From: Bacteroidaceae bacterium
Lineage (GTDB): Bacteria > Bacteroidota > Bacteroidia > Bacteroidales > Bacteroidaceae
Direction of reading: 5' to 3'
Assembly (NCBI GenBank): GCA_011959205.1
Contig: BLLV01000106.1
Coordinates: forward strand, 1 to 44,465
DNA: 44,465 nucleotides
A program made the position numbers and the translations under genes. Positions 1 to 44,465 of the stretch are shown here, piece by piece (positions within the stretch are counted from its first letter, which is position 1; every line of letters starts with the position of its first letter). The notes under the pieces were generated by a model that saw only the letters and a list, made by a program, of their open reading frames with translations, had not been told where the DNA came from and searched no databases.

Positions 1-17
1 AGCCGCCGTTTTTAGAG

Positions 18-56
18 AATCCTCCGGAACTGAAAAGTTCCGGAGGATTTTTTTTG
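18..56 (+). terminator. Rho-independent terminator of a gene left of the window
   Basis: A perfect 13-bp stem (18-30 with 37-49) closes a 6-nt loop and runs into eight T residues. It ends a transcript that enters from the left, whose gene is outside the window. Confidence 0.85.
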
Positions 57-88
57 TTATGTACTTGCTTGAAATATTGTCTCCGATT

Positions 89-120
89 ATTGCCCATCTC
101 CCAATTATAGATTACTTTTG
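89..120 (+). promoter_or_regulatory. Bacteroidota-type promoter for the MarC gene
   Basis: ATTG at 89-92 (the -33 element) is followed after 20 nt by TACTTTTG at 113-120, which matches the TAnnTTTG -7 consensus. The ATG at 146 lies about 25 bp downstream, so the leader would be short. This is a consensus match only. Confidence 0.65.
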
Positions 121-145
121 CCCATAACCTAAAAATAATACTTCA

Positions 146-790
146 ATGGATACATTATTACCATTTGCATTACTATGCTTTACCTCTTTTTTCACATTAA
201 CCAACCCGTTGGGAACCATGCCTGTATTTTTGACCATGACTAAAGGAATGAATGATGAAGAACGGCGTCATATTGTGAAACGGGCTACGGTCATCTCTTT
301 TGTAACACTTTTGGCTTTTACGTTCTCCGGGCAATTCTTATTCAAATTCTTTGGAATATCGACCAATGGTTTTCGTATTGCTGCCGGTTTTATTATTTTG
401 AAGATTGGTTATGACATGCTACAGGCACGTTTTACCAATACGAAATTGAAAGACGAAGAAATTAAAACGTATGCCAATGATATTTCGATTACCCCGTTAT
501 CTATTCCTATGCTTTGCGGCCCCGGTGCCATTGCTAACGGAATTATGCTGATGGATGATGCCAATACTTGGACCATGAAGGGAATTTTGATTGGAATGAT
601 TGGTTTGATTTATTTTATCACTTATCTTATATTGCGGGCTTCTACCCGGCTGGTTTCTATTCTTGGCGAGACTGGAAATAATGTAATGATGCGCTTGATG
701 GGACTTATTTTGATGGTAATAGCCGTAGAGTGTTTCGTTAGCGGGTTCCGTCCGATATTGATTGATATTATTCAATCGAGTAGGATTTAA
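146..790 (+). CDS. MarC/NAAT-family integral membrane protein
   Basis: This 214-residue hydrophobic protein has the length and about six membrane segments typical of the MarC family (Pfam MarC). The family signature is visible: an N-terminal NPLGTMPVFL segment, then a second half containing SITPLSIPMLCGPGAIANG. The two related Asn/Pro/Gly-rich stretches are the duplicated half-motifs of the family. MarC was once linked to multiple antibiotic resistance, but that link has been withdrawn, and the transported substrate is unknown, so no function is assigned. The gene stands alone between a terminator at 18-56 and another at 801-842, with its own promoter just upstream, so it is probably monocistronic. 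It starts at the first ATG after the -7 box. Confidence 0.88.
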   Translation: MDTLLPFALLCFTSFFTLTNPLGTMPVFLTMTKGMNDEERRHIVKRATVISFVTLLAFTFSGQFLFKFFGISTNGFRIAAGFIILKIGYDMLQARFTNTKLKDEEIKTYANDISITPLSIPMLCGPGAIANGIMLMDDANTWTMKGILIGMIGLIYFITYLILRASTRLVSILGETGNNVMMRLMGLILMVIAVECFVSGFRPILIDIIQSSRI

Positions 791-800
791 TCAAAAAGAG

Positions 801-842
801 AATGTGCCCGAAGTAGAAAAACGATTACTTTGGGCACATTTT
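801..842 (+). terminator. Bidirectional terminator between convergent genes
   Basis: A 15-bp stem (801-815 with 826-840, one G-T pair) carries A residues on its left side and T residues on its right. It lies between the stops of the MarC gene and the leftward dehydrogenase, so it can serve both. Confidence 0.75.
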
Positions 843-863
843 AAGGTAATTGTATAGATATGG

Positions 864-1883
864 TCAGTCAAACTCGACTAATATGCGGAATACCTTTCCG
901 GGAGCTGCCGCCCATTCTTCCATAGCCTGTCGTGCAGTCTCGGGCTTGGCTACTTTGCTGATCAATTCATCCTTTGGGCAAGTTCCTTGTTCCATGTAGC
1001 GGATAACTGCTCTGAAATCTGCGGGCAGTGCATTACGCGATCCGCGGATATCAAGTTCTTTCTGGACAAAATATTTAGTTTGAAAAGAAACTTCTGATTT
1101 TGCATAACCTATACATACGACTCTTCCGGTAAATCCGACCTCATTGACGGCCATAACATAGGTTGCAGGACTGCCTACTGCTTCAATGACTGCATCTGGG
1201 CCGAATCCTTCCGTAATCTTAGTCAAGCGTTCGTGTACATTTTCTGTCATGGAATTGATGGTGTGGTGTGCGCCTACCCGTCTGGCAAGTTCCAATTTCT
1301 CGTCATCCAGATCTACGGCGATAACGGTAGCTCCGCGAAGAGCTGAACGTACAATAGCTCCCATACCGATCATTCCGCAACCAATGACCATCACTATGTC
1401 AATATCTGTAACTTGTGCCCGGGAAACCGCATGGAAGCCTACGCTCATCGGTTCGATCAGCGCGCAGTCACGAGGAGAAATTTGACTGGCCGGGATTATT
1501 TTGCTCCAAGGCAATGCGATATATTCACACATGGCGCCATTGCGTTGAACCCCCAGTGTTTCGTTATGTTCGCATGCATTCACTTTACTGTTACGGCATG
1601 AAGCGCATTTTCCGCAATTGGTATAAGGATTGACAGTGACGCTCATGCCGGGTTTTAATGATTCCGGAACATCCTCACCTATGGCTTCAATAACGCCTCC
1701 CACTTCGTGCCCCGGAATAACCGGCAGATTAACCATCGGATTACGTCCTAAGAATGTATTCAGGTCCGATCCGCAAAAGCCGACATACTTAATTTTCACT
1801 AGAACCTCTCCCGGTTTCAATACCGGTTTCTCAATGTCTACCACTTTCATTTCGGAAGGAGCGGTAATTTGAATTGCTTTCAT
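864..1883 (-). CDS. Zinc-dependent MDR dehydrogenase, probable L-galactonate 5-dehydrogenase (LgoD-like)
   Basis: This 339-residue medium-chain dehydrogenase keeps the full zinc machinery. Catalytic ligands are Cys37, His59-Glu60 and Glu144 (LIEP). A structural zinc site has Cys90, Cys93, Cys96 and Cys104. A Rossmann GCGMIG motif lies near residues 168-173. The LIEP...HAVSRA segment and the late KELDIRGSRNALPADF segment resemble E. coli L-galactonate oxidoreductase (LgoD/YjjN). It is the last gene of the leftward operon, after a sugar dehydrogenase and a lactonase. That order suggests it oxidises the aldonate at C5 to a 5-keto acid, D-tagaturonate if the sugar is L-galactose. The family is well supported. 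The substrate is inferred from the operon and from the L-galactose pathway reported for Bacteroides vulgatus. L-fuconate or a keto-deoxy-fuconate is the alternative substrate. Confidence 0.72.
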   Translation of the reverse strand: MKAIQITAPSEMKVVDIEKPVLKPGEVLVKIKYVGFCGSDLNTFLGRNPMVNLPVIPGHEVGGVIEAIGEDVPESLKPGMSVTVNPYTNCGKCASCRNSKVNACEHNETLGVQRNGAMCEYIALPWSKIIPASQISPRDCALIEPMSVGFHAVSRAQVTDIDIVMVIGCGMIGMGAIVRSALRGATVIAVDLDDEKLELARRVGAHHTINSMTENVHERLTKITEGFGPDAVIEAVGSPATYVMAVNEVGFTGRVVCIGYAKSEVSFQTKYFVQKELDIRGSRNALPADFRAVIRYMEQGTCPKDELISKVAKPETARQAMEEWAAAPGKVFRILVEFD

Positions 1884-1918
1884 TTTCTATTTGTTTTTAA
1901 GTGATAAGTGTCAGTTGG

Positions 1919-2842
1919 TTATTCTGACATGTTTTTAATGTAAGGAAGAGATACGAGATTTTTGAAACCATAAAATCTTTCAGCGTTTTTACCTAAAAAA
2001 AGTGTTTTCTCCTCTTGTGTCATTTCAGTCGTTTTGAGGATGAAATCGTAAGACATCTTGTAAGTGATGGCTGTAATGGTCCGCGGATAATCCGATCCCC
2101 ACATCAGTTTGTCCATACCGACCAGATCTGCTGCTGCTTTGATAGCCTTCACCGCTCCTGCAAACGGGTAGAATTCACTGTTGAACAACCAAGTGATGCC
2201 TCCCGATTCTATCATGACATGGGTATGCCGGGCCAGTTTTATTTGTTCCTGCCAATGAGGGGTTGTGACCATACCGAAATGTCCGATAGCGATTTTTAGT
2301 TGCGGACATTCCTGGATAATTTCTTTCATCTCCTGCACTTGCGTGTCTCCATCGGCCAGATCAATGGAAAGGATAATGCCTTTATCTTCCATGTAATGGA
2401 ACATTTCCATCATTTCGTCACAGTTCAGCATGATTCTTCCTTCTTTTAGGAAAAGGCGGTGTGCCGGGATTTTTATTGCTTTGAAACCAGAACTTATCAA
2501 TTCCTTGGTCTGTTGCAGATAACCGGGTTTACGAAATTCGCACATACCGCATACAAAGAAACGGTCTGGATATTTAGCGGCCACTTCTGCGAGGTATTCA
2601 TTCTGGATGCCATCAATAAATTCCTGAGTGACTACGGCAGCCGATACTTGTGCATAGTCCATGTTTGAGAGAAAAACCTCAGCACTATTCCGTCCGTCAA
2701 TCATAAAAGGCGGAACCATCTGACGTTCTTCCCCCATAAATAACGAACGTCCGTTGGCCAAAGTACGGATGGGCAATCCGTTGACCTCCGTGTCTTGCCG
2801 TAACCAAAGATGGGAATGTGTGTCTATTATGTTAAAATCCAT
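1919..2842 (-). CDS. Amidohydrolase-superfamily lactonase, probable L-galactono-/L-fucono-1,5-lactonase
   Basis: This 307-residue TIM-barrel protein belongs to the amidohydrolase-2 group. The metal-site motif is an early HSH (His9, His11), followed by IGHFG (His188) and GSDYPR (Asp251), the usual order in this group. Members of the related COG3618 family hydrolyse sugar lactones. Lying between a sugar 1-dehydrogenase and an aldonate dehydrogenase, it should open the 1,5-lactone to the free aldonate in the cytoplasm. Two ATGs occur in tandem at 2845 and 2842. The second is preferred because the Shine-Dalgarno-like AAGGAGGA at 2848-2855 sits 5 nt before it. Gaps are short: 17 nt from the preceding gene and 35 nt to the next. 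Alternative activities such as decarboxylase cannot be excluded from sequence alone. Confidence 0.7.
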   Translation of the reverse strand: MDFNIIDTHSHLWLRQDTEVNGLPIRTLANGRSLFMGEERQMVPPFMIDGRNSAEVFLSNMDYAQVSAAVVTQEFIDGIQNEYLAEVAAKYPDRFFVCGMCEFRKPGYLQQTKELISSGFKAIKIPAHRLFLKEGRIMLNCDEMMEMFHYMEDKGIILSIDLADGDTQVQEMKEIIQECPQLKIAIGHFGMVTTPHWQEQIKLARHTHVMIESGGITWLFNSEFYPFAGAVKAIKAAADLVGMDKLMWGSDYPRTITAITYKMSYDFILKTTEMTQEEKTLFLGKNAERFYGFKNLVSLPYIKNMSE

Positions 2843-2847
2843 CATTA

Positions 2848-2855
2848 TCCTCCTT
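2848..2855 (-). promoter_or_regulatory. Strong Shine-Dalgarno before the lactonase gene
   Basis: The minus strand reads AAGGAGGA, 5 nt ahead of the ATG at 2842. Such strong sites are unusual in Bacteroidota, where most starts lack one, and this one decides between the tandem ATGs. Confidence 0.55.
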
Positions 2856-2859
2856 CTTG

Positions 2860-3792
2860 TTATGAATTAGCCCAACTGACACGCATTTGTTCTCCGATAA
2901 TTTCTTGCACTTCCTTTACCAGATTCCAGTCGATGGGTTCTTCGGCATATGCTATATTTTTCAATACATTATCCGGATTGGCTGAACTGAACAATGTAGT
3001 GGCGATGCGTGGATTGCTGACAGAATATTGAATGGCCAGTTTCTCTATCGGGTAGTTTTTAGACTGACAATGTTGAACGGCTTTCCGGCAAGCTTCTACC
3101 AATGCTTGGGGAGCCGGATGCCACGCAGGAACTCCACGCAGGGAAAGCAATCCCATTGAAAGGGGGGAAGCATTGATGATACCGATATTCTTTGATTCAA
3201 AGTAATCCAGATAATCAGCCAGTTTCTCGTCATTCAGACAATAATGGCAAAAGTTGAGTACACTTTCCACTGTTCCGGACTCCGAGTGGTCAATGATCCA
3301 TTTCAAGTTTTCCAACTGCAAATCTGTGATACCTACATGTCTCACAACACCTTTCTTCTTAAGTTCTGCCAGTGCAGGTAAGGTCTCGTTGACTACCTGA
3401 TTCATGTCTGAAAACTCCACATCGTGTACATTAATCAGATCGATGTATTCAATGTGGAGTCTTTCCAAACTTTCATAAACGCTTTCCGTAGCACGTTTTC
3501 CGGAATAATCCCATGTGTTGACTCCATCTTTTCCATAGCGTCCCACTTTAGTAGAGAGGTAATATTTGTCACGTGGTATTTCTTTCAAAGCTTTTCCCAA
3601 TACGGTTTCGGCCTTGTAGTGCCCGTAGTAGGGAGATACATCAATAAAATTCATTCCATGCTCTACTGCTGTGTAAACAGCTTTGATACCCTCTGCTTCA
3701 CGGATATCATGAAAGACTCCTCCTAATGAAGATGCGCCGAAACTAAGATTGGAAACCCGCATACCGGTTTTCCCGATTTCATTGTAATTCAT
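2860..3792 (-). CDS. Aldo-keto reductase, probable L-galactose/L-fucose 1-dehydrogenase
   Basis: This 310-residue aldo-keto reductase has the complete catalytic tetrad: Asp51, Tyr56, Lys82 and His123, in the motifs DVSPYYG, LSTKVGRYG and NVHDVEF. It resembles plant L-galactose dehydrogenase along its length (FGASSLGGVF near residue 18, SPYYG, STKVGRY, FCHYCLND, ASPLSMGLL, WHPA). Those enzymes oxidise the sugar at C1 to the lactone with NAD. L-fucose is 6-deoxy-L-galactose, so both are plausible substrates. It is the first gene of the leftward operon. The start at 3792 is chosen because homologues begin MNYNEIG, and because a -7 box at 3826-3833 would place the transcription start downstream of the longer in-frame start at 3828. 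Confidence 0.75.
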   Translation of the reverse strand: MNYNEIGKTGMRVSNLSFGASSLGGVFHDIREAEGIKAVYTAVEHGMNFIDVSPYYGHYKAETVLGKALKEIPRDKYYLSTKVGRYGKDGVNTWDYSGKRATESVYESLERLHIEYIDLINVHDVEFSDMNQVVNETLPALAELKKKGVVRHVGITDLQLENLKWIIDHSESGTVESVLNFCHYCLNDEKLADYLDYFESKNIGIINASPLSMGLLSLRGVPAWHPAPQALVEACRKAVQHCQSKNYPIEKLAIQYSVSNPRIATTLFSSANPDNVLKNIAYAEEPIDWNLVKEVQEIIGEQMRVSWANS

Positions 3793-3825
3793 TGCTCTAT
3801 TTATTTTTAGATTTATTTCCGGCAT

Positions 3826-3833
3826 CAAAAATA
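3826..3833 (-). promoter_or_regulatory. -7 promoter element of the sugar-oxidation operon
   Basis: The minus strand reads TATTTTTG, matching TAnnTTTG, 33 nt before the ATG at 3792. I see no TTTG at the proper upstream distance, which would fit an activator-dependent promoter. Confidence 0.4.
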
Positions 3834-3909
3834 GAGGAATAACCTTTAGAAATGTGGTGGCAAGGAGTGAAAAAAGTACGTAAACCTTTGCGTAAAAATA
3901 ATGAAACGG

Positions 3910-4770
3910 CTACTTTTTATATAGGTCTCTATATTGCTGGGGAGTAACGCCTGTGATTTTTTTGAATAGGCGGTTGAAATAAGAATGGTCTTCATAAGCA
4001 AGGAGATAGGCTATGTTTTTTACAGGAATATCCTCTGTAATCAGAATTAATTGGGCTTTCTCTATTTTTTTCTGATTAATATATTGTAGCAGTGTGTTAC
4101 CGACTTCTTTTTTGAAAAGACGGATAAAATGATCTTTTGAAAGGCATGAGATTGCTGCCAATGAGTTTATATCTGCTGCTTTATAGATATTTTTTCGGAT
4201 GTGGGACAATACTTTTTGGATACGGTTATCGTTGACTTCCACTTTAGGTTTGGCGTCTTTTAAAAAGCGGGCAATAAGTTGATATACTATACCTCTGGAT
4301 TCGACTTTGTCACAGAAGGTACGCTGTTTATTTTTAATGATGTTTCTGATTAATGTGGGGTTGTTGTCATAGCTTGTCGGGTCGGATTGAGGAAGCTGCA
4401 TGGTAGGATTTATTTCACATAACCTTTTAATAAGTGGTAATTCTAGGTTGCCCGCAGGTATTTCTATCGGGAAATTCCAATCTTCCAGAATGCCGGATTC
4501 CGATTGATGGTCTTCATATATATGGAGATAATAATGAGTGAAATGAGAATTGCACTGATAACTATGAGTAGTGAATGATGGCACCAGATATAGATGATGT
4601 GGTTTTAGTTCCTGCATTCCATCGGGAAATATTATTTGGGCAGTTCCTTCCATTATATAATAGAGCCTGGTAAAAGGGCTGCTTACGTTTTTCCAGTTCC
4701 AGTCTGCATTGTGAATGGCTAGTCCTACATTCAATATAAGTAAATGTAATTGGTCGATTGATGGTGTCAT
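3910..4770 (-). CDS. AraC-family transcriptional regulator of the PUL
   Basis: This 286-residue protein has an N-terminal cupin-like sensor domain (about residues 25-130, including LYYIMEGTAQIIFPDG and HHLYLVPSFTTH). The C-terminal 100 residues carry the two helix-turn-helix units of the AraC/XylS family. The second unit has the typical NIAYLLAYEDHSYFNRLFKK, followed by GVTPQQYRD. It lies between the leftward sugar-oxidation operon and the rightward GH29-susCD operon and diverges from the latter. That makes it the obvious candidate activator of both arms, with a monosaccharide or its oxidation product as ligand. No hybrid two-component or anti-sigma system lies nearby to take that role. Regulator identity is secure; the inducer is inferred. 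Confidence 0.88.
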   Translation of the reverse strand: MTPSIDQLHLLILNVGLAIHNADWNWKNVSSPFTRLYYIMEGTAQIIFPDGMQELKPHHLYLVPSFTTHSYQCNSHFTHYYLHIYEDHQSESGILEDWNFPIEIPAGNLELPLIKRLCEINPTMQLPQSDPTSYDNNPTLIRNIIKNKQRTFCDKVESRGIVYQLIARFLKDAKPKVEVNDNRIQKVLSHIRKNIYKAADINSLAAISCLSKDHFIRLFKKEVGNTLLQYINQKKIEKAQLILITEDIPVKNIAYLLAYEDHSYFNRLFKKITGVTPQQYRDLYKK

Positions 4771-4817
4771 AGTCCTTAAGGTATTAGAATGAAAGATTCA
4801 GTTTCGTACAAAGTAAG

Positions 4818-4825
4818 CAAAAGTA
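4818..4825 (-). promoter_or_regulatory. -7 promoter element of the araC-family gene
   Basis: The minus strand reads TACTTTTG (TAnnTTTG consensus), 47 nt before the ATG at 4770. No matching -33 element was found. Confidence 0.35.
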
Positions 4826-4843
4826 TGTATATAATCCAATGGG

Positions 4844-4929
4844 AAATCGATATTTTCATATCAAATCACCTGTTTTGGTATTTATTTTTGAATTATCTCA
4901 GGTAAAAGTCGATATTGTCCTACATAATG
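4844..4929. promoter_or_regulatory. Candidate AraC operator: two direct repeats
   Basis: The 14-nt words AAATCGATATTTTC (4844-4857) and AAGTCGATATTGTC (4916-4929) share 12 positions and lie in the same orientation 72 nt apart. They sit in the divergent intergenic region upstream of the GH29 -7 box at 4965. AraC-family regulators often bind direct repeats, so these are candidate operators. This is inference from position and similarity. Confidence 0.35.
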
Positions 4930-4964
4930 GCGCATTTGGATAATATAAATAGGCTTTAGCTCTG

Positions 4965-4972
4965 TATATTTG
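4965..4972 (+). promoter_or_regulatory. -7 promoter element of the GH29-susCD operon
   Basis: TATATTTG matches TAnnTTTG and lies 39 nt before the ATG at 5012. The nearest TTTG upstream (4935-4938) is 26 nt away instead of about 20. The poor -33 element fits a promoter that needs the AraC activator. Confidence 0.45.
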
Positions 4973-5011
4973 CACTATTGATAATTGAAAAACATATAAA
5001 GCAATTATACT

Positions 5012-6655
5012 ATGAAAACAAAACATTTTCTTTTGGCTTCGGCTTTGTTGCTTTGGACGGGAGTTTTGGAGGCTCAGACTTATCAGGTACCTGTTTCAGA
5101 GAAAAATGAAAAAATGCAGGAGGGAGAGTTCGAACCTACTTGGAAATCATTACAGAACTATAAAGTTCCTGAATGGTTTAGAAATGCCAAATTTGGTATC
5201 TGGGCACATTGGGGACCGCAATGTGTGGAAGGGTCCGGCGACTGGATGGCGCGTTCTCTCTATTTGGAAGGTTCGCGCGAGTATAAGCACCATGTGGAAC
5301 ATTATGGCCACCCCTCCGAAGTAGGTTTTAAGGATATATTGCCTTTGTTTAAAGCCGAAAAATGGGATCCGGACAAATTGGTTTCCTTTTATAAGAAGAT
5401 TGGGGCTCAGTATTTCTTCGCTTTAGGTAATCACCATGATAATTATGATTTATGGGATAGCCAATATCAGGAATGGAATTCTATGAATATAGGTCCTAAG
5501 AAGGATATATTGGCGGGTTGGGCTGAAGCAGCTAAGAAAAACGGTCTTCCGTTTGGTATCAGTTTTCATGCGGATCATGCGTGGAGTTGGTATGAACCTG
5601 CTCAACGATACGACCGTCATGGTGAGAAGGCGGGTGTGCCCTACGATGGGTGTTTGACTAAAGAAGACGGTAAGGGTAAGTGGTGGGAAGGCTACGATCC
5701 TCAAAAACTTTATGCACAGGATCATCCTTTAAGTGCTGGAAGTTGGGCTGACGGTATGATTCACCGTCAATGGGCATGGGGAAATGGTGTTTGTATTCCT
5801 ACTCAAGAATATGTGACGAACTTTTATGATCGTACAGTCGATGCAATAAACCGTTATAATCCCGATTTGATTTATTTTGATGTAACTGGTGTACCGTTTT
5901 ATCCTATCAGTGATGCAGGTTTGAAGATTGCCGCACATTTTTATAATCACAACATGGTTGCTCGTAAGGGGGATTTCAGTGCTGTTATGTTTGGTAAAAT
6001 TCTTACCGATGAGCAACGTAAAGCTTTGGTATGGGATGTGGAACGAGGTTCTCCTAATCGTATTTATGAAGAGCCGTGGCAGACTTGTTCTTGTTTGGGC
6101 GGTTGGCATTATGATGCCAGATTGGCGGAGAACGGCTGGTATAAGAGTGCTTCCGATGTGGTGAAGTTATTAGTAGATGTTGTCAGCAAGAATGGTAATT
6201 TATTGCTTAATGTTCCTCTTCGGGCTGACGGTACTTTCGATGAAAAGGAAGAAGCCATTTTAAATGAATTCGGTGACTGGATGAATGTGAATAAAGAGGC
6301 TATTTATAACACACATCCGTGGAAAGTCTTTGGTGAAGGCCCTATAGCTGATTCAGATATCAAAATTAACGCTCAAGGTTTCAATGAAGGTGCTTATACC
6401 AAGGCTACTGCATCTGAAATCCGTTTTACTCAAACCAAGAAATATCTCTATGCTGCTGTTCTTGCATGGCCGGAAGAAAAGCAGGTTGTCATTAAATCGC
6501 TGGCCGCGGGAAGTGAACTGTATCCACGTGGTATCAGCCGTGTAGAACTTTTAGGATATGGTAAAGTGAAATTTAATCGAACCTCTGAAGGATTGATACT
6601 TTATTTGCCTGAAAAGCAGGTGAATAGTATAGCTCCGGTGTTTAAAATTAAGTAA
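5012..6655 (+). CDS. GH29 exo-alpha-L-fucosidase or alpha-L-galactosidase, exported
   Basis: This 547-residue protein opens with a signal peptide ending near LEAQ, so it is exported to the periplasm or cell surface. The catalytic barrel shows GH29 hallmarks: KFGIWAHWGPQCVEGSGDWMAR, then NHHDNYDLW, then DLIYFDVTGV, in which Asp290 sits where the family nucleophile is found. GH29 enzymes remove terminal alpha-L-fucose, and some related enzymes accept alpha-L-galactose. The neighbouring oxidation operon resembles an L-galactose pathway, so L-galactose release is a real alternative to fucose. It is the first gene of the rightward operon, 95 nt before susC. The acid/base residue is not assigned. 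Family membership is very sure; the sugar specificity is not. Confidence 0.85.
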   Translation: MKTKHFLLASALLLWTGVLEAQTYQVPVSEKNEKMQEGEFEPTWKSLQNYKVPEWFRNAKFGIWAHWGPQCVEGSGDWMARSLYLEGSREYKHHVEHYGHPSEVGFKDILPLFKAEKWDPDKLVSFYKKIGAQYFFALGNHHDNYDLWDSQYQEWNSMNIGPKKDILAGWAEAAKKNGLPFGISFHADHAWSWYEPAQRYDRHGEKAGVPYDGCLTKEDGKGKWWEGYDPQKLYAQDHPLSAGSWADGMIHRQWAWGNGVCIPTQEYVTNFYDRTVDAINRYNPDLIYFDVTGVPFYPISDAGLKIAAHFYNHNMVARKGDFSAVMFGKILTDEQRKALVWDVERGSPNRIYEEPWQTCSCLGGWHYDARLAENGWYKSASDVVKLLVDVVSKNGNLLLNVPLRADGTFDEKEEAILNEFGDWMNVNKEAIYNTHPWKVFGEGPIADSDIKINAQGFNEGAYTKATASEIRFTQTKKYLYAAVLAWPEEKQVVIKSLAAGSELYPRGISRVELLGYGKVKFNRTSEGLILYLPEKQVNSIAPVFKIK

Positions 6656-6682
6656 TGGAAATTTGTTGGATTATAAGGTTAT

Positions 6683-6705
6683 GCAGACCGTATTTTACGG
6701 TTTGC
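6683..6705 (+). other. Intercistronic hairpin between the GH29 gene and susC
   Basis: A 10-bp stem (6683-6692 with 6696-6705, one G-T pair) has a 3-nt loop and no T-run after it. It is therefore more likely an mRNA processing or stability element than a terminator. It lies 45 nt before the susC start. Confidence 0.4.
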
Positions 6706-6750
6706 TGGCCTTTGGTATACCTAATTATAAACAATTTAAATCTTAAAATT

Positions 6751-9700
6751 ATGAAACACAAAAGGCAACATGGAATTTTAGTATCCATAAGAATCTGTGC
6801 GATTCTGTTGTTTTGCTGCTTCTGCGGAGTTTTATCTGCACAAAATTTGCGAGAAATCAATGGAACGGTAACTGATGCATCGGGAGAAGCGTTGATTGGC
6901 GTTAGTGTGTTAGTAAAAGAAACTTCAAATGGTACCATTACGGATATTAATGGCAAGTTTTATGTAAATGCTGCTATTGGTTCTACACTTCAAGTTAGTT
7001 ATGTGGGTTACACTACACAAGATGTAAAGATAACTTCTGCATCTCCGTTGCATATTATTTTAAAAGAAGACACTAAACATTTGGAAGAGGTTGTAGTAGT
7101 GGGTTATGGAACTCAGAAGAAAGTAAATCTTACAGGTTCGGTATCGTCAATTACGGCTGATGAGCTTGCTAACAAGCCGGTAATGAGTACAGCTCAAGCC
7201 TTGGCAGGTTTGGCTCCTGGGCTTAGTGTATTGACAAATTCTGGTAATCCAGGTGCTGGGGCAACAGTCAGAATTCGCGGTACAGGAACTTTTTCAAGTG
7301 CAGGCAATGATCCATTGGTTCTAATTGATGGTCTTTCAGGAAACATTGACGATGTGGATCCGGCAGATATTCAAAGTATTTCCTTTTTGAAAGACGCTGC
7401 TTCTGCTTCTATTTATGGTAATCGTGCAGCTAATGGAGTAATTTTAATTGAAACAAAGAAAGGTGCCGAAGGTAAGACTTCCATTAGCTATAGCAGTTCA
7501 TTCGGTTGGCAAAAGGTTACTGAAATGCCCGATTTCCTTCCTTCTTGGGAATATGCTGAATATTACAATATGGCTATGCAGAACATGGGACGTCAAGATG
7601 CTTACAGTGAAGAACAGATTAGGAAATATAAAGATGGCAGTGATCCTGACAATTATCCTAATGTAAATCATTTGAAGTGGTTGATGGAAAGTGGTTCGGG
7701 TTTTCAGCATCAACATAATATCAGTGTCCAAGGTGGAAATAGCAAAACCAGCTATAATGTATCGTTAGGCTATCGGAATCAGGAAGGTATGACCGCCAAG
7801 ACTAATAATGAGCGTATGACTGCATTGGTTAGTTTGAGAAGCGAGATAGCTAAAGGATTGATTATGAATATAAACTTGAATGCATACAATAACAAATACC
7901 ATGCTCCTAATGGTTCTGGTGGTATTGGGGCTATTATTGGTTATTCTGTTCGTGAACCGTCTATTTATGCAGGAAAGAAATCGGATGGTAGTTTTGGTTA
8001 CCAAGATAATTATAGTCCAGAAGCATGGCTTAACAGTGAATCTTTTGTCGAAAATATCAGCCGTAATGTTAGAGGGACCGGTCAGTTGACATGGGAAACT
8101 CCTATAAAAGGGCTTTCTTTGATAGGAAAAGCTGGGGTAAGTTATTGGACAGGTTTCAACAAGTCTTACGAAGCGGAAACTTATTTTGATGAGAATAAAA
8201 CGGTAGGTCCGGCCAATTTATCTGTTAATTCATATAATAATACCTATACTACTTTTGATGCTATGGCTACTTATGAAAAGCAAATTCAAGACCATGCTTT
8301 TAAAATATTGATAGGCACATCAGTAGAACAATCTTGTGACAGAAGTTTGTATGGATATCGTAATACATTTCCTAACAATTACTTGTATGAATTATCATCG
8401 GGTGATAAGTCAACGGCGGACAATAGCAGTGGTCTAGGAGAATATGCATTGCTTTCTTACTTTGGTCGTATTAATTATTCTTTTAAAGATCGTTATTTGT
8501 TGGAAGGAAATTTCCGTTACGATGGCTCTTCACGTTTTGCCAAAGATAACCGTTGGGGATTCTTCCCATCTGTATCTGTGGGATGGCGTATTTCTGAAGA
8601 ATCTTTCTGGAAGGAAAGTAAAATATCCAATGTGTTTGACAATTTGAAGTTCCGTGCATCATACGGTGTGTTGGGCAACCAAAATATTGGTACTTATCCA
8701 TATCAACAAACTTACTCATTAGGGCATGATTATGTATTTGGTGGTACTTTGTTATCGGGTGCTTATCTTCCGACTTATAAGAATCAGAACATTACTTGGG
8801 AAAAAACAGCGATTACAGACTTTGGTATAGATTTTTCACTCTTTAACGGAACGTTAAACGGTACTGTTGATTATTTTTATAAATATACCTCGGACATCCT
8901 TTCTTCAGTTGAAGTCGCTGGTATTATGGGACGTGCTGTAGGACAATCAAATGTGGGGGCAGTATCTAACAAGGGCATTGAAACTATGCTGACCTACAAT
9001 GGTAAGATTGGTAGGGATTTTCGTTTTTCTATTAGTCCCAATTTCACTTGGTTGAAGAATGCGGTAGAAGAATTGTCTAATGGTGCTACAGAAGAACTCA
9101 ATAGCAATCGTATCGTTGGCCAGCCTTTAGGAATTATATATGGTTATGAAACGGATGGTCTGTTTGTTGACCAAGCTGAAATAGATAACGCCTCCGACCA
9201 ATTGGTAGATAAAGGTAGTTTGAAACCGGGTTATGTGAAGTATAAAGATATCAGTGGTCCCGATGGAAAACCTGATGGTAAGGTGGATGCACAGTATGAC
9301 CGAAAGGTACTGGGAAGTACCACCCCGAAATTTTACTATGGTTTGAATTTAACTGCTTCGTATAAAGGCTTTGATTTCGCAGCACTTATGCAAGGTTTAG
9401 GTGGACATAAGCGTTTGATAGGCTCTTATATGGCATATGCGTTCTACAACGGTGGTCAAATCCAGCGTTGGCAGGCTGACAATTGTTGGACTACAGATAA
9501 TCCGGATAAATGGGCTGAATATCCTCGTGTGGAAACACTCAACATGAATCATCCTAATTTGCAGACTTCCGATTATTGGCTTCGCAATGCTTCCTTCTTA
9601 CGTGTAAAAAATGTTCAGTTAGGTTATACGTTGCCCAAGAATTTGACAAAGAAGGTAGGTATGGAGCAGGTACGCATTTATGTAAGTGGACAAAATCTCT

Positions 9701-9819
9701 TTAATTTCAGCAGTTTTTATAAAGGTTGGGATCCTGAAAATGAGATTGGCACAGGTGATGGCCCTAACTATTATCCGTTGAATGCTATTTACTCATTTGG
9801 TTTTAATTTTAAGTTTTAA
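6751..9819 (+). CDS. SusC-family TonB-dependent outer-membrane glycan transporter
   Basis: This 1022-residue protein starts at the ATG that begins a clear signal peptide (MKHKRQHG... ending LSAQ); a longer in-frame start at 6655 would bury it. After the signal come a carboxypeptidase-regulatory-like domain (INGTVTDASGEALIGVSV), the VVVVGYGTQKKVNLTGSVSSI segment typical of SusC proteins, and a TonB plug with FLKDAASASIYGNRAANGV. A large beta-barrel follows, ending in FGFNFKF with a terminal aromatic. There is no N-terminal STN domain, so it is not expected to signal to an anti-sigma factor. That agrees with an AraC regulator for the locus. It imports an oligosaccharide together with the SusD encoded 13 nt downstream. 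The glycan cannot be read from sequence. Confidence 0.93.
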   Translation: MKHKRQHGILVSIRICAILLFCCFCGVLSAQNLREINGTVTDASGEALIGVSVLVKETSNGTITDINGKFYVNAAIGSTLQVSYVGYTTQDVKITSASPLHIILKEDTKHLEEVVVVGYGTQKKVNLTGSVSSITADELANKPVMSTAQALAGLAPGLSVLTNSGNPGAGATVRIRGTGTFSSAGNDPLVLIDGLSGNIDDVDPADIQSISFLKDAASASIYGNRAANGVILIETKKGAEGKTSISYSSSFGWQKVTEMPDFLPSWEYAEYYNMAMQNMGRQDAYSEEQIRKYKDGSDPDNYPNVNHLKWLMESGSGFQHQHNISVQGGNSKTSYNVSLGYRNQEGMTAKTNNERMTALVSLRSEIAKGLIMNINLNAYNNKYHAPNGSGGIGAIIGYSVREPSIYAGKKSDGSFGYQDNYSPEAWLNSESFVENISRNVRGTGQLTWETPIKGLSLIGKAGVSYWTGFNKSYEAETYFDENKTVGPANLSVNSYNNTYTTFDAMATYEKQIQDHAFKILIGTSVEQSCDRSLYGYRNTFPNNYLYELSSGDKSTADNSSGLGEYALLSYFGRINYSFKDRYLLEGNFRYDGSSRFAKDNRWGFFPSVSVGWRISEESFWKESKISNVFDNLKFRASYGVLGNQNIGTYPYQQTYSLGHDYVFGGTLLSGAYLPTYKNQNITWEKTAITDFGIDFSLFNGTLNGTVDYFYKYTSDILSSVEVAGIMGRAVGQSNVGAVSNKGIETMLTYNGKIGRDFRFSISPNFTWLKNAVEELSNGATEELNSNRIVGQPLGIIYGYETDGLFVDQAEIDNASDQLVDKGSLKPGYVKYKDISGPDGKPDGKVDAQYDRKVLGSTTPKFYYGLNLTASYKGFDFAALMQGLGGHKRLIGSYMAYAFYNGGQIQRWQADNCWTTDNPDKWAEYPRVETLNMNHPNLQTSDYWLRNASFLRVKNVQLGYTLPKNLTKKVGMEQVRIYVSGQNLFNFSSFYKGWDPENEIGTGDGPNYYPLNAIYSFGFNFKF

Positions 9820-9832
9820 AAACAAGAGCGTC

Positions 9833-11515
9833 ATGAAAAGAATACAAAATATAGCGGTGTGTGCTAAAACTCTTTTATCGGTATTTTTAGTAGCTGTTGG
9901 TGCTACAAGTTGTTCTGATTTATTAGATATGCAACCGCCTGCAGAGATTTCGGATAGTAATTTTTGGACGGGAGAAGGTGATGCCAAATTGGCATTGGTA
10001 GGTTGCTATCGATTTAGTGAAGGTTGGGCAAACGACAATTTTGACTCAGCTCAAGGCTTGCTTTATTTGGATTTTTGTGGAGGAAATGGCACCGAAAAGG
10101 AAAACTTTACCACTAACATGGCTAGTACTAATACGGTGGCAACGAATGGAAATCTAAATTCTTATTGGAAAACTTCTTATGAGAAACTTGCCAAGTATAA
10201 TACATTTTTGGATAATATAGGCAATTGTCCAATAGATGAAAATAAGAAAAAAGAATGGGTGGCTGAAATAAAAACTTTGCGTGCTTACTTTTTATTTAAC
10301 TTGGCTTTCTATTTTCAAAATGTACCTATGCCTTTGACTACATTGAGTGTGGAAGAAGCCAATACTATTGGGCAAACACCTCAATCAGAAGTGTATGCAC
10401 AAGTCGAAAGTGATTTGAAAGAATCGATTGACATTTTACCTCTTGAACAAAAGAACGAGAACTTGGGGCGTGTTTCCAGGGGGGCCGCTTGTACGTTATT
10501 GTCACGTTTGTATTTGGCACAAAATAGGTTTGCAGATGCAGCTGCTATATTGAAAAAAATTATTGATTCAGATGTGTATGCATTAGATCGTAGGAATGGG
10601 GATGATAGTTATGAAAAATTCTTTTATGATGGTGGTGAAACGAGTCCTGAGGCTATTTTCTCTATTTTAGGTTTGAAAGATAAGTTTACGAATGTACGCT
10701 ATATTTATATGTTCCCTGAAATGGTAGGCGGATGGCATCAGTTTGCTGTATATAACGAGCTGGTCAAGTCGTATTTTTGTGCGGATGGAAAGAGCATTGA
10801 TAAATCTGCAAATTATAATGATGATGATCCTTATGCTAATCGTGACATTCGTCTGTATGCTTCAGTATTTTTACCTCCATTGGGTAGTTATCCGGGCACA
10901 ACTTTTTTGGGAAAAACTTATAATTGTTATCTAGGTACTGGTACTTCGGACTCTTATAACCGTTTTACTTTGTTTAATGGCTATTGTCCAAAGAAAGGTG
11001 CGGATCCTAGCAACACGAATATTTGGGGTAACTATACCCATACTCCTTTGATGCGTTATGCCGAAGTGCTGCTTTCCTATCTGGAAGCTGTGAATGAGGC
11101 GGCTCCTGCCGATGTTGATCAATCATTGCTTGATTTGACTATCAATGACATTCGTGATCGGGTGAATTTATCAGGATATGCAATGGCGGATTTGGGTAGC
11201 CAGGAAGCTGTACGTGAAGCCGTACGTAAAGAACGTCGTGTTGAAATGGCTTTTGAAGGTCTTCGTTATTTTGATGTATTGCGTTGGGGGATTGCTAAAG
11301 AGTTGTTGAACCATACATTTACCGGAGTAAAACTGTCAGATGCTCCGTCAGCTCTTAACTATCGTGGTAGTGGTTCTAATGCTTCTCCTGTAGATGAAGA
11401 TATGTACTATCAATTCGAAAAACGTACATGGTCTGATCACAATCGATATTTTCCCATTCCGCAGAATGAGTTGAATGTCAATAAGAATTTGAAGCAGAAT
11501 GCGGGCTATAATTAA
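9833..11515 (+). CDS. SusD-family glycan-binding surface lipoprotein (RagB/SusD)
   Basis: This 560-residue lipoprotein has a signal peptide followed by the lipobox GATSC, with Cys27 as the lipidated residue; the start at 9833 puts the signal correctly. Typical SusD features follow: DLLDMQPPAEISDSNFW after the lipobox, then tetratricopeptide-like helices (EIKTLRAYFLFNLAFYFQNVPM). The C-terminal RagB/SusD signature includes VRKERRVEMAFEGLRYFDVLRWG and RYFPIPQNELNVN. It forms the lid over the SusC barrel, binds the glycan at the cell surface and hands it to the channel. It lies 13 nt after susC and 15 nt before the mutarotase gene, in one transcription unit ending at the terminator at 11931. Confidence 0.93.
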   Translation: MKRIQNIAVCAKTLLSVFLVAVGATSCSDLLDMQPPAEISDSNFWTGEGDAKLALVGCYRFSEGWANDNFDSAQGLLYLDFCGGNGTEKENFTTNMASTNTVATNGNLNSYWKTSYEKLAKYNTFLDNIGNCPIDENKKKEWVAEIKTLRAYFLFNLAFYFQNVPMPLTTLSVEEANTIGQTPQSEVYAQVESDLKESIDILPLEQKNENLGRVSRGAACTLLSRLYLAQNRFADAAAILKKIIDSDVYALDRRNGDDSYEKFFYDGGETSPEAIFSILGLKDKFTNVRYIYMFPEMVGGWHQFAVYNELVKSYFCADGKSIDKSANYNDDDPYANRDIRLYASVFLPPLGSYPGTTFLGKTYNCYLGTGTSDSYNRFTLFNGYCPKKGADPSNTNIWGNYTHTPLMRYAEVLLSYLEAVNEAAPADVDQSLLDLTINDIRDRVNLSGYAMADLGSQEAVREAVRKERRVEMAFEGLRYFDVLRWGIAKELLNHTFTGVKLSDAPSALNYRGSGSNASPVDEDMYYQFEKRTWSDHNRYFPIPQNELNVNKNLKQNAGYN

Positions 11516-11530
11516 TAAAGTTTCAATTGT

Positions 11531-11914
11531 ATGATTATAGAAGGATACAAGGTCAAAGAGTTTCAAGGTCCGGTGAAACGTTTCTGTCGGACTATGGACT
11601 TAAAAAATGATGCCGCATTGATTGCAGAATATGTTAATAGGCATAGTAGAGAAAAGGCATGGCCTGAAATCAAGGCAGGCATTCGTTCAGTAGGTATTTT
11701 AGAAATGGAAATATATATATGGGACAATCGATTATTTATGATTGTCGAAACCCCTGTTAATTTTGATTGGGAGTCGGCTATGGCTAAACTTGCAACATTA
11801 CCCCGACAACAGGAGTGGGAGGATTTCATGTCGATTTTTCAAAAATGTAAGGAAGGGGATTGTGCAGAAGAAAAATGGATGATGATGAGGCGTATTTTTC
11901 ATCTGTATGAATAA
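11531..11914 (+). CDS. RhaM-type (PF05336) sugar mutarotase, PUL copy
   Basis: This 127-residue cytoplasmic protein belongs to the L-rhamnose mutarotase family (DUF718/YiiL). Conserved blocks are GILEMEIYIWDNRLFMIVET, FDWESAMAKLATLPRQQEW and a C-terminal EEKW...RIFHLYE. Family enzymes flip the anomeric configuration of 6-deoxyhexoses so that the next enzyme receives its preferred form. Here it follows susD by 15 nt in a locus for L-fucose or L-galactose, so its likely job is to supply the correct anomer to the sugar 1-dehydrogenase. A clear homologue lies at 43476-43865 beside a ROK kinase. Family membership is sure; the sugar is inferred from context. Confidence 0.8.
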   Translation: MIIEGYKVKEFQGPVKRFCRTMDLKNDAALIAEYVNRHSREKAWPEIKAGIRSVGILEMEIYIWDNRLFMIVETPVNFDWESAMAKLATLPRQQEWEDFMSIFQKCKEGDCAEEKWMMMRRIFHLYE

Positions 11915-11930
11915 TTGAGGGGATGAGGAG

Positions 11931-11966
11931 AAAGAGGGTGCCCTTAATCAAGCACCCTCTTTTATA
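11931..11966 (+). terminator. Terminator of the GH29-susCD-mutarotase operon
   Basis: A perfect 11-bp stem (11931-11941 with 11952-11962) has a 10-nt loop, with T residues at the end of the right arm. It separates the operon from the downstream GH43 remnant and the GH31 gene, which may need their own promoter or readthrough. Confidence 0.8.
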
Positions 11967-12004
11967 AAATGTGATAGGTCCGATGGATTATACACCTTGT
12001 ACGT

Positions 12005-12401
12005 TTACCGACTCACAACATCCACATATCACTACTGATCGAAATCCCCGAAGGAGACATTATATCTACTACCGACTATAAACAAGGAGTGTGTGGCCCT
12101 AGACATGGATGTGTGTTTAATGTAGAAGGTACTGATGAGTATTATTTCGCCTACTTGGAGTTCGGACGTCGGAGTACCAATCGCCAGATTTATGTTAACC
12201 GGTTGGAATTCAATGAAGATGGTACGATTCGTCAAGTAAAGCCTGGCATGAAGGGGAACAAAAAAAATCAAGATAGATACAATTTATGCCTCCAGTATTG
12301 CCCAACCTCTAGACATAAAATCTATGAAGGATTCTTTGTTCAAACGGACAGAATATTTTGTATCCGAATTTGCCATAGACGGAGCTAATGGCTCGCGTTG
12401 A
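12005..12401 (+). pseudogene. Decayed GH43-like glycosidase fragment
   Basis: No intact start is present. One frame encodes EIPEGDIISTTDYKQGVCGP and CVFNVEGTDEYYFAYLEFG, then STNRQIYVNRLEFNEDGT, which resembles the end of the beta-propeller in Bacteroidota GH43 enzymes. At the eight-A run 12260-12267 the coding signal moves to the +1 frame and continues as IYASSIAQPLDIKSMK, then KRTEYFVSEFAIDGANGSR. That resembles the start of a GH43 accessory domain with a discoidin-like fold. It stops at TGA 12399-12401, and the rest of the gene is missing. The 5' catalytic part is also absent, because the sequence before 12005 is operon terminator. It is a remnant between the PUL operon and GH31. GH43 is judged from motif memory only. 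Confidence 0.6.
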
Positions 12402-12484
12402 AATGGAATATTTATTAATGTTGTAGGTTTTCTCAAATTCATGATATGGATATGAATCATTTAAGAACAATAAAATTAGAGCTT

Positions 12485-14938
12485 ATGAAACGAAATCTTA
12501 TTTTTATAGTCTGTTGTTTGTTAACTACTTGGGTCTGGTCGCAAGAATATCAGCGGACAGGAACTGGCATTAAGGCTTCTATCCCCGGAAAAAAAATAGA
12601 CGTGGAAGTGCAATGGTTCAACGCCAATAGCCTGCGTGTATTGAAAATGCCGCATGGGCAAACGATAGAGAAGAAAAGCCTTTCGGTTATTGCTAAACCT
12701 GAGAACACAAATCTCAAAGTTTCCACACCGGGGAATGGCAATATTGTGATGAAAAGTCGTTCACTGACCGTGAAATTGGATACACAAACAGGTATCCTAA
12801 CTTACGAAACAAGCAACGGGGCATCCCTATTAAAGGAATTGGAGAATGTGAAAGCATTCACACCTGTCAATGATGCCGGTCGGGTCACTTATTCTGTTTA
12901 CCAAAGTTTTGAAACCGATAAGGACGAAGGACTCTATGGCCTCGGACAACTTCAGAATGGACGGATGATGCAACGTGGGATGGAGAAGTATCTAGTACAA
13001 GGCAATACTGAAGACGTAACTCCTATTTTTCAATCGACTAAAGGATATGGTGTGTTTTGGGATAATTATGCAGGCACGACGTATGTTGACAATGAGCAGG
13101 AAACGTCGTTCCGTTCAGATGTAGGCGATTGCATCGACTATTATTTTATGTATGGTGGTTCGGCTGACGGTGTAATTGCACAGATTCGCTCGCTGACCGG
13201 TTCAGTCCCTATGATGCCTTTGTGGAGTTATGGGTTTATGCAAAGCAAAGAGCGTTATAAGAGTCAGGATGAAGTGGTGGGTGTCGTGAAGAAATACCGT
13301 GAACTGGGTATCCCGCTTGATTGTATCATTCAGGACTGGCAATATTGGGGGAGTAACTATTTATGGAATGCAATGGAGTTTCTGAACTATGAATACCGTG
13401 ATCCGAAGAGGATGATTGATGAAGTCCATGGTTTGAATGCACACATGATGATTTCCATTTGGTCTTCTTTCGGTCCGAAGACTAAACCTTTCAAGGCTCT
13501 TGAGGAAGAAGGGTTACTGATGGATATGGCTACATGGCCTGAATCGGGTGTAGAAGGCTGGCCACCTAACTTTGACTATCCCTCGGGTGTGAAGGTTTAT
13601 GATCCATATCATCCGAAGGCGCGCGATATTTATTGGAAGTATCTGAACAAAGGTATTTTTCAACTTGGTATGGACGGATGGTGGATGGACTCGACAGAAC
13701 CTGACCATTTCAATCAGAGAGATTCGGATTTTGACCGGCAGACTTATCTCGGTTCTTTCCGCAGCGTACGGAACGCTTTCCCGCTTGTGACGGTAGGAGG
13801 AGTGTCTGACCATCAGCGTGCTCTGACTCGTGACAAACGTGTCATTATTTTGACCCGTTCGGGATTCTTGGGGCAACAACGTTATGGCTCAAATGTATGG
13901 ACGGGCGATGTCGGTTCTTCATGGGATATGTTTCGTAGGCAAATCACTGCCGGATTGAATTTTTCCCTAACTGGTATGCCACATTGGAACACTGACCTTG
14001 GCGGATTCTTTGCCGGCTCTTATAACAATAGATTGGGTAATGGAACAGCAACAAAAAATCCTATGTTCCATGAATTGTATGTGCGTTGGTCGCAGTTCGG
14101 TGTATTTTGTCCGATGATGCGCAGTCACGGGGCCGATGCACCTCGCGAAATTTTCCTCTATGGTAAAGCAGGTGAGCCAGTGTATGACGCATTGGTCGAT
14201 GCTGTGAAACTCCGTTATTCGTTGATTCCTTATATCTATTCTACATCATGGGAGGTAAGCCGCCGCAATTCTACGTTCATGCGTGCATTGTTCATGGACT
14301 TCCTCAATGATCCCAAGACATGGGACATTGGCAGTGAGTATATGTTTGGATCGGCCTTTCTAGTGGCTCCCGTACTGCATGCCCAGTATACTCCCGAGCA
14401 GGTGCAGAAACTTTTGAAAGAGAATGAAGGTTGGGAACGCAAAGCCCAGGAGTCTGCCCCTCCTCTCTTGTCGGTCGATTTTACCCAGCCTAAAGAGATG
14501 GAAGTGTATTTGCCTGCCGGTAGCCAATGGTATGATTTCTGGACGAACGAAGTGGCAGAAGGCGGGCAGAAGCTGAAGGTGACGACTGTGTTCAATCGTA
14601 TTCCGCTTTATGTACGTGCTGGAAGCATCGTGCCGTTAGGTCCTGATGTGCAATACGTGGGCGAGAAGAAATGGGACAATCTCAAGGTTTGTGTTTATCC
14701 TGGTGCCGATGGTAATTTTGTGCTTTATGAGGATGAAGGTAATAACTATAATTACGAAAACGGTGCTTATACTGAAATTCCGATGACTTGGAATGATGCC
14801 AAGCGGACATTGTCTATTGATGCACGCCATGGCTGCTATGAAGGGATGCTGGATGAGCGGAAATTTACAGTTCGAATGCCGGATGGAAGTGAAAAGACAG
14901 TGCTTTATAAAGGAACAAAAATAAATGTGAAATTTTAG
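12485..14938 (+). CDS. GH31 alpha-glycosidase (alpha-xylosidase/alpha-glucosidase type), exported
   Basis: This 817-residue protein begins with a signal peptide (MKRNLIFIVCCLLTTWVWSQ); the start at 12485 is chosen over an upstream in-frame ATG because it fits that signal. GH31 landmarks are IPLDCIIQDWQYWG, the nucleophile region GMDGWWMDSTEPDHF (Asp402), and RSGFLGQQRYGSNVWTGD with the candidate acid/base Asp475. The later MRSHGADAPREIF and RYSLIPYIYS segments also fit the family. Bacteroidota GH31 enzymes with a WMD[AS]TEP motif include xyloglucan alpha-xylosidases, but glucosidases and galactosidases also occur. I see no PA14 insertion like that in some alpha-xylosidases. It is separated from the susCD operon by a terminator and a pseudogene, and a terminator follows at 14980. 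Confidence 0.87.
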   Translation: MKRNLIFIVCCLLTTWVWSQEYQRTGTGIKASIPGKKIDVEVQWFNANSLRVLKMPHGQTIEKKSLSVIAKPENTNLKVSTPGNGNIVMKSRSLTVKLDTQTGILTYETSNGASLLKELENVKAFTPVNDAGRVTYSVYQSFETDKDEGLYGLGQLQNGRMMQRGMEKYLVQGNTEDVTPIFQSTKGYGVFWDNYAGTTYVDNEQETSFRSDVGDCIDYYFMYGGSADGVIAQIRSLTGSVPMMPLWSYGFMQSKERYKSQDEVVGVVKKYRELGIPLDCIIQDWQYWGSNYLWNAMEFLNYEYRDPKRMIDEVHGLNAHMMISIWSSFGPKTKPFKALEEEGLLMDMATWPESGVEGWPPNFDYPSGVKVYDPYHPKARDIYWKYLNKGIFQLGMDGWWMDSTEPDHFNQRDSDFDRQTYLGSFRSVRNAFPLVTVGGVSDHQRALTRDKRVIILTRSGFLGQQRYGSNVWTGDVGSSWDMFRRQITAGLNFSLTGMPHWNTDLGGFFAGSYNNRLGNGTATKNPMFHELYVRWSQFGVFCPMMRSHGADAPREIFLYGKAGEPVYDALVDAVKLRYSLIPYIYSTSWEVSRRNSTFMRALFMDFLNDPKTWDIGSEYMFGSAFLVAPVLHAQYTPEQVQKLLKENEGWERKAQESAPPLLSVDFTQPKEMEVYLPAGSQWYDFWTNEVAEGGQKLKVTTVFNRIPLYVRAGSIVPLGPDVQYVGEKKWDNLKVCVYPGADGNFVLYEDEGNNYNYENGAYTEIPMTWNDAKRTLSIDARHGCYEGMLDERKFTVRMPDGSEKTVLYKGTKINVKF

Positions 14939-14979
14939 TATGCCACATGATTTTTGAGAACTAGTTTCTTCTAGTAAAG

Positions 14980-15018
14980 AAAATCCCCCGAAATTGTCCG
15001 ATTTCGGGGGATTTTGTC
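14980..15018 (+). terminator. Terminator of the GH31 gene
   Basis: A perfect 15-bp stem (14980-14994 with 15001-15015) has a 6-nt loop and a G/C core. The A-rich left end and T-rich right end make it potentially bidirectional, so it could also end the leftward tRNA transcript. Confidence 0.88.
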
Positions 15019-15038
15019 TGTTTTTATATGGAATGTTG

Positions 15039-15120
15039 TGCGCGTGATAGGACTCGAACCTACACGTCTCACGACACCAGATCCTAAGTCTGGCGCGGCT
15101 ACCAATTACGCCACACGCGC
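15039..15120 (-). tRNA. tRNA-Leu (anticodon UAG)
   Basis: The 82-nt minus-strand RNA folds as a cloverleaf. The acceptor stem is GCGCGTG/CACGCGC with discriminator A. The anticodon stem CCAGA/TCTGG holds the loop CTTAGGA, giving anticodon TAG. A long variable arm, typical of leucine tRNAs, and a TTCGAGT T-loop follow. The 3' CCA is not encoded. Confidence 0.95.
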
Positions 15121-15144
15121 GACATTGCTTTTTGTAAGCGAGTG

Positions 15145-15175
15145 CAAAGATAAGGAATATTTTTTAAGTACCAAA
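15145..15175 (-). promoter_or_regulatory. Promoter of tRNA-Leu
   Basis: On the minus strand TTTG (complement of 15172-15175) is followed after 19 nt by TATCTTTG (complement of 15145-15152). That is a full match to the Bacteroidota vegetative promoter, about 25 nt before the tRNA 5' end. Confidence 0.75.
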
Positions 15176-15188
15176 GATTTTTAGAAAA

Positions 15189-16217
15189 TTATTCTTTGTG
15201 GTTATGTAAATATTTACGTGCAGTCTCAATAATGGTATCCACATTGCGTTGCATATCCTCTGAGGTCATATTGACTTTGATGTCCGGATCTATACCGAAT
15301 TCCAGATGTTGCATATCCGCATCGTACATCGGACTGGCCGAGAAGCGGACAGACCAGCCGTTAGGCAGTTCGGAGGAGAAGGGTAGACCGGAACCGCCAC
15401 CTGTTTTGTCACCGATGATGGTTACTTTAGGTAGTATTTTCATTCTGTTCACAAAGTCATTGGTGGCGCTGAAAGAGCGGCGGTTAGTCAGCACTACCGC
15501 CTGTTTTTGCCAGCGTACGCGGTCTAGTGACGGTTCCAGCCAAACAGCTTTGGGGGTCGAGAAATCATTGTGTCCCGGTCCGGTTTTATGGGACATATAG
15601 CCTACCAACACTTTTTCATTCGTGAAACGTGCGGCTAATTTCTCGGCTGTGGTAAGATTACCACCCGAATTGTTCCGTACATCAATAATCAAACCGTCGC
15701 AGATAGCCAGTTTGTTTAGAATCTCGTCCAGATTTCCTTCGCCAATGCCCGATTGGAAACTGCCACAGTAAATATAGGCTATGTTATCTTCGAAAATCTG
15801 ATACTTCATGCCCGAGGACAGCGCATAATCCTTACCCAGATAGACACGTTGGATGCTGTCGCTGAAATTCGCCGGGTAGCTGTCAAACCATTCACGATAT
15901 TGGGAGTACTCCAGTTTGGAGGACAGATTTACGTGTCCGTCACGCAATTCGTTCAGCATATCTGCCAGCACTTCGAATAACTGTTCATTGTTCATGCCTT
16001 TGGATATTCTCTGCTTGTACCGGCTGTATATCTCATTCCATTCCAGTCCGTATTCCTGCTTTTTATAGTCAAGGAAACAATACTGGCGGTCGATAGTCTG
16101 CCATAACGCTTCGAAGTTGCCTTCGGGAGAGTTGTCGTATTCGTCTTCCGTGATGCACGAAGTGCATAATACAACAGATACTAGCAGACTGATAAAAAAA
16201 TAACTATTTCTTTTCAT
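15189..16217 (-). CDS. S41-family peptidase, lipoprotein
   Basis: This 342-residue protein has a lipoprotein signal with Cys21 (LCTSC). The C-terminal half carries the S41 (tail-specific protease) catalytic core: DGLIIDVRNNSGGN near 174-187, then NRRSFSATNDF with the likely nucleophile Ser250, and IGDKTGGGSG with the general base Lys271. I see no clear PDZ domain; the N-terminal 90 residues form a helical S41-associated region (FEALWQTIDRQYCFLDYK). It should act at the periplasmic face or cell surface as a serine peptidase of unknown substrate. It is the last gene of a leftward three-gene operon after topoisomerase IV subunit A and a barrel protein, with 8 nt to the preceding gene. Confidence 0.85.
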   Translation of the reverse strand: MKRNSYFFISLLVSVVLCTSCITEDEYDNSPEGNFEALWQTIDRQYCFLDYKKQEYGLEWNEIYSRYKQRISKGMNNEQLFEVLADMLNELRDGHVNLSSKLEYSQYREWFDSYPANFSDSIQRVYLGKDYALSSGMKYQIFEDNIAYIYCGSFQSGIGEGNLDEILNKLAICDGLIIDVRNNSGGNLTTAEKLAARFTNEKVLVGYMSHKTGPGHNDFSTPKAVWLEPSLDRVRWQKQAVVLTNRRSFSATNDFVNRMKILPKVTIIGDKTGGGSGLPFSSELPNGWSVRFSASPMYDADMQHLEFGIDPDIKVNMTSEDMQRNVDTIIETARKYLHNHKE

Positions 16218-16225
16218 CCTTTATA

Positions 16226-17071
16226 TTAATAAGGGCTGACCCGGCCGGGCATCGCCACTTTGTTTTTACCTTTCAATAAATAGAAGTTTTTCACGAAACC
16301 TATCATAAAGGCGTGTGACCATATATGGCTTTTCAGATTATTGACTTTCGCCTGCTGAATGTCACATAGGTATCCGAAACGCATATTGACCGACCGGATA
16401 GGAAAATCCAATGTGACCAGCTGCCGCAAGGAAGGCTGGTTGTGCAGGGAAGTGAACAATACATTCTTGCCGCCATTCTTTAAACTGAATATCTCATAAT
16501 AAGATTGTCCGTATTCTGGGGAAAACATAACCCCCATGACCGTCAAATTCGCCTGATAACGGGCTATCAGCGGATAGTTGCCGATATGGAACCGATAGAT
16601 GACCATGCCCGATGCCGCCAGATTGGCATACGCTTTGGCTTGGGCGGGATTATTGGAATTTCGCATGTTATAGATGAATCCGCCGTTCAAGTCCAGCATG
16701 GGACCCGCCAGTATCTTCAAGTTTTCTGTCAGCCGGAACTGGTAATGCAGCGCATAGTTCCAATTGACCATGCCTGCCATTTCGTTACTTGTTTCCGCTT
16801 TATTCTCTGTCAGGGACAGATGGGCCTGGAACAGACTTTGAACAGATACATTGCCATTCATCAGTTTGGTCATACGCATACTTTCACGCAGGATACGGAT
16901 CTCGGGTCCGGCATATTCCATCGGTGAAAGATAGGTGTCCAATATATTGGTAAAGCCGGCACCGTAAAGAGTAGCCCTCATGACGTAGCGGTTTGCTTGT
17001 AAACTGTCTTCCTGCGCCTGCGAAAGCAGGCTGAGAGGCAAGAACAGTAATAATAGGAGAATTTTCTTCAT
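16226..17071 (-). CDS. Exported beta-rich protein, DUF3316-like outer-membrane protein
   Basis: This 281-residue protein starts with a signal peptide ending SQAQ. The rest has alternating aromatic and hydrophobic strands (LHYQFRLTENLKILAGPMLDLNGGF, then YQANLTVMGVMFSPEYGQSYY and VNMRFGYLCDIQ) that suggest a small outer-membrane barrel. It resembles the Bacteroidota DUF3316 family, but I am recognising that by pattern only. The function is unknown. It lies 3 nt after the topoisomerase gene and 8 nt before the S41 peptidase gene, so the three are probably co-transcribed. Barrel plus surface peptidase could act together, although no evidence shows this. Confidence 0.7.
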   Translation of the reverse strand: MKKILLLLLFLPLSLLSQAQEDSLQANRYVMRATLYGAGFTNILDTYLSPMEYAGPEIRILRESMRMTKLMNGNVSVQSLFQAHLSLTENKAETSNEMAGMVNWNYALHYQFRLTENLKILAGPMLDLNGGFIYNMRNSNNPAQAKAYANLAASGMVIYRFHIGNYPLIARYQANLTVMGVMFSPEYGQSYYEIFSLKNGGKNVLFTSLHNQPSLRQLVTLDFPIRSVNMRFGYLCDIQQAKVNNLKSHIWSHAFMIGFVKNFYLLKGKNKVAMPGRVSPY

Positions 17072-17074
17072 TCT

Positions 17075-19768
17075 TTAAAATAGTTTCATCTGGCCGGTGA
17101 TTTCATCAATGATATCTGTTTCACTCTTGCCATGATCCGGGTCTTCAATTTCGGCAGTCTCTTCGTTTTCGTCGGCACCCTCTTCCGCACCGTCCTCTTC
17201 TTTTTGAGATTCGGGGAAGCGTAAAGGCTCCAGTTCGTTTATTTGTTCAATGTTATAAGTACTGATTCGTTTTCCTTTTGCTTTGAAACTCTTGACTCCG
17301 ATGAACTGGTCCACGTCAATTTCCAACGGGTCACGGAAACTGTCATGTCCTCCGAATACGGCTTGTATGCGTGGATAAGCCACACAAGTAAGCAATATGG
17401 AACGGCTCTCCTTGTTCTCGCCCAAATAATTGAGACGACGTGAGGTAGATTCGAAAGTGAATCGTTTCAAATAAGGGTAACCTTGGTCAGCATCAAATAA
17501 AGCGGCGGACCATACCTTGTTGGCATCGAACTTCTCGATGATGCGGATCCCCGGATCATAATGATTGTTCAAATCAAAGTTGCTGGTATAGAACTCGCCG
17601 TTTTCATGGACTACTAAAATCAATTCGTCACTTTGGAATTCTCCCAGATATTCGCCGCGTCCGTCATAGTTCAAGCGGAGCACATCCCGGTCGAACCATA
17701 CTTTTCTTCCGCCCAAAGTAGAGCCGCCACGTTGTTTCAAGGCTATCTTATGCACTTCGTATTTAGACAGGATATTGCCCATGGACTGGCGTCCCTTGAT
17801 ATTGATGTCACTGAAATCTTTTTCATATATGATTTTCTTGATACGCGGATTCGGCTTCAAGGTAATCTTGATAACCTCCGCTTCCCCGTTAGGGTTGGCT
17901 GTAAAGTAAACAATACGTGAGCTGGGCGTACCTTGTGTTACATCATATTCACGGTCGCGGGTAATGGAGGTGATGTTGAACCGTTTGATATAGTGGAATC
18001 CTTCTTTTCCATCCCGATAGACCACATTGTATATGGTACGTTTGTCATTCTTCTTGAAGATATCGACAAAAAGGACATTCTTGCCGACAAACATTTTATC
18101 TGCCACACGGACCACTTTGTACTTGCCGTCTTTATAAAAGATGATCACATCGTCAATGTCTGAGCAGTTGGCTATAAATTCATCTTTTTTCAAGGAGGTG
18201 CCGATAAAGCCTTCCTCGCGGTTGATATAGAGTTTCTCGTTGGCTTCCACTACCTTCGCCGCCTCAATGGTATCAAAGTTGCGCAGTTCTGTACGGCGGG
18301 GATATTGTTTGCCATATTTGTCTTTCAGCATCTGATACCAGTCGATGGTATATTCCACGATATGTGCCAGATGATTGTTTATTTCTTCAATCTGCTCCTT
18401 GATGCGGGCTATGTTCTCGTCCGCTTTGTCCTTGTTGAACTTCAGAATCCGTGCCATCTTGATATCCAGTAACTTCAGAATATCCTCCTGGGTCACCTCA
18501 CGGATAAATTGCGGATAGAAAGGAGTCAGCCGTTCGTCAATGAACTCGCAGGCGGCGTCCGTATTTTCGGACTGCTCGAACTTTACTTCCTTATAAATCC
18601 GTTCTTCGATGAAGATTTTTTCCAATGATGCAAAATGAAGGCTTTCAAGCAATTCTCCCTTGTGTATTTCCAGTTCCTGGCGGAGCAGGGACAATGTGTT
18701 GTCCGTGGCTTTTTTAAGGACGGCACTGACAGTAAGGAAGTGTGGTTTCTTTTCGTCTATAACGCAGCAATTGGGAGATATGCTTACTTCACAATCGGTG
18801 AATGCATAGAGCGCGTCTAATGTCTTGTCCGAGGATACTCCCGGAGCAAGGTGCACCAAGATCTCTACTTTTTCGGAAGTAAGATCCTCTACTTTCCGGA
18901 TCTTGATTTTTCCCTTTTCGCTGGCCTTCACAATAGAGTCGCATACCCCGGGAACGGTCTTTCCGAAAGGCACTTCGGCTATGGACAATGTCTTGTTGTC
19001 TATTTTATTGATTTTGGCACGTACCTTCACCACTCCGCCGCGTTCGCCGTCGTTGTAGCGGGATACATCGATAGAGCCTCCCGTCTGGAAATCGGGATAG
19101 AGTTTGAATTCCTCGCCACTCAGGTAGGCAATGGAGGCGTCACACAGTTCATTAAAGTTGTGCGGCAGGATTTTGGAAGAAAGACCCACGGCGATACCTT
19201 CTACTCCCTGAGCGAGCAAGAGCGGGAATTTAACAGGTAGGGTGATCGGTTCTTTGTTTCGTCCGTCGTATGATGCCTGCCATTCGGTGGTTTTGGGATT
19301 GAAAACCACGTCCAATGCGAATTTGGACAGACGTGCTTCGATGTAACGGGGGGCAGCGGCACCATCGCCTGTCAGTATGTTGCCCCAGTTTCCCTGACAG
19401 TCTATCAACAGATCCTTTTGGCCTAGCTGCACCAACGCGTCGCCTATGGAAGCATCGCCGTGCGGATGGAACTGCATGGTATGCCCCACGATGTTCGCCA
19501 CTTTGTTGTACCGTCCGTCATCCAATCTTTTCATAGAGTGGAGGATACGTCTTTGGACAGGTTTCAAACCGTCATTGATGTGCGGTACGGCACGTTCCAG
19601 TATTACGTAGGAGGCGTAGTCCAGAAACCAGTTCTGATACATTCCGCTCAGCTGGTGTTTCACCCCTGTGTTTTTGGTATCGGCAGGTTTATAGTCCGAG
19701 TGTTCGTTCTCCGGCGCGGGAATATTTTCTTCGTTTTGTTCTTCTTTATCAATAAAATCGTCGCTCAT
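17075..19768 (-). CDS. parC: DNA topoisomerase IV subunit A (gyrase/topo IV A family)
   Basis: This 897-residue type IIA topoisomerase subunit contains the breakage-reunion domain with DYASYVILERAVPHINDGLKP, VGHTMQFHPHGDASIGDALV and the catalytic tyrosine Tyr142 in APRYIEARLSKF. A coiled-coil-rich middle (about 380-500) and a beta-pinwheel C-terminal domain follow, then an acidic tail (EEDGAEEGADENEE). The subunit cuts and rejoins DNA and works with ParE to decatenate chromosomes. The C-terminal domain lacks an obvious gyrase box (QRRGGKG-type), which favours topoisomerase IV over gyrase. The gene leads a leftward operon with a barrel protein and an S41 peptidase, an unexpected pairing for an essential topoisomerase. 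Confidence 0.88.
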   Translation of the reverse strand: MSDDFIDKEEQNEENIPAPENEHSDYKPADTKNTGVKHQLSGMYQNWFLDYASYVILERAVPHINDGLKPVQRRILHSMKRLDDGRYNKVANIVGHTMQFHPHGDASIGDALVQLGQKDLLIDCQGNWGNILTGDGAAAPRYIEARLSKFALDVVFNPKTTEWQASYDGRNKEPITLPVKFPLLLAQGVEGIAVGLSSKILPHNFNELCDASIAYLSGEEFKLYPDFQTGGSIDVSRYNDGERGGVVKVRAKINKIDNKTLSIAEVPFGKTVPGVCDSIVKASEKGKIKIRKVEDLTSEKVEILVHLAPGVSSDKTLDALYAFTDCEVSISPNCCVIDEKKPHFLTVSAVLKKATDNTLSLLRQELEIHKGELLESLHFASLEKIFIEERIYKEVKFEQSENTDAACEFIDERLTPFYPQFIREVTQEDILKLLDIKMARILKFNKDKADENIARIKEQIEEINNHLAHIVEYTIDWYQMLKDKYGKQYPRRTELRNFDTIEAAKVVEANEKLYINREEGFIGTSLKKDEFIANCSDIDDVIIFYKDGKYKVVRVADKMFVGKNVLFVDIFKKNDKRTIYNVVYRDGKEGFHYIKRFNITSITRDREYDVTQGTPSSRIVYFTANPNGEAEVIKITLKPNPRIKKIIYEKDFSDINIKGRQSMGNILSKYEVHKIALKQRGGSTLGGRKVWFDRDVLRLNYDGRGEYLGEFQSDELILVVHENGEFYTSNFDLNNHYDPGIRIIEKFDANKVWSAALFDADQGYPYLKRFTFESTSRRLNYLGENKESRSILLTCVAYPRIQAVFGGHDSFRDPLEIDVDQFIGVKSFKAKGKRISTYNIEQINELEPLRFPESQKEEDGAEEGADENEETAEIEDPDHGKSETDIIDEITGQMKLF

Positions 19769-19806
19769 ATATATTTAAATTCCTTAATGTTCTGATGATA
19801 TGCACG

Positions 19807-19814
19807 CAAAAATA
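19807..19814 (-). promoter_or_regulatory. -7 promoter element of the parC operon
   Basis: The minus strand reads TATTTTTG (TAnnTTTG), 38 nt before the parC start. I see no clear -33 element. The opposite strand of this 150-bp divergent region has a weaker TACTTTG at 19839-19845 that may serve glyS. Confidence 0.4.
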
Positions 19815-19919
19815 CGACTTTTATTGAAAAAAATCATTTACTTTGCACATTATTTCGCCCTTATTAAAGGTTGAAAACAGGAAAAAACAACAAAAGTGTA
19901 AGAATAAACAGATAAGAAA

Positions 19920-21461
19920 ATGGCACAAGAAGATGTTTTTAAGAAATTAGTATCGCACTGTAAAGAGTATGGTTTTGTATTTCCGTCCAGTGATATTTAT
20001 GACGGACTGGGCGCTGTATACGATTACGGTCAGATGGGAGTGGAGTTGAAGAATAATATCAAGCAATATTGGTGGCAGAGCATGGTGCTGCTGCACGAGA
20101 ACATCGTAGGTATTGACTCGGCTATTTTTATGCACCCTACTATCTGGAAGGCTTCCGGACATGTGGACGCGTTCAATGATCCTCTGATTGACAACCGCGA
20201 TTCTAAAAAACGCTATCGTGCCGATGTGCTGATTGAAGATCAGCTTGCCAAATATGATGAGAAAATAAACAAAGAAGTGGCGAAGGCTGCCAAGAGATTC
20301 GGGGATGCTTTTGATGAGGCTCAGTTCCGTAGCACCAACGGCCGTGTGCTGGAGCATCAGGCCAAGCGCGACGCTTTGCACGAGCGTTTTGCAAAAGCAT
20401 TGAACGATAGTGATTTGGATGAACTTCGTCAGATTATCATTGACGAGGAGATTGTTTGTCCTATTTCGGGAACCAAGAACTGGACCGAAGTACGCCAGTT
20501 CAACTTGATGTTCTCTACCGAAATGGGTTCTACTGCCGATGGTGCCATGAAGGTCTACCTTCGTCCGGAGACAGCGCAGGGTATTTTTGTCAATTACCTG
20601 AATGTGCAGAAGACCGGCCGCATGAAGGTTCCTTTCGGTATTGCTCAGATTGGCAAGGCTTTCCGTAACGAGATTGTAGCCCGTCAGTTCATTTTCCGTA
20701 TGCGTGAGTTTGAACAGATGGAGATGCAGTTCTTTGTAAAACCGGGTACCGAGCTGGAGTGGTTCCCCAAATGGAAAGAGACTCGTTTGAAATGGCATAA
20801 GGCATTAGGTTTCGGTGATGATCATTACCGTTTCCATGACCACGACAAGCTGGCGCATTATGCCAACGCCGCTACCGATATTGAGTTCCTGATGCCGTTC
20901 GGATTCAAGGAAGTGGAAGGTATTCACAGCCGTACGAACTTTGACTTGGGCCAGCACGAGAAGTTCAGTGGCAAGAGCATCAAGTATTTCGATCCGGAAT
21001 TGAATGAAAGCTATACTCCGTATGTGATTGAAACATCTATCGGTGTGGACCGTATGTTCCTCAGCATCATGAGTGCCGCTTATACAGAAGAGACATTGGA
21101 GAGTGGTGAGACTCGTGTCGTGTTGAAATTGCCTGCTGCTCTGGCTCCGGTAAAACTGGCCGTGATGCCGTTGGTGAAGAAAGACGGCCTGCCCGAGAAG
21201 GCGCGTGAGATTATGAATGACTTGAAGTTCCATTTCCACTGCCAGTATGATGAGAAAGACAGCATCGGCAAGCGTTACCGTCGTCAGGATGCCATCGGTA
21301 CTCCGTATTGTATCACGGTGGATCACCAGACTTTGGAAGACAATTGCGTGACTTTGCGTAATCGTGATACCATGCAGCAGGAGCGTGTGGCTATTTCGGA
21401 ACTGACCAATATCATTGCCGATAAAGTAAGTATAACAAGTCTGCTGAAGACTTTGCAATAA
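19920..21461 (+). CDS. glyS: Glycyl-tRNA synthetase, single-chain alpha2 type
   Basis: This 513-residue class II synthetase charges tRNA-Gly. Family features include the N-terminal FPSSDIYDGLGAVYDYGQMG, motif 2 region FRNEIVARQFIFRMREFEQME, the VYLRPETAQGIFVNY segment, and a C-terminal anticodon-binding domain (LKLPAALAPVKLAVMPLVKKDGLP...). This is the homodimeric bacterial/eukaryote-like enzyme, unlike the two-subunit GlyQ/GlyS of E. coli. An ATG at 19920 follows an A-rich leader. A lipoprotein FKBP gene follows after 12 nt and is probably co-transcribed. Confidence 0.95.
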   Translation: MAQEDVFKKLVSHCKEYGFVFPSSDIYDGLGAVYDYGQMGVELKNNIKQYWWQSMVLLHENIVGIDSAIFMHPTIWKASGHVDAFNDPLIDNRDSKKRYRADVLIEDQLAKYDEKINKEVAKAAKRFGDAFDEAQFRSTNGRVLEHQAKRDALHERFAKALNDSDLDELRQIIIDEEIVCPISGTKNWTEVRQFNLMFSTEMGSTADGAMKVYLRPETAQGIFVNYLNVQKTGRMKVPFGIAQIGKAFRNEIVARQFIFRMREFEQMEMQFFVKPGTELEWFPKWKETRLKWHKALGFGDDHYRFHDHDKLAHYANAATDIEFLMPFGFKEVEGIHSRTNFDLGQHEKFSGKSIKYFDPELNESYTPYVIETSIGVDRMFLSIMSAAYTEETLESGETRVVLKLPAALAPVKLAVMPLVKKDGLPEKAREIMNDLKFHFHCQYDEKDSIGKRYRRQDAIGTPYCITVDHQTLEDNCVTLRNRDTMQQERVAISELTNIIADKVSITSLLKTLQ

Positions 21462-21473
21462 TAACAGGAATTT

Positions 21474-22115
21474 ATGAATAAAAGTATTCTTTGGCTGATT
21501 GGCTTGCTGTTTGTTACTTCTCTGTCCATTGCTTCATGCAGTGAGACGGATGGGGTGGAAGATCCGTATGCAAACTGGGAGGAACGTAATCAGCGGTATA
21601 TTGACTCCATCGCTACAGTGGCGGAAGCCAATCAAGGCAATGGGGTAGGACAATGGAAAATCATCCGTTCTTATAAACTTCCACCTTTGAATCTGGATGA
21701 AAAAGGGAAGGTGAACGATAATGTTTACTGCAAGATTTTGAAGATTGGAGATGGTGCTGAAAGTCCGATTGCCACGGATACCATAGCAGTGAACTATCGC
21801 GGACAGTTCATTAATGGCATTGTCTTTGATCAGAGCTATCAGGGTGAGCTTGATCCGGAAATAGTCACTCCAAGAACATTTGTTACAGGGGAGGTGATTG
21901 CCGGATGGAGCACTGCCTTGATGAAAGGGTTTGGTGATATGAAAGCAGGAGATCAATGGGAGCTTTATATTCCTTATCAATTGGGATATGGAAAAAATGG
22001 TTTTCAGGATATTCCCGGCTATTCAACATTAATCTTTGAAGTGAATCTGGTGGATATAATTCCGTTAAAAGGAATGGAACGAAGTGTCGGCGAAGAAGCT
22101 TTGGATGCTGAATGA
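21474..22115 (+). CDS. FKBP-type peptidyl-prolyl cis-trans isomerase, lipoprotein
   Basis: This 213-residue protein has a lipoprotein signal ending IASC, with Cys22 lipidated. The C-terminal FKBP domain (about 95-200) shows DTIAVNYRGQFINGIVFDQSY, VIAGWSTALMKGFGDMKAGDQWELYIPYQLGYG and STLIFEVNLVDI, the usual order of FKBP strands and pocket residues. It should catalyse prolyl isomerisation during folding of envelope proteins, anchored in a membrane facing the periplasm. The N-terminal 90 residues form a Bacteroidota-type spacer with no domain that I recognise. It lies 12 nt after glyS, and a terminator follows at 22136. Confidence 0.9.
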   Translation: MNKSILWLIGLLFVTSLSIASCSETDGVEDPYANWEERNQRYIDSIATVAEANQGNGVGQWKIIRSYKLPPLNLDEKGKVNDNVYCKILKIGDGAESPIATDTIAVNYRGQFINGIVFDQSYQGELDPEIVTPRTFVTGEVIAGWSTALMKGFGDMKAGDQWELYIPYQLGYGKNGFQDIPGYSTLIFEVNLVDIIPLKGMERSVGEEALDAE

Positions 22116-22135
22116 TAAAATGGTCTTCCGATTAT

Positions 22136-22186
22136 ATATAAAAAGAGAGTATGGCGGTTTTTCTGTCATGCTCTTTTTTTTATATC
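22136..22186 (+). terminator. Terminator of the glyS-FKBP operon
   Basis: The arms AAAAGAG...TATGGC (22141-22154) and GTCATG...CTCTTTT (22164-22177) pair with a 2-nt bulge and a 9-nt loop. The right arm continues into a run of T residues. Confidence 0.7.
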
Positions 22187-22265
22187 TTGCTATGAAACAA
22201 CAAAGAGGGATATATAGCATAACTAAGGTTTTTCAGCAGGAAGTTTAAGGCTTTTCTTTCTGTCT

Positions 22266-22365
22266 GTTACTACTGCCGCCATCAGGCGGTTGTATAACCG
22301 CCTGTAGTGGGTTGTACAGCCGCCTATAGTGGGTTGTACAACCGACTTGCGGCGGCAGTAGTAAC
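22266..22365. repeat. Palindromic cassette with tandem 22-nt repeats
   Basis: A perfect 15-bp inverted repeat (22266-22280 with 22351-22365) frames exactly 100 bp. Inside are about 2.7 tandem copies of a 22-nt unit of form GGTTGTANARCCGCCTRTAGTG, at 22288, 22310 and 22332. A second hairpin lies at 22283-22304 (9-bp stem, GTAT loop). Each unit contains a short GGTTGTA...ACC dyad. It sits in the 460-bp gap between glyS-FKBP and asd, where I find no credible gene. It resembles a REP- or MITE-like element or a structured RNA. Confidence 0.7.
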
Positions 22366-22493
22366 AAGGCGGTTGGAAGAGCTTCATTGTGCGGAAGAAA
22401 TGGCTTAACCTATCTATTTCCATCCTAAAAAAGGACAGCTGCAAAATATTTGATGGTTTGTTGCTACAATAGTGGATATGTATCTCTCTACAC

Positions 22494-22551
22494 ACAAAAA
22501 ACGCAGATGACGCGAAGGCATGCGTAAAACATGCTTTCGCGTCATCTGCGT
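22494..22551 (-). terminator. Terminator of asd
   Basis: A 22-bp stem (22501-22522 with 22530-22551, one G-T pair) has a 7-nt loop and is followed on the minus strand by six T residues (A run 22496-22501 on the plus strand). It lies 28 nt after the asd stop. Confidence 0.9.
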
Positions 22552-22579
22552 CTTTGTTGAATCAGGCGATGGATGCCTG

Positions 22580-23590
22580 TTATTTCACATTCCCTACTTT
22601 GATCAAGTATTCGGCAATCTGGACAGCGTTCAATGCCGCACCTTTCTTGATCTGATCGCCTACAATCCAGAAAGTCAGTCCGTTTTCGTTTGCCAGGTCT
22701 TTGCGGATACGGCCTACGTAAACAGGATCCTTGCCTGCCAGGAACAACGGCATGGGATATTCTTTCTTTTCAGGGTTGTCCATCAATACCAGTCCTTCTC
22801 CTTTGGCAAAGGCCTCACGGGCTTCTTCGGGAGAAATGGGACGTTCAGTCTCTACCCAGATACTTTCCGAGTGGGAACGGAGGGCGGGAACACGTACACA
22901 CATGGCACTTACCTGAATGTCAGAGTGCATGATCTTGCGTGTCTCGTTGAACATCTTCATTTCTTCTTTGGTATATCCATTGTCGGTAAACACGTCAATC
23001 TGCGGAATCAGGTTGAATGCCAGCTGATAAGCGAATTTCTCTACTGTCACGGGCTCGTTGGCCAATACCTGACGGTATTGTTCGTACAATTCGTCCATAG
23101 CCGCTGCGCCTGCACCGCTGGCAGCTTGATAAGTAGCCACATGCACACGTTTTATGTGTGAAAGATTTTCGATGGCTTTCAGCGCAACTACCATCTGGAT
23201 AGTTGTACAGTTGGGGTTAGCTATCACGTTGCGGGGACGGTTCAATGCGTCTTCCGGATTCACTTCGGGCACTACCAAAGGCACGTCGGCATCCATACGG
23301 TAAGCACTGGAATTGTCAATCAGTACGGCGCCATGTTTGGTGATGGTTTCACAAAATTCTTTTGTGGTACTTGCGCCGGCTGATGTGAAAGCGATATCTA
23401 CACCTTTAAAGTCATCGTTGTGCTGAAGGAGTTTCACTTCAATCTGTTTACCGCGGAATGTGTATTTTCGTCCTGCACTGCGTGAAGAACCGAATAACAC
23501 TAACTCATCCAACGGGAAGTTCCTTTCATCGAGCACACGCAGGAACTCTTGTCCTACAGCTCCGCTCGCACCAACAATTGCTACTTTCAT
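22580..23590 (-). CDS. asd: Aspartate-semialdehyde dehydrogenase
   Basis: This 336-residue enzyme reduces aspartyl-4-phosphate to aspartate semialdehyde with NADPH, the branch point to lysine, diaminopimelate, threonine and methionine. The N-terminal nucleotide site is [18 protein letters not shown], and the catalytic Cys128 lies in [29 protein letters not shown] and the active-site histidine segment [12 protein letters not shown] further support the family. Length is normal. It is a single gene leaving leftward from a divergent region shared with the antiporter, and it ends at a strong terminator. Confidence 0.96.
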
Positions 23591-23666
23591 TTTGTTTTTT
23601 GTTTTATAAGATAAAATTTAGTAATACTTTAGAACTATCACTCAGTACGTGAGGAGGTTCAGGCTG

Positions 23667-23674
23667 CAAAATTA
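23667..23674 (-). promoter_or_regulatory. -7 promoter element of asd
   Basis: The minus strand reads TAATTTTG (TAnnTTTG), 76 nt before the asd start. No -33 element at the right distance was found. Confidence 0.35.
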
Positions 23675-23717
23675 GAACATTTTGGAATATAAATCGGTAA
23701 AAAAGAAACTTTTTTCG

Positions 23718-23725
23718 TAAATTTG
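23718..23725 (+). promoter_or_regulatory. -7 promoter element of the antiporter operon
   Basis: TAAATTTG matches TAnnTTTG and lies 30 nt before the ATG at 23756. No well-spaced -33 element is visible. Confidence 0.4.
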
Positions 23726-23755
23726 TCGATATTATGGTATAAAACTTAAAAAAGC

Positions 23756-25903
23756 ATGGAACTATTCGACCTTAACATACATTTTCCAGTCACCGATCCT
23801 ACTTGGATATTCTTCCTGGTACTTATCATCATCTTGTTCGCTCCCATGATTTTGGGGTGTCTGCGTATCCCGCACATCATTGGTATGATACTTGCCGGGG
23901 TTGCGGTGGGAAAGTATGGCTTCAATATTCTGGAACGCGACAGCAGCTTTGAGTTGTTCGGAAAAGTGGGACTCTATTACATCATGTTCCTGGCAGGCCT
24001 TGAGATGGATATGGATGATTTCAAGAAGAACCGGACAAAGGGGCTGGTTTTTGGTATGTTCACTTTCCTTATTCCGATGGGGCTGGGTATATGGAGCAGC
24101 ATGAGCATGCTGGGTTATGGTTTCCTTACTTCTGTGCTGCTGGCCAGCATGTATGCCAGCCATACCTTGATAGCTTATCCCATTATCAGCCGGTATGGCT
24201 TGTCCCGGCAGCGGACGGTCAGTATCACTATTGGGGGAACGGCGGTGACTGTGGTGCTGGCCTTGATGGTGCTGGCTGTTATTGGCGGTATGTATAAAGG
24301 TGAGGAGGTAGGCGGATTGTTTTGGGTACTATTGGTTGCTAGGGTGGTTCTGCTGTTTGGGCTGATTATATTTTTAATGCCTCGTATCAGTCGGTGGTTC
24401 TTTCGTACTTATGATGATGCGGTGATGCAATTCGTTTTTGTACTGGCTATGGTGTTTTTGGGCGGAGGCTTGATGGAACTGGTCGGAATGGAGGGCATCT
24501 TGGGGGCTTTCCTTGCCGGGTTGGTGTTGAACCGTTTTGTGCCTCATGTTTCGCCTTTGATGAACCGGCTGGAATTTGTGGGCAATGCACTGTTTATTCC
24601 TTATTTCTTGATTGGAGTGGGAATGATCATTGATGTACGTTGCCTTTTTACGGAGGGTGAGGCATTGAAGGTAGCGGTAGTGATGACTGTAGTGGCTACT
24701 TTCAGCAAATGGCTGGCAGCATGGATCACTCAGAAAATATATGGCATGAATAAGGTGGAGGGTAGCTTGATTTTTGGATTAAGCAATGCACAGGCTGCCG
24801 CAACCTTAGCTGCCGTATTGATAGGTCATGGTATTATTATGGAAAACGGAGAACGGTTGCTTAGCGATGATGTGTTGAATGGCACGGTAGTCATGATTTT
24901 GTTTACTTGTATCATCAGTTCGGTGGTGACGGAACGTGCCGCGCGAAAGATGGTGACACAAGAAAATCTGACCGAAGGCGGTGAAGGCAAGGAGCTGGAG
25001 CGTATCTTGATTCCGGTGGCCAATCCCGAGACGATAGAAGGGCTGGTGGGTATGGCCTTGATGATGAGGCATCCCAGGCAGAAAGAGTCGTTGGTGGCCT
25101 TAAGCGTCATCAATGACAATAATACTTCCGAGACAAAAGAATTGATAGGCAAGCGAAATTTGGAGCGGACGGCCATGATTGCCGCTGCTGCCGATGCATC
25201 TGTAAAGACTGTGCTGCGTTATGACTTGAATATTGCGCAAGGTATTATCCATACACAGAAAGAGTATGCGGTGACGGATGTTGTGATAGGTTTGCATCGC
25301 AAGACAAATCTGATGGATTCTTTCTTTGGAAATCTGACGGAGAGCCTGCTGAAGGGAACGAACCGACAGATTATGATTACCAAGTTATTGATGCCTGTCA
25401 ATACATTGCGCCGGATTGTGGTGGCGGTACCCGATAAGGCGGAGTATGAGATGGGGTTTTTGAAATGGGTGACACAGCTTTGCCGTATGGGGAAACAATT
25501 GGGGTGCCGCGTGCATTTTTTTGCTACGGAGGACACGTTGAAGCATTTGCGTGTCGTGACTGAAAAACAGGAGGCGAACACCTTTACTGAAATTTCAGTG
25601 CTGGAAGAATGGGATGATTTGCTCCTTCTGACCGGGCAAGTGAGTTATGACCACCTGTTTGTGGTGGTGTCTTCGCGCAAAGGGTCTATCTCCTATCAGA
25701 CTTCTTTTGAACGTCTGCCAGCACAAATCAGCAAGTATTTTGCCAATAACAGTTTGCTGATTGTATATCCGGACCAGTTGGGAGACGACCCGCAGGAGAT
25801 TGTTTCTTTCTCTGACCCTCGCGGACAGTCGGAGACACGAGTATATGATAATGTAGGAAAATGGTTCTACAAATGGTTTAAGAAAGGTGATGAACGAAAT
25901 TAA
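23756..25903 (+). CDS. CPA2-family cation:proton antiporter with C-terminal USP-like domains
   Basis: This 715-residue protein has about 12 hydrophobic segments in residues 15-395, with CPA2 features such as RIPHIIGMILAGVAVGKYG, FLAGLEMDMDDFKK and LGAFLAGLVLNRFVPH. It should exchange Na+ or K+ for protons across the inner membrane. The soluble C-terminus (about 415-690) has alternating strands and helices in two related halves (RILIPVANPETIEGLVGMAL and RRIVVAVPDKAEYEMGFLKW) that look like tandem universal-stress-protein folds. These could sense nucleotides or cytosolic state. No TrkA-N (KTN) domain is seen. It starts a rightward unit, and its end overlaps or abuts the TcdA-like gene. Confidence 0.87.
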   Translation: MELFDLNIHFPVTDPTWIFFLVLIIILFAPMILGCLRIPHIIGMILAGVAVGKYGFNILERDSSFELFGKVGLYYIMFLAGLEMDMDDFKKNRTKGLVFGMFTFLIPMGLGIWSSMSMLGYGFLTSVLLASMYASHTLIAYPIISRYGLSRQRTVSITIGGTAVTVVLALMVLAVIGGMYKGEEVGGLFWVLLVARVVLLFGLIIFLMPRISRWFFRTYDDAVMQFVFVLAMVFLGGGLMELVGMEGILGAFLAGLVLNRFVPHVSPLMNRLEFVGNALFIPYFLIGVGMIIDVRCLFTEGEALKVAVVMTVVATFSKWLAAWITQKIYGMNKVEGSLIFGLSNAQAAATLAAVLIGHGIIMENGERLLSDDVLNGTVVMILFTCIISSVVTERAARKMVTQENLTEGGEGKELERILIPVANPETIEGLVGMALMMRHPRQKESLVALSVINDNNTSETKELIGKRNLERTAMIAAAADASVKTVLRYDLNIAQGIIHTQKEYAVTDVVIGLHRKTNLMDSFFGNLTESLLKGTNRQIMITKLLMPVNTLRRIVVAVPDKAEYEMGFLKWVTQLCRMGKQLGCRVHFFATEDTLKHLRVVTEKQEANTFTEISVLEEWDDLLLLTGQVSYDHLFVVVSSRKGSISYQTSFERLPAQISKYFANNSLLIVYPDQLGDDPQEIVSFSDPRGQSETRVYDNVGKWFYKWFKKGDERN

Positions 25904-26612
25904 TATGGAATGGCAGCAGCGTACGGAGTTGCTGCTGGGAAAAGATAAGATGGAACGCCTGCGCCGCGCTCATGTGCTGGTGGTGGGCTTGGGTGGAGTA
26001 GGGGCGTATGCTGCCGAAATGATTTGCCGTACAGGGGTGGGCCGTATGACCATTGTGGATGCGGACACTGTGCAGCCCAGTAATCTGAATCGTCAGCTTC
26101 CGGCTCTTCACTCTACTATGGAACGTCCTAAAGCGGAGATATTGGCGGAACGCTTCCGTGATATCAATCCCGGTTTGGAACTGACCGTATTGGCGGAGTA
26201 TCTGAAAGATGACCGTATTCCGGAGCTGCTGGACAGTGCGGAATTCGATTTCGTGGTGGATGCCATTGATACGGTGGCTCCTAAATGTTACCTCATATAT
26301 CATGCGCTTCAGCGTCGTCTGCCCATTGTGAGCAGCATGGGGGCCGGTGCCAAACGGGATATTACCCAGATCCGTTTTGCCGATTTATGGGATACTTACC
26401 ATTGCGGATTGAGCAAGGCCGTGCGAAAGCGTTTGCAGAAAATGGGGATGAAACGGAAACTTCCGGTTGTATTTAGTACGGAGCAGGCCGATCAGGATGC
26501 GGTGATACTGGTTGATGATGAGAGAAACAAGAAATCCACCGCCGGAACCGTGAGTTATATGCCGGCGGTCTTTGGTTGCTATCTGGCGGAGTATGTGATA
26601 AGAAAAATTTGA
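25890..26612 (+). CDS. tcdA: tRNA threonylcarbamoyladenosine dehydratase, ThiF/E1-like (TcdA/CsdL)
   Basis: This 240-residue E1-like protein carries the nucleotide-binding loop [23 protein letters not shown], then [15 protein letters not shown] and [12 protein letters not shown], which are typical of the YgdL/TcdA family. TcdA uses ATP to cyclise the t6A base at position 37 of ANN-decoding tRNAs. TKxFC-type catalytic cysteines are not obvious, so activity is assigned by family. Three starts are in frame: GTG 25887, ATG 25890 and ATG 25905. The last gives [12 protein letters not shown] and best matches homologues, whereas 25890 overlaps the antiporter stop by 14 nt and would allow coupling. 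Confidence 0.83.
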
Positions 26613-26614
26613 TT

Positions 26615-27274
26615 ATGATAGAATTACAGGGAATAACGAAGAGTTTCGGCACACTGCAGGTGCTGAAAGGTATTGATCTGAGGATAGAAAAAGGAGAGGT
26701 GGTAAGCATTGTGGGGCCCAGCGGTGCGGGGAAAACCACGTTGTTGCAGATTATGGGAACACTGGATAAGGCGGACGCGGGTACTATCCTGCTGAATGGC
26801 ACCGAAGTGAGCCGCTTGAAGGAAAAGGAATTGTCGGCTTTCCGCAACCGGCAGATCGGCTTTGTGTTTCAGTTTCACCAGCTGCTTCCCGAATTCACCG
26901 CTTTAGAGAATGTGATGATTCCTGCATTGATAGCGGGCACTTCCTCGTCCGAAGCCATGCAGAAGGCTAAAGAAACGTTGACGTTCTTGGGCTTGTCCGG
27001 ACGTGCTTCGCACAAACCGGCCGAATTGTCGGGAGGAGAGAAACAGCGTGTGGCGGTGGCGCGTGCGTTGATAAACAACCCGGCGGTTATCCTTGCGGAT
27101 GAACCGTCGGGCAGTCTGGATACCCGCAACAAAGAGGAACTTCATCAGTTGTTCTTTGATCTGCGTGATAAATTAGGTCAGACTTTTGTTATTGTGACTC
27201 ACGATGAGAGTCTGGCCCGTCTGACAGACCGGACGATTCACATGGTGGATGGCAGAATTTCTTCGGAAGTCTGA
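26615..27274 (+). CDS. ABC transporter ATP-binding protein, LolD-like
   Basis: This 219-residue ATPase has a Walker [10 protein letters not shown] (about 36-44), Q-loop [20 protein letters not shown] signature LSGGEKQR, Walker [13 protein letters not shown] and H-loop VIVTHDE. The sequence after the Q-loop ([14 protein letters not shown]) is typical of the LolD/MacB clade, which powers lipoprotein release or MacB-like export. No permease gene adjoins it; in many Bacteroidota LolD is likewise separate from LolCE. The start at 26615 is 2 nt after the preceding stop and begins [12 protein letters not shown], as in homologues; a longer frame from 26576 would overlap the upstream gene. Confidence 0.87.
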
Positions 27275-27289
27275 CAAGGGGAAGTCTGT

Positions 27290-27508
27290 CTATATTTTCT
27301 CAGGAAAACTGGCTTTCAGGATTTCAAATGCCCGGGCATAATCTTTTTCGAAAACTAATACTTTTATGTCCATTCCCGGAATATAAGCCAGTACCTGGGC
27401 GGTATATTCTCCTTGCAACATGGATTCTATGCCTTCGTTTTTCAGAAGATCTTGCAGCATGTGCGCGCGGACATCGCTTTTGAAAGAAGTGAGAATGACT
27501 GTTTTCAT
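27290..27508 (-). CDS. Possible independently translated DUF2007-like protein (internal start)
   Basis: The last 72 codons of the dehydrogenase frame start with an ATG at 27508. An AGGAGGA site lies 6 nt before it, an ideal spacing. Translation could therefore make the small domain alone as well as the fusion. The protein has one strand-helix-strand repeat (ILTSFKSDVRAHMLQDLLKN, IKVLVFEKDYARAFEILK) typical of this putative signal-transducing family. The likely history is two adjacent genes, dehydrogenase then DUF2007, joined by loss of the stop between them. Alternatively both products are made on purpose. The case rests on the ribosome site and the domain boundary. Confidence 0.4.
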   Translation of the reverse strand: MKTVILTSFKSDVRAHMLQDLLKNEGIESMLQGEYTAQVLAYIPGMDIKVLVFEKDYARAFEILKASFPEKI

Positions 27509-28684
27509 ATTCGTTCCTCCTGTATGGGTTGATTCTTTTTTCGATTTGCAGTTTTGCAGAATCCGGCGTACCACTTCTCCGGTGACGTCGCCGTCTTCGC
27601 CGTATGCGGCGTTTCGTTCATTAAACCGGCGTACTATTTCCTCGATGGTGTCATCACCGATTCCTGCTTCATCCAAACGGGTTTTAAGTCCGAGCTTCTT
27701 GAAAAAGTCTTCGGTTTTCTCAATAGTCAGCGATATGCGTACGCTGGGAACTCCTGAGGTGACTCCCCAGATCCGTTCGCCATATTGCAATATCTTGTCG
27801 CGTTTTTTGTCGGCAAGGGTGCGCAAGGTTCCCGGAAGTACGATAGCCAATGTCTGGCCGTGTGTCATGCCATGCAGTGCGGTCAGTTCGTGGCCTATCA
27901 TGTGGGTAGCCCAGTCTTCGGAGACTCCCATTGCGATGAAGCCGTTTAATGCCATGGTGGCGGATATCATGAATTCACTCATCAAGTGATAATCCTGCTT
28001 GTTCTCTTTGATTTGCGGGGCTATTTGTACCAGTGTACGGAGAATGCTTTCGCTCCAGCGGTCCATCAGGGAAGATTCGTTCGTCTTGGTCAGGTATTGC
28101 TCCATGACGTGCACGAAGGTGTCTGCCAGTCCGCAGGCTATCTGATAATCGGGTAGTGAGAAAGTCACCGTCGGGTCCAGAATGGAGAAAACGGGATGAT
28201 GGGAGAAGAACGGGTACTTTTCGTGTGTCTCACGGCATGAAATCACGGCTCCGTTATTCATTTCCGATCCTGTGGCGGGGATGGTCAGCACAGTTCCCAG
28301 AGGAATGGTGTGCTGTGCATTTCCTTTTTTTACCAGCTCCCATGCGTCTCCGTCGTATAGGATACCTGCCGCAATCAGCTTGGTACCGTCTATGACCGAG
28401 CCGCCGCCTACTGCCAGCAGGAAGTCGATGTTCTTTTCTTTGCCCAGCTCTATTGCTTTTTTCAGGGTGGATATGTCAGGATTTGATTCTATTCCCCAAA
28501 ATTCCGTGTAATCACGTCCTTCAAGGGCTTGGGTAACTTGCTCATAGACTCCGTTTGTCTTTACACTGCCGCCACCGAAAGTGATCATAATCCGCTTGTC
28601 GGCCGGTATCTCTTGGGCCAGCCGGGCAATCATGCCTTTCCCGAAGATGAGGCGTGTAGGGTTGTAAAAGATAAAATTATCCAT
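27290..28684 (-). CDS. Iron-containing alcohol dehydrogenase fused to a C-terminal DUF2007-like domain
   Basis: This 464-residue product has two parts. Residues 1-380 form a group III (Fe-ADH) dehydrogenase: GGGSVIDGTKL for NAD(P) binding, PATGSEMNNGAVI, and metal-ligand motifs including CGLADTFVHVMEQYL and GHELTALHGMTHGQTLAIVLPG. It resembles the YqhD/BDH-type NADPH-dependent aldehyde reductases. Residues 393-464, after a Lys/Ser/Thr-rich linker, form a small domain (MKTVILTSFKSDVRAHMLQDLL...) like the DUF2007 family, normally a separate 70-residue protein. The junction methionine at 27508 has its own strong ribosome site. It converges with the LolD-like gene, leaving 15 nt between stops. 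The alcohol or aldehyde substrate is unknown. Confidence 0.83.
   Translation of the reverse strand: MDNFIFYNPTRLIFGKGMIARLAQEIPADKRIMITFGGGSVKTNGVYEQVTQALEGRDYTEFWGIESNPDISTLKKAIELGKEKNIDFLLAVGGGSVIDGTKLIAAGILYDGDAWELVKKGNAQHTIPLGTVLTIPATGSEMNNGAVISCRETHEKYPFFSHHPVFSILDPTVTFSLPDYQIACGLADTFVHVMEQYLTKTNESSLMDRWSESILRTLVQIAPQIKENKQDYHLMSEFMISATMALNGFIAMGVSEDWATHMIGHELTALHGMTHGQTLAIVLPGTLRTLADKKRDKILQYGERIWGVTSGVPSVRISLTIEKTEDFFKKLGLKTRLDEAGIGDDTIEEIVRRFNERNAAYGEDGDVTGEVVRRILQNCKSKKESTHTGGTNMKTVILTSFKSDVRAHMLQDLLKNEGIESMLQGEYTAQVLAYIPGMDIKVLVFEKDYARAFEILKASFPEKI
27515..27521 (-). promoter_or_regulatory. Internal Shine-Dalgarno at the domain junction
   Basis: The minus strand reads AGGAGGA, 6 nt before the in-frame ATG at 27508 and inside the coding region of the longer dehydrogenase. 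Confidence 0.55.
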
Positions 28685-28736
28685 AACTATTTGGGGTTTT
28701 CTTGGTTAATATCGAGTAAAGATAACGCTTTTTATT

Positions 28737-28744
28737 TATCTTTG
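28737..28744 (+). promoter_or_regulatory. -7 promoter element of the S1-domain gene
   Basis: TATCTTTG matches TAnnTTTG 16 nt before the ATG at 28761, implying a very short leader. No -33 match at the usual distance was seen. Confidence 0.45.
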
Positions 28745-28760
28745 AGAAAAAATTTAGCTA

Positions 28761-29594
28761 ATGAACGTAAAACTGGGAAAATACAACCAACTGGAGGTTG
28801 TAAAAGAAGTAGACTTTGGTGTCTACCTGGATGGAGGTGACGACGGAGAGATTTTGTTGCCTACACGTTATGTGCCTGAAGGCTGTAAGCCCGGCGATGT
28901 GCTGAATGTCTTTCTTTACCTTGATAATGAGGAGAGGCTGATAGCTACCACCTTGCAGCCATGGGTGCAGGTGGGCGAATTTGCCTGTCTGGAGGTGGCA
29001 TGGATCAATGAATTTGGCGCGTTTTTGAACTGGGGATTGATGAAAGACCTTTTTGTTCCTTTCCGCGAGCAGAAGATGAAGATGCAGAAAGGACGGAAGT
29101 ATATAGTACACGCACATATAGATGAAGACAGTTACCGCATCATGGCTTCTGCCAAGGTGGAACGCTATCTTTCTAAGGACCGTCCCGATTATCGGCCGGG
29201 GCAGGAAGTGGATATCCTGATATGGCAGAAAACCGATTTGGGGTTCAAAGCCATTGTGGAAAATAAGTTCAGTGGTTTGCTTTACGATAATGAAATATTC
29301 CAACCTCTGGAAACCGGCATGCGGCTGACGGCTTATGTGAAGCAGGTGCGTGAGGATGGCAAGATAGATCTGGTTCTGCAAAAACTGGGCGCGAAGAAGG
29401 TGGATGATTTCTCGGAGGTGTTATTGCAGTATATTAAAGATCATGACGGTTTCACTCCGTTGAATGATAAAAGTGATGCCGGGGATATCTATGATACTTT
29501 CGGTGTCAGTAAGAAAACATTCAAGAAAGCGGTGGGCGATTTATATAAAAAGCGCCTGATTGTTTTGGAAACTGAGGGAATACGCCTTGCCTAG
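28761..29594 (+). CDS. CvfB-like S1 RNA-binding protein
   Basis: This 277-residue cytoplasmic protein has consecutive S1-like OB folds (about 1-65, 68-130 and 145-210), seen in VDFGVYLDGGDDGEILLPTRYVP, INEFGAFLNWGLMKDLFVPF and KTDLGFKAIVENKFSGLLYDNEI. A C-terminal winged-helix segment follows (YDTFGVSKKTFKKAVGDLYKKRLI). That arrangement matches the CvfB/YitL family, implicated in RNA binding and virulence gene expression in Staphylococcus. The exact RNA target is unknown here. It is a stand-alone gene that diverges from the Fe-ADH, with a compact terminator overlapping its stop. Confidence 0.9.
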   Translation: MNVKLGKYNQLEVVKEVDFGVYLDGGDDGEILLPTRYVPEGCKPGDVLNVFLYLDNEERLIATTLQPWVQVGEFACLEVAWINEFGAFLNWGLMKDLFVPFREQKMKMQKGRKYIVHAHIDEDSYRIMASAKVERYLSKDRPDYRPGQEVDILIWQKTDLGFKAIVENKFSGLLYDNEIFQPLETGMRLTAYVKQVREDGKIDLVLQKLGAKKVDDFSEVLLQYIKDHDGFTPLNDKSDAGDIYDTFGVSKKTFKKAVGDLYKKRLIVLETEGIRLA

Positions 29595-29604
29595 CGAGGC
29601 TTTT
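29584..29604 (+). terminator. Compact terminator overlapping the CvfB-like stop
   Basis: The arms 29584-29589 and 29595-29600 pair in a 6-bp stem with one G-T pair and are followed by TTTT. The stem begins inside the last codons of the gene. It is short, so efficiency is uncertain. Confidence 0.5.
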
Positions 29605-29650
29605 CCCTACCGGATATAGGAAAAACCCTATGAACTTATGGGGAAAATCA

Positions 29651-29682
29651 ATTGCGGGGGAAAGTGATTTCCCCTATTTTTG
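29651..29682 (+). promoter_or_regulatory. Promoter of the His/Tyr/Arg-rich exported protein
   Basis: ATTG at 29651-29654, a 20-nt spacer and TATTTTTG at 29675-29682 form a full Bacteroidota promoter. The ATG at 29718 is 35 nt downstream. Confidence 0.7.
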
Positions 29683-29717
29683 TGCCATAGAACTAACAAA
29701 CTAAAAACATAACAGCT

Positions 29718-30602
29718 ATGAAAAGATGGACTACATTATTGATAGTGATTTGTATGCTGGGCATAACCATTCCCGCAATGGGGGCCATGAGCATCAGCAA
29801 AATGAGGCAGAATACCCGTTTCCTCACAGACCGTATGGCATACGAACTGAAACTCAGTCCGCAGCAATACAATGATGTGTACGAGGTGAATTATGACTTT
29901 GTGAACAATGTCCGCTACTTGATGGACGATGTGGTGAGAGGGTATGATTATGCGTTGGAGCGTTATTATGATTTTCTGGATGTACGCAATGATGACCTCC
30001 GTTGGATACTCTCCAGCGTGCAGTATCGCCGCTTTATGGGAGCCGAGCATTTCTACCGTCCCATTTACGCACATGAGAATAAATGGCAGTTCCGCATTTA
30101 TCTGGTATATAATAATGTGAACTTCTTCTATTATGGAAAACCGCATCATTACACCAGCTATTGCGGAGGGCATTATCGTACTCATTTTAACAATGTCAGC
30201 TATTATAAGACTCATTATCGTGACCGTTACCGGCATGATGTGTACGACGGACATTATCGCATCCGCCATGACCGAGTGACTTATGATACACATCGCCGCC
30301 GTGATTTCAATGTGGCTGTCCGGCCTAGCAGACCGTCGGGTGAGCATCATCACCCGTCTGCCCCGCAGGCAAGGCCTGACAGACCGAAGAAGGATCATGA
30401 CAACAGGCATGACGGACGCCCTTCACGGCGTGAACAGAACTCGCGGGTTGATAAAGACCGTCGTGAAAACAAGCGTACGGCTCCGTCCGGAAGAGAGGTG
30501 AGACGGGAGAATAAGAAGAAGGAAAAGGATTCAACCCGGTCAAGAGAAAGAAATAAGAGTCATTCCGGTGAAAGAAGTGCTGCCCGTATGCATACGGTAT
30601 AA
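29718..30602 (+). CDS. Exported His/Tyr/Arg-rich protein of unknown function
   Basis: This 294-residue protein begins with a signal peptide (MKRWTTLLIVICMLG... ending AMGAMS). The next 90 residues are a compact domain (MAYELKLSPQQYNDVYEVNYDF, LERYYDFLDVRNDDLRWIL, FYRPIYAHENKW), recalling periplasmic proteins of the Spy/CpxP type without a firm match. From about residue 135 it turns to Tyr/His-rich sequence (YGKPHHYTSYCGGHYRTHF, then YYKTHYRDRYRHDVYDG). From about 190 a highly basic, disordered Arg/Lys/Asp/Ser tail begins. The His/Tyr block could bind metal, and the basic tail could bind cell wall, lipopolysaccharide or nucleic acid; both are inference. It is monocistronic, with its own promoter and a terminator at 30628. 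Confidence 0.75.
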   Translation: MKRWTTLLIVICMLGITIPAMGAMSISKMRQNTRFLTDRMAYELKLSPQQYNDVYEVNYDFVNNVRYLMDDVVRGYDYALERYYDFLDVRNDDLRWILSSVQYRRFMGAEHFYRPIYAHENKWQFRIYLVYNNVNFFYYGKPHHYTSYCGGHYRTHFNNVSYYKTHYRDRYRHDVYDGHYRIRHDRVTYDTHRRRDFNVAVRPSRPSGEHHHPSAPQARPDRPKKDHDNRHDGRPSRREQNSRVDKDRRENKRTAPSGREVRRENKKKEKDSTRSRERNKSHSGERSAARMHTV

Positions 30603-30627
30603 CCTTTGATAGGGATTGATCATACAC

Positions 30628-30678
30628 GAACTGTATAAGAACGCGTCTGACGCGCTCTCATACAGTTCTTTTATTTTT
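30628..30678 (+). terminator. Terminator after the His/Tyr/Arg-rich protein
   Basis: A 19-bp stem with two mismatches (30628-30646 with 30650-30668) has a 3-nt loop and runs into a T-rich tract. The rest of the 304-bp gap up to 30906 holds only a candidate -7 box at 30714. Confidence 0.82.
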
Positions 30679-30713
30679 CCGAAAGAATAGAGTGATGGCT
30701 TTGAATATTTCCG

Positions 30714-30721
30714 TACTTTTG
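30714..30721 (+). promoter_or_regulatory. Possible -7 element upstream of the ECF sigma operon
   Basis: TACTTTTG matches TAnnTTTG, but no well-spaced -33 element exists and the leader to 30907 would be about 180 nt. Confidence 0.3.
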
Positions 30722-30906
30722 GAAATTAGAGCACGGACAACCGTGTGCTGATTGTGTGATGCGATAGGCTTGTCTGGTGTTTTTAGATGCTGCAGGGTGT
30801 GTGGGGGCTTTATTTTTACAGGAAAGTTACTGGCAAATCATTTTTTTAGCTATAACATTCGACCCAGGCTGTTTTCTGACGTATCATAATATAAACCAAC
30901 GATCGC

Positions 30907-31473
30907 ATGATGAATCAAGAACAAATACAGGAACTTGTTGACCGGAGCAAACGGAATGATACGATTGCTTTTGCACAATTGGTGTCGGAATTCCAGGCAA
31001 TGGTGTTCAGACTTGCTTTTCGTTTGCTTTGTGACGAAGATGAGGCAAAGGATATGGTACAGGACGTTTTTGTGAAAATATGGATCTCGATAGATAAATA
31101 TGACGGCTCGTGCCGGTTCTCAACTTGGATGTATAAAATAACCTGTAATGCCTGCTATGACCGGCTTCGGGCATTGCGGCGTACTCCCCCGGCTTATTCA
31201 TCAGAAACCATATCCGTGGAACATGATATCGGGTCTGGAGAAAATATAGAGGAAGCGCTGTCCCATAAAGAATTGAAAGATTTAATTCTACGCTTCACCG
31301 AAGAGCTGACCCCTAAGCAAAGGTTAGTATTTACACTTCGTGATATTGAAGAACTGGATGTAGCCGAAGTTGTGATTATCACCGGCCTGTCGCCCGAGAA
31401 GATAAAGCATAACCTCTATCAGGCGCGAAAACAAATCAGAAATAAAATGCATCAAATAGACCCTGACTTATGA
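30907..31473 (+). CDS. ECF-type RNA polymerase sigma factor
   Basis: This 188-residue protein has sigma region 2 (FQAMVFRLAFRLLCDEDEAKDMVQDVFVKIW, then FSTWMYKITCNACYDRLR) and region 4 (LTPKQRLVFTLRDIEELDVAEVVIITGLSPEKIKHNLYQARKQI), joined by a short linker and lacking regions 1 and 3. It should direct RNA polymerase to a small regulon. The next gene overlaps it by 4 nt (ATGA), and that partner is a short single-span membrane protein, the usual place for an anti-sigma factor. Nearby envelope genes, namely the lipoprotein and perhaps the convergent GLPGLI/TonB pair, are candidate targets. Two ATGs are in tandem at 30907 and 30910, and either may be used. Confidence 0.93.
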   Translation: MMNQEQIQELVDRSKRNDTIAFAQLVSEFQAMVFRLAFRLLCDEDEAKDMVQDVFVKIWISIDKYDGSCRFSTWMYKITCNACYDRLRALRRTPPAYSSETISVEHDIGSGENIEEALSHKELKDLILRFTEELTPKQRLVFTLRDIEELDVAEVVIITGLSPEKIKHNLYQARKQIRNKMHQIDPDL

Positions 31474-31892
31474 AACGAGAAGAACAACGATATGAAGAAT
31501 GGCTGGAAAAGGTGAGAAAGAATCTGCCTTTAGTAGAGAATCCTGAGGAATTGTCTGAGGATATCATGAAAAAAATATCCCGTATTCCGCGCAAGCCTCA
31601 GAAACCGGTGAATGTGCTCAGGTGGCTTTCTGCCATAGCCGCCCTGTTCTTGTTGGGTGCTATGATGTATGAGGTTCTTTTTTATGCTGAGGCTCCGCCT
31701 CTTGAAAGAGGGACAGTAACTCTTAACAGCTGTCCTCCTACGCGAATCATTCAGTCAGTACCTTTAGAGAGGATGTCTGAAATGACGGTGCGGGAAAAGA
31801 CTGTCTTTTTATTCCGGATATGGAAAGAACACCGGGAGGTACAGTGCAGAAGAGAAAACCTCATCAATAAATTGAAAGATCGTAATCATTAA
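31470..31892 (+). CDS. Small single-span membrane protein, putative anti-sigma factor
   Basis: This 140-residue protein has a charged N-terminal cytoplasmic segment (EEWLEKVRKNLPLVENPEELSEDIMKKI), one transmembrane helix near residues 50-70 (LRWLSAIAALFLLGAMMYEVLF), and a periplasmic tail of about 70 residues. It overlaps the ECF sigma gene by 4 nt. The layout (sigma, then single-span protein with a cytoplasmic N-terminus) matches anti-sigma factors, but the N-terminus lacks the zinc HxxxCxxC motif. It is also shorter than FecR-type regulators. The role is therefore inferred from position and topology. Confidence 0.6.
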   Translation: MKREEQRYEEWLEKVRKNLPLVENPEELSEDIMKKISRIPRKPQKPVNVLRWLSAIAALFLLGAMMYEVLFYAEAPPLERGTVTLNSCPPTRIIQSVPLERMSEMTVREKTVFLFRIWKEHREVQCRRENLINKLKDRNH

Positions 31893-31905
31893 AAAGAAAA
31901 GTGTT

Positions 31906-33042
31906 ATGAAAAGAGTGATGATTAAAATAAATGTATCGGTTCTGTTGCTGGTACTGGCATCTTGTTCCACCAATTATCGGATGACCACGTGTGTGTATAA
32001 AGACGGCAGGATAAGCAGGGAAGTATATGCCAAAGCCGATTCCGCTTTTCTGGCAGGTAATAGAAGCGGTAATCCTTTTTTATTCCAGCTGGGAGATCGT
32101 TGGATGGTAGAAAACTTGGATTCCTGTGTGAAAGTTGATTTCTTTGGAGAGGAAGCCGAACTTAATGTAAAGGCGGAGCGGACATGGAAGGCGGAAGGTA
32201 CGTTTTCATTCTTTTCCGCCAACGAGAAGTGGATGAAGCCTTTGGCCGAACCGCAAGAAAAACTGGAAAAACACTTCCGTTGGTTTTATACCTATTATAC
32301 GTATACATGCGATTTCCGGGAAATAGAAGACAAAGGTCTCATACCCATGGACAAGTATCTGGGCAAGCCGGAACAGGCCTTGTTGTTTCAAGGGGATATG
32401 AGCGGTTATCAAGGAATGAACGGAGTGGAACTGAAGTCAGTGTTGGAAGATGCGGAGGAAAAGTTTATGAAATGGCTCTATCATACACAATTCGAGTTGA
32501 GTTATGAAGTGGTGGAATATTTCCTGCAAAGGGGAGGAGAGGCTGCCTATGCTGCAAAACTGAAAGCTGAAAAGGAAGAAATCTTTCTAGGAGATAAAAA
32601 TCGGAAAGAGGAAAATGAATGCTCACCCGAATATGTCTGTACCTTGTTGGATAAACGGTACGATACGCTCGTTTTCACGGATCTGTATAAGGCCAATCAA
32701 AAGGAGATGCAGAAAAGGTATGATGAAAAGTGTGTCACTATGGAATTGTTTGACAATCAGATTAAGTTTGAATTGGCCATGCCCGGCGAGTTGCTTTCTG
32801 CAAATACCTTGCTGAAAGAAGAAGGCAGAGTGATATGGAAGGTGGATGCTTACCGGTTGTTGGGAGGAAATTATGTATTGGAAGCTGAATCGCGGGTAAT
32901 GAATATGTGGGCATTCTGTGTGACAGGGCTCTTGATTGCATTGGCCGGATATGGAATCCTGAGGAAAAAGGAGAATGGCAAGCGAGAAAAGGACATGAAC
33001 CGTTCAAGAGGCACTAAGGAAAGGAACAAAAGCAACCGTTAG
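31906..33042 (+). CDS. Membrane lipoprotein of unknown function in the sigma operon
   Basis: This 378-residue protein has a lipobox LASC at residues 17-20, so Cys20 should be lipidated. About 310 residues of mixed helical sequence follow, with a Trp/Tyr-rich centre (WFYTYYTYTCDF). A single hydrophobic segment near 333-352 (MWAFCVTGLLIALAGYGIL) precedes a strongly basic tail. A lipid anchor at one end and a membrane helix at the other make the body a loop held to the inner-membrane face, an arrangement suited to sensing. I recognise no domain. It follows the putative anti-sigma gene by 13 nt, and its 3' end overlaps the convergent TonB-like gene by 4 nt. Confidence 0.7.
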   Translation: MKRVMIKINVSVLLLVLASCSTNYRMTTCVYKDGRISREVYAKADSAFLAGNRSGNPFLFQLGDRWMVENLDSCVKVDFFGEEAELNVKAERTWKAEGTFSFFSANEKWMKPLAEPQEKLEKHFRWFYTYYTYTCDFREIEDKGLIPMDKYLGKPEQALLFQGDMSGYQGMNGVELKSVLEDAEEKFMKWLYHTQFELSYEVVEYFLQRGGEAAYAAKLKAEKEEIFLGDKNRKEENECSPEYVCTLLDKRYDTLVFTDLYKANQKEMQKRYDEKCVTMELFDNQIKFELAMPGELLSANTLLKEEGRVIWKVDAYRLLGGNYVLEAESRVMNMWAFCVTGLLIALAGYGILRKKENGKREKDMNRSRGTKERNKSNR

Positions 33043-35651
33043 TACCAGAAGGATGCTTTCAGCAGGATTTCTCGGGAACGGAACCTTTGCACAATGCTGT
33101 GTTCCGTCAGGGTATAAAGGTAAGTTTGTTGGTGTTCTTTGTTGTTCAGTAGGTTGTTGGCAAGCAACTCTAAGTCGAACTTTCGGAACGAATAGGTAGT
33201 GGATAGATTCATGAAGTAAATGGACGAACGAACAGGATGGTAGTTGTTAAACAAAGAATGAGTCCATTTCAATTTTAGCAGAGTGGTAGGGAATACATTG
33301 ATTTCTATGTTGCTACTCATTTTTAGGATATGTGTATAGGGAGTGATGGAACTTTTCAATGTGGAATATGACAAATGGGTTTTTCCTTCGATGCTTAGTT
33401 GTTTTAATGGCTGTGTGGCATAAGCCGGAGCAAAAGTCAGTGTTTGGCTTTGAAAGGGAACAAGGTTTTCATACAACAAGGTTTTCTGCCTGTTGTGGGT
33501 ATAGTTTCCTGTGATGCCGATAAAGGTTTTCCAAAAGCTGAAAGTTTTGGAAACTTTGGAGTGTACATTCCATGAAATAAAGCGATGCTTGGCTTCAATC
33601 ATTTGGGTGACATGCAGATCGCTATATTGTTGGGATTGAGGAGTCTGCTCCTGCCAGCCTACGTGTAGCCGACTGCCAATGGAACAGAACAGTCCGTTTA
33701 ATGGGTTGCTGAATTTGACAGTGGCACTGTATAGCAAGTTCTTGGACGGATAAAACCGACTGCCTTTGGAGGCTTCCCGATAATTGGTAATGATGTAATG
33801 AGGATACAGTTGGGTGATATCAGGCATCTGGCTTCGATAATGGAGGCTTTGATGGATACTCCAATAAGCATTAAGCTGGTAGGAGGCGGTGAGGGACGGC
33901 TCCGGAAGAACAAGACGATGACGTTCATGTGATGAGGGGGACGAGTGCCCGTCAAGGCGGAACAGATGATAGGAGAGAGGGAGTGTGAACAATATTTTCC
34001 AGCTTTCATCCGTATATCGCAAAGTAGGGGCTACATAAAATCGGGTATGGGCAACGCGTAGCGCATGAACAGTGGCAGCCGGGCGACAATCGCTGTTCAT
34101 GTTTTGGTGGATATAGTCGGCTCCGCCTTGTATGCCTAAGTGAAAGCCGAACAATTTGGTTTGTAGTTCCATACGGTTTATGGAGTAAAAATTATACAGA
34201 TGTACGTCTTGTCGCAGTTGCTCATAAGGTATACTGTCATTCAGCCATTCCTGATAAAGGCCGGGAGCGACCGTAAGCACTTGAGGTAGTTCTTCATACG
34301 CTTGAATGGAGGTAAGTCTGAACAGGTGGTTGTTGCCATAAGGACGTACCCACTGAAATTGGTTGGAAATTTCTTTTCTATCGGTGCGGAACGATTGATT
34401 TATGGGTTGACTGTTGGCTTGCAGTGGATTGTCCGTGTGGCTTTCAGTCCATTTTCCTTTCACTATGTTTTTGATATATGTTTGAGCGGTGTTTTGTTGG
34501 TAAGCTATTTCTCCGCTCAGTTGCCGGATGTGCGAGTTGAGCAGATTTTGGTCGTCATAGCGTATGGTGTGTTCCGGATAGAAATAGAGGGTGGACGTGT
34601 TGCTTTCTTGCTCCTCTTTTTTGTTCAGGTAATTCAGTTGAGTACGTATCGTATGGCCTTCTTTTATTTGGTAGAGATGCTTGATGGCTCCCAAGTGGTC
34701 GCGGTTCACCAAGTAATTCCTTTCGTCTATGTCACTAATGGTGGCAGCAGGAGGAACCAGCAGGAATGGAGAAGCAGGTAGGCGTGTCTCGCTGTCTTGT
34801 ATTTGTGAAATGATTTCGTTCTCTGTGTTGACGCCCGTATTGTTGGTTTTGTACAGAGAGAGATTTTGGTTCTTTTTCCCGAACAGCATGGTTTGTATGC
34901 GTGCATCCCACAGCATTTTGTTGTCGTGCGTGTATCCGCCTCCCATATCCGTAGTTCCAGTAAGAGTATACTTCACATTGTCTTCCAAAACCAAGTTGAT
35001 GGCAGCCTGTTCGCTGAATTGTTTCCCTCGAAGGGCGGATATATCTTGATGATTTCGGAGTACTTGTACACTTTTGACAGATTTTCCGGACAGGTTGTTG
35101 GTGGCTAAGGCATATTGGTCTCCCATCAAGTCCATGCCTTCTATGTAAAGTTTGGAGATAGCTTTGTCCTCGAACTTTATCTGACCGGAAGAAGAGACTT
35201 CTATGCCGGGCATTTTTTTCAATACATCAGCAATACTTTTGTCTTGCGGCATCTTGAATCCGCTCACGTTGTAAATCAGGGTGTCTTGTCGTTCCCGAAT
35301 CCGGTGGGAGGTAATCTTTACTTCTTTCAACTTTATGTTTTGTGTTTTCAGTTCCCACGAAGTGCCTTCCCGATAGTCTCCTGTCGGGATGTGGATGGCT
35401 TGGTAACCCAAGTGTGAGATAAAGATGGTAGTGGGAAGGGTGTTTACTTTTATAGAGAAATATCCTTTTGAATCTGTAAACGTAAAATCCAAAATGGACT
35501 GGTTCTGATGCAGCAAGGCAACAGATGCATTTTCCAATGGAACATGCGTATCAGAAACGACATAACCTTTATATTCAAAATCTTGCGCATATAACACAAA
35601 GGTCCATAGCATTCCTAAAAGCAAACATATTATGTAGCGGGTGCTTTTCAT
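33039..35651 (-). CDS. TonB-dependent-receptor-like outer-membrane barrel with carboxypeptidase-regulatory-like domain
   Basis: This 870-residue protein has a signal peptide ending LYAQ. A carboxypeptidase-regulatory-like (CarboxypepD_reg) domain follows (YKGYVVSDTHVPLENASVAL, then GYFSIKVNTLPTTIFISHLGYQ). The plug-like part (DVLKKMPGIEVSSSGQIKFEDKAISKLYIEGMDL) leads into a long barrel ending RSREILLKASFWY, with a terminal aromatic as in barrel insertion signals. It is shorter than SusC transporters, lacks the SusC VVVVGYG box and has no SusD partner, so it is a TonB-dependent-like protein of a different clade. It is the second gene after the GLPGLI gene, 7 nt away. Such pairs recur in Bacteroidota, but the cargo is unknown. 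Confidence 0.83.
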   Translation of the reverse strand: MKSTRYIICLLLGMLWTFVLYAQDFEYKGYVVSDTHVPLENASVALLHQNQSILDFTFTDSKGYFSIKVNTLPTTIFISHLGYQAIHIPTGDYREGTSWELKTQNIKLKEVKITSHRIRERQDTLIYNVSGFKMPQDKSIADVLKKMPGIEVSSSGQIKFEDKAISKLYIEGMDLMGDQYALATNNLSGKSVKSVQVLRNHQDISALRGKQFSEQAAINLVLEDNVKYTLTGTTDMGGGYTHDNKMLWDARIQTMLFGKKNQNLSLYKTNNTGVNTENEIISQIQDSETRLPASPFLLVPPAATISDIDERNYLVNRDHLGAIKHLYQIKEGHTIRTQLNYLNKKEEQESNTSTLYFYPEHTIRYDDQNLLNSHIRQLSGEIAYQQNTAQTYIKNIVKGKWTESHTDNPLQANSQPINQSFRTDRKEISNQFQWVRPYGNNHLFRLTSIQAYEELPQVLTVAPGLYQEWLNDSIPYEQLRQDVHLYNFYSINRMELQTKLFGFHLGIQGGADYIHQNMNSDCRPAATVHALRVAHTRFYVAPTLRYTDESWKILFTLPLSYHLFRLDGHSSPSSHERHRLVLPEPSLTASYQLNAYWSIHQSLHYRSQMPDITQLYPHYIITNYREASKGSRFYPSKNLLYSATVKFSNPLNGLFCSIGSRLHVGWQEQTPQSQQYSDLHVTQMIEAKHRFISWNVHSKVSKTFSFWKTFIGITGNYTHNRQKTLLYENLVPFQSQTLTFAPAYATQPLKQLSIEGKTHLSYSTLKSSITPYTHILKMSSNIEINVFPTTLLKLKWTHSLFNNYHPVRSSIYFMNLSTTYSFRKFDLELLANNLLNNKEHQQTYLYTLTEHSIVQRFRSREILLKASFWY

Positions 35652-35658
35652 AAGAAGA

Positions 35659-36471
35659 TCATTTTTCTAAGAAAATGGCATGCTTTTCTTTATATACGAT
35701 TGGTTTTCCGTTCGCATCGCATGCTGTGGTGCGAGATATTCCGAACTGTTCCAAGTACTGATGAGGATCCTTTGCGTTTAATCGGTGCATCTCTTCCAGT
35801 TTCTGGCGGCTGCATTCGATAAATTTTCCTTTGGGCAAGGGCACCTTTTGTGATTTCTTATTTTTTATCTCGATACAATCAAATGAAAAATACCCTTGAA
35901 CGTCATTGGCTTTTAGTATCAATCCGGGCAATCCGTGTAGCTTCCATGGCCCGTCACTGATGGGAATATGGAGGGTGAACCACACTGTCCATTCCTTTTC
36001 TCTAAAAAGGGTTCGGGCTTTTTTACATGGATAGCCGGCTATGAGAGTGTCACCGGGTTCCATTCTCCAAACAGGTGTTTCCATGGTTTCCTTGTATCTG
36101 AATTGCTTGTATAGCTTGTCTGTGTAGGTCAATATCCCTTTTTGCGGATAGTTTTTGTATATGGCATAATTCTGTTTGGATAAAGGGTAATTACTTTTTT
36201 CCAACGCGTTCATGACATCGGAGTAACTGCCACCACGGGATCGTATGCTATCTTTTATTTCATCCCTACGGGTATTCCACAGGCTGTAAAAACTTGAACT
36301 TCTTTTTCCGATATCCAAGACTTTCTCATCTTCAAACAGCTTTCCGCTGTCCTCATAAAATAGTTGGAAACGGGCGAGGTAATGAACGTTCAGTTGCACT
36401 TCATCCGCTTCTTGGGAAAACATCGGATGAACCAAAACGGTCAAGCATAAAAGGAGGAATATGTTTTTCAT
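35659..36471 (-). CDS. GLPGLI-family exported protein
   Basis: This 270-residue protein begins at 36471 with a signal peptide (MKNIFLLLCLTVLVHPMFSQ); a longer start at 36510 would precede it awkwardly. The family name motif appears as GPWKLHGLPGLILKANDVQG near residue 185. Other family traits are the CKKARTLFREKEWTVWF block just before it and Tyr-rich N-terminal strands (VHYLARFQLFYEDSG). GLPGLI proteins are exported, of unknown function, and often lie beside TonB-receptor-like barrels, as here with 7 nt between them. A good promoter lies at 36572-36603. A hairpin in the leader could tune expression or end the upstream operon. Confidence 0.88.
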   Translation of the reverse strand: MKNIFLLLCLTVLVHPMFSQEADEVQLNVHYLARFQLFYEDSGKLFEDEKVLDIGKRSSSFYSLWNTRRDEIKDSIRSRGGSYSDVMNALEKSNYPLSKQNYAIYKNYPQKGILTYTDKLYKQFRYKETMETPVWRMEPGDTLIAGYPCKKARTLFREKEWTVWFTLHIPISDGPWKLHGLPGLILKANDVQGYFSFDCIEIKNKKSQKVPLPKGKFIECSRQKLEEMHRLNAKDPHQYLEQFGISRTTACDANGKPIVYKEKHAIFLEK

Positions 36472-36484
36472 AAGTTTTGGTTGT

Positions 36485-36535
36485 AAAACAAACGTACGCC
36501 AAACATTCATATCTATCAGTTTGTCTGGCGTATGT
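36485..36535 (-). terminator. Hairpin at the end of the export operon / leader of the GLPGLI gene
   Basis: The arms 36492-36501 and 36526-36535 form a 10-bp stem, with three further inner pairs possible. On the minus strand a T-rich tract follows. It is placed both to terminate the tolC-type operon and to act as a leader hairpin for the promoter at 36572. Confidence 0.5.
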
Positions 36536-36571
36536 CTGTGCTTTTTGTTAAAGTCAATTAAAGATTACTTC

Positions 36572-36603
36572 CAAATGTAGGAAAATCAAACGACTATAGC
36601 AAT
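36572..36603 (-). promoter_or_regulatory. Promoter of the GLPGLI-TonB operon
   Basis: On the minus strand ATTG (complement of 36600-36603) is followed after 20 nt by TACATTTG (complement of 36572-36579), a full consensus match. The leader to 36471 is about 95 nt and includes the hairpin at 36492-36535. Confidence 0.65.
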
Positions 36604-36623
36604 AAAAATGATGCATTTAACTT

Positions 36624-37940
36624 TTATTCCAAATTTAAGGGAATCCCTTTGTAGAAATCCAGAATCTTGGTACGGAACAGGTAGTCATATTTTGACTGAA
36701 GCATGTCCGAAACGGCTTTCATCCAGTTGGTACGGGCTTCATTATATTCGGTAGCGTTGGCTTTGCCGTTGGCATATTTCTCGCTCATCAGACGGAAAGA
36801 AGCTTCGGAAGCCTCTGTAGCTGTGGTGCTGCTTTTGTATTTGCTTTCGGCGGCTACTGCATTATAGTATGCTTGCTGTATTTCTTTGAAAAGCATTTTC
36901 TTGCTCTCTTCCAGTTTCCAGGATAAAGCAGTGCGCTGAATGCGGGCACTCTTTACTCTGTTTCGTGTTTCAAGACGGTTGAACAACGGGATGCTGAGTG
37001 AGAATTGCAGATACTTGTTCAAGTTCTGATGCCATTGGCTGCTGAATGAGGCATTCTCCACTCCCGAGATATTATAGTAGTTTGTACCTACTCCGGCACC
37101 GAAGTTTAACTGCGGATACCAGGCGCTTTGTGCGATACGGATACTTTTGGTGGCTCCTTCCAGACGGAACTGGGCGGCCTTGATACCCGGTTTATCCAGT
37201 ACGGCTTGGGTATAAATATCTTCGGGAGGTGAAAGCAGTGTGAAGTTGTCTTCTACACGGGGAGATACTACACCAAAGCCATCGGGAGTGGGAAGTTCCA
37301 GCAGCTGGCTCAGTTCCAGCAATGCCAATTGATAATTGTTGTCGGCTTGTACGGCAGACATTTCGTCTTGGGCCACCCGTGCACGGGCTTCATACACTTC
37401 GGCTTCCGAAGCTTTTCCGTTGTGGAAATAAGCTTCTTTTGATTTCAGTTGCTCACGGCTCAATTCTACCTGGCTATGCGCTACTTTGGCCAGTTCCTCA
37501 TTAAAAAGGATCTGTAGATAGGCGGAGGTGACCGAAATGCTGATATCTTCTTTCGCCTTGTTCAAGTCCTCTATGGCTGCTTTCAGGTTCAGTTTACTGA
37601 GAGCGATATTGTTCGGTATCCGCAATCCTGTAAACAAGGGGATGCTGGTGCTGAGTGAGAAGTTGGTGTTCTTGGTGTTACGGTCGCCGTATGTATTATC
37701 GGCTTGTAAGGCACGGCCGAAGTTGAATGATTGTCCTACATTTCCGTTCAGATTAGGCAGACGGCTGTATTTGGCGGTGTTCAGGGTGACTGCATCCTGA
37801 TCGCGCGCGGCTTCCTGTTGCTTGATGCTCAAATTGTGCTCGATGGCGTAGTCAATGCATTGGCGTAAGTTCCATTTTTCCTGGGCGGAAACCGGCAATG
37901 CCGCAAGGAGAGCCATAGCTATAATGATTTGTTTCTTCAT
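36624..37940 (-). CDS. TolC-family outer-membrane efflux protein
   Basis: This 438-residue protein starts at 37940 with a signal peptide ending PVSAQ; the frame opens further upstream, but that part lacks a signal. Two repeated helical halves typical of TolC are visible: LRQCIDYAIEHNLSIKQQEAARDQD near the N-terminus and a second repeat region around residue 280 (DKPGIKAAQFRLEGATKSIRIAQSAWYPQLNFG). Alanine/glutamate-rich long helices lie between them. It forms the trans-envelope channel of the exporter whose adaptor gene lies 13 nt upstream. Together with two permeases and an ATPase it makes a complete MacAB-TolC-like system. The exported substrate is unknown. Confidence 0.92.
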   Translation of the reverse strand: MKKQIIIAMALLAALPVSAQEKWNLRQCIDYAIEHNLSIKQQEAARDQDAVTLNTAKYSRLPNLNGNVGQSFNFGRALQADNTYGDRNTKNTNFSLSTSIPLFTGLRIPNNIALSKLNLKAAIEDLNKAKEDISISVTSAYLQILFNEELAKVAHSQVELSREQLKSKEAYFHNGKASEAEVYEARARVAQDEMSAVQADNNYQLALLELSQLLELPTPDGFGVVSPRVEDNFTLLSPPEDIYTQAVLDKPGIKAAQFRLEGATKSIRIAQSAWYPQLNFGAGVGTNYYNISGVENASFSSQWHQNLNKYLQFSLSIPLFNRLETRNRVKSARIQRTALSWKLEESKKMLFKEIQQAYYNAVAAESKYKSSTTATEASEASFRLMSEKYANGKANATEYNEARTNWMKAVSDMLQSKYDYLFRTKILDFYKGIPLNLE

Positions 37941-37953
37941 ACTGTTGTTTCTA

Positions 37954-39048
37954 TTATTTCTTTTCTGCTCCACGTATTTTCTCATTGGCGTTCAAACCGT
38001 TCTTCACTTCAATCTTGATGCCGTCGCTCATACCTGTAGTAATGGTACGGCGGCTGAATTTTTGTGAAGGGACACTGTCGGTCAAGACATATACAAAGGT
38101 AGAGTCGTTTTTAAACTCAACGGTACTTTCGGGCACTGCCAATACTTTACTGGCACGTGCCAGGACGATTTCCGCATTTGCGCTATATCCCGAACGGATG
38201 GTAATCGTGTCGGGCACTGTAATGGCGGCTTTGATCTCAAATTGGTTGGCACCGTTTTCTTCCACACCTTTAGGGGACATATACTCCAGTTGTGCATCAA
38301 ACTCCATGTTTTGCAAGGCTCCTAGAGTTATTTTTACCGGCATGCCTTGGTGTATGCGTCCTACTTCCGTTTCATCAATATTGCCGCGGAAAATCAGATC
38401 ATTCATGTTGGCTACGGTGGCGATAGTGGTTCCGTCATTGAAGGTGTTGCTCATGATGACAGAGTTACCGGCTTTTACAGGTACATCCAGAATCAGTCCG
38501 TCGATGGTAGACCGGATAAGGGTGCTGCTGAATGAAGCTTTGTTTTTAGTGATACCTTCTTTGACTATTTCCAGATTATCTTTGGCTGTCTGTAATTCTT
38601 CACGTGCCTGTTTTACAGCTACCTCACTCTTTTCGTATTCTTCACTGCTGATCAGTTTGCTTTCGAACAGTTTTTTCATGCGGGTGAAATCAGTCTCTCC
38701 TTGTCTGGCATTGATCTCAGCCAGTCTTACGCGGCTTTCTGCCGAGTTCAGTTGTCCCAGTTCGGGGATCACCTTTACTTTGGCTATCACTTCGCCTTTC
38801 TTTATTTTTTGTCCGGCTTCCTTATATACCTCGTCTATGATGCCTGAAATCTGCGGTTTGATCAGAATCTCGTCACGCGGTTCTATTTTACCGGTAGCTA
38901 CGGTAGTCTTTTTCAGATCGGTGATTTCTGCGTTTAATACAGTATATACGCTGGCTTTGGGTTGTGATTTTTGATAAAGAAATACAAATGTCCCGATGAA
39001 TATCAGTGCAACGATGACTAATAATGCAATTTTTACATACTTTTTCAT
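37954..39048 (-). CDS. MacA/HlyD-type periplasmic adaptor of an ABC exporter
   Basis: This 364-residue protein has an N-terminal membrane anchor (VKIALLVIVALIFIGTFVFLY). The membrane-fusion pattern follows: lipoyl half-motif (ATGKIEPRDEILIKPQISGIIDEV), a helical hairpin of about 80 residues (ESRVRLAEINARQGETDFTRMKK...), the second lipoyl half (STIDGLILDVPVKAGNSVI), and beta-barrel and membrane-proximal domains. It should bridge the inner-membrane ABC permeases to the TolC channel. The gene sits between a permease gene (72 nt) and the TolC gene (13 nt), all leftward. MacA-type is favoured over RND adaptor because the neighbours are ABC permeases. Confidence 0.9.
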   Translation of the reverse strand: MKKYVKIALLVIVALIFIGTFVFLYQKSQPKASVYTVLNAEITDLKKTTVATGKIEPRDEILIKPQISGIIDEVYKEAGQKIKKGEVIAKVKVIPELGQLNSAESRVRLAEINARQGETDFTRMKKLFESKLISSEEYEKSEVAVKQAREELQTAKDNLEIVKEGITKNKASFSSTLIRSTIDGLILDVPVKAGNSVIMSNTFNDGTTIATVANMNDLIFRGNIDETEVGRIHQGMPVKITLGALQNMEFDAQLEYMSPKGVEENGANQFEIKAAITVPDTITIRSGYSANAEIVLARASKVLAVPESTVEFKNDSTFVYVLTDSVPSQKFSRRTITTGMSDGIKIEVKNGLNANEKIRGAEKK

Positions 39049-39120
39049 ATCTGTTTGTTTTATTATTTTTTTACTCTTGTTTGTTGCTGCATGGAAATCT
39101 TTTCCGTTTGTCAGCTGGTT

Positions 39121-40362
39121 TTATTCGTCTCTTATAGCTTCAATGGGTTTGATGGCCATGGCACGATAGGCCGGCGCCAATCCTGCCAGCATGCCCAGAA
39201 CCATCAATAAAATGCAGGCCCCGACAGCCATCCAGAAACTGATTTGGAAATGCGCCTCTGTGCCCGAAGCTGCTGTTCCTATTTCCAGCCCTTGTAAAAC
39301 CAAGACTCCGAAACAGATTCCCAGCAATCCGGCAAAAGTTGTCAAGACCATGCTTTCAGAAAGAATCTGGTTCAATATATCTTTGGGGCGTGCGCCGATG
39401 GCCCGGCGGATACCGATTTCGGTCGTACGCTCTTTTACTGTTACCATCATGATATTGCTTACTCCGATAGCTCCTGCCAGCAATGTCCCCAAACCGACCA
39501 TCCATGCCAGAATATTGATACCGGTGAACAGATTGTCAATCATGCTGAACATTGCCTCGGCATTGACCATGATCACCGCTTGCTTGTCGTCCGGGTGAAT
39601 ATAGTGTGCTTTCTTGATAACTTGTTCTATTTTGTCGGCTATGCTGGTAACAGTCACTCCCGGTTTCACCGTAATACAAACTAAATCAATTCGTTTCCCG
39701 AAATTATATGCTTTCTGCATGGTAGTAAACGGAAGGGTTACACTGTCCTCTGTTCCGGCGTTGATGTTCATGTTACTGGTTGATAAGCTGACTCCTACAA
39801 TCTGATAATAAATGCCGTCCACACGCAAATATTGTCCGCAGGGATTCCCCCCTTGGGGAAACAGTTCATCGTACACGCGTTTTCCTATGGTGCAGACTTT
39901 CCGGTTTTCCAATATGTCTACATCATTGATAAAGCGCCCCATTGTAATATTCTGGGCTTCTATCTTCTCGTAATCAGGCTGTAATCCTCTGACAGCACAG
40001 GAACTTTTCTTGTCTCCGAAAATAGCGGTAGAACCCCACCGGCTGATGTTGGGAGTGATCACTTCTACTTCCGGTACGGTTTGGCGGATACGTTCCACAT
40101 CGTTAATTTCCATATCCCAATAACGTCCTTTTCTGAATCCTTTATAGGCTTCACTGGTTTTATTACTTCCGAAAAATACGGAGTTGGTAGCGAATCCTTT
40201 AAAGTTTGCCGACATCATATCTTGTAGTCCCTGGCCTCCTCCCATAAGGGCGACCAGCATGAATATACCCCAAAAAACGCCGAAAGCGGTCAATAGGCTA
40301 CGTGTCTTGTTTCTGGTGATGGTGATGAATATCTCCTCCCACCTGTCTAAATCTATTCTCAT
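39121..40362 (-). CDS. MacB-type ABC permease (FtsX family), second of two
   Basis: This 413-residue protein has the MacB topology. One membrane helix near the N-terminus (TRSLLTAFGVFWGIFMLVALMGGG) precedes a large periplasmic MacB-PCD domain (about 50-270), then three C-terminal helices with the FtsX signature (IGVSNIMMVTVKERTTEIGIRRAIGARPKDI). It lacks a fused ATPase, unlike E. coli MacB. It lies 4 nt after the other permease gene and should pair with it as a heterodimer on the shared ATPase. Substrate candidates for the family are lipoproteins, peptides or small toxins; nothing here decides. Confidence 0.88.
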   Translation of the reverse strand: MRIDLDRWEEIFITITRNKTRSLLTAFGVFWGIFMLVALMGGGQGLQDMMSANFKGFATNSVFFGSNKTSEAYKGFRKGRYWDMEINDVERIRQTVPEVEVITPNISRWGSTAIFGDKKSSCAVRGLQPDYEKIEAQNITMGRFINDVDILENRKVCTIGKRVYDELFPQGGNPCGQYLRVDGIYYQIVGVSLSTSNMNINAGTEDSVTLPFTTMQKAYNFGKRIDLVCITVKPGVTVTSIADKIEQVIKKAHYIHPDDKQAVIMVNAEAMFSMIDNLFTGINILAWMVGLGTLLAGAIGVSNIMMVTVKERTTEIGIRRAIGARPKDILNQILSESMVLTTFAGLLGICFGVLVLQGLEIGTAASGTEAHFQISFWMAVGACILLMVLGMLAGLAPAYRAMAIKPIEAIRDE

Positions 40363-40366
40363 AATC

Positions 40367-41623
40367 TTAATCTGCTCTAAGTGCTTCGATAGGCCGGATC
40401 ATGACAGCTTTGCGGGCAGGAAAGAAACCTGCCAGTGTACCGGCTATCACTAACGTCATGGTTGCTTGTATGGCTACACTGATGTCTACAGTGGGATTGA
40501 GGAACACCGTTTCGGTGAAAACCCCTGCGTCCATTGTTTGATTCCCTGCCACGGCATTCATGTATTCCGTAGCGGCAATACCTGCCACCATTCCTATATA
40601 TCCGAAAAAGGTGGTAATTGCTATACTTTCGGCTATAATCAGCCATAAAATGGATACAGGCTTGGCGCCCAACGCTTTGCGGATACCAAATTCATGGGTC
40701 CGTTCTTTTACAGTAATCAGCATGATATTGCTTACACCCACTATGCCGCTCAGCAACGTGAATATGCCGATCACCCAAATGGCTATAGTCAGAATGCGCA
40801 TACCTTTTTCTTGTTGCATGAATTGAGTGAAACGGTTCCACATCCAGATGGCACCTTTATCATCAGCTGTAAAACGATGATGTATGCCAATAGCTTTGCG
40901 GTACTCCTTTTCGAAAGTTTTGTTTTTTTCTTCCGTATCGAGCCCCTGTGTCATAAATATCAGATTGTTCAGCTTGTCACCTTTATTATATATAAGTTGT
41001 AAGGTGGTGAAGGGAATGAAGGCATTGGGTTGGAAACTTCCCTTGTCGGTAAACAGGCCTACCACTTGATATACCACTCCGTTGGCATTGACAAATTTTC
41101 CGATAGCCTTGTCCGCCTCTTTTTTAAAGAGCATTTCTGCGGTTTTGGTATGAAGGATGATCACTTTTCGTCGCTGGCGGATATCAATGTCATTGATAAA
41201 CCTTCCTCTGGCGGGTTTTACTCTTTCCACATCCTTATGATTGGGATATACTCCTTCTAATGTGGTGGATACGTAGTCTTGTCCGTATGTTAAGGTCACA
41301 TTGCTCTGACGTACGGTAGCTCCTACGCTGATGACATTTTTCGGAAAATCGGTTTCGGTTATCCGATAATCTTTATTGTCCAGTTTTATGCGTCGTCCTT
41401 CTTTTAATCCGTCGTATGCTTTGGAAGTCCATCCGGGAAATACTTTGATGGAGTTCATAGCCATGTCTGCAGATGAACTTTCGAAAGCGTGGATTAGTCC
41501 GTTGCCCGCTCCCAGCAGTACGATCAACATGAAGATGCCCCAGGCTACGGCAAATCCGGTGAGGAACGTGCGTAATTTATTGCGCTTTATTGTTCCGAAT
41601 ATTTCTTGAATAAGATCAATCAT
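40367..41623 (-). CDS. MacB-type ABC permease (FtsX family), first of two
   Basis: This 418-residue protein is a diverged paralogue of the next permease. It shows an N-terminal helix (LRTFLTGFAVAWGIFMLIVLLGAGNG), a MacB periplasmic domain (about 50-280) and a C-terminal FtsX domain (IVGVSNIMLITVKERTHEFGIRKALGAKPVSI). Its sequence around the periplasmic loop is quite different from its partner, as expected if the two form a heterodimer with unequal substrate-contact surfaces. It follows the ATPase gene by 9 nt and precedes the second permease by 4 nt. The whole row is a single leftward operon. Confidence 0.88.
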   Translation of the reverse strand: MIDLIQEIFGTIKRNKLRTFLTGFAVAWGIFMLIVLLGAGNGLIHAFESSSADMAMNSIKVFPGWTSKAYDGLKEGRRIKLDNKDYRITETDFPKNVISVGATVRQSNVTLTYGQDYVSTTLEGVYPNHKDVERVKPARGRFINDIDIRQRRKVIILHTKTAEMLFKKEADKAIGKFVNANGVVYQVVGLFTDKGSFQPNAFIPFTTLQLIYNKGDKLNNLIFMTQGLDTEEKNKTFEKEYRKAIGIHHRFTADDKGAIWMWNRFTQFMQQEKGMRILTIAIWVIGIFTLLSGIVGVSNIMLITVKERTHEFGIRKALGAKPVSILWLIIAESIAITTFFGYIGMVAGIAATEYMNAVAGNQTMDAGVFTETVFLNPTVDISVAIQATMTLVIAGTLAGFFPARKAVMIRPIEALRAD

Positions 41624-41632
41624 GGGCGTCAG

Positions 41633-42352
41633 TTATTTCATGAATCCGTTCTTTCCGAAAGGAGAGGCATTATGGTCAATGTTTTCTTCAATCCGCTCAA
41701 TCACCCCATCCTTGATATGGATGATTTTGTCTGTCTGGTTCGCCACCCCGCTTTCGTGGGTTACGACCACGATGGTCAGTCCCTCATTTTTATGCAGTTC
41801 TTTCAAAATGTTCATCACTTCCACGGAAGTTTTACTGTCCAAAGCTCCGGTAGGTTCATCGGCAAGGATGATTTGCGGTTTGGAAATCAAGGCACGTGCT
41901 ATGGCTACACGTTGTTTTTGTCCGCCGGACAATTCGTTGGGCATGTGATGCGCCCATTCTTTAAGTCCCAGCTTGTCAAGGTATTCTAATGCCATTTGAT
42001 TTCTCTTTTTCCGGCTCACTCCTTGATAGAAGAGGGGAAGCGCTACATTTTCTACCGCATTTTTAAAGGAAATCAGGTTGAAGGACTGAAAGATGAAGCC
42101 TATCATCCGGTTTCTGTACTCGGCGGAGCGGGTTTCGCTCAGATTCTTGATTAATACGTCGTTCAAATAATATTCTCCCGAATCGTAGTTGTCCAAGATG
42201 CCTAAAATGTTCAATAAAGTGGACTTTCCGGAACCCGAAGCACCCATAATGGAAACAAACTCACCCCGTTCTATGTCGAGGTCAATGCCTTTCAAAACAT
42301 GCAGCGGTGCTCCGTTGTGATAGGTTTTGTTGATGTTCTCTAAATGTATCAT
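41633..42352 (-). CDS. ABC exporter ATPase, MacB/LolD type
   Basis: This 239-residue ATPase begins MIHLENINKTYHNGAP and carries Walker A GASGSGKST, Q-loop FIFQSFNLISFKNAVENV, signature LSGGQKQR, Walker B IILADEPTGALDSKTS and H-loop VVVTHES. Compared with the LolD-like ATPase at 26615 it has a slightly longer C-terminus (IKDGVIERIEENIDHNASP). It is the first gene of the five-gene exporter operon. I found no clear promoter in the region shared with the divergent ROK gene. The system would drive export through the TolC channel from the periplasmic side. Confidence 0.9.
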   Translation of the reverse strand: MIHLENINKTYHNGAPLHVLKGIDLDIERGEFVSIMGASGSGKSTLLNILGILDNYDSGEYYLNDVLIKNLSETRSAEYRNRMIGFIFQSFNLISFKNAVENVALPLFYQGVSRKKRNQMALEYLDKLGLKEWAHHMPNELSGGQKQRVAIARALISKPQIILADEPTGALDSKTSVEVMNILKELHKNEGLTIVVVTHESGVANQTDKIIHIKDGVIERIEENIDHNASPFGKNGFMK

Positions 42353-42439
42353 TACCGATGAATTTAACTTGTGTTTGCCTGGTTAGACGTTCTGAAGATA
42401 CAAAAAGTTGCAATGCTATATGAAATAATTGAAAAAAAA

Positions 42440-42471
42440 TTTGCTCTCTTTTTTCGCATTGTGTACATTTG
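42440..42471 (+). promoter_or_regulatory. Promoter of the ROK kinase-mutarotase operon
   Basis: TTTG at 42440-42443, a 20-nt spacer and TACATTTG at 42464-42471 match the Bacteroidota consensus completely. The ATG at 42505 is 33 nt downstream. Confidence 0.8.
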
Positions 42472-42504
42472 CTCAAAATAACTAACCCTAAATAATAATA
42501 TATC

Positions 42505-43476
42505 ATGGTAACAGGCATGGAAAAACCCTACGTAGTAGGTATGGACATTGGTGGAACTAATACTGTTTTCGGTATCGTAGATTCACGTGGTAATGTATTA
42601 GCCACAGATTCTGTTAAGACACAATCATTTTCTAAAATAGAGGATTATGTGGAGGCTGTCAGTTCAAAATTGCGTCCGTTGATTGAGTCATTCGGTGGTG
42701 TGGAGAAAATAAAAGGTATGGGTGTAGGTGCTCCTAATGGGAACTACTACAACGGTACTATTGAATTTGCTCCGAATCTTCCCTGGAAAGGTGTAATTCC
42801 TTTAGCTGCCTTGTTTGAAGAAGCGATAGGTGTGCCTACTGCTTTGACAAATGATGCAAACGCTGCAGCTATCGGTGAAATGACATACGGTGCGGCTCGC
42901 GGTATGAAAGATTTTATTATGATTACTCTTGGAACCGGTGTCGGTAGTGGTATCGTAGTAAATGGACAATTGGTTTACGGACACGATGGCTTTGCCGGAG
43001 AATTAGGACATGTGATTGTTCGTCGTGACGGACGTCAGTGTGGTTGTGGACGTAAGGGTTGTTTGGAAACTTACTGTTCGGCTACAGGTGTGGCACGTAC
43101 GGCACGTGAATTTTTGGTTGCTCGTCCTGAACCTAGTTTGTTAAGAGATATTCCAGCTGAAAATATTGTATCTAAAGATGTTTTTGATGCAGCTGTAAGA
43201 GGGGATAAATTGGCACAAGACATTTTTGAATATACAGGACGTATTTTAGGTGAGGCTTTGGCAGATTTCATTGCTTTCTCCAGTCCGGAAGCGATTATTC
43301 TGTTTGGTGGATTAGCAAAATCCGGTGATTATATCATGAAGCCGATTCGTAAAGCGATAGATGATAATATCTTGAAAATTTACGAAGGAAAGACTAAATT
43401 GTTGATTTCCGAATTGAAGGATGCCGATGCTGCCGTATTGGGAGCTAGCGCGTTAGGCTGGGAAGTAAAAGAATAA
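42505..43476 (+). CDS. ROK-family sugar kinase, probable glucokinase
   Basis: This 323-residue protein has the ATP-binding DIGGTNTVFGIVD motif near its start. The sugar-binding ALTNDANAAAIGEMTYG and GTGVGSGIVVNGQLVYGHDGFAGELGH (ROK glucose-pocket segment) follow, and a zinc-binding CGCGRKGCLETYCS completes the ROK hallmarks. Those features favour glucokinase (glucose to glucose-6-phosphate), although ROK kinases for other hexoses exist. An alternative ATG at 42517 (MEKPYVVGMDIGG) may be the real start. Its stop overlaps the mutarotase start (TAATG), so the two genes are translationally coupled. That pairing hints at joint handling of one sugar. Confidence 0.88.
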   Translation: MVTGMEKPYVVGMDIGGTNTVFGIVDSRGNVLATDSVKTQSFSKIEDYVEAVSSKLRPLIESFGGVEKIKGMGVGAPNGNYYNGTIEFAPNLPWKGVIPLAALFEEAIGVPTALTNDANAAAIGEMTYGAARGMKDFIMITLGTGVGSGIVVNGQLVYGHDGFAGELGHVIVRRDGRQCGCGRKGCLETYCSATGVARTAREFLVARPEPSLLRDIPAENIVSKDVFDAAVRGDKLAQDIFEYTGRILGEALADFIAFSSPEAIILFGGLAKSGDYIMKPIRKAIDDNILKIYEGKTKLLISELKDADAAVLGASALGWEVKE

Positions 43477-43865
43477 TGGAAGACAGGAAACAAGGATATA
43501 AAGTCCGGAAATATCACGGGCCGGTAAAGCGTTATTGTCAGATGTTGAATCTGAAAGATGATCAGGCCTTGATAGCCGAGTATAGAAAGCGTCATTCGAA
43601 AGGCAAGGTCTGGCCGGAAACGTTGGCGGCTATCCGTGAAGTCGGTATTTTGGAAATGGAAATTTATATCTTGGGTACTAATTTGTTTATGATAGTGGAA
43701 ACGCCTCTTGATTTTGATTGGGATACAGCTATGGCCAGAATGGCTACGTTGCCTCGCCAGGCAGAATGGGAAGAGTATATGTCTATCTTTCAACAGGCAG
43801 AGCCGGGAGCGTCTTCAGCTGAAAAATGGCAGTTGATGGATAGAATGTTTTATCTATATGAATAA
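43476..43865 (+). CDS. RhaM-type (PF05336) sugar mutarotase, kinase-linked copy
   Basis: This 129-residue protein is a clear homologue of the PUL mutarotase at 11531. Shared blocks include GYKV, GPVKR, LIAEY, RHS, GILEMEIYI, LFMIVETP, FDW, MATLPRQ-like, EW, MSIFQ, EKW and a C-terminal LYE. It should interconvert sugar anomers in the cytoplasm. Its start overlaps the ROK kinase stop by one base, so the pair is coupled. The kinase partner means the substrate could be glucose or another hexose rather than a 6-deoxy sugar. Differences between the copies cluster in the N-terminus and the late acidic loop, consistent with different partners. The sugar is not certain for either copy. Confidence 0.82.
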   Translation: MEDRKQGYKVRKYHGPVKRYCQMLNLKDDQALIAEYRKRHSKGKVWPETLAAIREVGILEMEIYILGTNLFMIVETPLDFDWDTAMARMATLPRQAEWEEYMSIFQQAEPGASSAEKWQLMDRMFYLYE

Positions 43866-43877
43866 TTTTTATTTTGG

Positions 43878-43927
43878 ATAATATAAGAAAAGGATATGAT
43901 AGAAATCATATCCTTTTCTTATATTAT
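43878..43927 (+). terminator. Long AT-rich bidirectional hairpin
   Basis: A stem of over 20 bp (43880-43900 with 43905-43925, extendable to 43878 and 43927) has the 4-nt loop AGAA. It lies between the mutarotase stop and the end of the leftward small gene at 43964. The T-rich flanks suit termination in both directions. Confidence 0.75.
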
Positions 43928-43963
43928 TAAATTATAAACTTGTGCTCTTTACGGTAAAGCTCA

Positions 43964-44098
43964 TCAGGCATTAGCCTGTTGGCTCATTAATTTCTGAAGC
44001 TTGTATCGCAAAGATTGGCAAGCAGCTCCTTTTCTCATTGCTTTGTATCTTTTTAATTGATACTGCAACATCTCGATTGTGTCATTTGTTCTTTTCAT
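43964..44098 (-). CDS. Small basic helical protein, 44 residues
   Basis: A complete 45-codon minus-strand gene runs from ATG at 44098 to TGA at 43964-43966. The product begins MKRTNDTIEMLQYQLKRYKA and ends KLQKLMSQQANA. It is Lys/Arg/Gln-rich with regularly spaced Met, Leu and Tyr, which predicts one long amphipathic helix. It has a single Cys (residue 27) and no signal peptide. A consensus -7 box lies on the minus strand at 44177-44184, with a small hairpin (44117-44135) in the leader. The AT-rich hairpin at 43878 follows its stop. These signals on both sides make it more than a chance frame. I do not recognise the family; a nucleic-acid-binding or regulatory peptide is possible. Confidence 0.6.
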   Translation of the reverse strand: MKRTNDTIEMLQYQLKRYKAMRKGAACQSLRYKLQKLMSQQANA

Positions 44099-44116
44099 AA
44101 TTACATCTTTTTTTAT

Positions 44117-44135
44117 GTTCTCCCGTTTGGAGAAC
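44117..44135 (-). other. Leader hairpin of the 44-residue protein gene
   Basis: A 7-bp stem (44117-44123 with 44129-44135, 5-nt loop) lies between the -7 box and the start codon, 19 nt before the ATG. It may regulate translation or be incidental. Confidence 0.35.
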
Positions 44136-44176
44136 TGGTTATTCCTAAAAACCTTTTGTCTTCTCTTTTACTACTG

Positions 44177-44184
44177 CAAAGATA
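44177..44184 (-). promoter_or_regulatory. -7 promoter element of the 44-residue protein gene
   Basis: The minus strand reads TATCTTTG, matching TAnnTTTG, 78 nt before the ATG at 44098. No good -33 element is seen. The nearby palindrome TATGTTTAGAAACATA (44202-44217) lies where an operator could act. Confidence 0.5.
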
Positions 44185-44389
44185 ACACCAAAATCATTAT
44201 TTATGTTTAGAAACATAGAATTAATCCTCTGTATTTAACTTTTTATGTGTATTTACTTTGGTTGTTTAGTATATGTTAAGAAATATAATTGTAGTAATGG
44301 CACTTATGATCTGACAGTGTAATGTTCATTAACAAAAATAGAAACTTTTCTTAAATCATGTTATAAAACAGGTTTTAGTATTGGAATGA

Positions 44390-44420
44390 TTTGTATATTC
44401 CGGTAAAGTTCGTACCTTTG
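44390..44420 (+). promoter_or_regulatory. Promoter for a gene to the right of the window
   Basis: TTTG at 44390-44393, a 19-nt spacer and TACCTTTG at 44413-44420 form a complete consensus. No coding start follows before the window ends at 44465, so the gene lies outside. Confidence 0.7.
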
Positions 44421-44465
44421 CATTGTGTTTTTCATAGTATTAGATTTAAGGTTAACAAAGGTTGG

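Follow-up and report, generated by a model that had tools for sequence, protein, structure and literature searches.

Organization of the locus

The window analysed here comprises 44,465 nucleotides of contig BLLV01000106.1 from a Bacteroidaceae bacterium, and two divergently transcribed gene groups were located between its positions 864 and 14938. A sequence-only reading of this DNA had named the genes of both groups; all of them were present as open reading frames where it had placed them, and their families agreed with a Pfam scan of ten proteins. The reverse strand carries genes for a zinc alcohol dehydrogenase (ADH, 864-1883), an amidohydrolase (1919-2845), an aldo-keto reductase (AKR, 2860-3828) and an AraC-type regulator (3910-4770), which lies between the two arms as had been described and is 97% identical to its counterpart in locus L121 of the relative G293. 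The forward strand carries genes for a GH29 exo-enzyme (5012-6655), a SusC-like TonB-dependent transporter (6655-9819), a SusD-like lipoprotein (9782-11515), a RhaM-family mutarotase (rhaM, 11531-11914) and a GH31 enzyme (12446-14938). The true starts of some genes are likely to lie inside these frames, with probable ATG codons at 3792 (AKR), 6751 (SusC), 9833 (SusD) and 12488 (GH31). The SusC/SusD pair, as in a polysaccharide utilisation locus (PUL), was recognised by TIGR04056 (996.9 bits, cut-off 368) and PF07980 (164.2 bits), and Pfam detected no endo-acting enzyme families among the ten proteins scanned.

Upstream of the GH29 gene, an operator-like repeat was found in two copies on the forward strand, at 4847-4860 (TCGATATTNTCNTA) and 4909-4922, which are putative AraC operators. 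They are followed by a -7 box at 4965-4972 (+; TATATTTG), presumably a Bacteroides-type promoter element, whose TTTG core was identical in all five aligned sequences.

Candidate enzymes of L-galactose oxidation

The three leftward enzymes had been proposed to form an L-galactose pathway set, and this assignment is supported by 94-96% protein identity to the enzymes encoded at the corresponding position beside marC in G293, a closely related genome that is probably P. vulgatus ATCC 8482. The gene order there, AKR-lactonase-MFS-ADH, fits BVU_0219/0220/0222 of P. vulgatus and is shared by the window except for the MFS gene. The AKR, a candidate L-galactose dehydrogenase, is 96% identical to its L121 counterpart, and its best PDB match was 7lh6 ('L-galactose dehydrogenase', 75% identity). 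The amidohydrolase (94% to L121) is a candidate L-galactono-lactonase, the counterpart of BVU_0220, which we take to be the lactonase of the P. vulgatus pathway. The ADH (94% to the L121 orthologue in the same gene order) is a candidate L-galactonate dehydrogenase of the BVU_0222 type. According to the available text of PMC12632266, BVU_0219 is an L-galactose dehydrogenase and BVU_0222 an L-galactonate dehydrogenase; the same source places the L-galactose dehydrogenase of the Luteolibacter cluster lguABCDEF in one group with BVU_0219. That cluster shares the D-tagaturonate route, but it serves L-glucose as well, and the genes listed for it in that text include no SusC/D and no glycosidase. The oxidation steps have been described before, in a gut bacterium related to this one; the import half for plant sugar fragments is predicted.

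Elsewhere in the genome, a UxaB-type gene and an altronate-dehydratase-family gene were found, which we assume to encode enzymes of the hexuronate route. A separate pair of FucI and a FucP-like MFS protein is also present, with FucI on another contig. The breakdown of L-galactose or L-fucose had been left as alternatives; the L-galactose part largely holds and L-fucose has its own FucI/FucP-like genes, but the specificity of the exo-enzyme is unproven.

Distribution among relatives

A locus directed at L-galactose had been expected to be uncommon, which did not prove to be the case, as the dehydrogenase occurs in 137 of 301 genomes of the family. In total, 141 AKR places were found and 112 were examined on fetched stretches of at most 20 kb, 17 of them under 19 kb; 27 of the remaining 29 start close to a contig start (19 at less than 4 kb, 8 at 4-7 kb), and the other two are G000 itself and a second G246 piece. 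The lactonase and the ADH were each present at 104 of the 112 places, an MFS protein at 70 and RhaM at 40. The best match of 7lh6 among these places and the window was 79%; the identification of 7lh6 with the P. plebeius gene of L043 was rejected, as the two sequences differ along the alignment.

A GH29 protein scoring above 450 bits was found at 37 of the 112 AKR places (28 at least 60% identical to the window GH29, 9 at 48-52%). As background, 7 genomes totalling about 28.8 Mb gave 8 matches, or one per 3.6 Mb, so that less than 1% would be expected per 20 kb and the co-occurrence of GH29 and AKR is not due to chance. The association is not general, since no AKR was found at 59 of the best 80 GH29 loci. 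In a quick GH29 tree with a simple model (118 rows, 26 of them unscored for flanks under 8 kb, and a sample enriched for linked rows by the 37 taken from AKR places), AKR linkage changes 15 times over the 92 scored rows, and 31 of the 92 are unlinked although each flank spans 8 kb or more. RhaM moves with AKR linkage in 7.3 of 11 independent pairs and opposes it in none.

Missing permease and gene scars

Compared with G293, the window is without the MFS permease gene and its GH97 gene is reduced to a scar; SusC (76%), SusD (67-69%) and RhaM (71%) have diverged, yet the outer flanks are 90-92% identical at the DNA level. The 1,260-bp MFS gene of L121 is absent from the junction at 1884-1918, where the DNA alignment ends at 1900 and restarts at 1904, a clean loss between lactonase and ADH. 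This absence had been overlooked in the sequence-only reading, as had two scars in the gap downstream of rhaM (11915-12445): a GH97 scar at 11956-12039 (+), whose 28 codons are 86% identical to residues 464-491 of the L141 GH97, and a GH43 remnant at 12041-12398 (+; 62% to residues 258-327 of an L066 protein, followed by a second matching segment).

The permease loss could mean decay of the locus. That growth on L-galactose is no longer supported after the loss of permease, GH97 and GH43 appears improbable, because the genes still present have long open reading frames and, at other places, the lactonase and ADH genes often stand close together: the gap was short at 42 of the 102 places where it was measured, and at 7 of the 42 an MFS match lay in another part of the stretch. 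Moreover, the genome retains its FucP-like MFS protein, and relatives of this type (48-71% identical) lie within the fetched stretch at 19 of the 112 AKR places. At 11 of the 19 they lie between lactonase and ADH, showing that FucP-type permeases do occur in the slot of the L-galactose pathway. The deletions amount to a natural experiment on which parts of the locus are dispensable.

GH29 exo-enzyme

The GH29 protein carries an Alpha_L_fucos domain (Pfam, 285.9 bits), and its best PDB matches (7snk, 7ljj/7lk7 and 7lnp) all represent BpGH29, the exo-alpha-L-galactosidase of the P. plebeius porphyran PUL. BpGH29 is its closest structural relative, but at 273-277 bits only. D290 and E344 align with the catalytic residues of BpGH29 and are invariant in 11 sequences, presumably as nucleophile Asp and acid/base Glu; 7lnp has Asn at the position of the catalytic Asp. 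Tyr288 stands where BpGH29 has Trp. A structure model built from 11 close sequences had a mean pLDDT of 48, too poor for a comparison of the C6 pocket. At least 8,000 relatives were found at E<=1e-30, and 3 of the 120 listed bore a functional source name, in all three cases alpha-L-fucosidase.

The genome of B. faecis, a species closely related to B. thetaiotaomicron, contains a single relative of the window GH29 at E<=1e-40 (78% identical), and hence BT3665, a GH29 enzyme of B. thetaiotaomicron, may be its orthologue. In the accessible part of PMC11189522, BT3665 belongs to the same network cluster as BpGH29 and prefers 2'-fucosyllactose (2'FL); for this reason the GH29 protein is regarded as a candidate alpha-L-galactosidase whose specificity for L-galactose over L-fucose is unproven.

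The preference of BT3665 would also suit an alpha-L-fucosidase in a locus for fucosylated glycans, where FucI, encoded elsewhere, would process the released L-fucose and the AKR arm would oxidise L-fucose or serve a side pathway. The Pfam domain name and the AKR places with FucI (4 of 112) or a FucP-type permease point the same way. We nevertheless consider this unlikely, as the nearest solved GH29 structures are of an L-galactosidase and FucI lies on a separate contig. An L-fuconate route would need a sugar-acid dehydratase, which is absent among the ten proteins scanned, and the amidohydrolase was rejected as an L-fuconolactonase, with 27.3 bits where the L-fucono-1,5-lactonase model NF052480 requires 400.

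RhaM and GH31

RhaM contains the Pfam rhaM domain (97.5 bits, cut-off 23.4) but remains below the YiiL equivalog cut-off of TIGR02625 (24.5 vs 99.6 bits), and it had no PDB match at E<=0.001. The best three PDB matches of the GH31 protein, a candidate alpha-xylosidase, were all alpha-xylosidases (7kmp, 5jou and 2xvg; 497-533 bits), and it scored below the YicI alpha-xylosidase cut-off of NF007940 (179.3 vs 606 bits). The PA14 domain marks GH31 enzymes of the xyloglucan type (CjXyl31A/BoGH31A); none was detected here, GH31-type domains alone being found at E<=0.001.

Candidate glycan sources

Maize-type arabinoxylan and RG-II both fit as the glycan. An algal source (porphyran or agar) was set aside: none of the ten proteins scanned belongs to an agarase, porphyranase or sulfatase family, which also separates the locus from the P. 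plebeius porphyran PUL. The agarose PUL of B. uniformis likewise carries its own rare-sugar pathway, for anhydro-L-galactose, but its sugar and enzymes, as given in the available text of PMC5849685, differ from those of the window.

For maize-type glucuronoarabinoxylan, GH29 and GH31 would strip L-galactose and alpha-xylose side chains like the GH95 and GH31 of B. ovatus PUL-XylL, a source that we hold possible but doubtful. The absence of further domains from the GH31 protein is consistent with it; the nearest solved GH31 structures, presumably xyloglucan enzymes, speak against it. Some relatives of the GH31 have GH43 genes, confirmed by Pfam, as neighbours: those in L179 (67%; GH8 and an esterase lie there as well), L182 (61%) and L183 (55%), but the closer relatives (71-75%, L173-L177) adjoin a large regulator-like gene, without GH43-, SusC- or SusD-like matches in L173, L174, L175 and L177 and with weak GH2- and SusD-like matches in L176. 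L178 and L184 look similar to L179, L182 and L183; of the neighbours in L184, one was scanned and proved thioredoxin-like. A 57% identical GH31 and a GH95 stand about 16 kb apart in G032 and in G177. Such proximity was not accepted as proof of a XylL orthologue and is a weak hint only, with 2-13 GH95 matches per genome in 18 genomes. The predicted exo-activities resemble those of PUL-XylL, with GH29 in place of GH95; xylanase, GH115 and an intact GH43 are absent among the ten proteins scanned. Of the PUL-XylL enzymes, the GH31 BACOVA_03422 is an alpha-xylosidase specific for corn xylan, the GH95 BACOVA_03438 is an alpha-L-galactosidase and the GH97 BACOVA_03423 acts on an alpha-D-galactoside; the available text of this description (PMC4491172) does not mention L-galactose catabolic genes.

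RG-II contains L-galactose, and it or another pectic side chain could supply alpha-L-galactose from chain A and alpha-xylose from its branch, the lost GH97 and GH43 corresponding to BT_3661 and BT_3662. A protein related to the GH43 scar matches 5msx, which we take to be BT_3662, at 635 bits, and the best PDB match of the G293 GH97 is 5xfm, presumably BT_3661. This source is rather unlikely, since the families that we regard as the RG-II signature are absent among the ten proteins scanned and both GH97 and GH43 are scars here. BT3661 is described in PMC10492685, as far as its available text goes, and BT_3662 cuts alpha-1,3-Araf in grape RG-II according to excerpts of PMC8939339; as a point against RG-II, the same excerpts also report activity of the GH43_34 subfamily on arabinogalactan.

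Proposed function and significance

Taken together, the locus is probably a divergently transcribed PUL that salvages L-galactose. SusC and SusD would import plant cell-wall oligosaccharides produced elsewhere, and in the periplasm GH29 would remove terminal alpha-L-galactose, perhaps alpha-L-fucose too, while GH31 would take off alpha-D-xylose. Cytoplasmic steps would follow: the RhaM-family protein may interconvert L-galactose anomers, the AKR would oxidise L-galactose to the 1,5-lactone, the amidohydrolase would open the lactone and the zinc ADH would yield D-tagaturonate, which could enter the hexuronate route through UxaB and altronate dehydratase encoded elsewhere. Both arms may be switched by AraC from the paired sites upstream of GH29. 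Following the loss of the dedicated MFS permease, GH97 and GH43, the FucP-like permease beside fucI probably imports L-galactose. The sequences themselves establish the gene content, the orthology, the deletions and the downstream genes, and the activities and cell locations, the AraC control, the substrate of the mutarotase and the substitution of the permease are predictions.

A more specific version is advanced tentatively, at somewhat below even confidence: a PUL dedicated to L-galactose salvage, in which the GH29 clade would comprise alpha-L-galactosidases for terrestrial plants, RhaM would be an L-galactose mutarotase that acts between a glycosidase of the retaining type and a dehydrogenase selective for one anomer, and glycan capture would be coupled to oxidation by a single AraC regulator. 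The L-fucose permease would have replaced the dedicated one here, as FucP-type permeases did in that slot elsewhere. In the literature searched, mostly outside subscription journals, no account of the import half together with the L-galactose arm was found.

If true, the known L-galactose pathway of Bacteroidales would be tied to a plant glycan source and to a group of exo-enzymes filed as fucosidases. Some of the GH29 group now filed in this way may be L-galactosidases, which would alter the predictions of diet-to-microbe models.

Organization of the locus and of the same site in a close relative

The source genome of the window consists of 305 contigs with a size of 4.22 Mb, one of which (C106) is the window itself. 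Open frames together with Pfam and profile scans revealed a divergent locus at positions 864-14938, with genes for AraC, an aldo-keto reductase (AKR), an amidohydrolase and a zinc alcohol dehydrogenase (ADH) in the leftward arm and for GH29, SusC, SusD, a RhaM-family protein and GH31 in the rightward arm, and the gene calls of the sequence-only reading proved correct. As named from our reading of the open frames, marC precedes the locus on the left, and an S41 peptidase gene, parC and glyS follow it on the right.

In G293, a close relative genome that we take to be P. vulgatus ATCC 8482, the same site comprises marC, ADH-MFS-lactonase-AKR-AraC, the divergent genes GH29-SusC-SusD-RhaM-GH97-GH31 and the same S41-type gene. 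DNA identity was 90% over positions 1 to 1900 and 82% over 1904 to 11916. The proteins of the leftward arm were 94% (ADH and lactonase), 96% (AKR) and 97% (AraC) identical, and those of the rightward arm 93% (GH29), 76% (SusC), 67-69% (SusD), 71% (RhaM) and 92-93% (GH31). The stretch 6655-11914, encoding SusC, SusD and RhaM, thus showed 67-76% protein identity versus 92-97% for the genes on either side, and this greater divergence suggests its exchange as a block.

Region between the two arms

Two exact copies of TCGATATTNTCNTA, putative AraC operators, are located between the arms, at 4847 and 4909. Since the motifs were derived by eye from the same sequences in which they were counted, the following counts are descriptive: with one mismatch allowed, TCGATATTNTCNTA has 4 matches in the whole window versus 0.26 expected in shuffles, and of 19 divergent AraC-GH29 gaps (window included) 12 contain TCGATA[TA], with 20 matches where simple shuffles gave an expectation of 2.29. 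In the -7-like box at 4965..4972, upstream of GH29, the TTTG was identical in all five aligned sequences.

L-galactose versus L-fucose catabolism

The lactonase scored 27 bits with the L-fuconolactonase model, below the cut-off of 400, and this assignment was rejected on that score. None of the ten locus proteins scanned with Pfam was a dehydratase, an enzyme that the L-fuconate route requires, and a genome search placed FucI outside the locus. The genome also holds a gene matching NF002969 above its cut-off, a family we take to be UxaB-type, and a gene matching PF04295, presumably the altronate dehydratase family; these two would continue the L-galactose route onward. The G293 order AKR-lactonase-MFS-ADH is consistent with the numbering BVU_0219 to 0222, with BVU_0220 presumably being the lactonase. 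In P. vulgatus, BVU_0219 is described as L-galactose dehydrogenase and BVU_0222 as L-galactonate dehydrogenase, and the breakdown of L-galactose is described as passing through D-tagaturonate (PMC12632266). If G293 is P. vulgatus, the ADH of the window would be orthologous to the L-galactonate enzyme.

Distribution of the catabolic genes and linkage to RhaM

Of 301 family genomes, 137 carry the AKR (E<=1e-60), with 141 sites in total, which does not support the expectation that a locus tuned to L-galactose would be uncommon. Surrounding DNA was fetched for 112 of these sites, and because 17 of the stretches were shorter than 19 kb, all neighbour counts are lower bounds: lactonase and ADH at least 104 each, MFS at least 70, RhaM at least 40, GH29 at least 37 (27 of them with RhaM) and AraC at least 36, followed by the rarer GH2 (at least 7), GH97 (at least 6), FucI (at least 4) and SusC (at least 3). 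Among the 37 linked GH29 proteins, 28 were at least 60% identical to that of the window, while nine formed a second group at 48-52% (L156, L195, L206, L207, L213, L215, L224, L239 and L268), some with GH97 or GH43.

For the best 80 GH29 loci, the AKR was present within the fetched DNA in 21 and not in 59; under the slightly looser rule used for the tree, 23 were linked, 31 were unlinked with flanks of 8 kb or more on each side, and the remaining 26 had a shorter flank. In Bacteroides faecis MAJ27 (L041, 8901-11647), the corresponding chromosomal site, beside S41/parC/glyS-like genes, is reduced to AraC and GH29 and lacks the L-galactose genes. One contig labelled Paenibacillus (L060) is probably a misbinned Bacteroidales contig, since it carries a 66% GH29, AraC and SusC-like matches.

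A quick GH29 tree comprised 118 rows, of which 92 could be scored for AKR linkage; 61 of these were linked and 31 were not, and linkage changed 15 times. Of 80 rows scored for AKR and RhaM, 42 had both, 27 neither, seven AKR only and four RhaM only. RhaM changed with AKR in 7.3 of 11 independent pairs and against it in none (median sign-test p 0.016, range 0.008-0.063). RhaM therefore tends to accompany the catabolic genes, and this co-occurrence argues for the RhaM-family protein as a candidate L-galactose mutarotase.

Permease types

Between window positions 1900 and 1904 the DNA alignment showed an extra 1.28 kb in G293 holding the MFS permease gene, which is cleanly absent from the window (1884-1918). 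The window's genome contains no close second copy of this permease, its two matches being 32% and 27% identical; the former is called FucP-like because its gene adjoins a fucose isomerase gene. E. coli FucP transports L-galactose. FucP-like proteins occurred in 19 of the 112 places, 48-71% identical to the FucP-like protein of the window's genome and 32-34% to a reference permease of the G293 type; permeases of the G293 type occurred in 51 places. In 11 of the 19 (L214, L216, L218, L230, L236, L242, L246, L248, L251, L255 and L270) the FucP-type gene separates lactonase from ADH, a slot occupied by a different MFS in G293; three of these (L246, L248, L251) also have FucI and eight do not. In all, four of the 112 places (L246, L248, L250 and L251) include a gene for fucose isomerase alongside those for L-galactose.

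Exo-enzymes and candidate glycan

The nearest PDB entries of GH29 were 7snk, 7ljj/7lk7 and 7lnp (277-273 bits), of which 7snk is labelled alpha-L-fucosidase in the PDB. BpGH29, with structures 7SNK and 7LJJ, is described as an exo-alpha-L-galactosidase (PMC12316285). In the alignment its catalytic residues correspond to D290 and E344 of the window's GH29; Tyr288, next to the nucleophile, takes the place of a Trp in BpGH29. BT3665, reported in the same network cluster as BpGH29, prefers 2'FL (PMC11189522), which counts against a strict L-galactose specificity of the window's GH29. As B. faecis has a single relative of this GH29 at E<=1e-40, a 78% orthologue, BT3665 may well be the B. thetaiotaomicron orthologue of the window's gene. 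The nearest PDB entries of GH31 were three alpha-xylosidases.

Downstream of rhaM, two scars lie in tandem before GH31 (11956-12398): positions 11956-12039 match 28 residues of the G293 GH97 (86%), and 12041-12256 plus a further segment match a GH43 protein of a related stretch, L066 (62%). The ancestor thus probably carried the order RhaM-GH97-GH43-GH31.

As the glycan, maize-type xylan is tentatively placed slightly ahead of RG-II. In favour of xylan, one described PUL combines a GH31 specific for corn xylan with a GH95 alpha-L-galactosidase and a GH97 (PMC4491172). In L179, L182 and L183, relatives of the window's GH31 (67%, 61% and 55% identical, respectively) adjoin confirmed GH43 genes, in L179 together with GH8 and an esterase; however, closer relatives (71-75%, L173-L177) adjoin large regulator-like genes, and GH43-, SusC- and SusD-like matches were absent from four of these five stretches. 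For RG-II speaks the lost GH97/GH43 pair, which resembles 5xfm and 5msx, presumably BT_3661 and BT_3662. BT_3662 is reported to cleave RG-II arabinose (PMC8939339).

The locus is real, coherent and largely as the sequence-only reading had claimed, but it is not rare, and its catabolic half is not new. What the exo-enzyme and the mutarotase act on, and which glycan is imported, are predictions.
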